Assembly (NCBI GenBank): GCA_013140805.1
Contig: JABFRW010000178.1
Coordinates: 1-44,707, forward strand
DNA: 44,707 nt
From: Candidatus Eisenbacteria bacterium
GTDB lineage: Bacteria; Eisenbacteria; RBG-16-71-46
Direction: 5' to 3'
How positions within the stretch are numbered: the first letter of the stretch is position 1; each line of letters begins with the position of its first letter. Below the pieces are notes generated by a model. It did no database searches. It was not told the origin of the DNA and was given only the letters and a program-made list of their open reading frames with translations. A program made the position numbers and the translations under genes. Shown piece after piece: positions 1 to 44,707 of this stretch.

Positions 1-301
1 CTTCATATCATGCGCATTCGCGGCGCAATTGCAGGCCGGCACGGCGCCTCGCGGCGAGCCGCGCGAAAACGATTCAGCGCCGCGCGAGTTGCGTGCAGCT
101 CCGCGCACGTGGCGAACGCTGCAGCGATCTCAGCGGGCGAGTCGTGCGTCGCGGCGATGTCGCGCCCGAAAGTCGTCAAGCTCTATTTTCGAATCAACCC
201 CCACGCGAATCACTCGCAGCTCCCCACGCCGTCCCCTCCGCGGTTTGCGCCACAACTCCCGCACGCGGTAGCGTGCCCCGCGTTTTGTCGGGAGGGATGC
301 G
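1..301. other. Non-coding stretch upstream of purA
   Basis: I recognise no gene here. Short open frames on both strands have the arginine/alanine-rich composition of GC-rich shadow frames and match no family I know. A small inverted repeat, CGCGG at 50-54 with CCGCG at 59-63 around a CGAG loop, is followed by CGAAAACG; it could belong to the end of an upstream transcript, but has no clear T-run. GGAGG at 291-295 is the probable ribosome-binding site for purA. No convincing -35/-10 pair was found. Confidence 0.4.
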
Positions 302-1573
302 ATGCCATGCACGGTGGTGGTCGGCGCTCAATGGGGCGATGAGGGCAAGGGCAAGATCGTCGACGCGCTGAGCGCGAACGCCGATGTCGTCGCGCGTTAC
401 CAGGGCGGGCCCAACGCCGGCCACAGCGTGGTGCGCGGCGCGGTGACGACGGTGCTCCACCTGGTGCCGTCCGGAATCATGGTTCCGGGCGTGCGGTGCC
501 TGATCGGCAATGGAGTGGTGGTCGATCTCGAGCGGCTGCGTGAGGAAGTCTCGCACCTCGAGGCGATCGGCATCGAGGTCGCGGGCCGGCTCGGAGTGAG
601 CGCCGGCGCTCACCTGATCCTGCCGTATCACCGCGCGGTCGAGGCCGTCGCCGAACAGGGACCCGGCGCGATCGGAACCACCGGTCGCGGCATCGGCTTC
701 GCCTACCGTGACAAGGCCGCCCGCGTGGGCCTGCGAGTCGGCGACGCGTTCGATCGCCAGACGTTCGTCGAGCGTTGCGATCGCAATCTCGCCCGGCTTC
801 GCCGCGAGTTCCCCGAAGCGGCACCGCTCGCGTCGATGAGCGGCGGCACGCTGTTCGACTCACTCGAGCCGTTGCGGCGCTGGCTCGAACCCATGGTGTG
901 CGATGCCTCGCTCGAGCTGCACGAAGCACTCGCGGCCGGAAAGCGCGTGCTGCTCGAGGGCGCGCAGGGGACGCTGCTCGATCTCGACCACGGCACCTAT
1001 CCGTTCGTGACTTCGTCACCCGCGAGTGCCTCGGGCGCGACGCTCGGAGTGGGGCTCGGACCCCGCGTGGTGGACCGGGTGATCGGCGTCGCCAAGGCCT
1101 ACGCCACGCGCGTCGGCCACGGCCCGTTCCCGACCGAGATGCCGCCCGACGAAGCCGCGCGGTTGCGCGAGGCCGGCGAGGAGTACGGCGCCACCACCGG
1201 CCGCCCGCGCCGCTGCGGCTGGCTCGACCTGCCCGCGCTGCGCTACGCGGCGCGCGTCAACAGTCTCGACGAGATCGTGTTCACCAAGCTCGACGTGCTC
1301 GACGAGTTCGAGACCATTCGCGTCGCCACCGATTACGCGCTCGACGGCCAGCCGGTTCATGGCTTTCCAACCTCCGCCGCGGCGCTCGAACGCTGCGTGC
1401 CGGTGTGGCGCGAATTCGCGGGCTGGAAGTCTCCTACCACCGCCGTGCGAAAATGGACCGACCTGCCAGGCGCCGCTCGTGCTTATCTCGAGTGGGTCGA
1501 GCAGGCGCTCGGAGTGCCGATCCGGCTGGTTTCGGTCGGAGCGGCGCCCGAAGCCGAGGTCCCGCGGCGCTGA
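302..1573 (+). CDS. purA: Adenylosuccinate synthetase
   Basis: Cytosolic enzyme that joins IMP and aspartate using GTP to make adenylosuccinate, the first committed step from IMP to AMP. The 423-residue length is normal for the family (about 430). The N-terminal loop WGDEGKGK (residues 11-18) carries the catalytic Asp13, and His41 in NAGH matches the second catalytic residue of the E. coli enzyme. The TTGRGIG segment and the later ATTGRPRRCGW signature, which contribute to IMP binding, are both present. After GIG there is a Phe where Pro is usual. The start is ATG 302 with GGAGG at 291-295. The gene stands alone and is followed 28 bases later by tRNA-Lys. Identification is secure. Confidence 0.97.
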   Translation: MPCTVVVGAQWGDEGKGKIVDALSANADVVARYQGGPNAGHSVVRGAVTTVLHLVPSGIMVPGVRCLIGNGVVVDLERLREEVSHLEAIGIEVAGRLGVSAGAHLILPYHRAVEAVAEQGPGAIGTTGRGIGFAYRDKAARVGLRVGDAFDRQTFVERCDRNLARLRREFPEAAPLASMSGGTLFDSLEPLRRWLEPMVCDASLELHEALAAGKRVLLEGAQGTLLDLDHGTYPFVTSSPASASGATLGVGLGPRVVDRVIGVAKAYATRVGHGPFPTEMPPDEAARLREAGEEYGATTGRPRRCGWLDLPALRYAARVNSLDEIVFTKLDVLDEFETIRVATDYALDGQPVHGFPTSAAALERCVPVWREFAGWKSPTTAVRKWTDLPGAARAYLEWVEQALGVPIRLVSVGAAPEAEVPRR

Positions 1574-1601
1574 GACGCCGCTGTCGCAGGTCGAATTCGG
1601 T

Positions 1602-1677
1602 GACCCGTTAGCTCAGTCGGTAGAGCACCTGACTTTTAATCAGGGTGTCGTTGGTTCGATCCCAACACGGGTCACCA
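1602..1677 (+). tRNA. tRNA-Lys (anticodon UUU)
   Basis: A complete 76-base cloverleaf can be folded by eye. The acceptor stem is GACCCGT (1602-1608) with ACGGGTC (1667-1673), discriminator A1674 and an encoded CCA at 1675-1677. The D arm begins GCTC at 1611. The anticodon stem is CCTGA/TCAGG around the loop CTTTTAA, placing TTT at 1635-1637. The T arm has GTTGG/CCAAC with the TTCGATC loop. It reads lysine codons AAA and AAG. Confidence 0.97.
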
Positions 1678-1908
1678 GTCCTCAATCGGGCCGGGAAGGT
1701 GTGCAAATCGCGCTTCCAGGTAACCGTCCGTGCAGGCGTCGTCCCGGGAGGGGTACATCCCCTCTGGCCCTGCCCCGGCGAAGTGTGAGATTTTTGCGAA
1801 CGCTTCGGACCGCGCCGCATCTATGAACGCGGGCCGACTGGGCGACGGCGGAACTCCCGACCGAAGGCCCGCCATGCCACGTGTGATCAGGCCGGGAGTT
1901 TTCGAACG
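1678..1908. other. Intergenic stretch with a small hairpin
   Basis: No gene is recognised between the tRNA and the small zinc-protein gene. A compact inverted repeat, GAGGGG (1748-1753), TACAT loop, CCCCTC (1759-1764), could fold in RNA. It is not followed directly by a T-run, although TTTTT occurs at 1791-1795, so a role as terminator is unproven. GGGAG near 1893-1897 is a plausible ribosome-binding site for the gene at 1909. Confidence 0.4.
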
Positions 1909-2181
1909 GTGGAGTCCACACCCAGGAAGCGTTTGAACTGCGAAGAGGTGCTGAGCCAGCTCAGTGACTTCCTCGATGCGGACGCCCGCGAAGCCTTGTG
2001 CCTGGCCATTCAGGAACACCTTCACGCCTGTCACGACTGTCAGCTCGAAGTGGACACGCTCAAGAAGACCATCATGCTGTATCAGGCCGAGCGACCGATC
2101 GAGCTGCCGAGCGGAGTCAGCGACCAGCTGCGCGTCGCGCTCTCGAAGGTCTACGGCGAGCCGGGCGGCTCCAAGTCCTGA
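1909..2181 (+). CDS. Small soluble zinc-binding anti-sigma-like protein (zf-HC2)
   Basis: A 90-residue protein with the zinc-binding anti-sigma (ZAS/zf-HC2) pattern: Cys11 in LNCEEVL, then His37-x3-Cys41-x2-Cys44 in HLHACHDC. In characterised relatives such as RsrA and ChrR these residues hold zinc and the domain sequesters an ECF sigma factor, sometimes in response to redox stress. No transmembrane helix follows, so this would act in the cytosol. No sigma-factor gene lies beside it, so its partner is unknown. The start is GTG 1909 with GGGAG about 11 bases upstream; there is no in-frame ATG nearby. The family call is fairly firm; the regulatory role is inferred. Confidence 0.75.
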   Translation: MESTPRKRLNCEEVLSQLSDFLDADAREALCLAIQEHLHACHDCQLEVDTLKKTIMLYQAERPIELPSGVSDQLRVALSKVYGEPGGSKS

Positions 2182-2216
2182 CGCACCGAGCTCGGCTTCA
2201 TCCTGGCCGCACGGCG

Positions 2217-2246
2217 TTGACACTCGCCCGACCGCGCACGTAGCCT
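2217..2246 (+). promoter_or_regulatory. Sigma70-type promoter before the ychF-like gene
   Basis: TTGACA at 2217-2222 is a perfect -35 box. An 18-base spacer leads to TAGCCT (2241-2246), a fair -10 box. The geometry matches the promoter in front of the riboflavin operon. Transcription would begin near 2253, giving a leader of about 70 bases before the ATG at 2325. Confidence 0.5.
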
Positions 2247-2266
2247 CCGCGCCGCTCGTCCTCCCT

Positions 2267-2300
2267 GCCCGCCCGCGAGCATTCCTCCGGCGGGCGTTTT
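2267..2300 (+). terminator. Intrinsic-terminator-like hairpin
   Basis: GCCCGCC (2267-2273) pairs perfectly with GGCGGGC (2289-2295) across a 15-base loop, and GTTTTC follows at 2296. A register with GCCCGC at 2271-2276 also works. It is the best terminator candidate for the zinc-protein gene, yet it lies downstream of the TTGACA promoter at 2217, so it would be inside the ychF leader. Confidence 0.6.
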
Positions 2301-2324
2301 CATTCCCTCCTTACGGGTTCCTGA

Positions 2325-3377
2325 ATGAAACGCGTCGGCATCCTCGGGCTTTCGCAATCCGGTAAGAGCACGCTGTTCCAGATCCTGCTCACCGCCTCCG
2401 GTGCGGCCGCTTCGAGCCAGGGCCGCGAACAGATCGGCATGGTCCAGGTCCCCGACGAGCGGGTCGACCGGCTGTCGGCGCTCTACAAGCCCAAGAAGAC
2501 CACCTATACGCAGATCCAGTTCGTGGACACGGTCGCAGCCGGGGGCCAGAGCGCGCGCTCGGCCGCCAAGGGCACCGACCTGTTCGCCGGGGTCCGCAAC
2601 TGCGACGCGCTGGTGGCGGTGGTTCGCGACTTCGAGGATCCCGCGGTACCCGCGGAAGCGGGCGTCGACGCCGCGCGGGATCTGCGCACGCTCGACACCG
2701 AACTGGCGTTCAACGACCTGGCGATCTGCGAGACCCGGATCGAGCGGATCGAGAAGGAGCTGCGGATCGGAAAGAAGCAGGCCGAGGCCGAGCACGCCGC
2801 GCTGCTGCGGTGCCGCGCGCTGCTCGAGCAGGAACGCCCGCTGCGTGAAGCCGAGATCACCGAAGACGACCTCAAGCTGCTGCGCGGCTTTCAATTCATG
2901 ACGCTCAAACCCCTGCTCGTGGTGTACAACCAGGACGATGCGTCGGATCGCAAGCCGCCCGCTCCGGGACCCGGAGCAGGCGCGGTCGCGCTCCGTGCGC
3001 ATCTGGAGCGCGAAATCGTGTCGCTGCCGGCTGCCGACCGGCCGTCGTTCCGAGCCGAGCTGGGGGCGACCGAGGACGGGCTCTCGCTCGTCATTCGGGC
3101 GTGTTACGAGTTGCTGGGGCTGCTCTCATTCTTCACCGTCGGCCCCGACGAAGTGCGAGCCTGGACGGTGCAGAAGGGCGATACCGCGGTCGACGCCGCG
3201 GGCGAGATCCACTCGGATCTCGCGAAGGGTTTCATTCGAGCCGAGACCATTCCGTGGGACAAGTTGCTGGAAGCCGGTGGTCACTCGCAGGCGCGTGACA
3301 AGGGCTGGCTGCGGCTCGAGGGCCGCGAATACCGCGTGCAGGATGGCGACTGCTTCGAGATTCGCTTCAACAAGTGA
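2325..3377 (+). CDS. ychF: Divergent YchF/Obg-family P-loop NTPase with TGS domain (DUF933)
   Basis: A 350-residue protein with the YchF layout: an N-terminal G domain, an internal helical segment rich in Glu/Arg (about residues 125-190), and a C-terminal TGS-like domain from about residue 265 (LLSFFTVGPDEVRAWTVQKG ... GDCFEIRFNK). The P-loop is G8-LSQSGKST16 where YchF usually has GLPNVGKST. The switch segment reads FVDTVAAGG instead of VDIAGL, and the G4 position is YNQDD rather than NKxD; classic YchF also departs from NKxD and prefers ATP. YchF binds ribosomes and is linked to stress responses. There is no good ribosome-binding site before ATG 2325. The family is secure; function in this divergent form is inferred. 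Confidence 0.85.
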   Translation: MKRVGILGLSQSGKSTLFQILLTASGAAASSQGREQIGMVQVPDERVDRLSALYKPKKTTYTQIQFVDTVAAGGQSARSAAKGTDLFAGVRNCDALVAVVRDFEDPAVPAEAGVDAARDLRTLDTELAFNDLAICETRIERIEKELRIGKKQAEAEHAALLRCRALLEQERPLREAEITEDDLKLLRGFQFMTLKPLLVVYNQDDASDRKPPAPGPGAGAVALRAHLEREIVSLPAADRPSFRAELGATEDGLSLVIRACYELLGLLSFFTVGPDEVRAWTVQKGDTAVDAAGEIHSDLAKGFIRAETIPWDKLLEAGGHSQARDKGWLRLEGREYRVQDGDCFEIRFNK

Positions 3378-3988
3378 GGTTCGACGTGCAGGTGCGATCG
3401 CTTCGCTGGGTTCCGTTGTACGCGGCTGCTCTGTGCGTGGCGGCGCTGTGCGCGGCCATCGCCGGGCCCGCCTCGGCCGCCGGGCTCGCCTGGGTCGAGC
3501 CGTTGCGCGGACATCTGTCGGTCGGCTACTCGCAGCTGCTGATCGAGAACGCGCCCGGTGGCAACATCTCGTTCGCGGGTGGCATCGACCTGCCGGTGAC
3601 AACGACTTTGCGCGCCGGCATGGAAGTGGGCGTGAATCTGCTCGGTGGCAAGACCGTGAGCGACGGCAGCCTGCTCGCCGATCTCGACTACAGCGCGCTC
3701 GAGATTCTGGCACTCGCGCACTGGCAGCCGGCCTGGCGTGGTCCGATCGGTCGCGTATCGTTCGGGCCCGGGCTGGTCGCGGCGCGTGCGGACCTGTCGT
3801 CGATCGGCGCCGCGCAGTTCGAGTCGCTCGGAGTGCGCGAAGTGGCACCCGCGGTCGCCGCCGGCGTCACTCTGATGAAGCGAAGCCCCGCGCCGGTGCG
3901 CGTCGGGCTCGAGGCGAACACCCGCTTCGCGTTCGTCTCGAACGAGACCTGGACCCTCATTCAGGCGCGCCTCGTCTTTCACTACTGA
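3374..3988 (+). CDS. Exported protein, possibly a small outer-membrane beta-barrel
   Basis: A 204-residue protein with a hydrophobic N-terminal segment (residues 13-36) ending in GPASA, followed by AGLAW, typical of a Sec signal peptide. The mature part alternates short polar/hydrophobic strands such as GHLSVGYSQLL, TLRAGMEVGVNLL, ALEILALAHWQP and VGLEANTRFAF, and ends in the aromatic pattern ARLVFHY, as in outer-membrane beta-barrels. No named family is recognised. GTG 3374 overlaps the previous stop (GTGA); GTG 3386 or 3392 are alternatives. Its place right after the GTPase gene may only reflect read-through. Confidence 0.65.
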   Translation: MRFDVQVRSLRWVPLYAAALCVAALCAAIAGPASAAGLAWVEPLRGHLSVGYSQLLIENAPGGNISFAGGIDLPVTTTLRAGMEVGVNLLGGKTVSDGSLLADLDYSALEILALAHWQPAWRGPIGRVSFGPGLVAARADLSSIGAAQFESLGVREVAPAVAAGVTLMKRSPAPVRVGLEANTRFAFVSNETWTLIQARLVFHY

Positions 3989-4039
3989 TCGCCTCCGCAT
4001 GTCCGCGAGCGGGCGTGCGCCCGCCCGCCCGACCGTGCG

Positions 4040-4069
4040 TTGACACTGTTCGCGCGCGCTGACTATCTT
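4040..4069 (+). promoter_or_regulatory. Sigma70-type promoter of the riboflavin operon
   Basis: A perfect TTGACA (4040-4045), an 18-base spacer and TATCTT (4064-4069) make the strongest promoter in the window. The predicted start, near 4076, lies just before the FMN aptamer-like sequence, as expected for a riboswitch-led transcript. Confidence 0.75.
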
Positions 4070-4078
4070 CGCCGCCTT

Positions 4079-4134
4079 GCTCCTTCGGGGCGGGGTGCCA
4101 GTTCCCCACCGGCGATAAAGCCCGCGAGCGGAGC
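4079..4134 (+). ncRNA. FMN riboswitch (RFN element), 5' half only
   Basis: The sequence matches the conserved first half of the RFN element. TTCGGGGC (4084-4091) starts the P2 strand GGGC (4088-4091), which pairs with GCCC (4120-4123). P3 is GGGG (4092-4095) with CCCC (4104-4107), followed by ACCGGCGATAAAGCCCGCGAGC. A closing P1-like helix, GCTCC (4079-4083) with GGAGC (4130-4134), is also present. The usual P4, P5 and P6 parts, including the conserved GTxAAAGTCxGGATG block, are absent. The location before ribD fits FMN feedback control, but an aptamer lacking this half should not bind FMN in the known way. Confidence 0.75.
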
Positions 4135-4177
4135 CTTTCGACGCCACGCGGCCCGCTGCCTCTCGGCGCGATCGTGC

Positions 4178-4207
4178 ACGCCCCGGGGACTCGTTCCTGC
4201 GGGGCGT
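4178..4207 (+). promoter_or_regulatory. Leader hairpin just upstream of the ribD ribosome-binding site
   Basis: ACGCCCC (4178-4184) pairs perfectly with GGGGCGT (4201-4207). The loop holds a second small pairing (GGGA with TTCC). GGAGG at 4216-4220 and ATG 4230 follow. There is no T-run, so it does not look like an ordinary terminator; it may be the expression platform of the riboswitch, acting on translation, or a Rho-linked structure. Confidence 0.45.
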
Positions 4208-4229
4208 CATTCGTTGGAGGACGGCACTC

Positions 4230-5310
4230 ATGGCAAAGCGCGGCGAGGACGACGAGCGGTTCATGCGCCGCGCGATCGCGCTCGCCGAGAGGGGGCGCGG
4301 CCACACCAGTCCGAATCCCGTGGTCGGTGCGGTCGTGACGCGCGCAGGCCGTGTCGTGGGAGAGGGCTGGCACCGCGCGCTGGGTGAGGCTCATGCCGAA
4401 GTGGTGGCGCTCGGCCGCGCCGGCGCGAAAGCGCGGGGTGCCACGCTCTACGTCACGCTCGAGCCGTGTGCTCACCGCGGACGCACCGCGCCGTGCGCCG
4501 ACGCCATCCTGGCGGCCGGCATCCGGCGCTGCGTGGTCGCGCTGCGCGATCCTCACGCGATCGTGAATGGCCGCGGCCTGCGTCGCCTGCGCGCCGCGGG
4601 CGTTCAGGTCGAGCTCGGGTGTCTGGCGGACGAGGCTCGCGAACAACTCGGCGGCTACTGGAGCGCCCACACCGAGGCTCGGCCGCGCGTGACGCTCAAG
4701 CTTGCAGCTTCGCTCGACGGTCGCATCGCACCGGCCGGCGGACTCGCGCGCCGAGGCGCGTCACGAAGTGCATCGCATGCGTTCGCTCACCGACGCGATC
4801 GTGATCGGATCCGAGACCGCGCGACTCGACGATCCGCGTCTCACCGTGCGCGGCGTCCGTGGCGCGCGCCAGCCGCTGCGCGTGGTGTGCGACGCCGATG
4901 CCTCGTTGCCGCTCACGCTGCGACTGTTCCGACCTCCGCTCGCGCGCGGAACCGTGCTGGTGTGCACGCGCCGCGCGACGCTCGCCCGAGTGCGCGCTTT
5001 CGAGCGCCGCGGCGTACGCGTGTGGCGCGTGCGTGCCGGCTTCGGTGGCGTGTGTCCGTCTACGCTCGCGGAACGACTGGCACGCGAAGGACGCCACGAA
5101 GTGATGCTCGAGGGCGGCGCCGCGCTCGCCGGCAGCTGGATTCACGCCGGCTACGTGGATCGCCTCGCGCTCTTCACGGCGCCCACCCTGCTCGGTCGCG
5201 ACGGCCTCGAGTGGGCGCCGCCGCTCGGCGACGCGATCCGGCGCGGACGCATCGAGCGCCAGCAGCGCCTCGGTGCCGACACGCTCACCCTGGTGGAGCT
5301 CGAACGCTGA
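4230..5310 (+). pseudogene. ribD: Riboflavin deaminase/reductase RibD, frame-disrupted
   Basis: Bifunctional RibD deaminates the pyrimidine made by GTP cyclohydrolase II and then reduces its ribose side chain. The deaminase half (from ATG 4230, ribosome-binding site GGAGG 4216-4220) is intact: SPNPVVGAV, the zinc ligands HAE (GEAHAEVVAL) and PCAHRGRTAPC. The reductase half begins KLAASLDGRIAPAGG and then loses frame at about 4740-4760; the continuation [16 protein letters not shown] ... GGAALAGSW ... TLVELER is one frame over and ends at 5310. The usual SxWIT(S) piece between the halves is missing, consistent with loss of roughly 11-17 bases. The original frame meets no stop and runs into ribE to 5921, giving a 563-codon open frame. 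This may be an assembly error. Confidence 0.85.
4777..5310 (+). CDS. RibD reductase half, possibly translated separately
   Basis: If the break in ribD is real, the reductase half could be made from ATG 4777 (preceded by GTG 4768). It keeps [11 protein letters not shown], the central nucleotide-binding strand region, [10 protein letters not shown] (the conserved ExGxxLxxxF/W element) and the C-terminal VELER. It lacks the first strand and the KxAxSLDGR motif that helps bind NADPH, so activity on its own is doubtful. No clear ribosome-binding site precedes ATG 4777. The stop overlaps the ribE start by one base (TGATG). Confidence 0.4.
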
Positions 5311-5921
5311 TGTTCACCGGACTGGTCGAGACCGTGGGAGTCGTGCAGCAGGTCGAGGAGCGCCCGGGCGGTCGCCGCTTCTGGATCGCCAGCGCCGCGA
5401 TCGCCGCCGGAGCGGCACTCGGGGACTCGATCGCAATCAATGGCTGCTGCCTGACCGCGATCGCGATCGAGCCGCAGCGATTCGCAGTCGAGGCGGTGCC
5501 GGAAACCCTCGCACGCAGCACGGTCGGAAGCTGGACGGACGGCACGCGAGTAAACCTCGAGCGCGCGCTGCGACTGGATCAGCGGCTCGGCGGGCATCTG
5601 GTCCAGGGCCACGTCGATGGCGCGGGCGAGGTCATCGAGATGCGCGCCGAAGGCGAGGGCCGCCGCCTGATCCTCGCGGTGCCGGGCGAGTTGTCGCGAT
5701 TCGTCGCGTTCAAGGGCTCGCTGGCGGTCGACGGCGTCAGCCTCACGATTGCCAGCGTCACGACGGCGGGGTGCGAGATCGCGCTCATCCCTCACACGTT
5801 GGCGGCCACCGTGGCGGGCGAGTACCGTGCCGGTTCGCGTGTGAACCTCGAAGTCGATCTGCTTGCCCGCTACGTGGCGCGCTTGCTCGAGACGACCCCA
5901 TCCCGGGAGAGTTCGTCGTGA
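5310..5921 (+). CDS. ribE: Riboflavin synthase, alpha chain
   Basis: Catalyses the dismutation of two 6,7-dimethyl-8-ribityllumazine molecules to riboflavin, the last step of the pathway. The 203-residue protein contains the two lumazine-binding repeats. The first starts [10 protein letters not shown] and includes [12 protein letters not shown]; the second includes [12 protein letters not shown] and [11 protein letters not shown]. The N-terminal MFTG is the highly conserved family signature, so ATG 5310 is the true start. It shares one base with the ribD stop and four with the following ribBA start (GTGA at 5918). Homotrimer in known relatives. Confidence 0.95.
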
Positions 5922-7204
5922 AGAAGAAGTCGAGCCGGCGAACCCTCCGCCCGGCGCGCAAGCCGCGCCCCGCGCGCCGCGCCGCCGCGTCGCCGTTCAT
6001 CGGCGTCGAGGAAGCGATCCGGCGCATCCGCGCGGGCCGCATGCTGGTGGTGGTCGACGACGCCGACCGCGAGAACGAAGGCGACGTGGTGTTCGCGGCC
6101 GAGAAGGCGACCGCCCGCATGGTGAACTTCGCGATCAAGCACGGCCGCGGCATCCTGTGCGCCCCGATGGCGCCCGAAGTCGCGGATCGACTCGATCTCA
6201 AGCTCATGGTGAGCCGCAACACCGCGCGCTTCGGCACCCCGTTCACCGAGTCGGTCGATGCCATCAAGGGCACCACGACCGGAGCCTCGGCGTTCGACCG
6301 CACGCGCACGCTGCGGGTGCTCGCGAATCCGCGCACGCGCGGCGAGGACCTGGCGCGCCCCGGCCACGTCTTTCCGCTGCGCGCGGTGCCGGGCGGCGTG
6401 CTGCGCCGTGCCGGGCACACCGAAGCGGTGCCCGATCTGTGCCGGCTCGCGGGTCTCCAGCCGGTCGGCGCGCTGTGCGAGATCCTGCGCGAAGACGGGC
6501 GCATGATGCGGCTGCCGGAATTGCAGACCTTCGCCGCCACCCACGATCTGGGGTTGCTCGCGATCCGGGATCTGATCGCGTGGCGGCGCCGCAGCGAGAT
6601 GCTGGTGCGCCGGCTGGTCTCGGTGCCGCTGCCGACGCCCGAGGGCAAGTTTCAGATGCACCTCTACGAGAGCACGCTCGAGAACGATCACCACATCGCG
6701 CTGGTGTTCGGCAAGATCCGCAAGGCCCGCCCCACGCTGGTGCGTGTCCACTCGCAGTGCCTGACCGGCGATGTGTTCGCCTCGCAGCGCTGCGATTGCG
6801 GTCCGCAATTGCGCGCCGCGATGCGCGCGATCGCAAAAAACGGTCACGGCGTCCTCCTCTACCTGCGGCAGGAAGGGCGCGGGATCGGGCTCGCGAACAA
6901 GCTGCGTGCCTACGCGCTCCAGGACCGCGGGCTCGACACCGTCGAGGCGAACGTCAAGCTCGGATTCCCCGCCGACCTGCGCGACTACGGCATCGGCGCG
7001 CAGATCCTCGTCGACCTGGGGATCGGAGCACTCGACCTGCTCACCAACAATCCGCGCAAGATCATCGGGCTCGAAGCCTACGGCCTCCACATCCGCAAGC
7101 GGGTCTCGATCGAACTCCCCTCGACGCGCCACAACCGGCGCTACCTCGCCACAAAGCGCGACAAGCTCGGGCACCTGTTGGATCTCAAGCTGGGGGAGAC
7201 GTGA
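5918..7204 (+). CDS. ribBA: RibBA: DHBP synthase / GTP cyclohydrolase II
   Basis: A 428-residue bifunctional enzyme supplying both riboflavin precursors. The N-terminal DHBP synthase domain (about residues 27-225) makes 3,4-dihydroxy-2-butanone 4-phosphate and shows [21 protein letters not shown] and PGHVFPLRA ... GHTEA. The C-terminal GTP cyclohydrolase II domain shows the zinc pattern [15 protein letters not shown] (Cys-x10-Cys-x-Cys), [10 protein letters not shown] and DYGIGAQIL. The residue before the first zinc Cys is Gln (HSQC) where Glu is common. The first 25 residues are a basic Arg/Lys/Ala-rich extension of unknown use. GTG 5918 overlaps the ribE stop, with GGGAGA at 5904-5909 upstream; the stop overlaps ribH. 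Confidence 0.95.
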
Positions 7205-7683
7205 GCATTCGAGAGTTGCGGCCCGGGCACGATGCGAGCGGGCACCGCTACGCGCTGGTGGCCGCACGCTTCAACGAGTCCTACGTCAAGCGCCTGGTCG
7301 ACGCGGCCTGCGAAGTGCTGCGCGGCCGCGGCGTGACTGACGAGTCGGTGACGCTCGCGTGGGTGCCGGGCTCCTACGAATTGCCGGTGGCCGCCAAGTG
7401 GCTGGCGGAACGCGGCGGCGTCGATGCGATCCTCGCGTTCGGCGTGGTGATTCGCGGAGAGACCGAGCACTTCCGCCTCGTCTCCGAGGCCGCCTCCGAG
7501 GGACTCCTGCAGGTGATGCTCGACTCCGGCCTGCCGGTCTTGAACGGGGTGCTGGCGGCCGAAAACGCCGAACAGGCGGCGGCACGTTCCGGCGGAGCGC
7601 TCGGCAATCGCGGCGCCGACGTGGCGCTGGCGGCGATCCAGATGGTGACGCTGCGACGCATCCTCGCGGGCGCGAACTCGTGA
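7201..7683 (+). CDS. ribH: 6,7-dimethyl-8-ribityllumazine synthase
   Basis: Condenses the RibD-pathway pyrimidine with DHBP to form the lumazine substrate of RibE. The 160-residue length is normal. Motifs visible are [11 protein letters not shown], the substrate-site strand [22 protein letters not shown] with the catalytic His, SEGL, and [21 protein letters not shown]. Family members form 60-subunit shells or pentamers. GTG 7201 overlaps the ribBA stop, and the ribH stop overlaps the nusB start, so translation is probably coupled along the operon. Confidence 0.95.
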
Positions 7684-8114
7684 GCGCACCGGTCGAGGGC
7701 GCGCGTCATCAGGCGCGCGAGCTGGTCTTTCGGGTGGCCTATCAGTCCGACCTCATCGGCGACTCGATCGGAGAGCTGTGGAAGCAGCTGCCCGAGGCCG
7801 CCGAACTCGCCGACGATCCGCGTGAACTGGCGACCGACCTGACCGGCGCGCTGAGCGCGAATCTCGCGAGCATCGACGAATCGATCGCGAGTGCAGCCAG
7901 CCACTGGCCGCTCGCGCGACTCGCCGCCACCGACCGCGCGGTGCTGCGCCTCGCGGTCGCCGAGTTGATTGCGCGGCCCGGAACGCCGGCGCGTGTGGTG
8001 CTCGACGAGGCGATCATGATCGCTCGCCGCTTCGGCTCCGACGAGTCGGGCGGCTTCGTGAACGGCGTGCTGGATCGCGTCGCGCGCACGCTGCGGCCTG
8101 CGGAATTCGCATGA
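7680..8114 (+). CDS. nusB: Transcription antitermination factor NusB
   Basis: A 144-residue all-helical RNA-binding protein that, with NusE (S10), binds boxA and keeps RNA polymerase going through rRNA operons. Family features are the N-terminal ARHQARELVFRVAYQ, the central HWPLARLAATDRAVLRLAVAEL and the C-terminal VVLDEAIMIARRFGSDESGGFVNGVLD. GTG 7680 overlaps the ribH stop (GTGA). A ribH-nusB pair at the end of a riboflavin operon is a common bacterial arrangement, supporting both calls. Confidence 0.93.
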   Translation: MSAPVEGARHQARELVFRVAYQSDLIGDSIGELWKQLPEAAELADDPRELATDLTGALSANLASIDESIASAASHWPLARLAATDRAVLRLAVAELIARPGTPARVVLDEAIMIARRFGSDESGGFVNGVLDRVARTLRPAEFA

Positions 8115-8148
8115 GCGCGCGCGCCGCGTTCCTGCGAGGATGACCCCC

Positions 8149-8874
8149 ATGCGGCATGCGATCGTGACCGACATTCACGGCAATCTCGAGGCGCTCGAGA
8201 CCGTGCTCGCCGACATCGAGCGCCGCCGGCCCGACTCGATCCAGTGCCTCGGCGATTTCGTCGGCTACGGCGCCTCGCCGAACGAATGCATCGACCGACT
8301 GCAGCCGCTGATCGAACACTCGGTCGCCGGCAACCACGACCTGGCGGCGTGCGGCCGCATCAAGCTCGGCTACTTCAATCACAACGCCGCACTCGCCGCG
8401 CGCTGGACCGAGAGCAACCTCACGCCCGCCCATCGCGAGTACCTGCGCGGTCTGCCGTTCCAGGTCGAGTGGCGCGGCACCCGCCTGGTGCACTCGTCAC
8501 CGGCGGCTCCCGAGGAGTGGCACTACGTGCTGTCGCCGGCCGAGGCCGCCGAGGAAATGACCGCCTACGTCGAGTCGCTGTGCTTCATCGGGCACTCGCA
8601 CTACCCGGGGGTGTTCGATCGCCACGGCGATCAGGTGCGCTACACCCGCGCCGAGACGGTGCGTGTCGAGCCGGGGCATCGCTACCTCGTGAATGTCGGC
8701 AGCGTGGGACAGCCGCGCGACGGCGATCCGCGTGCGGCCTACCTGATCTGGGACGAGGGCGAGGGCACGCTGCAGCACGTGCGGCTCGAGTACGACATCG
8801 CCGGCGCGATGCGGCGCATCCACGATGCCGGGCTGCCACGCTTCCTGGCCGAGCGCCTGCAGTGGGGCGAGTGA
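8149..8874 (+). CDS. Calcineurin-like metallophosphoesterase
   Basis: A cytosolic two-metal phosphoesterase of about 241 residues. The metal-binding motifs appear in order: DIHGN (residues 8-12), GDFVGYG, GNHD, a central His (HSSPAAPEEW) and GHSHYPGVF, followed by NVGSVGQPRDGDPRAAY, which is typical of the small YfcE-like/putative-phosphoprotein-phosphatase subfamily. The substrate cannot be told. ATG 8149 is preferred to ATG 8140 because GCGAGGA lies 8 bases before it but directly abuts the earlier ATG. The stop shares one base with the next start (TGATG). Confidence 0.85.
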   Translation: MRHAIVTDIHGNLEALETVLADIERRRPDSIQCLGDFVGYGASPNECIDRLQPLIEHSVAGNHDLAACGRIKLGYFNHNAALAARWTESNLTPAHREYLRGLPFQVEWRGTRLVHSSPAAPEEWHYVLSPAEAAEEMTAYVESLCFIGHSHYPGVFDRHGDQVRYTRAETVRVEPGHRYLVNVGSVGQPRDGDPRAAYLIWDEGEGTLQHVRLEYDIAGAMRRIHDAGLPRFLAERLQWGE

Positions 8875-9641
8875 TGGCGCGTCAGTCCACGCTCGGGCAC
8901 TGGGAGGCGTACTGGCGCTCGCACGCGCGGGTCGAGGACACCTACTCGACCGGCGATCGGCTGGTGCGCGAGATTCTCGCCGATGGCGAGGTGCGCGGGG
9001 CGGCGGTGCTCGAGGTCGGCGCCGGCTCGGGCCGTGACCTGATCGGGCTCGCGCGCGCGGGCGCGATCGGCGTGGTGCTCGACTATTCGCCGGCGTCGCT
9101 CGGAATCGTGCAGCGCCTGGCCCGCGAGCAGAACGTACCCGTGCATCTGGTGCGCGCCGATGCGCTGGCGATGCCGTTTCGGGAGGGTGCGTTTCGCGTG
9201 GTGTTCCATCAGGGGCTGCTCGAGCACTTTCGCGATCCGCAGCCGCTGCTGCGCGAGAACGCTCGCGTCACCGCGCGCGGCGGCCGCGTGGTGGTCGACG
9301 TGCCGCAGACCTTCCACCTCTACACGCTTCTCAAGCAGAGCCTGATCGCGATCAATCGCTGGTTCGCGGGCTGGGAGACCCAGTTCACGGCGGCACAGCT
9401 CGAGCGCGTGTGCGCGGCGGCGGGGTTGCGTCCGCGCCGCACCTATGGCGACTGGATGGTGCCGGGGCTGGCCTATCGCGCGTTTCGCGAGGTCTTCAAG
9501 CGCGCGGGGCTGCAGCTTCCGCTCGATCCTCAGGTGCCGGTGCTCACCCCGCTCGGGCGCGCCTTTCGGCGCGCGGTTCGCGGCCAGCGCTGGACGCTCT
9601 ACGTGAGTCACGTGATCGGCACGGTGGCCGAAAAGCCGTGA
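8874..9641 (+). CDS. SAM-dependent methyltransferase (class I)
   Basis: A 255-residue methyltransferase with the SAM-binding motif I VLEVGAGSG (residues 45-53), an acidic end to the second strand (VLDYSP), and the GLLEHFRDPQPLLRENARV segment typical of the Methyltransf_11 family. The C-terminal part (YTLLKQSLIAINRWFAGWE ... AAGLRPRRTYGDWMVPGL) resembles methyltransferases of polysaccharide and lipid-sugar clusters, but the acceptor is unknown. It opens the glycan region and is tied by a GTGA overlap to the glycosyltransferase at 9638. GTG 8871 is an alternative start. Confidence 0.85.
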   Translation: MARQSTLGHWEAYWRSHARVEDTYSTGDRLVREILADGEVRGAAVLEVGAGSGRDLIGLARAGAIGVVLDYSPASLGIVQRLAREQNVPVHLVRADALAMPFREGAFRVVFHQGLLEHFRDPQPLLRENARVTARGGRVVVDVPQTFHLYTLLKQSLIAINRWFAGWETQFTAAQLERVCAAAGLRPRRTYGDWMVPGLAYRAFREVFKRAGLQLPLDPQVPVLTPLGRAFRRAVRGQRWTLYVSHVIGTVAEKP

Positions 9642-10768
9642 ACGCGGCCCCGCATCTGCTGGCCGTCAATTTCCGCGATCCCATGCACCCGGAAGCCGGG
9701 GGCGCGGAACTCCACCTCGAGCACATCCTGCTCGAAGCGGTGCGGCGCGGCTGGCGCGTCACGTGGCTGGCGAGTGGATTTCGCGGCGCGCCTTCCGAAG
9801 CCGAGCACCGCGGCATGCGCATCGTGCGCCGCGCCGACTGGTGGAACTTCAACCTCGAGCTGTCCGGCATCCTGCGACGCGAGTTCTCGAATCCGGCGCC
9901 GGACCTGGTGGTGGAAGACATCAACAAGGTGCCGTGCTTCGCGCCCCGTGCAACGCGTGCGCCGGTGGGTGTGATCGTGCCTCATCTGTTCGGCACCACC
10001 GCGTTTCGCGAGGCGAATGCACTCATCGCGGCCTACGTCGTGATGCTCGAGCGTCGCATCCCGTCGGCGTACCGCGACGCTCCGTTCGTCGTGATTTCGG
10101 ACAGCACCCGAGACGACCTGATCGCGCGCGGAATCGCAGCCGAGCGGATCACGGTGGTGCACTGCGGCCTCGACCACGAGCGCTACCGGCCCGATCACGC
10201 GGTCTCGAAGCACGCGCGACCGACGGTGCTCTACGTGGGCCGGCTGAGACGCTACAAGGGCGTGGACTGGGTGTTCCGATCGCTGCCGCGGCTTCGCGAT
10301 CGCGTACCGGACGTCCGGGTCGAGGTGATCGGCGATGGCCCGTTCGCGGCTCGGCTTCATGCGATGGCACGACGCGCCGGGCTCGGTGATGCGGTCGAGT
10401 TCCTGGGCTTCGTGCCGGGTCCCGAGAAGGTGCGTCGCATGCAGCAGGCGTGGGTGGTCGTGCAGCCTTCGCCGAAGGAAGGGTGGGGGCTCACGGTGGT
10501 GGAAGCCGGGGCATGCGGCACCGCGGTGGTGGCGGCCGACAGTCCGGGCCTGCGCGACTCGGTGCGGCGCGACGAGACCGGGTTGCTGGTTCCCTACGGT
10601 GACGATACGGCGCTCGCCGACGCGCTCGCCAGGGTGCTGACCGATGGAGCGCTGCGCGCGCGGCTCGAGCGCGGCGGGCTCGCGTGGGCCTCGCGCTTCC
10701 AGTGGTCCGAGTGCGCTTCGCGCTCCCTCGACGCGCTGCTCACCGCCCGTACGAGCGTCCGCGGGTGA
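9638..10768 (+). CDS. Glycosyltransferase family 4 (GT-B fold)
   Basis: A 376-residue retaining glycosyltransferase. The N-terminal acceptor domain starts with a strand and the Gly-rich loop PEAGGAELHLEHIL. The C-terminal nucleotide-sugar domain has VLYVGRLRRYKGVDW, VEVIGDGP and the E-x7-E donor site region PSPKEGWGLTVVEAGACGTAVVA. Sugar and acceptor cannot be read from the sequence. It overlaps both neighbours by 4 bases, forming a methyltransferase-GT4-membrane protein unit. Confidence 0.88.
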   Translation: MNAAPHLLAVNFRDPMHPEAGGAELHLEHILLEAVRRGWRVTWLASGFRGAPSEAEHRGMRIVRRADWWNFNLELSGILRREFSNPAPDLVVEDINKVPCFAPRATRAPVGVIVPHLFGTTAFREANALIAAYVVMLERRIPSAYRDAPFVVISDSTRDDLIARGIAAERITVVHCGLDHERYRPDHAVSKHARPTVLYVGRLRRYKGVDWVFRSLPRLRDRVPDVRVEVIGDGPFAARLHAMARRAGLGDAVEFLGFVPGPEKVRRMQQAWVVVQPSPKEGWGLTVVEAGACGTAVVAADSPGLRDSVRRDETGLLVPYGDDTALADALARVLTDGALRARLERGGLAWASRFQWSECASRSLDALLTARTSVRG

Positions 10769-11742
10769 GCGCACCGAACGGCGGCCCCTCGCGCGGTGCA
10801 TTCGTGGCGATCGCGATCAAGCTCGCGATCAGCGCCGCGCTGCTGTGGTTCCTGCTCGGCCGCATCGATCCCGATCAGGTGCGGGCCTCGCTGCAGGCTG
10901 CCGACCCGCGCTGGCTCGCGGCGGCACTCGCCATGATGTTCTTCAGCAACGTGCTCGGTGCCTATCAGTGGGGGCGACTGCTGCGCGCGGTCGACATCCG
11001 GATTCCGGGCTGGAAGGTGCTTGCTTACTACCATGTCGGATTGTTCTTCAACAATCTGCTGCCGGCGAACATCGGCGGCGACATCTCGCGCATCGCCGAC
11101 GCATCGCGTCACGGCTCGACCCGCACCGCGGCGCTCTCGGCCGTGCTCATGGATCGACTGATCGGCACCGTGGCTCTGGCCGGGCTCGCGCTCGTGACGT
11201 CGATCCCGGCGCTCGATCGCTTCCACATGGGGGTCGCCTATGCGCTGGTGGTGGCGTTCTTCGCTGCCAGCGTCAGCATGCTGTGGGTGGTGTTTCACCC
11301 GGCGCTGGTGCCGGTGCTCGACCGGCTGCTGAGCCGCGTGGGGCTCGCGCGCCTCGCGCCGCATCTCGACGACCTCGCCGCGCGGCTCTCGCTGTTCCGC
11401 GAACGGCGTGGGTTGCTGCTCGCGATGGGCGGGCTCGCGCTCGTCACTCAAATCTCGCGCATCTGCGTGCATGCGCTGGTGGCGCGAGCACTCGGGATTC
11501 CGGTGCCGTTCGTCTATTTCCTTTTGTTCGTGCCGCTGCTGGCCGTCGTGGTCTCGCTGCCGCTGTCCTTCAATGGGCTCGGCATTCGCGAGGGCGCCGG
11601 CGTGGTGCTGTTCGGGCTCATCGGCGTCGAGCGGGCGGCGGCCTTCTCGCTTCAGTTCACCACCTATCTGGTGGCGGTCGCCGTCAGCCTGCTCGGCGGG
11701 CTCGTGTTCCTGGTGCGAATGCCGCGGCGCAGGAGAGGCTGA
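10765..11742 (+). CDS. Flippase-like membrane protein (LPG synthase TM / UPF0104 family)
   Basis: A 325-residue integral membrane protein with about seven or eight hydrophobic helices. Family signs are the first helix followed by LLGRIDPDQVRASLQAADPRWLAAAL, then GLFFNNLLPANIGGDISRIADASRHG, and LPLSFNGLGIREGAGVVLF. These are the hallmarks of the transmembrane domain also found in MprF, where it flips aminoacyl lipids; stand-alone members sit in glycolipid and polysaccharide clusters and may move lipid-linked sugars. GTG 10765 overlaps the glycosyltransferase stop. The family is clear; transport is inferred. Confidence 0.85.
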   Translation: MSAPNGGPSRGAFVAIAIKLAISAALLWFLLGRIDPDQVRASLQAADPRWLAAALAMMFFSNVLGAYQWGRLLRAVDIRIPGWKVLAYYHVGLFFNNLLPANIGGDISRIADASRHGSTRTAALSAVLMDRLIGTVALAGLALVTSIPALDRFHMGVAYALVVAFFAASVSMLWVVFHPALVPVLDRLLSRVGLARLAPHLDDLAARLSLFRERRGLLLAMGGLALVTQISRICVHALVARALGIPVPFVYFLLFVPLLAVVVSLPLSFNGLGIREGAGVVLFGLIGVERAAAFSLQFTTYLVAVAVSLLGGLVFLVRMPRRRRG

Positions 11743-11827
11743 AGCGTTCGCGCGCCGCGCGGCGGGGGTGCTAGTCTCGGCGGCCGCATCTTCGTCGCCG
11801 CGCGCCGTTCCCCGGAGGACTCGTACG

Positions 11828-14434
11828 ATGCAGTGGAGCAAGCGTGTCGCGTGGGCCGGCGGCATCCTGGTCGGTCTGCTGTCCGCCGTCGTCTACCTGC
11901 TCTCCATGCAACGCTCGGTGCCGTTCTGGGACTCGGGCGAGTTCATCGCGGTCGCGACGATCCTCGGCATTCCGCATCCGCCCGGCACCCCGTTCTACGT
12001 CATGCTGGGCCGCATCGCGACCTTGCTTCCGTTCGGTTCGATCGCTGAACGCGTGAACGGCCTGTCCGCGATCGCCTCGGCGCTCGCCGTCGTGATGACC
12101 TACTTCACGACGCTGCGACTCATCCGTCTCGCGCAGGGCACCGAGCGCAAAGCGAGCGACGAATGGCTGGCGGTGATCGGTGCGACGGTCGGCGCGTTGC
12201 TGCTCGCGTTCTCGGACAGCTTCTGGGAGAACGCGACCGAGGCCGAGGTCTACTCGCTCATGAGCCTCGCTCAGATCCTGGTGTTCTGGCTCGGGCTCAA
12301 GTGGTGGGAGGCGCACGAGAAGCGCCCGCTCGCCGGACCGCTGCTGATGTGCGTCTACCTCATGTGGCTGTGCGTCGGATTGCATCTCGGCGTCGGAATG
12401 CTGGCGTTGCCGCTGCTCGTCATGATGTGGCTCGTCGATCGACGCGCGGCACTGATGTTCGGCACCCCGGTCCTGTCGGCGTTGCTCGCGCCCTACGGAC
12501 TCGAGCGCATGGCCGGCGGCATCATCGGACTGTTCACCATTCAGTTCATCATCTTCGCGTATCAGCGGAAGCTCAACGGCTGGCTGGTCGGCGCCGCGGC
12601 ACTCGCCGCCGGCATCGCGATGACGGTGGCGCTTGGCGACAGCGAGTTCACGCCCGGCACCGCGTTCCTCGCCCTCGCCTCGGTCGTCGTACCGCTGGTG
12701 TTGCTCGCGCGTCGCCATCACGAGGGTCGCATCCTGGCGCTCGCGTTGTTCCTGATGGTGGCCGGCTATTCGACGCATCTCTACCTGCCGATCCGCGCCG
12801 CTCAGCACCCCGCGATCAACGAAGGCGACCCTTCGAACTGGTCGCGCCTGAAGGACCAGCTGGAGCGTAAGCAGTACGGGCAGACCAGCATGTTCGTGCG
12901 CCGCGGCAAGGTGGTCGAGACCCAGCTCAACAAGGAGTTCTGGCGCTACTTCAGTCGTCAGTGGCCGCTGTTCCCCGGCGACCGGCTGTGGACCGTGATC
13001 CTTCCGCTCGGACTCGGCATCATGGGCCTGGTGTGGCAGTCGCGGCGCGATCGCACCGGCTTCGCGAGCACCGGCACCATGTTCCTGTTCTCGACCGCCG
13101 GAATGATCCTGTTCCTCAACTTCTCCGACTCCGAAGTCCGAGACCGCGACTACTTCTTCACCACCGGATACCACTGGTATGCCCTGTGGATCGGCATGGG
13201 ATCGGCGTGGCTGATGGCGTGGGTCCGCGACTCCTTCGAGGCGGAGGGTGCGCAGCGCGTGGGACTCGCCGCCTGCGGCGCGATCCTGCTCGCGCAGCCG
13301 GTGCTGCTGGCGCGCAATCTGTGGTTCACGCACGACCGCAGCCACAATTTCGTGGCGCACGACTACGCCTACAACATGCTCGCGACGCTCGCGCCGAACT
13401 CGTTCATCTACACCAACGGCGACAACGACACCTTCCCGCTGTGGTACATCCAGCAGGTCGAGGGGTTCCGCAAGGACGTGCGCATCGTCAACATGAGCCT
13501 GCTCAACACCGACTGGTACATCTTTCAGTTGCGCGACGAAGAGCCCAAGGTTCCGATCACCCTCGACGACGCGACCGTGCGGTTGCTGGGACCGGGAGCG
13601 GTTCAGGACGAGAACGGCAACATCCTGATGACGAACAAGATCATGATCGGTCACATCCACGAGGCGAACCGCGCCGCCGACGGCGGCTGGAAGAAGCAGC
13701 CGTATTTCGCGGTCACGGTTCCCGAGCACGGCGGCCTCGACAAGTACTTCACGCTCGAAGGGCTGGTGTACCGCGTGAACCCCGACACGCTCGGGCCGCG
13801 CGCCGATGAAGCGAAGATGCGGCAGGCGTTGTACGAGACCTTCAAGTACCGCGGGCTGTTCACGGCCGACGGGCGCTGGGATTCGACCGTCTACAAAGAC
13901 GAGAACGCCTCGACGCTGACCCGCAACTACGCAGCGGCACATCTCGAGCTGGCGCAGCTGGCGCAGCAGCGCGGCGACCACGCCGAGTCGGTCGCGGAAC
14001 TGGAGCGCGTCGAGCGCATGTTCCCCGACATCGTCGAGGTCATGATCCCGCTCGGACGCTTCTATCTGGACGGTGGCGACACGCTGCGCGCCACGCGCCT
14101 GTTCGAGCGCATGGCGGTGCGTCACCCGATGCTGCCCGACGCGCACTACTACCTGGGCGTCGGCCGCATGTTGCAGGGTGATCTGCGGGGCGCGCTCGCC
14201 GAGTTCAATCGTGCGATCGATCTGGATCGCGGTTACTTCTACGCCTACCTCGGCGCCTACTCGATGCTGTGGGAGAGCGGCCAGACCGAGCCGGCGCTCC
14301 AGTACCTGCAGCGCTGGCTCGCGATCCGGCCCGACGACGAACAGGTACGCGCGCTCTACGACGGCCACATGCGTCAGCTCGGGCGCGCTCCGTCCGCGAA
14401 CGCGCCGCCGCTGCCGCCGCCGCAGTTGCCCTGA
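11828..14434 (+). CDS. DUF2723 (TMEM260-like) membrane protein with C-terminal TPRs
   Basis: An 868-residue protein. The N-terminal half is polytopic, with the DUF2723 signature FWDSGEFIAVATILGIPHPPG near residue 40; human TMEM260, of the same family, is a protein O-mannosyltransferase of GT-C type. A soluble middle section includes NGDNDTFPLWYIQQVEGFRKD, typical of bacterial DUF2723 proteins. The last 170 residues are TPR-like helices (LELAQLAQQRGDHAESVAEL ... LFERMAVRHPMLPDAHYYLG ... ALAEFNRAIDLD). It has its own ribosome-binding site (GGAGG 11814-11818) after an 85-base gap, where TAGTCT (11772-11777) hints at a weak promoter. Glycosyl transfer to exported protein or glycan is inferred. 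Confidence 0.85.
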   Translation: MQWSKRVAWAGGILVGLLSAVVYLLSMQRSVPFWDSGEFIAVATILGIPHPPGTPFYVMLGRIATLLPFGSIAERVNGLSAIASALAVVMTYFTTLRLIRLAQGTERKASDEWLAVIGATVGALLLAFSDSFWENATEAEVYSLMSLAQILVFWLGLKWWEAHEKRPLAGPLLMCVYLMWLCVGLHLGVGMLALPLLVMMWLVDRRAALMFGTPVLSALLAPYGLERMAGGIIGLFTIQFIIFAYQRKLNGWLVGAAALAAGIAMTVALGDSEFTPGTAFLALASVVVPLVLLARRHHEGRILALALFLMVAGYSTHLYLPIRAAQHPAINEGDPSNWSRLKDQLERKQYGQTSMFVRRGKVVETQLNKEFWRYFSRQWPLFPGDRLWTVILPLGLGIMGLVWQSRRDRTGFASTGTMFLFSTAGMILFLNFSDSEVRDRDYFFTTGYHWYALWIGMGSAWLMAWVRDSFEAEGAQRVGLAACGAILLAQPVLLARNLWFTHDRSHNFVAHDYAYNMLATLAPNSFIYTNGDNDTFPLWYIQQVEGFRKDVRIVNMSLLNTDWYIFQLRDEEPKVPITLDDATVRLLGPGAVQDENGNILMTNKIMIGHIHEANRAADGGWKKQPYFAVTVPEHGGLDKYFTLEGLVYRVNPDTLGPRADEAKMRQALYETFKYRGLFTADGRWDSTVYKDENASTLTRNYAAAHLELAQLAQQRGDHAESVAELERVERMFPDIVEVMIPLGRFYLDGGDTLRATRLFERMAVRHPMLPDAHYYLGVGRMLQGDLRGALAEFNRAIDLDRGYFYAYLGAYSMLWESGQTEPALQYLQRWLAIRPDDEQVRALYDGHMRQLGRAPSANAPPLPPPQLP

Positions 14435-14438
14435 CGCC

Positions 14439-15386
14439 ATGGCGCACGCCCTCGTCACCGGCGCCGCCGGTTTCATCGGTTCCTCGCTGACCGAACGCCT
14501 GCTCGCCGACGGCGTGCGAGTGACCGGAGTCGACTGCTTCACGGACTACTACGATCCGTCGCTCAAGCGGCGCAATCTCGCCTCGGCCTCCGCGCATCCG
14601 GCGTTCACGCTGCTCGAGTTGGACCTGGGACGCGACGATCTCGCGGCGCTGCCGACGGTCGACGTGATCTATCACCAGGCCGCACAGCCCGGCGTCCGGG
14701 CGTCGTGGGGTGCCGAGTTCGCGACCTACACCGCGCACAACGTGCTCGCCACTCAGCGGCTGCTCGAGCGCTATCGCGACGTTACGCTCGAGCGCTTCGT
14801 GTATGCGTCCTCGTCGTCGGTGTACGGCGATGCCGAGCGCTATCCGACCGACGAGGCGATGCTGCCGCGGCCGTTCTCGCCCTACGGCGTGACCAAGCTG
14901 GCGGCCGAGCACCTGGTGCTGCTGTACGGTCGCAACTTCGGCGTTCCGGTCTCGGCGCTGCGCTACTTCACGGTCTATGGGCCGCGCCAGCGCCCCGACA
15001 TGGCGTTCCATCGCTTCTGTCGCGCGCTGCTGCGCGGCGACGCGCTCACGATCTACGGCGACGGCAAGCAGTCGCGCGACTTCACGTTCATCTCGGACGC
15101 CGTCGAGGCGAACGTGCGGGCATGGAAGCGCAGCGAACCGCAGGGCGTCTACAACGTGGGAGGCGGGTCCCAGGTCGATGTGCTCGAATCGATCCAGATC
15201 CTCGAGCGGGCACTCGGCGCGAAGGCGAAACTCGAATTCCAGCCGCGCCCGCCCGGTGATCCGCTGCGTACGCGTGCGGATGCCACCCGCTTGAAGGCCG
15301 ATCTCGACTACGTGCCGCAGGTCGGTATCGAGGAAGGCCTGGCGGCCGAGGCCGCGTGGGCGCGGGAGCTGTACGCGGGCGCATGA
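14439..15386 (+). CDS. NAD-dependent UDP-sugar epimerase (UDP-glucuronate 4-epimerase-like)
   Basis: A 315-residue extended short-chain dehydrogenase. The Rossmann motif GAAGFIG is at residues 8-14, the catalytic Ser lies in ASSSSVYG, and Tyr149-x3-Lys153 in YGVTK is the active-site pair. The region GVDCFTDYYDPSLKRRNL after the second strand, FTVYGPRQRPDMAFHRF and IYGDGKQSRDFTFI resemble UDP-glucuronate 4-epimerases more than GalE, but other UDP-hexose substrates are possible. It starts 2 bases after the DUF2723 stop. Its product would feed the glycosyltransferases around it. Confidence 0.88.
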   Translation: MAHALVTGAAGFIGSSLTERLLADGVRVTGVDCFTDYYDPSLKRRNLASASAHPAFTLLELDLGRDDLAALPTVDVIYHQAAQPGVRASWGAEFATYTAHNVLATQRLLERYRDVTLERFVYASSSSVYGDAERYPTDEAMLPRPFSPYGVTKLAAEHLVLLYGRNFGVPVSALRYFTVYGPRQRPDMAFHRFCRALLRGDALTIYGDGKQSRDFTFISDAVEANVRAWKRSEPQGVYNVGGGSQVDVLESIQILERALGAKAKLEFQPRPPGDPLRTRADATRLKADLDYVPQVGIEEGLAAEAAWARELYAGA

Positions 15387-15456
15387 CCCCGCGGCTGGTG
15401 TATCGTCGCGCGCCGAATCGGGCACGGACGCTCGACGACACGGAGGCAAGACGCCG

Positions 15457-16404
15457 GTGACCGCCACTCCCCACATTTCGGCCGTGGTGCCGCTGTTCAA
15501 CGAGGCCGAGAGCCTGCGCGAGCTGAACGCCGAGCTGACGCGCGCGCTCGAAGCACTCGGGCCCGCGTGGGAGATCCTCTACATCGACGACGGTTCGCGC
15601 GACGGCTCCGATCGCGTGATCGCCGAGCTGGCGGCCGCGGATGCGCGGGTGCGCGGCGTCTCTCTGAGACGCAACTTCGGAAAGTCGGCGGGGCTCGCGA
15701 CCGGCTTCCGACTCGCGCAAGGGGAGTGGATCGTCACGCTCGACGCCGACCTGCAGGACGATCCCGCCGAGCTGCCGCGCCTGATCGCGAAACTCGAAGA
15801 AGGCTTCGACCTGGTGTCGGGCTGGAAGCAGAAGCGCCACGATCCGATCACCAAGACGCTGCCCTCCAAGTTGTTCAACGCGGTGACCGCGTGGGTGTCG
15901 GGCGTGCGGCTGCATGACTTCAACTGCGGCTTCAAGCTCTATCGCCGGGAAGTCGTCGAGTCGATCGAGGTCTACGGCGAGCTGCATCGGTTCATGCCGG
16001 CGCTCGCGCACTGGCGCGGCTTCCGGGTCGCCGAGGCGATCGTCCAGCACCGCGCGCGCCGCTACGGACGTAGCAAGTTCGGCGCCTCGCGGTTCGTGAA
16101 TGGGTTCCTCGACCTGCTGGCCGCGGCGTTCATCTCGACCGCCGGCTTGAAGCCGTTGCATGTGTTCGGGCGCATCGGGCTCTCGTTCATCGCAGTGGCC
16201 GCCGCGGTCGCGATCTACTTCGTCGTGCTGTTCATCGGCGGCGAGCCGATCCGCGTGCGCCCGCTGATGCTGTTCGGCGCAGGCCTCGGCCTGGTCGGCG
16301 TTCAGCTAATTCTGATGGGGCTGCTCGGAGAGATGATCGCGGCACTCTCGGCGCGCGCCGAATACCCGCTGCGCGCCCGCTACAACCTGGCGGAGGACGC
16401 CTGA
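15457..16404 (+). CDS. Glycosyltransferase family 2, polyprenyl-phosphate sugar synthase type
   Basis: A 315-residue GT-A enzyme with VVPLFNEAESL near the N-terminus, IDDGSRDGS, the metal-binding LDADLQDDP and the conserved DFNCGFKLYRR. Two C-terminal transmembrane helices (FIAVAAAVAIYFVVLFIGG and LMLFGAGLGLVGVQLILMG) place it with GtrB/ArnC-like enzymes that load glucose or similar sugars onto undecaprenyl phosphate on the cytosolic face. Its product could be the donor for the GT-C membrane proteins in this region. GTG 15457 has GGAGG at 15442-15446. The 70-base gap before it holds no clear promoter. Confidence 0.88.
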   Translation: MTATPHISAVVPLFNEAESLRELNAELTRALEALGPAWEILYIDDGSRDGSDRVIAELAAADARVRGVSLRRNFGKSAGLATGFRLAQGEWIVTLDADLQDDPAELPRLIAKLEEGFDLVSGWKQKRHDPITKTLPSKLFNAVTAWVSGVRLHDFNCGFKLYRREVVESIEVYGELHRFMPALAHWRGFRVAEAIVQHRARRYGRSKFGASRFVNGFLDLLAAAFISTAGLKPLHVFGRIGLSFIAVAAAVAIYFVVLFIGGEPIRVRPLMLFGAGLGLVGVQLILMGLLGEMIAALSARAEYPLRARYNLAEDA

Positions 16405-16426
16405 GCGTCGCTCGCGGGAGTCGCGC

Positions 16427-17137
16427 GTGAAGGCGTTCATCCTCGCCGGCGGACTCGGCACGCGCCTGCGCGGACGCTTCGGAGAACTGCCGAAGCCGCT
16501 CGCGCCGATCGGCGGTCGCCCGTTTCTGGTGCACCAGCTCGAGTGGCTTGCGTCGCACGGCGTGCGCGAGGCGGTGTTGTGTGTGGGGCATGGTTCCGAA
16601 CAGGTGCTCGAGCAGCTGGGAGCGAATGCCGGAGGCGTGGCACTCGCGTACTCGATCGAGCGCGAGCCGCTCGGCACCGGCGGCGCGCTGGCGCTGGCGC
16701 GCCCGCACGTCGCGGGTGCGGCGCTGGTGCTCAACGGCGATACGTTCGCCCCCTGCGACCCGTGGCAGATCGAGCAGGCGCGCTGGCAGCACGGCGCGGT
16801 CGCGTCGCTGGCGCTGTTTCAGGTGCCGGACGCGCGTGCGCGCGGCCGCGTCGAGTGCGATGATGCCGGCCGCATGATTCGCTTCGTCGAGAAGGATCCC
16901 GAATGGAACGGCGCCGCGTGGGTCAACGGCGGCGTGATGGCATGCTCCGGGGCGTTGTGGCGCGAGCTGCCGGAGGGCGCCTCGTCGCTCGAGCGCGACG
17001 TGCTGCCGCGGCTCGCCGCAGAAGGGCGTCTGCGCGGCGAGCGCGTCGCCGGCGGGTTCTGGGACATCGGCACGCCCGAGGACTGGGAGCGCGCCGATCG
17101 CGATCTCGGCTCGATGCGGGGAGGCCCGACGGCATGA
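16427..17137 (+). CDS. hddC: Sugar-1-phosphate nucleotidyltransferase (HddC-like)
   Basis: A 236-residue nucleotidyltransferase with the signature LAGGLGTRLRG (residues 6-16) and PKPLAPIGGRPFL, then GTGGAL, NGDTF (metal-binding Asp), and WVNGGVMAC. The length and the missing C-terminal hexapeptide domain fit HddC, which makes GDP-D-glycero-alpha-D-manno-heptose, or related mannose/N-acetylmuramate-phosphate transferases. The direct 4-base overlap with an HddA-like kinase supports the heptose assignment. GTG 16427 follows the GT2 gene by 22 bases. The exact sugar is inferred. Confidence 0.78.
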   Translation: MKAFILAGGLGTRLRGRFGELPKPLAPIGGRPFLVHQLEWLASHGVREAVLCVGHGSEQVLEQLGANAGGVALAYSIEREPLGTGGALALARPHVAGAALVLNGDTFAPCDPWQIEQARWQHGAVASLALFQVPDARARGRVECDDAGRMIRFVEKDPEWNGAAWVNGGVMACSGALWRELPEGASSLERDVLPRLAAEGRLRGERVAGGFWDIGTPEDWERADRDLGSMRGGPTA

Positions 17138-18171
17138 GCGTTCCGGCGTATGTGCGCGCCAAGGCGCCGCTGCGACTGTCGTTCTGCGGCGGAGGGACCG
17201 ACGTATCGCCCTACCCCGAAGAGCACGGCGGCATGGTCCTGTCGGCGACCATCAATCAGTACGCCTACGCTTCGCTGCGGCCGCGGCGCGATTCACGCAC
17301 CACGATTGCGAGCCTCGACTACGACGTGGTCGCCAAGTACGACCATCCGAAGCGGCTCAAGCTCGACGGGAATCTCGACCTGATCAAGGCCGTGGTGCGC
17401 GAGTTCAAGCCCAAGACCGGGCTCGACCTGTGGGTGCACAGCGACGCGCCGCCGGGTTCGGGGCTCGGTTCGTCGTCTACGTTGTGCGTCGCGCTGATCG
17501 GCGCGCTCGCGGAGTGGAAGCGCAAGTCGCTCACGTCCTACGAAGTCGCCGAGCTCGCGTATCGGATCGAGCGCGTGGACATGAAGCTCGCGGGCGGACG
17601 GCAGGACCAGTACGCCGCGGCGTTCGGCGGCTTCAACTTCATCGAGTTCGGACGCGACGCCACGGTCGTCAATCCGCTGCGCGTCCCGACCCACGTGTTG
17701 CGCGAACTCGAGTACCGCCTGCTGCTGTGCTACATGGGGCAGACGCGGCAGTCGGCGAACATCATCCAGCGTCAGACTGCGAGCTACCGCTCGGGCCACA
17801 AGCGCACCGTCAACGCGCTGCACCATCTCAAGCGTGAGACGCTCGAGATGAAGAAGGCACTGCTGCTCGGCGACGTCGACGGCATGGGCGAGCTGCTGCA
17901 CGAGGCCTGGGAGGCGAAGAAGAAGCTCGACGAGGGGATCTCGACCTCGCGCGTCGACAAGCTCTACCAGCTCGCGCGACGCGAAGGCGCGATCGGCGGG
18001 AAGATGCCGGGCGCCGGCGGGGGTGGCTACTTCATGCTGCTCACCCGCTTCGATCGCAAGCACCGGGTGGCCGCGGTGCTCGAGAAGAACGGCGGGCAGG
18101 TGGTGCCGATCCAGTTCGAGCGCCGCGGGCTCATGACCTGGGGCTGGCGGGGACGCGGCCGAAAGGCCTGA
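17134..18171 (+). CDS. hddA: GHMP kinase, D-glycero-D-manno-heptose 7-phosphate kinase-like
   Basis: A 345-residue sugar kinase. RAKAPLRLSFCGGGTDVSPY at the N-terminus is very typical of HddA, which phosphorylates heptose 7-phosphate at C1. The GHMP ATP-binding loop PPGSGLGSSST is at residues 106-116, and GGRQDQYAAAFGGFNFIEF and KMPGAGGGGYFMLL complete the family signature. It overlaps the HddC-like gene by 4 bases, and the two enzymes act in the same pathway. GmhA and GmhB, needed before and between them, are not in the window. L-fucose kinase-like relatives are an alternative. Confidence 0.82.
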   Translation: MSVPAYVRAKAPLRLSFCGGGTDVSPYPEEHGGMVLSATINQYAYASLRPRRDSRTTIASLDYDVVAKYDHPKRLKLDGNLDLIKAVVREFKPKTGLDLWVHSDAPPGSGLGSSSTLCVALIGALAEWKRKSLTSYEVAELAYRIERVDMKLAGGRQDQYAAAFGGFNFIEFGRDATVVNPLRVPTHVLRELEYRLLLCYMGQTRQSANIIQRQTASYRSGHKRTVNALHHLKRETLEMKKALLLGDVDGMGELLHEAWEAKKKLDEGISTSRVDKLYQLARREGAIGGKMPGAGGGGYFMLLTRFDRKHRVAAVLEKNGGQVVPIQFERRGLMTWGWRGRGRKA

Positions 18172-18172
18172 C

Positions 18173-19312
18173 ATGCGCGTCGCGCTGGTCGGCCCTTTCC
18201 ACCCGTGGCGCGGCGGAATCGCGCAGTACTTAGGACTGCTGGGCGAGGCGCTCGCCGCGCGCGCCGAGGTGCGCGGCGTGACGTTCACGAGGCAGTACCC
18301 GAATTTCCTGTTTCCGGGCTCGAGTCAGCGCGATCCCGACGCGATGGCTCCGCAGCTTCCGGTCGAGGCGCTTCTCGACTCGATCGATCCTCGGAGCTGG
18401 CGGCGCACCGCCGCGGAACTCGAACGCTTCGCGCCCGGGCTCGTGATCCTCAAGTGGTGGCTGCCATTCTTCGGTCCCGCATTCGCGTCGGCCGTCGGCC
18501 CGCTGCGGCAACGAGGCACCCGTGTCGCGCTGGTGTGCGACAACCTGGTGCCGCACGAGAAGCGTCCGTTCGACGACGCCTTCACCGCCTGGATGATGCG
18601 AAACTCCGACGGCTACCTGGTGATGTCGGATCAGGTCGAGCGCGATCTCGACACGATCAAGCCCGGTGCGACGCGGCGCCGGGTGCTGCACCCGCTCTAT
18701 GCGCACTTCGATCAGGGACGCTACACCCGCGAGACCGCCCGCGCGCGGCTCGGGCTCGAAGGCGAGGTCGCCCTGTTCTTCGGCTACGTCCGCCGCTACA
18801 AGGGTCTCGACATCCTGCTCGAGGCGTGGAAGCAGGTGCACTCGAACCGCGCGGCGACGCTGGTGGTGGCGGGCGAGCACTACGAGCCGGCGGGCACCTA
18901 CCAGTCGCTCATCGACGCGAACTCGCCGGGCTCGGTGCGGATGATCGATCGCTACATCGCGGACGACGAAGTGGAAGCGCTGTTCAAGGCTGCCGACGTG
19001 GTGGTGCTGCCCTATCGCTCGGCCACGCAGAGCGGCGTCACGCACGTGGCGTACGCGCTCGGCGTGCCGGTGATCACGACCGACGTCGGCGGACTCGCGG
19101 AAACCGTGAAGCCGGGGGAGACCGGTCTGGTGGCGCCGCCCGAGAATCCCGCAGCACTCGCGGAAGCCATCCAACGCTTCTTCGCCGAGCGGCTCGGGCC
19201 CCGGCTGCGCGAGGGCGTGCGCGCCCTGCAGGCCGAGCACTCGTGGGAGGTGCTCGCGAACGAGGTGTTGGCGCTCGGTGACACGCTCGCACCCACGCGA
19301 GGATGGCGATGA
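18173..19312 (+). CDS. Glycosyltransferase family 4
   Basis: A 379-residue GT-B glycosyltransferase. The N-terminus MRVALVGPFHPWRGGIAQY has the glycine-rich acceptor-domain loop. The C-terminal half contains FFGYVRRYKGLDILLEAWK, VVAGEHYE, YIADDEVEALFKAADVVVLPYRSATQSGVTHVAYALG and a GETGLVAPPENPAALAEAI tail, as in many GT4 enzymes. The donor site has Ser-Gly rather than the usual E-x7-E pair in PYRSATQSGVTHVA, a known variation. It begins one base after the kinase stop and overlaps the next gene. Confidence 0.87.
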   Translation: MRVALVGPFHPWRGGIAQYLGLLGEALAARAEVRGVTFTRQYPNFLFPGSSQRDPDAMAPQLPVEALLDSIDPRSWRRTAAELERFAPGLVILKWWLPFFGPAFASAVGPLRQRGTRVALVCDNLVPHEKRPFDDAFTAWMMRNSDGYLVMSDQVERDLDTIKPGATRRRVLHPLYAHFDQGRYTRETARARLGLEGEVALFFGYVRRYKGLDILLEAWKQVHSNRAATLVVAGEHYEPAGTYQSLIDANSPGSVRMIDRYIADDEVEALFKAADVVVLPYRSATQSGVTHVAYALGVPVITTDVGGLAETVKPGETGLVAPPENPAALAEAIQRFFAERLGPRLREGVRALQAEHSWEVLANEVLALGDTLAPTRGWR

Positions 19313-20955
19313 CCGGGACCGCTCGCACCGCGCGCTGGATCGCGATCGCCGCATTTCTGATCTATGCCGCGACCGGCGGAGGACGAATCGTCGGAAGCGA
19401 TGAGGTCACCATGCTCGAGCTCTCGCGTGCCCTGATGCGCGGCGGCGTGGCGGTGCCCGAGGGTGCCACGCTGGCGGGCCGCGACGGCCGCTTCTATACC
19501 AAGAACAGCGCCCTGCAGGCGGTGGTCGCGCTGCCGCTGGTCGCGATCGGTGATGGCGCGGCGCAGCTCGCGGGACTGCCACCGGCGAGGCGCGAGCTGG
19601 CCGCCCGCTGTGTCGCCTCGCTCCTCAATGCGTTGATTGCCGCGCTGCTGCTCGCGGCGTTCTACGTGGCCGCACGCCGCTTCGGGATTCGAGCCCCCGC
19701 GGCACTCGCGGGGGTGGCATTGCTCGGCTTCACGACCCCGCTGTGGGTGTATGCGAAGAGCTTCATGGCCGAACCCCTGCAGGCGCTCGGAGTGCTGCTG
19801 GCGCTGGCCGGCGCGTCGTTCGCGGACGAACCGCGGTGGCGTCGTGCGGGCGGCGTCGGTGTGTTCCTCGCCGTCGGTGCCAAGCTCAGCATGCTGCCGT
19901 TCGCGCTGGTGGCGCTGCTGCCGCTGCGCGCACAGGCGCCGCAGCGCTGGCTGCCGTTCGCGATCGGACTCGGGAGCGCGCTGCTCGCGCACCTCGGCTA
20001 CAACGTTGCGCGCTTCGGCACGCCACTCGAGACCGGCTACGGCGCGCAGGCGAGCTTCGCGGCGTACACGACGCCGCTATGGGTCGGCGTCTACGGACTC
20101 TTGCTGTCGTCGGGTAAGGGCGTGATGTGGTTCGCACCGGCGCTGTGGCTGCTGCCCGGCGCGTGGCGCAAACTGCACCGTCCGCACGACGAAGCGCGTC
20201 ACGAGCCCAGTCGCTTTCAGCGCGCGCTACGAGGGCTCGCGCGATTCCTGCCGCGAGGGTGGAGGCCGAGCGAGTCCGAGGTCGTTGTCGAGCATCGCTT
20301 CGACGACCTGCGGCGCGCGGCGCCTGCGATCGCGGGCATGGCGGCGATGGCGCTGCTGCTGTACGGCACCTTCGAGCACTGGGCGGGCGATGGTTCGTTC
20401 GGCCCCCGCTATCTGGTGCCGTTGTTGCCGGTCGCTTTCCTGCTGGTGGCGTTCGGTCTGCAACACCCCTCGCGCGCGCGGCGTCGCGCGGCGCAGTGGC
20501 TCGCGCTGGCGGGCCTGCTGGTTCAGCTCGGCGGCGTGGGAATCCACTTCGGGGCGCAGATGCGGTCGGCCGGCGACTATCCGTATCGACTTGCGCTCTC
20601 GGATCCACGATTCATGAGCGACGCGCACTTCAATCCCAGGTTCTCGCCGATTCTCGGCCACTGGCGTCTGTTGATCGCGAATGCCTCGGCCGAAGCACGC
20701 GGCGATGCGCCGCGGCTCGAGCTCTCGGCCGCCGCACCGGCGGCCATCGACTCGAGTGCGGCGGCGCCGCCCGGACGCCTCGGGGTGAGCGCGGTCGATC
20801 AGGCCCAACTGCTGCGTGCGCTCGACTTCTGGTGGACCTACGCCGCCTACGCCGGCCTCCCGCGGCTGCCACTGCAGGCCGTCGCGCTTCTGCTGCTCGC
20901 CTTCGGACTCGCCGCGGCCCTGCGGGCACGTGTCGCCGCCCGGCGGGAAGCATGA
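19309..20955 (+). CDS. Polytopic membrane glycosyltransferase-like protein (GT-C type)
   Basis: A 548-residue protein with roughly ten hydrophobic helices. Near the N-terminus, after the first helix, GRIVGSDEVTMLELSRAL holds an acidic Asp-Glu pair in the first periplasmic loop, where GT-C enzymes such as ArnT and PMT keep the catalytic Asp/Glu. The periplasmic motif WAGDGSFGPRYLVPLLP resembles that of bacterial protein/lipid glycosyltransferases. The donor is probably a polyprenyl-phosphate sugar. ATG 19309 (GAGG 6 bases upstream, 4-base overlap with the previous stop) is preferred to ATG 19303, which abuts the ribosome-binding site. Confidence 0.75.
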   Translation: MTGTARTARWIAIAAFLIYAATGGGRIVGSDEVTMLELSRALMRGGVAVPEGATLAGRDGRFYTKNSALQAVVALPLVAIGDGAAQLAGLPPARRELAARCVASLLNALIAALLLAAFYVAARRFGIRAPAALAGVALLGFTTPLWVYAKSFMAEPLQALGVLLALAGASFADEPRWRRAGGVGVFLAVGAKLSMLPFALVALLPLRAQAPQRWLPFAIGLGSALLAHLGYNVARFGTPLETGYGAQASFAAYTTPLWVGVYGLLLSSGKGVMWFAPALWLLPGAWRKLHRPHDEARHEPSRFQRALRGLARFLPRGWRPSESEVVVEHRFDDLRRAAPAIAGMAAMALLLYGTFEHWAGDGSFGPRYLVPLLPVAFLLVAFGLQHPSRARRRAAQWLALAGLLVQLGGVGIHFGAQMRSAGDYPYRLALSDPRFMSDAHFNPRFSPILGHWRLLIANASAEARGDAPRLELSAAAPAAIDSSAAAPPGRLGVSAVDQAQLLRALDFWWTYAAYAGLPRLPLQAVALLLLAFGLAAALRARVAARREA

Positions 20956-21890
20956 GTTCCGCGTCCGCCGCGCCGCAGGCTTCGCGAACGCTCTGGTCAC
21001 TGGTGCTCAACTGGAACGGACTTGCTGACACGCGGCGCCTGCTGCCGAGCCTGCTCGCGTGTCGCATGCCGGCCGGCTGGCGCCATCACCTGCTGGTGAT
21101 CGACAACGGCTCGACCGATGGTTCGGTCGCGACGCTACGAACCGAGTTCCGAGACGTCGAGTGGCTCGAGCTGCCCGACAATCGAATGTTCGCGGGCGGT
21201 AACAACGCCGGGCTCTCGCACGCGCTTGCGCACGGCGCCGACGCCGTGATGCTGATCAACAACGACACTCAGGCCGATCCGGGACTCTGCGAGCACCTGC
21301 TGCTGGCACTCGAGCAGGAGCCGCGCGCCGGGGCGGCCGCGCCGCTGATCTACTTCGGTGCCCCGACGCGCCGCATCTGGTACGCGGGCGGGCGTTGCCT
21401 TCCAGCACTCGGACACGCCTCGCACCGCGGGCTCCGAGCACTCGATGAAGGGCAGTGGCGCGTGGTCGAAGACACCGGCTACTGCACCGGCTGTTGCGTG
21501 GTGGCGCTGCGCGCGGTGTGGGAGCAGGTCGGAGGCCTCGACGAGAGGTACTACCTCTACGCCGAGGACGCGGACTGGTCGCTGCGCGTGCGGGCCGCAG
21601 GCTTGCGCCTGCTGTTCGTGCCGACCGCGCGGCTGTGGCACGAAGTCTCCGCCTCATCGGGGGCCTCGAGCCCGTGGAAGATCTATCAGCGCCTGCGCGC
21701 GAACTGGCGATTGTTCGCGACGCACTCCCGTGGCCTCGGCGCACTCACCTGGCTGCCCGCATTCCTCGCGCAGCAGGTGGTGCTGGCGGCCTGGCTCGCA
21801 GCCCGCGGTCACCTGGCAGCCGCCCTCGCAGTGCCGCGTGCGCTGTTCGATGCCGTGCGCGGTCGCTCGCCTCGCGAGGTCAAGCCGTGA
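20952..21890 (+). CDS. Glycosyltransferase family 2 (rhamnosyltransferase-like)
   Basis: A 312-residue GT-A enzyme. It shows VLNWNGLADTRRLLPSL, VIDNGSTDGSV, the FAGGNNAGLSHAL segment typical of rhamnosyltransferase-like GT2 proteins, LINNDTQADP with the metal-binding acidic cluster, and GGLDERYYLYAEDADWSLRVR, the acceptor-site ED motif. A moderately hydrophobic C-terminal region may touch the membrane. ATG 20952 overlaps the previous stop and the stop overlaps the next start, so it belongs to one transcription unit. The sugar is unknown. Confidence 0.88.
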   Translation: MSSASAAPQASRTLWSLVLNWNGLADTRRLLPSLLACRMPAGWRHHLLVIDNGSTDGSVATLRTEFRDVEWLELPDNRMFAGGNNAGLSHALAHGADAVMLINNDTQADPGLCEHLLLALEQEPRAGAAAPLIYFGAPTRRIWYAGGRCLPALGHASHRGLRALDEGQWRVVEDTGYCTGCCVVALRAVWEQVGGLDERYYLYAEDADWSLRVRAAGLRLLFVPTARLWHEVSASSGASSPWKIYQRLRANWRLFATHSRGLGALTWLPAFLAQQVVLAAWLAARGHLAAALAVPRALFDAVRGRSPREVKP

Positions 21891-22720
21891 GCGCCGCCTG
21901 GATTCGCATGCCCGAGCGCGGGGCCGGCGAGCCGCCGCTGTTCGTGCGCGAGCTGGTGGCGGCCGCACCCGCCGGTGCGCACGTGCTCGACGCCGGCTGC
22001 GGGCCCGGTTCGTGGGACTATCCGAGCCGCCCCGACTTCGCCATTACCGGTTTCGACGTCAAGTTCCCGCCCGGCCCGCCGACTCGGGCGCCGAATGTGA
22101 ATGTCTTTCGCGGCGACCTGGCGCGACTGCCGCTACGCGATGGCCGATTCGACCTCACGGTGTGCCACTACGTGCTCGAGCACGTCACCGAGCTCGCGCC
22201 TTGTTGCGACGAGCTGGTGCGGGTCACGAAACCGGACGGCACGCTGTACCTGTCGGTGCCGCGCGCGGCCGCGTTCGACGATCGCCTCTATCGATTCGCG
22301 GGCTACTTCGCCAAGTATGCGCTCGGCAAGTTTCGCAAGCGCATCGAGCATCAGCAGCGCTTCGACTTCGAGCAGCTCACCCGCCTGTTCGCGTCGCGCG
22401 GCATGGGACTGACCGCGTTCGCGCGCGTGCCGGCCGGCTTCTCGTGGATGAACGACGCGCGAACCAAGCGCCTGCAGGGCCCGTTCACGAACGCGCTCGC
22501 GGGCCTGCACCGGGCGACCGGTGTGGACCTGGCGGCTGACGCGAACTTCGTGATGACGTTTCGGCGTGGCGTGAGCGGCCCGTGGGTCGAACGCCGCGTC
22601 ACACACGTGTGTCGCGAGTGCGGGGAACTCGCGGTGCTGTCGCCACCCCTTCCGACTCCGCGCACCTGGCAGTGCCCCTACTGCGGCGAGCTCAATCCGC
22701 TCGGCCGACCGCGCGGGTGA
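21887..22720 (+). CDS. SAM methyltransferase fused to a C-terminal zinc ribbon
   Basis: A 277-residue protein. The N-terminal domain is a class I methyltransferase with VLDAGCGPGS (residues 33-42), FDVKFPPG at the end of strand 2 and DLTVCHYVLEHV. After a basic, amphipathic middle segment, the last 40 residues hold two CxxC knuckles (HVCRECGEL and WQCPYCGEL), the pattern of a zinc ribbon. Zinc ribbons are not usual at the end of this family. The gene's final 29 bases overlap the end of the oppositely oriented glycosyltransferase gene, so the ribbon is encoded right at that overlap. The acceptor is unknown. Confidence 0.82.
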   Translation: MSAAWIRMPERGAGEPPLFVRELVAAAPAGAHVLDAGCGPGSWDYPSRPDFAITGFDVKFPPGPPTRAPNVNVFRGDLARLPLRDGRFDLTVCHYVLEHVTELAPCCDELVRVTKPDGTLYLSVPRAAAFDDRLYRFAGYFAKYALGKFRKRIEHQQRFDFEQLTRLFASRGMGLTAFARVPAGFSWMNDARTKRLQGPFTNALAGLHRATGVDLAADANFVMTFRRGVSGPWVERRVTHVCRECGELAVLSPPLPTPRTWQCPYCGELNPLGRPRG

Positions 22721-23948
22721 CGGGGCTCGCCAACACCCGTTCGTAGACGCGTTCGAGCCGCCCCACCACCGCGGAGCGGCCGAACCGCGCCAGCGCATCG
22801 GCGCGCAGCCGCACCGGGTCGAAGTGCCTGGCACCGACGACGAAGGCGGCGAGGGCGTCGCGCAACGCCGCCGCGTCGCCGACCGGCAACAACACGCCGT
22901 TCGTGTCGTCGACGACTTCGTCGGGCCCGCCGCAGCGTGTCGCGATGACCGGCTTGCCGCACGCGAGTGCTTCGACGTAGACGATGCCGAACGATTCCGC
23001 CCGACTCGGCAGCACGAATGCATCGCAGCGCTGGAACTCCTCGAGTGCGCGCTCGGGAGCGAGCATGCCGAGCCAGCTCACGCGCTCCGCGAGCCCGAGA
23101 CGTTGTGCCTCGGCGCGAAAGCGCGGGAGGTCCGGTCCGTCGCCCCCGATCCTCAGCCGCACTCCGGCGCGGTGCAGTTCGGACAGGCGCGGCAGGAGAT
23201 CGGCGAGCGCCTGCAACAGTTCGCTCACGCCTTTGCGTGCGGTCATGCCGCCGAGCAGGAAGAACGTGAATCCTCGGGGGGTGTCCGGAGGTGCCGGGGC
23301 GGGAGCGAAGAACCGTTCGTCCACCACGTTCGGAACCACCTCGGGGGCCGGAAATCCGAACTGCTCGATGCGCCGCGCGAGCGCGCCGCTCACGGCCACG
23401 ATCGCGGAGGCGTTGGCGAGCGGTTCGGCCAGGATTGGAAGCAGCGTCCCGTCGCGACGCGCATAGACGGCGAGCGGAAACGGCGCCATGTGCTCGGTGA
23501 TCACGTAGGGCACGCGGTGTTCGCGAGCGAGCTGCATCGCGACCCAGCCGCCCGGGTAACTGCCGTGCGCGTGAATGACGTCGATCGCACCCCAGTCACG
23601 AGATGCCCGCTGCCAGTTCCGGCGGCTCGCGGCCAGCAGCGCTTGGCGATTGCCACCATTCCAGCGCTGACTGGTCGCCAGGGCGGCGTGCTCGAACTCG
23701 AACACGTTCGCGGTCAGTGGCGTCGTGCGCGGCGGTTCCGAAAGCCGAGCGAGTGCGCGCAACAGACAGCGCGGCGAGCGTCTCAGGTGGTCGGGCGAAA
23801 CGAAGCCCTCGCCCTGATTCCACAACCCGAGTCCCACCCTCCATTCGGGGCGCAACGTGCCGAGCGCAAGCGCCTGATCACGTGCGAATGCACCTTCGAA
23901 CGGAAAACAGGCGTGCGGGTACCAGGAGGGAACGATGAACAACCGCAT
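22692..23948 (-). CDS. Glycosyltransferase family 4, minus strand
   Basis: A 418-residue GT-B enzyme and the only minus-strand gene recognised in the window. MRLFIVPSWYP at the N-terminus and FEGAFARDQALAL are followed by IDVIHAHGSYPGGW and ITEHMAPFPL. The donor domain has FLLGGMTARKGVSELLQAL, RIGGDGPDL and the complete E-x7-E type site PSRAESFGIVYVEALACGKPVIA. The start is taken as ATG 23948 (GAGG a few bases upstream) rather than a 16-residue longer frame, because MRLFIVPSWYP is where relatives begin. It ends inside the methyltransferase gene. Confidence 0.87.
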   Translation of the reverse strand: MRLFIVPSWYPHACFPFEGAFARDQALALGTLRPEWRVGLGLWNQGEGFVSPDHLRRSPRCLLRALARLSEPPRTTPLTANVFEFEHAALATSQRWNGGNRQALLAASRRNWQRASRDWGAIDVIHAHGSYPGGWVAMQLAREHRVPYVITEHMAPFPLAVYARRDGTLLPILAEPLANASAIVAVSGALARRIEQFGFPAPEVVPNVVDERFFAPAPAPPDTPRGFTFFLLGGMTARKGVSELLQALADLLPRLSELHRAGVRLRIGGDGPDLPRFRAEAQRLGLAERVSWLGMLAPERALEEFQRCDAFVLPSRAESFGIVYVEALACGKPVIATRCGGPDEVVDDTNGVLLPVGDAAALRDALAAFVVGARHFDPVRLRADALARFGRSAVVGRLERVYERVLASPVTRAVGRAD

Positions 23949-24004
23949 CGAGAGCCGGCCTCGGGGTGAGCGACGAAGGTCGAAGTGCGGCAGCATAGCG
24001 CGGT

Positions 24005-24034
24005 TTGTCAGGACGTGCCGTCGCCACCTAGGCT
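24005..24034 (+). promoter_or_regulatory. Putative promoter of the flippase-led operon
   Basis: TTGTCA (24005-24010), an 18-base spacer and TAGGCT (24029-24034) lie between the divergent glycosyltransferase and flippase genes, 37 bases before the flippase GTG. Spacing and -10 form match the promoters at 2217 and 4040. A leftward promoter must lie in the same interval, but none was clear. Confidence 0.5.
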
Positions 24035-24070
24035 GCGCGCGATGACGCTCTTCCCGCTCGATCGGTCGCC

Positions 24071-25552
24071 GTGCGCGACGCGCTGAAGCAACTGCGCGGC
24101 GAGTCGCTGGTCTACGGGCTCGGCCAGTTCGGCGGTCGAGCGGTGCAGCTGCTGCTGGTTCCGGTGCTCACGCGCGTGCTGGCACCCGCCGAGTACGCAG
24201 TCTCGGAGCTGGTGGTCGCGTATTCGCAAACCGCGATCTTCCTGCTGGTGCTCGGCATGGACGCGGCGCTGGCGCGCTTCTTCTATGGCGCGACCGATCG
24301 TGCGGCCCGCATCGGCATGACCTCGACGTCGCTGTGGTTCCGGCTCGCGCTCGGCCTGGCGGTCGCGCTCGTGTTGCTGATGCTGGCGCGGCCGATCGCG
24401 GTGTCGCTGCTCGGTAACGCGGTCTACACCAAGTACGTCGCGATCGGCGCGGCAACCGTGCCGTTCACCCTCCTGACGTTGTTCGCGAACGATGTGCTGC
24501 GGGTGACCTTCCAACCCGACAAGTTCATCGCGATGAACCTGCTCCAGACCCTCGTCGCGGTGGCGCTGGCGCTCTACCTGGTGGTGGTCCGCGACATCGG
24601 CGTCGTGGGCGTTCTGTACGGACGACTCGCGGCGGACGGTTGTGCGGCGCTGCTCGGATTGCTGCTGCTGCGCCATTCGATCCGCTTCCGGTTCGAGGGC
24701 GCGACGCTGCGTCGCATGCTCGCGTTCGGCCTGCCGCTGGTGCCGGCGGCGTTCGCATTCGGGCTCATGGCGAGCCTCGACCGATTCTTCCTGCTGCGCT
24801 CGCACACGCTCGCCGACGTCGGTGCCTATTCGGTGGCGATGAAGTTCTTCGCGGTCGCCACGCTCGCAGTGTCGGGCTTCCAGCTTGCCTACGGCCCGAT
24901 CGCGTACGCGCGCGCCGCCGCAACCGGTGCGGCGGCGGGGCGCATGTTCGCGCGAGTGTTCGCGGGCTTCGCGGCGTTGATGGCGGTCGGAGGGCTCGCG
25001 ATCTCGGCCGCCGCGCCGCTGGTGCTCGAGTGGCTGGTGCCGCCGGTCTACCGCGACATCACGGTCGCGGTTGCATGGCTCGCTTTTGCCGCCGCCGCAT
25101 ACGGCGCGTACACTCTCGCCGCCATCGGGGTGAGCCTCTCGCTTCGAACCTGGTGGCTGGCAGGGACAGCCGGACTCGCCGTGGTGGTCGACGCGGTCGC
25201 GCAGGCGCTGCTCACGCCCCGCTTCGGGGTCGCGGGCGCTGCGGCCGCGACGTGCTGCGCCTACGCCACCGCCGCCGTGCTGACCTACCGCGCGGCCCAA
25301 CACCTGTATCCGCTGCCCTACCAGGGGGCGCGCGCGGCCATGGTGCTCGGAGCGGGACTCGTGCTCGCGCTGTTCGTCTCCGTGCCGGGATGGATTCCGG
25401 CCGGACCGCTCGGATGGTTGGCGCGCGCGGGCGTGGTGGTGCTGTTCGCTGGGGTGCTCGCGGTGACGCGCGCCTGGAGCCTGACCGAGGCTCAGCTTGC
25501 GCGTGCGACCGCCGCAGCTCGAGAACCGGATCGCGAGAGCCGAGAGGACTGA
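24071..25552 (+). CDS. Polysaccharide flippase (Wzx/PST family)
   Basis: A 493-residue protein with about 14 hydrophobic helices, the size and shape of the MOP-superfamily flippases that turn undecaprenyl-linked repeat units across the inner membrane. GQFGGRAVQLLLVPVLTRVLAPAEYA at the N-terminus is typical of polysaccharide-biosynthesis proteins (Wzx, MurJ relatives). LASLDRFFLLR-like text (MASLDRFFLLRSH) in the middle is a further family trait. GTG 24071 is the start; two bases separate its stop from the asparagine-synthase-like gene. The lipid-linked substrate is presumably made by the surrounding genes. Confidence 0.88.
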   Translation: MRDALKQLRGESLVYGLGQFGGRAVQLLLVPVLTRVLAPAEYAVSELVVAYSQTAIFLLVLGMDAALARFFYGATDRAARIGMTSTSLWFRLALGLAVALVLLMLARPIAVSLLGNAVYTKYVAIGAATVPFTLLTLFANDVLRVTFQPDKFIAMNLLQTLVAVALALYLVVVRDIGVVGVLYGRLAADGCAALLGLLLLRHSIRFRFEGATLRRMLAFGLPLVPAAFAFGLMASLDRFFLLRSHTLADVGAYSVAMKFFAVATLAVSGFQLAYGPIAYARAAATGAAAGRMFARVFAGFAALMAVGGLAISAAAPLVLEWLVPPVYRDITVAVAWLAFAAAAYGAYTLAAIGVSLSLRTWWLAGTAGLAVVVDAVAQALLTPRFGVAGAAAATCCAYATAAVLTYRAAQHLYPLPYQGARAAMVLGAGLVLALFVSVPGWIPAGPLGWLARAGVVVLFAGVLAVTRAWSLTEAQLARATAAAREPDRESRED

Positions 25553-25554
25553 TC

Positions 25555-27615
25555 ATGTGCGGGATCGCCGGACTCTATTGCCGTGACGAACGCGTGGACC
25601 TGGGTCGACTCCACCATATGCAGCGGCTGATGCGGCACCGCGGGCCCCACGACGAAGGGGCGGTGCTGATCGATCGCTCCGGTGCGGTGATCACCATGGG
25701 CGGTCCCGACACGCCGCGCGAAGCATTCGCGAGCGGGCTTCGCTTCGCGCCCGGGCGCCAGGACGGGGCGGTCCGCGACGCCTCGTTCCAGATCGGTCTG
25801 GCGCATCGCCGGCTCGCGATCGTCGATCTCGGGCCGACCGGTCATCAGCCGATGTGCGACGGCGAGGGTCGCCTGTGGATCACCTACAACGGCGAGATCT
25901 ACAACCACGTCGAGTTGCGTGACGAACTGAAGCGCGGTGGGGCGACGTTCGTCGGTACCAGCGATACCGAAGTAATCCTCGCCGCCTATCGCGCCTGGGG
26001 CGCCGACTGCCTCTCTCGCCTGAATGGCATGTTCGCCTTCGCACTGTGGGACGGCGGCTCGCAAAAATTGTTCTGCGCGCGCGACCGGCTGGGCGTCAAA
26101 CCGTTCTACTACCAGTGGGATGGCAGTCGATTCGCGTTCGCATCGGAGCCCCGCGCGCTGGTGCTCACCCAGCCGCAGCGTATCCAGGCGCGCCTCGCGG
26201 CGGTGCGCGATCTGGTGGCGCTCGACTGGGTCGATCACGACACACACACCTTTTTCGACGGACTCGTTTCGCTGGCCCCCGGGCACTCGCTGACGCTGGG
26301 TCGCGACGGGCTTTCCATCCGTCGGTGGTGGACGCTGGATCCCGACGCCCGTGCGACCGGATCGACCGCCGAGTGGGAGGCGCGGTTTCGCGACCTCTTC
26401 ACCGACGCCGTGCGCATTCGGCTGCGGGCCGACGTCGAAGTCGGCGCGTGCCTGTCGGGCGGTACCGACTCGAGCGCCGTCGTTACCACCGCCGCACGCC
26501 AGCTCGAACGACCCATGCATGCATTCACGGTTGCCTACGAAGAGGGTCCGGCATTCGACGAGCGCCCCTTCATGCGCTCGGTCATCGAGGCGAGCGGCGC
26601 CACGTCTCATCTGGTGGTGCCCGATGGTCGCGACTTCTGGACGGTATTCGACCGCATCGTGGAGTCGCAGGCCGAACCGACCGCGGGCCCCGGTGTCTAC
26701 TCGCAGTGGAAGGTGATGGACCTCGCGCACGGCAGCGGATTGCGAGTGCTGCTCGATGGTCAGGGCGGCGACGAGATCCTCGCCGGCTACTTTCGCTACC
26801 TGCCGCTGCGGTTGCGCGACCTGCTCGCGACCGGCGACGTCGGGAGCTTCGTGCGGGACCTGGGTGGCGTGGCGCAGCGGCTCGGGCTCGTCCACACGTT
26901 CGCGCTCGCCTTCGAGCCATGGCTGCCGGCGGCGCTCGTCCGCCCGTTGCGGCGCGCGTTCGGACAGGGCAAGGATCGCGTGCTGGGAGAGGACCTGAGG
27001 GGACGCGAAATCGAGTCGCCCGGGCCGCCCGCCGGCTGGGGCACCGCGGTGCGCGCCCAGCAGGTGTTCGACGCGACGCAGCGGCTGCTGCCGTCTCTGC
27101 TGCGCTACGAAGATCGCAACAGCATGGCGTTCGGCATCGAGACGCGGCTGCCGTTTCTCGACTACCGAGTGGTCGAGTTCGCGTTCTCGCTGCCCGACGA
27201 ACAGAAGCTCTCCGGCACCACCACCAAGTCGATTCTGCGCCGCGCGCTCGCCGATCGGATCCCTCAGCGCGTGCTCGAGCGTCGCGACAAGATGGGCTTC
27301 GAAACGCCGACCGACCTGTGGTTGCGGGGTCGCGAGGCCGGCGAGCTGCGGCGTCGGTTGCTCACTCCGGGTGCACTCCACGCGTGGGTGAATCCCGATG
27401 CGATGCGTGAACGGCTGGCCGAGTTCGCGGCGGGCCGCAACCTGGGTCTCCAGGTGTGGCGGTGGCTGTCGCTCGAGGCATGGGCGCGCGAATACGTCGT
27501 GGCGGATCCTCGGGTGATCGAACGCGCCCAGCCGGACTACACCCACCCCGGGCTGCACCTCAACTATGAACAGGTGCAGCAGCGGATCGAGCAGGAGACC
27601 GTCGGAGCGGCCTGA
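25555..27615 (+). CDS. asnB: AsnB-type glutamine amidotransferase
   Basis: A 686-residue class II amidotransferase. The N-terminal MCGIAGLYC exposes Cys2, the nucleophile that frees ammonia from glutamine; RHRGP, LAHRRLAIVDL and YNGEIYNH follow. The synthetase half has a PP-loop SGGTDSS at residues 301-307 (Thr where Leu, Val or Ile is usual), LDGQGGDEILAGY and YEDRNSMAFGIETRLPFLD. It is about 130 residues longer than E. coli AsnB. It could make asparagine, but in polysaccharide clusters such enzymes often amidate sugar uronic acids. AGAGGA lies just before ATG 25555. Confidence 0.88.
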   Translation: MCGIAGLYCRDERVDLGRLHHMQRLMRHRGPHDEGAVLIDRSGAVITMGGPDTPREAFASGLRFAPGRQDGAVRDASFQIGLAHRRLAIVDLGPTGHQPMCDGEGRLWITYNGEIYNHVELRDELKRGGATFVGTSDTEVILAAYRAWGADCLSRLNGMFAFALWDGGSQKLFCARDRLGVKPFYYQWDGSRFAFASEPRALVLTQPQRIQARLAAVRDLVALDWVDHDTHTFFDGLVSLAPGHSLTLGRDGLSIRRWWTLDPDARATGSTAEWEARFRDLFTDAVRIRLRADVEVGACLSGGTDSSAVVTTAARQLERPMHAFTVAYEEGPAFDERPFMRSVIEASGATSHLVVPDGRDFWTVFDRIVESQAEPTAGPGVYSQWKVMDLAHGSGLRVLLDGQGGDEILAGYFRYLPLRLRDLLATGDVGSFVRDLGGVAQRLGLVHTFALAFEPWLPAALVRPLRRAFGQGKDRVLGEDLRGREIESPGPPAGWGTAVRAQQVFDATQRLLPSLLRYEDRNSMAFGIETRLPFLDYRVVEFAFSLPDEQKLSGTTTKSILRRALADRIPQRVLERRDKMGFETPTDLWLRGREAGELRRRLLTPGALHAWVNPDAMRERLAEFAAGRNLGLQVWRWLSLEAWAREYVVADPRVIERAQPDYTHPGLHLNYEQVQQRIEQETVGAA

Positions 27616-27622
27616 GTTCCTC

Positions 27623-28777
27623 ATGGATCTGGTGGTTCTCTCCGAAGTGAGGTGGGGATACTTCCGCACCCGTAAGCAATTCCTGCTGTCGCGCTTTCCG
27701 GAGCGCTGGCGGGTGTTCTTCGCGCAGCCTCCGGCGGCCGGGGCTGACGATCCGTGGACGCCCCGTCACGAGGGCCGCGTGACCTACTTCACGGTCCCGT
27801 TCCTCAAGCCCGTGACCCGCAATCGCCTTTACAACGCGGCGGCCGCGACCGCGCCGGGTCGCGCGCTGATCGAACGGACGGCGTGGAGCCATCTGAGTCG
27901 TCGGTTGCGCGAACTGGGCGTCGAGCCGCGACCGGTCGTCATGGCCTCGAACATCTACGCGGCGCAGGCGCTCGAGCGCCTCGAGCATCGCGCGGCGTTC
28001 TACGACTTCAATGATCATCCCTTTCAGTTCGCCGGAGTCCCGGATTGGACGCATCCTTACTGGCCTCGCGCGCACGCGGCCGTCGACTGGATGTTCGTGG
28101 TCTCGGAGTGGTATCGCCGCAAGCTGTCGACGGAGGTCGCAGCCCCACTGGTGCCGCTCGGCAACGGAGTGGAGTTCGATCGCTTCGCGGCCCCGTCGCC
28201 GCCGCCGGACGAACTCGCGCAGTGGCCGCGTCCGTGGATCGGCTACGTGGGGTTGCTCTCGCACTTCCTCGACTTCGAGCTGCTCGAACGCCTGCGCGCG
28301 GAACGCCGCGGAGGAACGCTGATCCTGATCGGCCCCGGAAGCCCCGCCACCGATGATGCGGTCCGCGCGCTGGCGGCGCGCGGGGGCGTGGCGGTGCTCG
28401 GATCGCGGCCCTACGAGCAGGTGCCCGGCGTGATGCAGGCGCTCGATGTGGGTGTGATACCTTTCCGGGCGCACGATTCCTTCGTGCAGGGCATCAACCC
28501 GAACAAGGTCTACCAATACCTGGCCGCGGGGTGCGCCACGGTTACCACGCCGCTGCTCGACCTCGAGGCGGCGCCTCCGCACCTGCAGTTCGCCGCGGAA
28601 CCGGGCCACTTCGTGTCCGCGGTGCACGCGGCGCTCGACGCGGGGCGCGATCCGGATGCCTGCCGCGCGCTGGCGCGCCCGCATGACTGGGGCGAGCGGG
28701 CGACGCGCATGGTGACCGAGATCGAGCGTCGGCTGAGCGCCGTTCGATCGGATTCTCAAGCCCGCGAGGACGCATGA
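27623..28777 (+). CDS. Glycosyltransferase, GT4-like
   Basis: A 384-residue GT-B-type protein. Its start, MDLVVLSEVRWGYFRTRKQ, is followed by YDFNDHPFQFAGVPDW and VVSEWYRRKL, seen in a group of cell-surface glycosyltransferases with TuaH/WcaI-like N-termini. The C-terminal domain includes PWIGYVGLLSHFLDFELLERL, LIGPGSP, and VIPFRAHDSFVQGINPNKVYQYLAAG, the donor-site region. ATG 27623 is 7 bases after the asnB stop. The stop overlaps the next start. Sugar and linkage are unknown. Confidence 0.82.
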   Translation: MDLVVLSEVRWGYFRTRKQFLLSRFPERWRVFFAQPPAAGADDPWTPRHEGRVTYFTVPFLKPVTRNRLYNAAAATAPGRALIERTAWSHLSRRLRELGVEPRPVVMASNIYAAQALERLEHRAAFYDFNDHPFQFAGVPDWTHPYWPRAHAAVDWMFVVSEWYRRKLSTEVAAPLVPLGNGVEFDRFAAPSPPPDELAQWPRPWIGYVGLLSHFLDFELLERLRAERRGGTLILIGPGSPATDDAVRALAARGGVAVLGSRPYEQVPGVMQALDVGVIPFRAHDSFVQGINPNKVYQYLAAGCATVTTPLLDLEAAPPHLQFAAEPGHFVSAVHAALDAGRDPDACRALARPHDWGERATRMVTEIERRLSAVRSDSQAREDA

Positions 28778-31173
28778 CGAAAAAGCCGGCCGCTTCGCGC
28801 CCCATCTCCGCGCGCCCCGCGTGGTCGTTCGACATTCGCGTCGTGGCCGCGATCCTCGGACTCCTGACTCTGGCGCTGTTTCACGAGGTCGCGCTCGAGG
28901 GCATGACGTTCGCCTCGCCTGACGCGAACAACCCGGCCGGCTTCGTGCGTCCGGGCGAGGAAGCGCTCAAGCATGGCGAGTACCCGCTGTGGAATCCCTA
29001 CGTCTTCCTCGGCATGCCATCGTTCGCCAGTGGCGGCTACAACCCCTACATCTACCCGCCCGACTGGCCGCTCGCGCTCGTCGAGCGTGTGATTCCGCTG
29101 CCGAGTTTGACGTGGATGCTGCTCTACTACTTCCTGGGCGCATGCTTCGCAGCGCTGCTCGCACGGGAGTGGGGTGCACGCCCCGGGGCCGCCATGATCG
29201 TGGGGGCGCTGTTCGCATTCACCCCCAATCTGGTCGCGGTCGGCTCGCACGGGCACGGAAGTCAGCTGGTCGACTCGGCGTATCTGCCGTTGCTCCTGTG
29301 GCTCGCTTCCCGATGGCTCAGGCGCGGCAGCCTTCGAGACCTCGGCTGGCTCGCGCTGGCGGGTGGCTTCCAGATGCTGCGCGGTCACGCGCAGATCGTC
29401 TTCTACACCTGGATGGCGGTCGGGCTCTACCTGCTCGTCGACCTCGCGGTCTCGTTCGTTCGAGCGCAGGACGAACGTCCGCTCACGACTCGCTTGCTGC
29501 GCGCGGCCGGAATCGGTGCGGCGATGCTGCTGGCGTTCGGACTCGCAGGGTTCTACAACCTGCCGCTGCGCGACTATGCGCAGTACTCGATCCGCGGGGG
29601 CGGGGTCGACGGTGGCGTTGGCATGCAGTACGCGACGTTCTGGTCGCTCGCGCCCTACGAACTCGGCACGTTCGTGATTCCCCATGCGGTCGGATTCGGA
29701 GGGGCCACCTACTGGGGCGGCATGCCGTTCACCGACTACCCGAATGCCTTCATCGGAGTGGTGGCGCTCGCCCTTTGCCTGCCGGCGCTGTTCGTCGGCG
29801 GAGCTCCGCGCGTGTTTGCGCTGGTGCTCGCATTGTTCTCGCTGTTCGTCGCGTTCGGAAGCAACACGCCCGTCTACGGCCTGCTCTATCAGCACCTGCC
29901 GCTGTTCAACAAGTTCCGAGTGCCGGTGATGATCGTGCTGCTCACGCACCTCGCGGTCGCGCTCGCGGCGGGCTGGGGTTGGACGCGCGTGCTCGAGGAA
30001 CGCGACGCTTCCGTTGCGCCGCGCCGCTTCGACGCGTCGCGTGTGCTGCTCGCCGTGGCGCTGATCGGTGCGCTGGTGCTGGTGGCTGCGATCGCGACCG
30101 GTGAGGGTTGGCGCACGTCGTACGTAGCGGATGCGCTACGGCTCAAGCAGCGCTTCCAGGCGGACGCCGCAAACTACGCGTTCCAGCTCTACCTCGGCGA
30201 CGTGAAGCGACTCGGGCTGTTCGCGATCCTGGTCGGGCTGCTCGGATGGGCGGTGGCGCGGCGTCGGGTGCCGGCGCTGCTCGGAAGCTTCGCGATGCTG
30301 CTGCTGGTGTGCTTCGAGGTGTGGCCGGTCGACCGAGCGGTCATGACTCCGGTGATCGGAATGCCGGCGATGAACGACCCCGAAACGGGTCGTGACGATG
30401 TCGTGCGGTGGCTCGAGAGCAATGCACCGGCGGACCCCTATCGCATTCTGCCGTACAGCGAATACCAGTCGAATCGATTCGCGACGTTTAAAATCGCCTC
30501 GCTGGGCGGCTATCACGCAGCCAAGCCCCGCGCGTTCCAGGATCTGATCGAGCGTGACATCCACAACAATCTGAACTGGCAGCGCCTGTTGAACATCCGC
30601 TACATCGTGGTGGGCACGATCCTCGACTCGCCGGGACTGGTCGAGCGGATCAGGGGGCAGAGCGGAATCGTGTACGAGAACCTGTTCGCGCTGCCGCGCG
30701 CGACCGTGGTCGGGCGCTATCGGGTGGCGCCGGTCGACACGGCGATGATCGACAGCATTTCGTACTCGATCGACGACGTCGCGAACCTGACGTGGCTCGA
30801 CCGCGATCCGGGTCTCACTCTGGGCCCGGTCGAAGGTGCAACCGCGAAGATCGCGAACTACGGACTCAATCGCGTGACGGTCGATGTCGAGACTCCGGGC
30901 CCCGCGCTGCTGCGACTCGCCGACGCCTGGTATCCCGACTGGGTCGCCACGGTGGACGGACGGCCGACCGCGGTGTTGCGAGCCGACTACGCACTGCGAG
31001 CGGTCGAGGTGCCGGCCGGCAAGCACCGGGTCGAGTTCCGATTCGAATCGAAGTCGGTGCGACTGGGGCTCACGCTGTCTTTCGTGAGTCTCACGGTGAT
31101 CCTGCTGCTGCTGCTCGCGGGCTTCTGGACGGCGCGCCGGCGCCGGACCGGCCCCGAGCCGGGAGCTGCCTGA
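28774..31173 (+). CDS. YfhO-family polytopic membrane protein
   Basis: A 799-residue protein with about a dozen hydrophobic helices and a C-terminal periplasmic domain before a last helix. The early motif GEYPLWNPYVFLGMPSFASG and the later GGATYWGGMPFTDYPNAFIG are typical of the YfhO family, thought to be GT-C glycosyltransferases; B. subtilis YfhO acts in lipoteichoic-acid glycosylation. The C-terminal VETPGPALLRLADAWYPDWVATVDG is also standard for the family. ATG 28774 overlaps the previous stop. The donor may be a polyprenyl-phosphate sugar such as that made by the next gene. Confidence 0.85.
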   Translation: MTKKPAASRPISARPAWSFDIRVVAAILGLLTLALFHEVALEGMTFASPDANNPAGFVRPGEEALKHGEYPLWNPYVFLGMPSFASGGYNPYIYPPDWPLALVERVIPLPSLTWMLLYYFLGACFAALLAREWGARPGAAMIVGALFAFTPNLVAVGSHGHGSQLVDSAYLPLLLWLASRWLRRGSLRDLGWLALAGGFQMLRGHAQIVFYTWMAVGLYLLVDLAVSFVRAQDERPLTTRLLRAAGIGAAMLLAFGLAGFYNLPLRDYAQYSIRGGGVDGGVGMQYATFWSLAPYELGTFVIPHAVGFGGATYWGGMPFTDYPNAFIGVVALALCLPALFVGGAPRVFALVLALFSLFVAFGSNTPVYGLLYQHLPLFNKFRVPVMIVLLTHLAVALAAGWGWTRVLEERDASVAPRRFDASRVLLAVALIGALVLVAAIATGEGWRTSYVADALRLKQRFQADAANYAFQLYLGDVKRLGLFAILVGLLGWAVARRRVPALLGSFAMLLLVCFEVWPVDRAVMTPVIGMPAMNDPETGRDDVVRWLESNAPADPYRILPYSEYQSNRFATFKIASLGGYHAAKPRAFQDLIERDIHNNLNWQRLLNIRYIVVGTILDSPGLVERIRGQSGIVYENLFALPRATVVGRYRVAPVDTAMIDSISYSIDDVANLTWLDRDPGLTLGPVEGATAKIANYGLNRVTVDVETPGPALLRLADAWYPDWVATVDGRPTAVLRADYALRAVEVPAGKHRVEFRFESKSVRLGLTLSFVSLTVILLLLLAGFWTARRRRTGPEPGAA

Positions 31174-31175
31174 GC

Positions 31176-31895
31176 TTGGAAACGCTGGTCATCATTCCCA
31201 CGTACAACGAGCGCGAGAACATCCCGACGCTGCTCGATCGCTTGCTCGCGCTGCCGTATGGACTCGAAGTCCTGGTGGTCGACGACAACTCGCCCGACGG
31301 CACCGGAGACCTGGTTGCGGCGCGCTGTGACTCGGAACCCCGGATTCACCTGCTGCGCCGCCCCGGCAAGCTCGGACTCGGCTCGGCCTACCGCGATGGG
31401 TTCCGCTATGCGCTCGATCGCGGTGCCGAATTCATCTTCGAGATGGATGCCGATTTTTCACACGACCCGGACAGCATCGGGGAGTTCCTGCGTCACGCGC
31501 GTGAAGTGGACCTGGTGCTGGGCTCGCGCTACCTCGGCGGCAAGGTGACCGTGGTCAACTGGCCGCTCGGGCGGCTGATTCTTTCCTATGGAGCGAACCT
31601 CTATACCCGGATCATCACCGGGCTTCCGGTGTATGACGCGACCGGTGGCTTCAAGTGCTTTCGCCGGCGGGTGCTGGAGGCGATCCGACTCGATCGGGTG
31701 CGCTCCGACGGTTACGCCTTCCAGATCGAAATGAACTACAAGGCGTGGCGCAAGGACTTCCGCATGCGGGAGATCCCGATCGTGTTCGTCGATCGCCGTG
31801 CGGGGGTGTCCAAGATGAACCGCAAGATCATCTGGGAGGCGGCCGGCATGGTGTGGCGGCTGCGGCTCAGCGACCTACTCGGACGATTGGAGTGA
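31176..31895 (+). CDS. Polyprenyl-phosphate mannose synthase-like GT2 (DPM1 type)
   Basis: A 239-residue GT-A enzyme without C-terminal membrane helices, as in soluble DPM1. The sequence reads LVIIPTYNERENIPTLL, VVDDNSPDGTGDL, PGKLGLGSAYRDGF, EMDADFSHDPD, DLVLGSRYLGG and ATGGFKCFRRRVL, an almost textbook dolichol/polyprenyl-phosphate mannose synthase. TTG 31176 is taken as the start because it lies 2 bases after the YfhO stop, has GGGAG about 10 bases upstream, and aligns with the usual N-terminus. It would supply a lipid-linked hexose for the adjacent YfhO-like and other GT-C proteins. Confidence 0.9.
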   Translation: METLVIIPTYNERENIPTLLDRLLALPYGLEVLVVDDNSPDGTGDLVAARCDSEPRIHLLRRPGKLGLGSAYRDGFRYALDRGAEFIFEMDADFSHDPDSIGEFLRHAREVDLVLGSRYLGGKVTVVNWPLGRLILSYGANLYTRIITGLPVYDATGGFKCFRRRVLEAIRLDRVRSDGYAFQIEMNYKAWRKDFRMREIPIVFVDRRAGVSKMNRKIIWEAAGMVWRLRLSDLLGRLE

Positions 31896-31899
31896 CGCG

Positions 31900-34188
31900 A
31901 TGAGAGGTGCGAGCTCGCTCGTCACTCGTTGCCTGTGGATCGGCGCATGCGCGCTGGCGGCAGGTGTGCTGGCGCGGGTCGGTCCGGCGTTTGCCGCCGA
32001 CGGCTGGCAGACGTTTGCGTATCCCGGCTACTTCACCGAACTGCTCACCACCCCGACCGACGTGTGGTGTGCGACGCGCGAAGGCGGGCTCTACCGCTTC
32101 GATCGCGCCGCTCACGTGTTCGAGTCGTTCCATCGCGAGCCGGGCGGAATCGCGGCGAACGAACTCACTTCGCTGGCGCGCGACCGCAGCGGTCGGCTGT
32201 GGGTCGGCACCACGGCGGGGGTCAGTCGTCGACGCGCCGACGCGTCGGGCTGGGATCTGGTGAACGTGTTCGACGGCCTGCCTTCGGATTCGGTTCTGTC
32301 GCTGCAAGCGGTCGGCGACACGGTCTGGATCGGGACGGCGCGCGGGCTTGCGCTGTGGAACGGAGTCGAGATCTCGGGCTCGCTTCCGGACGGCAACACC
32401 GTGTCGTTCGATACGACGTTCACGAATCTCGCGATCACCGCGGTGCTTCAGTTCGGAGATTCGCTGTGGCTCGGCACGCGCAGCGGCTTCGGACTCGCGC
32501 GACTGTCGAGCGGGCTCACCGACTGGCGACGGGCGAACGCCGGCCTCTCGATCGGCTCTGAGAACATCCTCGAACTCGAGACCGATGGCACCGACGTGTT
32601 CGCGATCAGTTCGCTCGCCTGTCATCGCTGGCGTCCGACCGGGCCGAACTGGGAATTCCGAAACGGCTCGACACTGACCGGCTCCGGCGGTCCCGGCGTG
32701 ATGATGATCGGCACCGCCGACAGCGTCGCGGTCTTCAATGGATTCAGCTTCGTGGCGCTGCCGAACTCGCCGCGATCGGATCCCAAGTCCGCGGACACCT
32801 ATCAGGATCAGTTGCGCCCGGCACAGGCGGCCGACGGAGTGGTCTACGCCGCCTCGGGCCGGCAGTTCTACGAGAGCCCGACGGCCGGGGTGTGGAATCG
32901 CTACGAGATCGGTTGCCCGCCCGACAACAATCTGGTGAACGTCGCGGTCGACGGGGACCGCGTGTACGTGACGACGGTCAACGGAGCGGGGAGGCTCGCC
33001 GGCGGAGCCTGGCGGCACTATCGCGCGGGGCTGTCGTGCGTCGGACCGCAGTGCGACACCACGTTTGCGAATCCGCAATTCACCTTCTCGCTGCTGGTCG
33101 ATCGCGAGCGCAAGAAGTGGATGGGCTCGTGGACGAGCGCGTTCGAGTGGCTCGACGACACCGGCGCGACGCCGGTGGTGGGGCGCCCGTTCCAGGTCAC
33201 CTCGGGCGGCGCCAACTCGCCGGAAGCGCCGTTCACCTGGAGCTTCTCGTCGGCGGCCGACAACACCGGAGGCCGCTGGTTCGGACTCGATACTCCGGAT
33301 CGCGACGGCTACGACCCGGCCGGGCTCGCTTACTACGATGCAAACGAGAACTTCGTGCGTGCTTACACCTCTGCGGCGGGTGGGCTCGGCGGCACCTTCA
33401 TCCGCGGCCTCAGTGTGGATCGCAACAATCGGCTGTGGATCGGCTACGAAAACGAAGGCGTCGACTTCGTGGATCTGGGCGACGGCAGCGGCCTGCCCGG
33501 GGGATTTTCGGCGCTGCGTCTGTCCGAATTGCAGGGGCAGAACGTGCGCGATGTGCTGGCGCGCGGCGATTCGCTGTGGATCCTGACTTCGACCCGGTTG
33601 TATCGATTCGGCATCGCGGGGCCCACCAGTGCGACCGCCCGTGACACGCTCGACGTATTCGGAGGAACCACCGACCTGAGCGTGAAGCCGCTCGCAGTCG
33701 GACTCGACGGAACGGTGTGGGTGGCGACCGGGGCCGGATTGCGAAGCTTCCGCCCCGACGGGACCGCCCGGTCGTACACGGTTGCGAACTCGCCGCTCGG
33801 CTCCGATCTGGTTCGCTCGGTCGCGCTGGATCCGATCACGGGCGCACTGTGGATCACCAGCGTCGGAGCGCTCAACCGCTTCGATCCGAACTTCATTCCG
33901 CCCGCGCCTCCGTCGATCGACCGTCTGTCGGTTCGGGTGTGGCCGAACCCCGCGCGCGTCACCGCAATCGGAACGACGCTGCGACTCGGAGGGGATGGCT
34001 CGAGCTACACCGGAGCCATCTACGATCTGAACGGTCGCGAGCTGAGGAGATTCTCCACGTCCGCGAATGGCCAGGTGGTGTGGGATGGACGCGACGCGGA
34101 CGGCCGCGCGGTGATGCCCGGGGTTTACTTCCTGAGGGTTCTCGCCGGCGGTCGCGAAGCCGTCGCCCGCATCGTTCTGCTGCGGTGA
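31900..34188 (+). CDS. Secreted beta-propeller protein with FlgD-like/type IX-like C-terminal domain
   Basis: A 762-residue protein. A signal peptide ends near residue 32 (GPAFA). The body has repeated blades of the two-component-regulator propeller type: DVWCATREGGLYRFD, RLWVGTTAGVSRR, TVWIGTARGLALW, SLWLGTRSGFGLAR, RLWIGYENEGVDFVD, TVWVATGAGLRSF and ALWITSVGALNRFD. The C-terminal 80 residues (RVWPNPARVTAIGTT, YDLNGRELRR, WDGRDADGRAVMPGVYFLRV) form the FlgD-Ig/type A sorting-like domain common on secreted proteins of the FCB group. It sits inside the glycan operon, 4 bases after the DPM-like gene. A surface or periplasmic binding role is inferred. Confidence 0.85.
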   Translation: MRGASSLVTRCLWIGACALAAGVLARVGPAFAADGWQTFAYPGYFTELLTTPTDVWCATREGGLYRFDRAAHVFESFHREPGGIAANELTSLARDRSGRLWVGTTAGVSRRRADASGWDLVNVFDGLPSDSVLSLQAVGDTVWIGTARGLALWNGVEISGSLPDGNTVSFDTTFTNLAITAVLQFGDSLWLGTRSGFGLARLSSGLTDWRRANAGLSIGSENILELETDGTDVFAISSLACHRWRPTGPNWEFRNGSTLTGSGGPGVMMIGTADSVAVFNGFSFVALPNSPRSDPKSADTYQDQLRPAQAADGVVYAASGRQFYESPTAGVWNRYEIGCPPDNNLVNVAVDGDRVYVTTVNGAGRLAGGAWRHYRAGLSCVGPQCDTTFANPQFTFSLLVDRERKKWMGSWTSAFEWLDDTGATPVVGRPFQVTSGGANSPEAPFTWSFSSAADNTGGRWFGLDTPDRDGYDPAGLAYYDANENFVRAYTSAAGGLGGTFIRGLSVDRNNRLWIGYENEGVDFVDLGDGSGLPGGFSALRLSELQGQNVRDVLARGDSLWILTSTRLYRFGIAGPTSATARDTLDVFGGTTDLSVKPLAVGLDGTVWVATGAGLRSFRPDGTARSYTVANSPLGSDLVRSVALDPITGALWITSVGALNRFDPNFIPPAPPSIDRLSVRVWPNPARVTAIGTTLRLGGDGSSYTGAIYDLNGRELRRFSTSANGQVVWDGRDADGRAVMPGVYFLRVLAGGREAVARIVLLR

Positions 34189-35258
34189 CCGAAGCTCCGG
34201 ACGCCGCCCGGTGGTTCGAGCGCGCGCCCTCCGCGTGGGACGCGCTCGTCGAACACGATGTCGCGGCCGGTCCCGCGCATCGCAGCGGTTTCGTCGACGC
34301 GCTCGCCGCCACCACACCGGGAGCGACCGCGGGCTACCTGATCGTCGGCCCCGAGCATGAGCCCGCCGGGGGCATGCCGGTGCTGATCATGCGTCGCGCC
34401 GGATTCGAGTCGATTCACGCCTTGCCCCACTTGTTGCCCGGAACGCCGCTCGCCCGTGACGGGCAGCATGAGCGTGTCGACCACGCCTGCGCCGCTGCGC
34501 TTGCATCGCTGCTGGCGACGCGGCGCGCGATCGGCGGCGAGTGGGTGGTGGCGCGCGGAAAGGGTCGGAGCGTCGCCGTACTCGAGCGCGTCGCGGGCGA
34601 GACGCGTTCGATGGAGCGCGCGATCGTGGATCTCGATCACGGCATCGAGGTCGCGCTGCGCCGCGTCGACCGCCATGCGCGCCAGGAGATGGCCGTCGCC
34701 CGGCGCCGCGGCGTGGAAGTCGCCGAAGCGCCGGAGGCGCTCGAGCATGCGCATGCGCTGTACGCGTCGCAGGCGCGCGCGTGGCACGGCCATCGCCCGC
34801 TGCCGATCGAGCTGGCGCGACGACTGCTCGGCAACGATTCCGCGGGGGTTCCGCTCGCGCGGCTCTACGTGGCGCGCGACGCGCGCGGCATCCTGTCGGC
34901 GGTGCAGGTGCTGGTCGGCGCGCATGAGTGGTTCGCATGGTGGAGCGGTTCACGTGCGGAAGCGCGCCGGCGTTCCGCGTTCTCAGTGTTGATGTGGCAC
35001 CTGGCCGAGGAAGCGGCGCGCCACGGCGCACGACGCTTCAACGCGGGTGCCAGCGCGCAGAGCGCGAGCGTCGAGGCGTTCAAGCGCTCGCTCGGTGCCC
35101 GCACCGAGTCGGTGGGGGTGCGATGGATCACGCCGACGCACGCGTCGTCGGTCGGCCGCGCGCTGTTCGCGATTCAGCGGTGGTCGCGCAGCGCGCGTGC
35201 TCGCGGCACGCCGGAGGCCGGATTCGAGCGCGCGCCCGACATGGAACGCTCACCATGA
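34185..35258 (+). CDS. FemAB/GNAT-like acyltransferase
   Basis: A 357-residue protein of the FemAB-related/Acetyltransf_6 kind. The N-terminal part (ARWFERAPSAWDALVEHD ... GYLIVGPEHEPAGGMPVLIM) and middle (IVDLDHGIEVALRRVDRHARQEMAVARRRGVEV) match the GNAT-like proteins with the pattern WDxLV ... Fx ... LPxxxxxxR found in polysaccharide clusters. The second GNAT-like half has LARLYVARDARGILSAVQVLV and GARRFNAGASAQSASVEAFKRSLGA. In relatives this fold transfers amino acids or acyl groups. GTG 34185 overlaps the propeller stop, and its own stop overlaps the next start. Acceptor unknown. Confidence 0.7.
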   Translation: MTEAPDAARWFERAPSAWDALVEHDVAAGPAHRSGFVDALAATTPGATAGYLIVGPEHEPAGGMPVLIMRRAGFESIHALPHLLPGTPLARDGQHERVDHACAAALASLLATRRAIGGEWVVARGKGRSVAVLERVAGETRSMERAIVDLDHGIEVALRRVDRHARQEMAVARRRGVEVAEAPEALEHAHALYASQARAWHGHRPLPIELARRLLGNDSAGVPLARLYVARDARGILSAVQVLVGAHEWFAWWSGSRAEARRRSAFSVLMWHLAEEAARHGARRFNAGASAQSASVEAFKRSLGARTESVGVRWITPTHASSVGRALFAIQRWSRSARARGTPEAGFERAPDMERSP

Positions 35259-36346
35259 AGATCGCGACGCTCTCGAATGCCTCGGTCGGCCACACGCGCC
35301 GCTGGGTCGAGCACTTTCGAGCGCGCGGTCACGAGGTGCGCCTGTGGTCGCTCGAGCCTGGCCCGTCGGAACTCGGTGCGATAGAGCTGCCGAATGCCCC
35401 CGTGCCAGGAGCGCTGCGCTATCCGCTCGCAGCACCGGGACTGGCCCGCGCACTCGCCGAGTTCGCTCCCGCGGTGGTCGACGCGCATTACGTGCCGAAC
35501 TACGGCCTGCTCGGAGCGCTGACCGGGCGCCGTCCGCTGGTGGTGAGCGCGTGGGGCTCCGACCTGTTGATCTCGGGCTCCGCCGATGTGTTGCGACGTG
35601 CGCGCAGCCGCTGGGTGCTGAGACGCGCCGATCTGGTGATCACGGATGCGCGCAACCTGGCGGCAGCGGCGGTGCGGCTCGGGGCCCCCGCGGAGCGCGT
35701 CGCGTGCGTGCCGTGGGGCGTCGACCTGACGCGCTTTCGGCCCCGCGGCGAGCGCGAGCGCGGTCTGGTGCTCAGCACTCGGATGCACGAGCCGATCTAC
35801 GACATCGAACGAATCCTCCTCGCTTTCGATCGGCTGCTGGCGCGCCATCCGCAGGCGCGACTGGTGGTGGCGGGCGACGGCTCCATGCGCCCCGAGCTGG
35901 AGCGGCTCGCGGCTCGCTGCCTGCCGGCGGGACGCTATGAGTTCATCGGCCTGCTCACTCCGGACGTCATGTCCGAGTGGCTCGCGCGCGCCGAGGTGAT
36001 GGTGTCGGCCTCGCGTTCGGACTCGACCTCGATTTCGCTGCTCGAGGCGATGGCGAGCGGCGCGGTGCCGGTGGTCAGCGACATCGAGGGGAACCGCGAG
36101 TGGATCGATGACGGGGTGGAGGGCCGACTGTTCGGGCCCGGCCTCGAGTCGCTCGTCGCGGCACTCGACGTGGCGCTCACCGACGCCACATGGCGTGAGC
36201 GCGCGCAAGCGCGCGCACGAAAGCGAGTCGTCGCGCACGGTGACCTGACGCGCAACATGGCGACGATCGAAGCGCACTTCGAACGGCTCGCCGCAAGCCG
36301 GGGCGGGCGCGGCGCCGGCGCGCCGTCGAGCGGGGCGCGCGCGTGA
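35255..36346 (+). CDS. Glycosyltransferase family 4
   Basis: A 363-residue GT-B enzyme. MKIATLSNASVGHTRRWVEHFRARG starts the acceptor domain; VDAHYVPNYGLLGAL and VVSAWGSDLLI resemble capsule and lipooligosaccharide glycosyltransferases. The donor domain shows VPWGVDLTRFRP, VLSTRMHEPIYDIERIL, VVAGDGSM and the E-x7-E-type segment SASRSDSTSISLLEAMASGAVPVVS, where Ser-Asp replaces the first Glu region. ATG 35255 is in a 4-base overlap with the FemAB-like gene and the stop overlaps the next glycosyltransferase. Confidence 0.87.
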   Translation: MKIATLSNASVGHTRRWVEHFRARGHEVRLWSLEPGPSELGAIELPNAPVPGALRYPLAAPGLARALAEFAPAVVDAHYVPNYGLLGALTGRRPLVVSAWGSDLLISGSADVLRRARSRWVLRRADLVITDARNLAAAAVRLGAPAERVACVPWGVDLTRFRPRGERERGLVLSTRMHEPIYDIERILLAFDRLLARHPQARLVVAGDGSMRPELERLAARCLPAGRYEFIGLLTPDVMSEWLARAEVMVSASRSDSTSISLLEAMASGAVPVVSDIEGNREWIDDGVEGRLFGPGLESLVAALDVALTDATWRERAQARARKRVVAHGDLTRNMATIEAHFERLAASRGGRGAGAPSSGARA

Positions 36347-37695
36347 GCGGCGAGCGCCGACGCGTGATGATCCTCGCGTACTTCTATCCGCCGCTCGCGG
36401 GCGGCGGCGTGCATCGCGTGTTGTCCTTCACGCGCCACCTTCCCGCGCACGGCTGGGACTGCACGGTGGTGTGCGCAGGGCCCGACGACTCCTGGATCCG
36501 AGACCCTTCGCTGTTGGATCGCGTGCCGGCCGGCACCGAAGTCCTGCGGGTGGGAGGTGGCAGTGGACTCGCGTTGCTGCAGCGGCTGCGCGGCGCGCGA
36601 ACCTCCGCGACGCGCTCGAGCACGACGATCGGATGGCTGCGACGCGCCGTCGACTGGTTCGCGTTTCCCGACAGCTATGCCGGCTGGGCCGCTCGTGCCC
36701 GCGCGGTCGCGGCGCGCCGGCTGGCCCGCGGCGACATCTCGGTGCTGCTCTCGAGCTCGCCGCCCGACAGCTCGCATCTGGCGGCACGCTCGCTGGCTCG
36801 CCGGTTCGGGCTGCCGTGGGTCGCGGACTTCCGAGATCCGTGGGTGGGGCTCCACTTTCGAACGCCGCCGACACCCTGGCACCGCGCGCGGCATCGGGCG
36901 GCCGAGCGCGCAGTGGTGGCGGAAGCAGCCGTGGTGCTGGCGGCGTCGCACACACACGAGCGTGAGCTGCAGGCACTGCGGGGCCGCGACGGTCGCCCGC
37001 TGGCGCGCTCCGTGGTGTGGCTCCCGAACGGCTACGAGCCTGCGAATGCCGCCGCGAGCGCGGATGCCGAGTCGCCGCCTCGGTCGCGCGATGGCGGCGC
37101 GCCGACCGCGTCGACCGAGAGCCGTTTCCTGCTGGTCTTCACCGGCACGCTCGCGCTCATGGACTCGACGTTCACGGCACTCGAAGCACTCGCGCGGTTC
37201 GTGCGCGCGCGACCGGCGGCTCGTTCGCAGTTGCAGATGGTGCTCGCGGGCCCCTACGAAAGCAGCTATGCGCAACGCGTGGCAGCACTCGGGCTCGCGG
37301 ACCTGGTGCGGCTCACCGGATCGCTCGCCCACGATCAGGCGCGCGCGTTGCAGCGGAAGGCCGATGTGCTGCTACTGTGGAAACCGCTCGGAGTCGGATA
37401 TCGCACCATGGTGCCGGGCAAGCTCTATGAGTACCTCGATGCGGGGCGTCCGATCCTCGCGCTGCTGCCGTCCGACGACGAGGCTGCGCGGATGGTCCTG
37501 GATGCGGGCGGAACGGTGGTGCCGCCGGGCGATGCGGCGGCGGTCGAGCGAGCGCTCGAAGCCGCCTTTGGATCGTGGCTGCAAGGCGGGCGGGTACCCG
37601 AGCGGCGTCCCGCGTGGCTGACCGGACACGCGCGTGAGCGGCTTGCCGCCGAACTCGCCGGCACACTCGAGACGATCGTGAAAGGACGCCGTTGA
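36343..37695 (+). CDS. Glycosyltransferase family 4
   Basis: A 450-residue GT-B-type enzyme. VMILAYFYPPLAGGGVHRVLSF is the classic acceptor-side start. LPWVADFRDPWVG and VVWLPNGYEP are conserved in WcaI/WbuB-like proteins. The donor half carries FTGTLALMDSTFTALEALARF, LAGPYES, LTGSLAHDQARALQRKADVLLLW and MVPGKLYEYLDAGRPILALLP. An Ala/Ser-rich insert near residues 235-260 separates the domains. The start is GTG 36343, overlapping the preceding stop; the stop overlaps the next gene's TTG. Confidence 0.85.
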   Translation: MSGERRRVMILAYFYPPLAGGGVHRVLSFTRHLPAHGWDCTVVCAGPDDSWIRDPSLLDRVPAGTEVLRVGGGSGLALLQRLRGARTSATRSSTTIGWLRRAVDWFAFPDSYAGWAARARAVAARRLARGDISVLLSSSPPDSSHLAARSLARRFGLPWVADFRDPWVGLHFRTPPTPWHRARHRAAERAVVAEAAVVLAASHTHERELQALRGRDGRPLARSVVWLPNGYEPANAAASADAESPPRSRDGGAPTASTESRFLLVFTGTLALMDSTFTALEALARFVRARPAARSQLQMVLAGPYESSYAQRVAALGLADLVRLTGSLAHDQARALQRKADVLLLWKPLGVGYRTMVPGKLYEYLDAGRPILALLPSDDEAARMVLDAGGTVVPPGDAAAVERALEAAFGSWLQGGRVPERRPAWLTGHARERLAAELAGTLETIVKGRR

Positions 37696-39269
37696 TCCAG
37701 TCCACCAGCCAGCCCATTCAGCCCGTTGAGCGCGCCGGCCTCGTACTCGGCCTGGTCCTCGCCGGTGTCCTGATGTGGTTCGTGCGCGGCTATATCACCG
37801 ACGACACGTTCATTCACCTGCAATACGCCCGCAATCTGGCGACCGGGCACGGACTGGTGTTCAACGTCGGCGAACGCGTCTACGGCTGCACCAGTCCATT
37901 GTGGGTCACGCTGCTGGCCGACGCGATGCTGCTGCGGATCGACGGGTTGTGGTTCTCGAAGATGGCCGGCTACGCGGCCACACTCGCATCGGTCGGGCTG
38001 TTCCTGCAGCTCATGCGCCGTACGGTCACGAATCCGGTGGTGCGCGCGGCGGCGACGGTCGCGTGGGCGAGCCACGCGTGGATGATCCGCTGGGCGATGT
38101 CCGGCATGGAGACGCCGCTCGCGGTGGCGCTCACGCTCGCCGGCTTCGTGGCCTTCACCGAGGGGCGGCAGTGGGGCTCGCGGCCGGTGCGAACCGGCAC
38201 GTTGTGGTCGCTCGCCGCACTCACGCGGCCCGAGGCCGGGTTGCTGCTGCTGTTCTGGGGTTCGTTTCTGCTGATCGACACCGACACGCGCGAGAGTCTG
38301 CGGCGATTCGTGGCCGGCGTGCTGCCGCCGACCCTGATCTACGGCGCGTGGCTGGTGTTCGCGCGCTTCTACTTCGGAACGTTCTGGCCGCAGACACTCG
38401 CCGCCAAGGCGGCCGGCAGCGGTGATCCCCAGTTCGTGCTCGACAATCTCGGACGCACCCTGAAGCTCATCGCGGCGACCGACGGCGCTTATCTCGTGAT
38501 CCTTGCGCTCGGGCTGGTCTTCGCATTCAAGCTCGTCTTCGCCGCACGACCCGCCAACGCCCAACGCTTCCTCCCGTGGTGCTGGGTGATCGGGTTGCCG
38601 ATGCTCTACAACCTGCGCGGCGTGCCGGTGCTGTCGCGCTACGCGCTCCCGATCCTGCCGGTGCTCGCCTGGCTGGCGTGGCGAGTGGTGGACCGCTGGT
38701 GGGTCGGCGACGCGGAGGCATCGAGTGCGCGCCGCCGCACCGGACAGGTGCTGGCCTGTGCGCTGGCGCTCGGCGTGACGGTGCAGAACCTGGTGGTATA
38801 CCGCGAGAAAGTGGTCCCGCAGGTGCAATCGTTCAGCCCGGCGCTTCGCACCAGTCTGATTCGATGGGGCCGCTGGTTCGGCGCCTACACGCCGCCCGGC
38901 ACCGTGATCGCAGCACCCGACATCGGCGCGCTGGGTTACTACAGTCAGCGACGCGTCATCGACCTCGCGGGGCTCGTGACCCCCGAGATGATTCCGGCGC
39001 TGGTGCGCGCGCCGATGGAGGACGCGGTCGCTTCGTTCGCGTTCGCAGCATTCTCGCGACCCGACTACCTCATGGATCGCGACCCGGAAGCGTACGGACT
39101 GCTGCGCCGCTCGCCGTATGCGCGCGCGCTGACTCCGCTTGGCGTCGCCGCAATTCCGAATCTCGGAATCGCGCGACCGACTCCGGCGGTCTACTCCGTC
39201 TATCGCATCGACTGGGCGGTGTTCGATTCACTCCGCGCCGCACGGGTGGCGCGCGAAGAAGTGCAGTGA
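37692..39269 (+). CDS. GT-C membrane glycosyltransferase-like protein
   Basis: A 525-residue polytopic membrane protein with about ten helices. After the first helix comes YITDDTFIHLQYARNLATGH and VFNVGERVYGCTSPLW. This DD-x-F/Y-I ... YARN ... GERVxGxTSPLW pattern is shared by GT-C enzymes related to mycobacterial arabinosyl/mannosyltransferases, with the Asp pair at the expected catalytic loop. The C-terminal part (PPGTVIAAPDIGALGYYSQRRVIDLAGL) is also typical. TTG 37692 is the start, overlapping the previous stop (TTGA). It ends the glycan region; the next 230 bases separate it from mraZ. Confidence 0.8.
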   Translation: MIQSTSQPIQPVERAGLVLGLVLAGVLMWFVRGYITDDTFIHLQYARNLATGHGLVFNVGERVYGCTSPLWVTLLADAMLLRIDGLWFSKMAGYAATLASVGLFLQLMRRTVTNPVVRAAATVAWASHAWMIRWAMSGMETPLAVALTLAGFVAFTEGRQWGSRPVRTGTLWSLAALTRPEAGLLLLFWGSFLLIDTDTRESLRRFVAGVLPPTLIYGAWLVFARFYFGTFWPQTLAAKAAGSGDPQFVLDNLGRTLKLIAATDGAYLVILALGLVFAFKLVFAARPANAQRFLPWCWVIGLPMLYNLRGVPVLSRYALPILPVLAWLAWRVVDRWWVGDAEASSARRRTGQVLACALALGVTVQNLVVYREKVVPQVQSFSPALRTSLIRWGRWFGAYTPPGTVIAAPDIGALGYYSQRRVIDLAGLVTPEMIPALVRAPMEDAVASFAFAAFSRPDYLMDRDPEAYGLLRRSPYARALTPLGVAAIPNLGIARPTPAVYSVYRIDWAVFDSLRAARVAREEVQ

Positions 39270-39313
39270 GCGCCGTCGAGGAGATTTCGGTCGACGGGTG
39301 CTGAAGTGGGGAA

Positions 39314-39355
39314 GTGCGCTTCGATTCGCACCTCGACCACTGCACGTGCGTGCAG
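39314..39355. other. Two tandem small hairpins after the glycan region
   Basis: GTGCG (39314-39318) pairs with CGCAC (39327-39331), and CTGCAC (39340-39345) pairs with GTGCAG (39350-39355) around a GTGC loop. They lie just downstream of the last glycan gene and upstream of the mraZ promoter, so they could help end the upstream transcript. There is no T-run, so an intrinsic terminator is not supported. Confidence 0.35.
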
Positions 39356-39397
39356 CGTAAGTCCAAGAAGAAATCTGGCTTACGGCGCAATTTCCTT

Positions 39398-39426
39398 TTG
39401 ACAGACCGCTCCCTCGCGGCTAAGTT
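39398..39426 (+). promoter_or_regulatory. Sigma70-type promoter of the mraZ/dcw operon
   Basis: A perfect TTGACA (39398-39403), 17-base spacer and TAAGTT (39421-39426) precede mraZ by about 75 bases. Transcription would start near 39433, just before the MraZ repeats. The surrounding bases are A/T-richer than the rest of the window, as is common at promoters in GC-rich genomes. Confidence 0.75.
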
Positions 39427-39437
39427 TCCGTCCGGCG

Positions 39438-39472
39438 GTGGTGATTTGTGGTGACGGGTGGCAATGAATGGT
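39438..39472 (+). promoter_or_regulatory. MraZ operator: four RTGGY repeats with a 10-base period
   Basis: GTGGT (39438), GTGGT (39448), GTGGC (39458) and ATGGT (39468) recur exactly every 10 bases. MraZ proteins bind direct repeats of a TGGGN-like core with this spacing in front of their own gene in several bacteria. Here the core would be TGGT/C instead of TGGG. The array lies from about +5 to +40 of the predicted transcript, well placed for self-repression. Confidence 0.75.
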
Positions 39473-39499
39473 ACCGCCGTGAAATGAAGTGGGTCGCGA

Positions 39500-39958
39500 A
39501 TGACATTTCACGTCGGCACTGACAACTACTCGCTCGATCACAAGGGCCGCATCGTCATCCCGGAGCATCTGCGCCGCGATGCCGATGGGGAGCCACTGGC
39601 CGCGCTGTTCGTGAACATGGGGTTCGACGGTTGCGTGAACGTCTATTCGCCGACGCAGTGGGGCGAATGGATGGAGCGAATTCGACGCGCCAGGGATGTG
39701 GCGCTCGCGCGACGCTTTCGTCGGGCCTTCATGAGTGATGCTCGAGAAGTGACGGTGGATGCCCAAGGACGGGTCCCGATCCCACCGGCACTCATCCGTC
39801 GTGCAGGCCTCGGCAAGGAAGCCGTCCTGCACGGCGCGGGCACCCACATCGAGATCTGGAATCCGCAAGCGTATGCCGCGGCACTGGCGCCGGTGCTCGA
39901 CGTGGACGGCGAGTACGAGCGGCTCGGAGAGCAGTTCCTCAAGGACGACCTCGGATGA
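39500..39958 (+). CDS. mraZ: Transcriptional regulator MraZ
   Basis: A 152-residue DNA-binding regulator that heads the dcw cluster and controls it through repeats upstream. Two SpoVT/AbrB-like domains are visible: GTDNYSLDHKGRIVIPEHLR (residues 6-25) and SDAREVTVDAQGRVPIPPAL (from about residue 77). The length is normal for the family, which forms octamer or dodecamer rings. The start ATG 39500 gives the standard N-terminus MTFHVG; the ribosome-binding site is weak (GAAGTGGG). Its stop overlaps the STAS gene start by 4 bases. Confidence 0.95.
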   Translation: MTFHVGTDNYSLDHKGRIVIPEHLRRDADGEPLAALFVNMGFDGCVNVYSPTQWGEWMERIRRARDVALARRFRRAFMSDAREVTVDAQGRVPIPPALIRRAGLGKEAVLHGAGTHIEIWNPQAYAAALAPVLDVDGEYERLGEQFLKDDLG

Positions 39959-40422
39959 TCGCCACCACCGAACGACCGCATGCAATCCTGGCCCTCGATC
40001 TGGAGCTGAGCCATGGCCGGCACGGCGCCTCGGCCCGGGTCGAGCTCCACGAACGCCCGGACTCCCCACCGGGCGTTCGCCGTCTGGCCTGGATCGGTGT
40101 GCGCGGCTGGATGGATCAGCCCGCGCTCAAGCGGCTCGGCCGCGCCCTCGACGACCTCGCGTTGCGCGGCGTCGACCAGGTGCTGCTCGACTGCGCGCAG
40201 CTGCGGCACATCGACTATCGCCTCACCGCCGAGCTGGTCGAGCGCCTCGAGCGCTTCGAAGCGCGCGTCGGGGGCGTGGTGGTGTGCGGGCTGTCTCGAC
40301 ACTTGCGTGACCTGTTTCGCCTGTCCGGTTGTGAAGGCCGGTTGCGCAGCTGGCCTTCCGCGTCGGAGCTGCTCGAGGTCGAGACCTCGCTGCAACCGGG
40401 ACTCGGTGAGCGCGCGTCATGA
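39955..40422 (+). CDS. STAS-domain protein inserted between mraZ and rsmH
   Basis: A 155-residue protein whose residues about 45-140 look like a STAS domain: a strand RLAWIGVRGWMD, helix PALKRLGRALDDLALRG, strand VDQVLLDCAQLRHID, helix RLTAELVERLERFEARVG and GVVVCGLSRHLRDLFRLSG. In anti-sigma-factor antagonists the segment after the second strand is DSSG with a phosphorylated Ser; here it reads HIDYRL, so that Ser is missing. The first 40 residues form a separate strand-rich piece. ATG 39955 overlaps the mraZ stop and the gene's last 17 bases overlap rsmH. STAS assignment is by pattern; the function is unknown. Confidence 0.65.
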   Translation: MIATTERPHAILALDLELSHGRHGASARVELHERPDSPPGVRRLAWIGVRGWMDQPALKRLGRALDDLALRGVDQVLLDCAQLRHIDYRLTAELVERLERFEARVGGVVVCGLSRHLRDLFRLSGCEGRLRSWPSASELLEVETSLQPGLGERAS

Positions 40423-41329
40423 GCCGGTGCTGCTCGCCGAGGTGCTCGGTTTCCTGCGCGCCGGCCCCGGACTCTATCTCGATGCGACGCTCGGTGACGG
40501 CGGACACGCGTTCGCACTGCTCGAGGCAGAGCCCGAAGCCCGGCTGCTCGGCACCGACCGCGACGCGCTCGGGCTCGCCTTCGCACGCGAGCGACTCGCA
40601 CGGTTCGGATCGCGCGTGACACTCGCCCAGGCGACGTTCGGCGAAGTGCGCGAAGCGCACCTCGCGATCGGCGCCGAGCCGTTCACCGGTGCGCTGATGG
40701 ATCTGGGCTTGTCGTCCCGACAGATCGACGATCCGTCGCGCGGGATGAGCTTCGGCGCCGATGGACCGCTGGATCTGCGCTTCGACACCGGATCGGGCAC
40801 GCCGCTGCGCGCCCGGCTCACGACCGCAGGCGAAGCGGAGATCGCGGATGCCCTGCACGTTCATGGTGACGTGCCGCGATCCCGTGCGCTCGCTCGCGCG
40901 ATCGTGGGGGCGGCGCGCGAGGGCCGGTTGGAGCGGACCTCCGAATTGTGCGCCCTGATCGATCGAGTGCTCGGCGGGCGTCCGCATCCGCGACGCTACG
41001 CTCAGGTTTTCCAGGCATTGCGCACGTGGATCAATGACGAGGCGCGGGATCTGGACGGAATGTTGGAGTGGTTGCCCGGCGTGATGCGTCCGGGTGGGGT
41101 GGTGGTGACCCTCGCTTATCACTCGGGCGAGGATCGCAGGATCAAGCAGGCCGTGCGCGGTCGCGTGACGTTCACGCCGCGGCGCCTGCCGGTGGCGATC
41201 GAATCTGCGGCCGTGAGTCCCTGGGAAGCGCTGACGTCCCGGGTCGTGCGACCGAGCGAACAGGAGACGGCTACGAACCCCCGTGCACGCAGTGCGCGGT
41301 TGCGAGCCTTCCGGAGGAAGCGGACATGA
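40406..41329 (+). CDS. rsmH: 16S rRNA (cytosine-1402-N4)-methyltransferase RsmH
   Basis: A 307-residue methyltransferase acting on C1402 of 16S rRNA in the P site; it is a standard dcw member (formerly mraW). The N-terminal RHEPVLLAEVL, the SAM site YLDATLGDGGHA, LMDLGLSSRQIDDPSRGMSF, FQALRTWINDE and the C-terminal LAYHSGEDRRIKQ are all family signatures (Gly stands where Leu is usual in YHSLEDR). GTG 40406 gives the expected N-terminus and overlaps the STAS gene by 17 bases. The stop overlaps the ftsL start. Confidence 0.95.
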   Translation: MSARHEPVLLAEVLGFLRAGPGLYLDATLGDGGHAFALLEAEPEARLLGTDRDALGLAFARERLARFGSRVTLAQATFGEVREAHLAIGAEPFTGALMDLGLSSRQIDDPSRGMSFGADGPLDLRFDTGSGTPLRARLTTAGEAEIADALHVHGDVPRSRALARAIVGAAREGRLERTSELCALIDRVLGGRPHPRRYAQVFQALRTWINDEARDLDGMLEWLPGVMRPGGVVVTLAYHSGEDRRIKQAVRGRVTFTPRRLPVAIESAAVSPWEALTSRVVRPSEQETATNPRARSARLRAFRRKRT

Positions 41330-41757
41330 TCAGGGACATGCGTCGTTCCGTCCCGTCGTGGGGCGCGGTCGAAGTCCGCGTCGTCCGACCGGAGTTGTGG
41401 CTTCTCGGCATCGTCGTCATCGCTCTCTTGCTGGTCGAGGTGTGGCAGAGCTCGCGCATGGCGGCGCTCTCGCTGGCGCTCGGGCAGCATCGCACGGCGC
41501 TTCAGCAGGCGGACGCACGACTCGAGTTCGTGCGCGCCGAGCACGAGCGCCGCACCACCCGCGCCGAACTGGCTCCGGTCGCCGACGACCTGGGCCTGGC
41601 GCCGCTCGATGCCAACCACGTCGTCGTGCTGCCCTCCAGCTATCTCGTCGACGATGACGCGGTACGGAGCGCGCCCGGCACGGTGGTGGCCTGGGCAGAA
41701 AGGGCAGCGCGTTCGATCGTGCCGGATGCCATGGCACGCGGGCGCCGGGATCGCTGA
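41326..41757 (+). CDS. ftsL: FtsL-like cell-division protein
   Basis: A 143-residue protein between rsmH and ftsI, the standard ftsL position. A short cytosolic N-terminus is followed by one hydrophobic helix (LWLLGIVVIALLLVEVW, about residues 26-42), then a heptad-like coiled-coil region (LALGQHRTALQQADARLEFVR) and a segment APVADDLGLAPLDANHVVVL resembling the end of FtsL. FtsL forms a complex with FtsB and FtsQ and helps activate septal wall synthesis. Sequence conservation is weak in this family, so the call rests on topology and place. GGAGGAAG precedes ATG 41326. Confidence 0.8.
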   Translation: MIRDMRRSVPSWGAVEVRVVRPELWLLGIVVIALLLVEVWQSSRMAALSLALGQHRTALQQADARLEFVRAEHERRTTRAELAPVADDLGLAPLDANHVVVLPSSYLVDDDAVRSAPGTVVAWAERAARSIVPDAMARGRRDR

Positions 41758-41842
41758 CGCTTCGTCGACCATAAGCGGACGGACGGTCCGGAGCGTACGG
41801 GCCGGCCGCACTACAGCACCGCGCGGGTGAAGGCCTGGCGGG

Positions 41843-44092
41843 ATGCGTGACCCGCCGTTCCAGGGAGGGAAGTTGGCCCACACGGAATCGCGCAGGAGTC
41901 GGGTGCTGATGGTCGCGGCCGGTTTGTGTTTGGGCTTCGCGGTGCTGTGGGGCCGCCTGGTGTGGTTGCAGCTGTGCCTGCACGGCCACTACGCGCAGCG
42001 AGCCGAGGAATTGCAGGAGCAGCGCGTGCCGCTGCGCGCGGTGCGCGGACGGCTGCTCGATCGCCATGGTCGCGTGATGGCCCGCGACCTCGTGACCTAC
42101 TCGATCGCGGCTGCCCCGCGGGAGATGCGCGATCCCCAGGTGACCGCGCGCGCGCTCGCGCGCCTGCTCGAGCAGGAACCGCGCCGACTTCAGCGCGAGT
42201 TCACGCGCAAGCCGCGTTACCTGTGGGTCGCGCGCCACGTCGCTCCCGAGATCGCCGAGGGCGTGCGACGACTCAAGGAACGCGGGCTCTACCTGACGCC
42301 CGAAACTCAGCGGGTCTATCCGCTTGAAGCGGCGGCGGGCGAGATCCTCGGACGCACCAATCTCGACAACTCCGGCGTCGAAGGCCTCGAACTGCAGTAC
42401 GACGAGGAGTTGCGAGGGCGCTCCGGCTGGGTGACGCGATTCCGCGACGGCCGCGGACGCTCGCACGAGCTGCCGCGCGGCATGCGCCGCGATCCGGTCG
42501 ACGGCAATCACGTGATGCTGACGCTCGACTCCGATCTCCAGGCGATCGTCGAGAGCCGCCTCGCGGCGGCGGTGGACTCGCTGCGTGCGGTGCGCGGCTT
42601 CGCGCTGTTCGTCGATCCACGCACCGGCGAGATCCTCGCGTGCGCCAACGCCCCGCACCTGCCGGCGGGCCGCGGTCGCAACTGGAGCTTTACCGATGTC
42701 TACGAGCCCGGCTCGACGTTCAAGGTGTTCACCGCGGCGGCGGCGCTCGAGGAAGGTCTGGTGCGCCCCGGGCAGATCATCGAAGCGTCTCCGAACGGCG
42801 AGGCGAAGCTGGTCCAGGGCGCGGTGTTCCACGACGTACACAAGCAGCCTCGCTACTCGTTCTTCGATGCGGTTCGATGGTCGAGCAACATCGTGCTCGG
42901 GCGAGTAGGGCTGATGCTCGGCGACGAGCGCCTCTACCGCTACGTGAGCGCGCTGGGTTTCGGAAGCATCACCGGCATCACGTTTCCCGGCGAGGCCGGT
43001 GGACGCCTGCGCACGCCGGATCACTGGTCGCTGCGCTCGGCGCCGACCGTCGCGATCGGTCACGAACTCTCGGTGACGCCTCTGCAGCTCGTGATGGGCT
43101 ACGCCGCGATCGCGAATGGTGGCGTGTTGATGCGACCGCGGCTGGTCCGTGAGGTACGAGGACCCGGCGGAGCCGTGGTGTGGCGCGAGACGCCCGAAGC
43201 CGCGCAGCGCGTATTCTCCGAGCACACCACCGATCAGGTCCGCGACATGATGGCGGCGGTCGTCGACAGCGGCACCGCGAGGGCTGCCCAGGTGCCAGGA
43301 CTGCGAGTGGCGGGCAAAACCGGCACCGCCCAGAAATACGACGCGTCGGTCGGGGGCTACGGAAAGGGCATGTATCTGTCTTCATTCGCCGGCTTCGCGC
43401 CGGCCGATGCACCGACCCTCGTCGGAGTGGTCGTGATCGACGAGCCGCGCGGTCGCCACTACTACGGCGGCGAGGTCGCGGCTCCGGTGTTCCGACAGGT
43501 GCTGCTCGACTGGCGCGGCTTGCCGAGCGCTCCGATGCAGTCGGGCACCGCGCTGGTCGCCGCGCGCCCTCCGGCACCGGCGCCCGTCACGGTGCCGGAT
43601 CTGCGACTGCTGCCGCGCCGTGTCGCCGAGTCGCGGCTGGCCGACTACGGACTGCGCGCTGCGTTTCAAGGCGCCGGACCGCGGGTGCTGGGGCAGGAAC
43701 CCGCCGCGGGGGTCGCGACCGAACGCGGTTCGCGCGTGACGGTGTGGCTCGCCGCGTCCGACGACTCGCTCGGGCGCACGCTGCCGGATCTGGTCGGACG
43801 TCCGATTCGAGAGGCGTTGCGCGAGCTGACGCGTCGCCAGGTGGCGGTGAGGCTGGTCGGGCATGGAAACGTGGTGCGTCAGGAGCCGCCCGCCGGAGCA
43901 TCGCTGCCGATCGAACGCCCCTGCGTTCTTTACTGCGCGCCCGGTGCACCGTCGCGTCGCGACGCCGCGGACGCCGAAGCGAAACGTCCCGACGCGACTC
44001 TCTCCGGGCAACTCGGCGGTCGCACGACCCGCTCCGTGGTGCTCGCCCGCGCGGCTGCCGCGCGCGGTCACGGGATCGGAACTGCGCGGTGA
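41843..44092 (+). CDS. ftsI: Septal penicillin-binding protein FtsI with C-terminal PASTA domains
   Basis: A transpeptidase that cross-links septal peptidoglycan. Counting from ATG 41843 (749 residues), it has one N-terminal membrane helix, a dimerisation/pedestal domain (RGRLLDRHGRVMARDL ... GVEGLELQYDEEL), and the catalytic triad motifs: SxxK in GSTFK (Ser291), SSN at 347-349 and KTG at 492-494. Two PASTA domains follow (VTVPDLRLLPRRVAESRL and TLPDLVGRPIREALREL), then a basic tail. TTG 41873 is an alternative start because GGGAGGGAAG (41863-41872) lies directly before it. The stop overlaps the murE start. Confidence 0.93.
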   Translation: MRDPPFQGGKLAHTESRRSRVLMVAAGLCLGFAVLWGRLVWLQLCLHGHYAQRAEELQEQRVPLRAVRGRLLDRHGRVMARDLVTYSIAAAPREMRDPQVTARALARLLEQEPRRLQREFTRKPRYLWVARHVAPEIAEGVRRLKERGLYLTPETQRVYPLEAAAGEILGRTNLDNSGVEGLELQYDEELRGRSGWVTRFRDGRGRSHELPRGMRRDPVDGNHVMLTLDSDLQAIVESRLAAAVDSLRAVRGFALFVDPRTGEILACANAPHLPAGRGRNWSFTDVYEPGSTFKVFTAAAALEEGLVRPGQIIEASPNGEAKLVQGAVFHDVHKQPRYSFFDAVRWSSNIVLGRVGLMLGDERLYRYVSALGFGSITGITFPGEAGGRLRTPDHWSLRSAPTVAIGHELSVTPLQLVMGYAAIANGGVLMRPRLVREVRGPGGAVVWRETPEAAQRVFSEHTTDQVRDMMAAVVDSGTARAAQVPGLRVAGKTGTAQKYDASVGGYGKGMYLSSFAGFAPADAPTLVGVVVIDEPRGRHYYGGEVAAPVFRQVLLDWRGLPSAPMQSGTALVAARPPAPAPVTVPDLRLLPRRVAESRLADYGLRAAFQGAGPRVLGQEPAAGVATERGSRVTVWLAASDDSLGRTLPDLVGRPIREALRELTRRQVAVRLVGHGNVVRQEPPAGASLPIERPCVLYCAPGAPSRRDAADAEAKRPDATLSGQLGGRTTRSVVLARAAAARGHGIGTAR

Positions 44093-44707
44093 CCCTGCGT
44101 GCGCTGCTCGATCCGGCCGGCGGCACGGCGCTCTCGGGTACGCTCGACGTCGAGATCACCGGACTTGCGCTCGACTCTCGCCGCGTGCGGCCCGGTGACG
44201 CTTTCTTCGCGCTCGCCGGTGCGAACGCGGACGGGAGCGCATTCGTCCGCGACGCCGAGCGGGCGGGGGCGGCGGCGGTGGTCGCGCGGCGCGGAACCGC
44301 ATGGCCTCCGATGAGCGCCACGGCACGTATCGAAGTCGAGGATCCGCGCATCGCGCTCGCGCTCGCCGCCCGACGCTTCACCGCGGATCCCGCCACGACC
44401 CTCGACGTGATCGCCGTGACGGGAACCAACGGCAAGACCACCACCACCTACCTCGCGATGGCGATGCTCGAACATGCGGGCATCGCCGCCGGCGTGATCG
44501 GCACCACCGGAGTGCGTTTTCGCGATCAGGTCCGCGCCTCGGCGCTCACCACTCCGGATGCGATCGCGATCTACGAATCGCTCGCGACGCTGCGCGACGA
44601 CGGCGCGCGCGCCCTCGTCGCGCCTACGGACTCGAGCTGGCCGCCGCGGTGTTCACGAACCTGAGCCACGACCACCTCGACTATCACGGCACCCTCGAGG
44701 CCTACCT
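44089..44707 (+). CDS. murE: UDP-MurNAc-tripeptide synthetase MurE, partial and frame-disrupted
   Basis: MurE adds the third residue (meso-diaminopimelate or lysine) to UDP-MurNAc-dipeptide. The N-terminal part is clear: ITGLALDSRRVRPGDAFFAL, the ATP loop VTGTNGKTTTTY, GVIGTTGVRF and ALTTPDAIAIYESL. After DDGARALV (ending at 44619) the expected MEVSSHAL segment is missing; the sequence resumes one frame over with AYGLELAAAVFTNLSHDHLD and continues past the window end. About 34 bases appear lost; the original frame stops at 44664. In such an essential gene an assembly error is likely. GTG 44089 overlaps the ftsI stop. Confidence 0.85.

Follow-up and report, generated by a model that had tools for sequence, protein, structure and literature searches.

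Half of an FMN riboswitch upstream of a frameshifted ribD in a Candidatus Eisenbacteria genome is probably a damaged or mis-assembled copy of a known element

The riboflavin operon of this Candidatus Eisenbacteria genome is headed by a recognizable 5' half of an FMN riboswitch whose other half has no match in the window (the whole 44,707-nt stretch of DNA that was analyzed), and the question is whether a compact aptamer acts here or an ordinary one has been broken. Taken at face value, the locus would mean that half of a very well conserved riboswitch suffices for FMN sensing. The original prediction offered three readings: a compact, novel three-helix variant, a dead regulator or an assembly deletion. 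The window is contig C178 of a 215-contig, 3.8-Mb genome that is 96% complete, and we compared it with 19 other genomes of the same family and with one genome of the same order.

The half-element occupies 4077-4129 on the forward strand (UUGCUCCUUCGGGGCGGGGUGCCAGUUCCCCACCGGCGAUAAAGCCCGCGAGC) and comprises the P1 5' strand, J1/2, P2 and P3 of the RFN element (RF00050). A sigma-70-like promoter (TTGACA-18-TATCTT) precedes it at 4040-4069 (+), where one was seen against 0.0 expected in shuffles and where relatives have it at the same location. The ribD start at 4230 lies 100 nt downstream and is followed by ribE, ribBA and ribH, a location upstream of riboflavin synthesis genes that is the expected one for this class. 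When the whole window was searched with Rfam at the curated cut-off, a single tRNA was returned and no FMN riboswitch. At a permissive threshold the RF00050 covariance model aligned to 4077-4229 with the 3' portion of the alignment almost empty, such that the covariance check called for at the outset does find the element, but at 21.2 bits and hence far below the gathering score of 66.2 bits. The P4, P5 and P6 helices that belong to RF00050 are not found in the window: the P5/J and P6/P1-3' motifs, present in 16/16 relatives, have only partial matches here that are no better than those in shuffles. The claims that a P2/P3 half stands upstream of ribD and that the P4-P6 half is absent are therefore borne out. 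An RF00050 search of the whole genome found no second element and no other half. Its sole additional match, on contig C146 (E 2.8, chance level), was rejected as a riboswitch part because the sequence reads as coding.

The retained half had been called nearly canonical, and it is indeed recognizable as RFN, but it departs at 3/53 retained columns that are invariant in the 16 relatives, each of which shows 0-2 such departures. A single event may account for two of the three, which both sit in loop L2. The remaining one, a G to A substitution at 4115 (+), removes the loop-closing pair of P3 at a position where G is found in 35/35 other distinct elements, other phyla included; P2 is present.

Alignment with related ribD leaders reveals a full aptamer at this point in close relatives, an outcome that had been named beforehand as one that would mark the truncated form as an artefact. 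A full-length element stands at the equivalent place in every same-family genome whose leader is complete (15 genomes), and in the same-order genome, in each case upstream of ribD and downstream of a similar promoter; the scores over the RF00050 cut-off are 89-115 bits (15/19 same-family genomes) and 116 bits (the same-order genome). The four same-family genomes that gave no match are G006, G004, G007 and G015. Two sister-genome contigs, G006:C171 (L171) and G004:C129 (L172), terminate inside the element, in P4 and P5, the ribD contig of G007 begins inside ribD, and no ribD match was found in G015. A weak 46-nt RF00050 match in G007 (C548:8216-8261) was judged to be a chance match to an intergenic palindrome. 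The truncated form is absent from all of the relatives compared, and searches of the family and phylum found no such compact form in another genome; a phylum-wide pattern search for the 5' half returned, besides the window, only elements known to be intact.

Downstream of most of the relatives' elements stands a GCCCCG...CGGGG hairpin, in many cases with a T tract. The window keeps this conserved expression-platform hairpin (ACGCCCCG/CGGGGCGT) at 4178-4207 (+), downstream of the aptamer, with a perfect stem and no T tract. Element start and hairpin are 103 nt apart in the window versus 168-220 nt in the 13 relatives with a recognizable hairpin. The missing length is therefore 65-117 nt, which would fit the loss of the P4 3' side, P5, P6, the P1 3' strand and some of the linker. 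The deletion junction lies somewhere within 4135-4177 (+). A breakpoint between 4129 and 4130, as first placed, is probably wrong, the break being more likely somewhat further 3', within the former P4 arm.

P1 was thought to be closed directly after the half-element by GCTCC (4079-4083) and GGAGC (4130-4134, +). Both strings exist and make a 5-bp match, but a closure cannot be read into them, as a GGAG turns up within 100 nt in 34% of shuffles, the window has another at 4216, and in intact relatives the position of GGAGC is the start of the P4 5' arm. This position reads GGAG in 3/16 of the relatives (G014, G002 and G008) and GGAT, GGAC or GGAA in others. The 26 nt that follow 4129 slightly resemble the P4 arms of relatives (31/500 shuffles were equally good) and have no resemblance to their P1-3'/linker segments beyond that of shuffles (265/500 as good). 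An isolated 60-nt piece can fold with the GCUCC/GGAGC pairing (-27.5 kcal/mol), but the minimum-energy fold of the 161-nt leader is without this helix and has an unremarkable energy (z -1.5). What is present is a 5-bp pairing at chance level and not a P1 helix that closes the six-way junction; GGAGC is best read, from these comparisons, as a leftover of the P4 arm or as chance.

The known structure of the FMN riboswitch shows what such a loss would entail. In it A48 and A85 sandwich the flavin ring, the P6 residues A85, G98 and A99 lie at the ring side of the pocket, and the phosphate is surrounded by G10, G11, G32, G62 and G84 (PMC7573352). Judged by alignment, counterparts of A48, G10, G11 and G32 appear to be kept in the window, whereas A85, G98, A99, G62 and G84 fall in the missing half, and because of this a ligand-dependent closure of P1 is not expected. 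The J1/2 segment CGGGGCG (4086-4092) is complementary to CGCCCCG, the 5' arm of the downstream hairpin. The same relation is seen across the family, for instance in the ribD leaders L024, L025, L026 and L028, where the 5' arm of the GCCCCGTGG...CCACGGGG hairpin and CGGGGC in J1/2 of the aptamer are complementary. The arrangement in the family leaders resembles direct aptamer-terminator competition, and the complementarity suggests how intact leaders may switch.

The gene under the control of this leader is itself damaged, by a 29-nt deletion that removes the conserved RWLTGP region and that the original prediction did not mention. The deaminase half of ribD keeps its frame from 4230 up to 4751 (+), and the reductase half (4753-5310, +) lies in a different frame without a start of its own. 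Between them, at 4745-4755 (+), is the lesion, with a net loss of 29 nt and a frameshift that removes ten residues (the RGxxRWLTGP region) before QAR/EAR. When the RibD of a relative is aligned to the window, its residues 11-192 fall in one frame (4248-4793) and its residues 188-370 in another (4750-5301), with the ten residues replaced by one nucleotide. The single open frame with deaminase and reductase domains that makes a bifunctional RibD is thus not found, there being two frames with a break at ~4750. Fifteen other genomes of the family have ribD as a single open frame, and G019 and G007 gave partial matches only. The gene of G011 is also split, in two frames (G011:C165:2058-3049) downstream of an intact riboswitch. 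Among 15 genomes, the reductase half of the window ribD ranks lowest in identity and departs most often at invariant columns; this divergence is slightly raised in the direction that relaxed constraint would predict, but it is small. The frame after the shift stays open and continues in frame into ribE, so that gene calling may yield a single chimeric ORF of 563 aa over 4230-5921.

The remaining genes of the operon, ribE (riboflavin synthase, 5307-5921, +), ribBA (5915-7204, +) and ribH (lumazine synthase, 7195-7683, +), are intact and full length, and each is above its model cut-off. No second full ribD was found in the genome, and a scan of the genome contigs with the N-terminal part of RibD gave only distant generic RibD loci, none of them recognizably close. 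One candidate for a replacement reductase, a stand-alone RibD_C protein (C184:15152-15610), was rejected: it matches RibD_C, but the riboflavin-specific reductase model gives it 32 bits, where the cut-off is 150 bits. Of the two riboflavin importer families tested, neither gave a match over its cut-off.

A codon-usage frame scan of a 542-kb sample that included the window (468 coding segments), in which 40/40 planted 29-nt deletions were detected, flagged hardly any further lesions. Two are no more than 320 nt from a contig end (L142:318 and L161:217), one is a weak case, and one gene, for an ABC-F type ATPase, holds all other clear interior frame switches. It is therefore unlikely that two lesions arose independently in a ~620-bp part of one operon. 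Deletion by way of short direct repeats was considered for both, but placing the breakpoints would require the parent sequence. The ABC-F gene (L186, G000:C172, 13885-15497) has two frame switches ~550 bp apart, and an intact, 84%-identical copy lies at G000:C188:13775-14608.

These observations are best explained by an ordinary FMN riboswitch that would once have headed the ribDE-BA-H operon and of which the window keeps a remnant. One deletion would have taken the P4 3' side, P5, P6, the P1 3' strand and part of the linker (~65-117 nt), and what is left would be unable to form either the FMN pocket or a ligand-stabilized P1. If the leader is transcribed, the freed J1/2 segment CGGGGCG could pair with the 5' arm of the hairpin, giving an FMN-insensitive leader with constitutive read-through, and with the second deletion and frameshift in ribD the entire start of the operon would be damaged. 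The account that we prefer, with a probability little better than even, is that the lesion is a true one in the sampled cells and that the ordinary riboswitch has decayed somewhat further. The substitutions in the retained half and the slightly raised divergence of the reductase half speak for decay. Set against a true lesion are the intact ribE, ribBA and ribH, the perfect stem of the hairpin, and the failure to find a second full ribD or an importer over the cut-off in two families; a cell that really lacked ribD would have to take up riboflavin from its surroundings, an implication that speaks instead for assembly error.

That riboswitch and ribD are both normal in the cells themselves, and that both deletions arose while GC-rich hairpin DNA was being sequenced or assembled, is a serious contender to which we assign a probability somewhat short of one-half. 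The two sister contigs stop exactly inside the element, which marks the hairpin as a trouble spot; the two lesions lie close together in an assembly whose other clear interior frame switches, over the 542 kb scanned, belong to one gene; the remaining pathway is intact with no importer found in the two families; and frame switches near contig ends do occur. However, a pure deletion leaves the substitutions at invariant positions of the retained half unexplained, and the interior error rate of this assembly appears low. It is very likely that either real decay or assembly error, the dead regulator or the assembly deletion of the original prediction, is right.

The third of its readings, a functional compact three-helix riboswitch for FMN or another flavin closed by GCTCC/GGAGC, is not supported and is in our judgment very unlikely. 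The ability of the isolated piece to form the closing helix and the place upstream of the riboflavin operon are what such a variant would have, but the helix is missing from the fold of the full leader, GGAGC is accounted for by the P4 arm or chance, the family and phylum offer no second case, and a pair of P3 is broken. A85, G98 and A99 and the phosphate ligands G62 and G84 (PMC7573352) are gone as well, and the gene to be regulated is frameshifted. More improbable still is a flavin sensor with no helices beyond P1, P2 and P3, whose P1 3' strand would be provided anew by what was the base of the P4 arm and whose half pocket would bind FMN or another flavin. A split riboswitch, its second half supplied in trans from elsewhere in the genome, gains from crystal constructs made of two strands, in which P4 is left open and its loop is dispensable for structure (PMC7573352), but is largely refuted by the lack of any second-half match in the 96%-complete genome and is the least probable of all.

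The closest known systems include the FMN riboswitch (RF00050) of the ribDE-BA-H operons of relatives, which has the same site, promoter layout, P2/P3 half and GCCCCG/CGGGGC hairpin; the window differs in lacking the P4 3' side, P5, P6 and the P1 3' strand, in its score and in its broken P3 pair. Roseoflavin-resistant Lactobacillus plantarum NCDO1752 and Leuconostoc mesenteroides carry RFN deletions upstream of the rib operon (PMC1570366), and as in the window these lie inside the RFN element and are expected to abolish FMN control. In contrast to the window, the deletion in the NCDO1752 mutant is small (9 bp), the downstream genes are intact and overproduction was measured (PMC1570366). In L. 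plantarum WCFS1, ribG (= ribD) is likewise destroyed by deletion in a natural genome while other rib genes remain, although there the deletion is a single one of ~1350 bp with PCR support and a riboflavin requirement was shown (PMC1570366). The subtype 2 variant of the FMN riboswitch in Clostridioides difficile is an FMN-like aptamer that does not bind FMN. Unlike the window it has nothing resembling a missing half: its described difference lies in nucleotides of the binding pocket, and the gene under its control is an efflux gene (PMC11477304).

The element thus looks like a damaged or mis-assembled copy of a known riboswitch, and as a finding it is ordinary. Given the comparison with relatives and the broken ribD, it is unfit as evidence that half a riboswitch can sense FMN. 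What the analysis usefully adds is the frameshift in ribD and the breaks in the assemblies of relatives; from the two sister contigs that end in the element, GC-rich aptamer hairpins may be points at which assemblies break. In practice the locus serves as a warning for metagenome assemblies, which break at GC-rich riboswitch hairpins: the downstream gene should be checked before truncated aptamers are named as variants.
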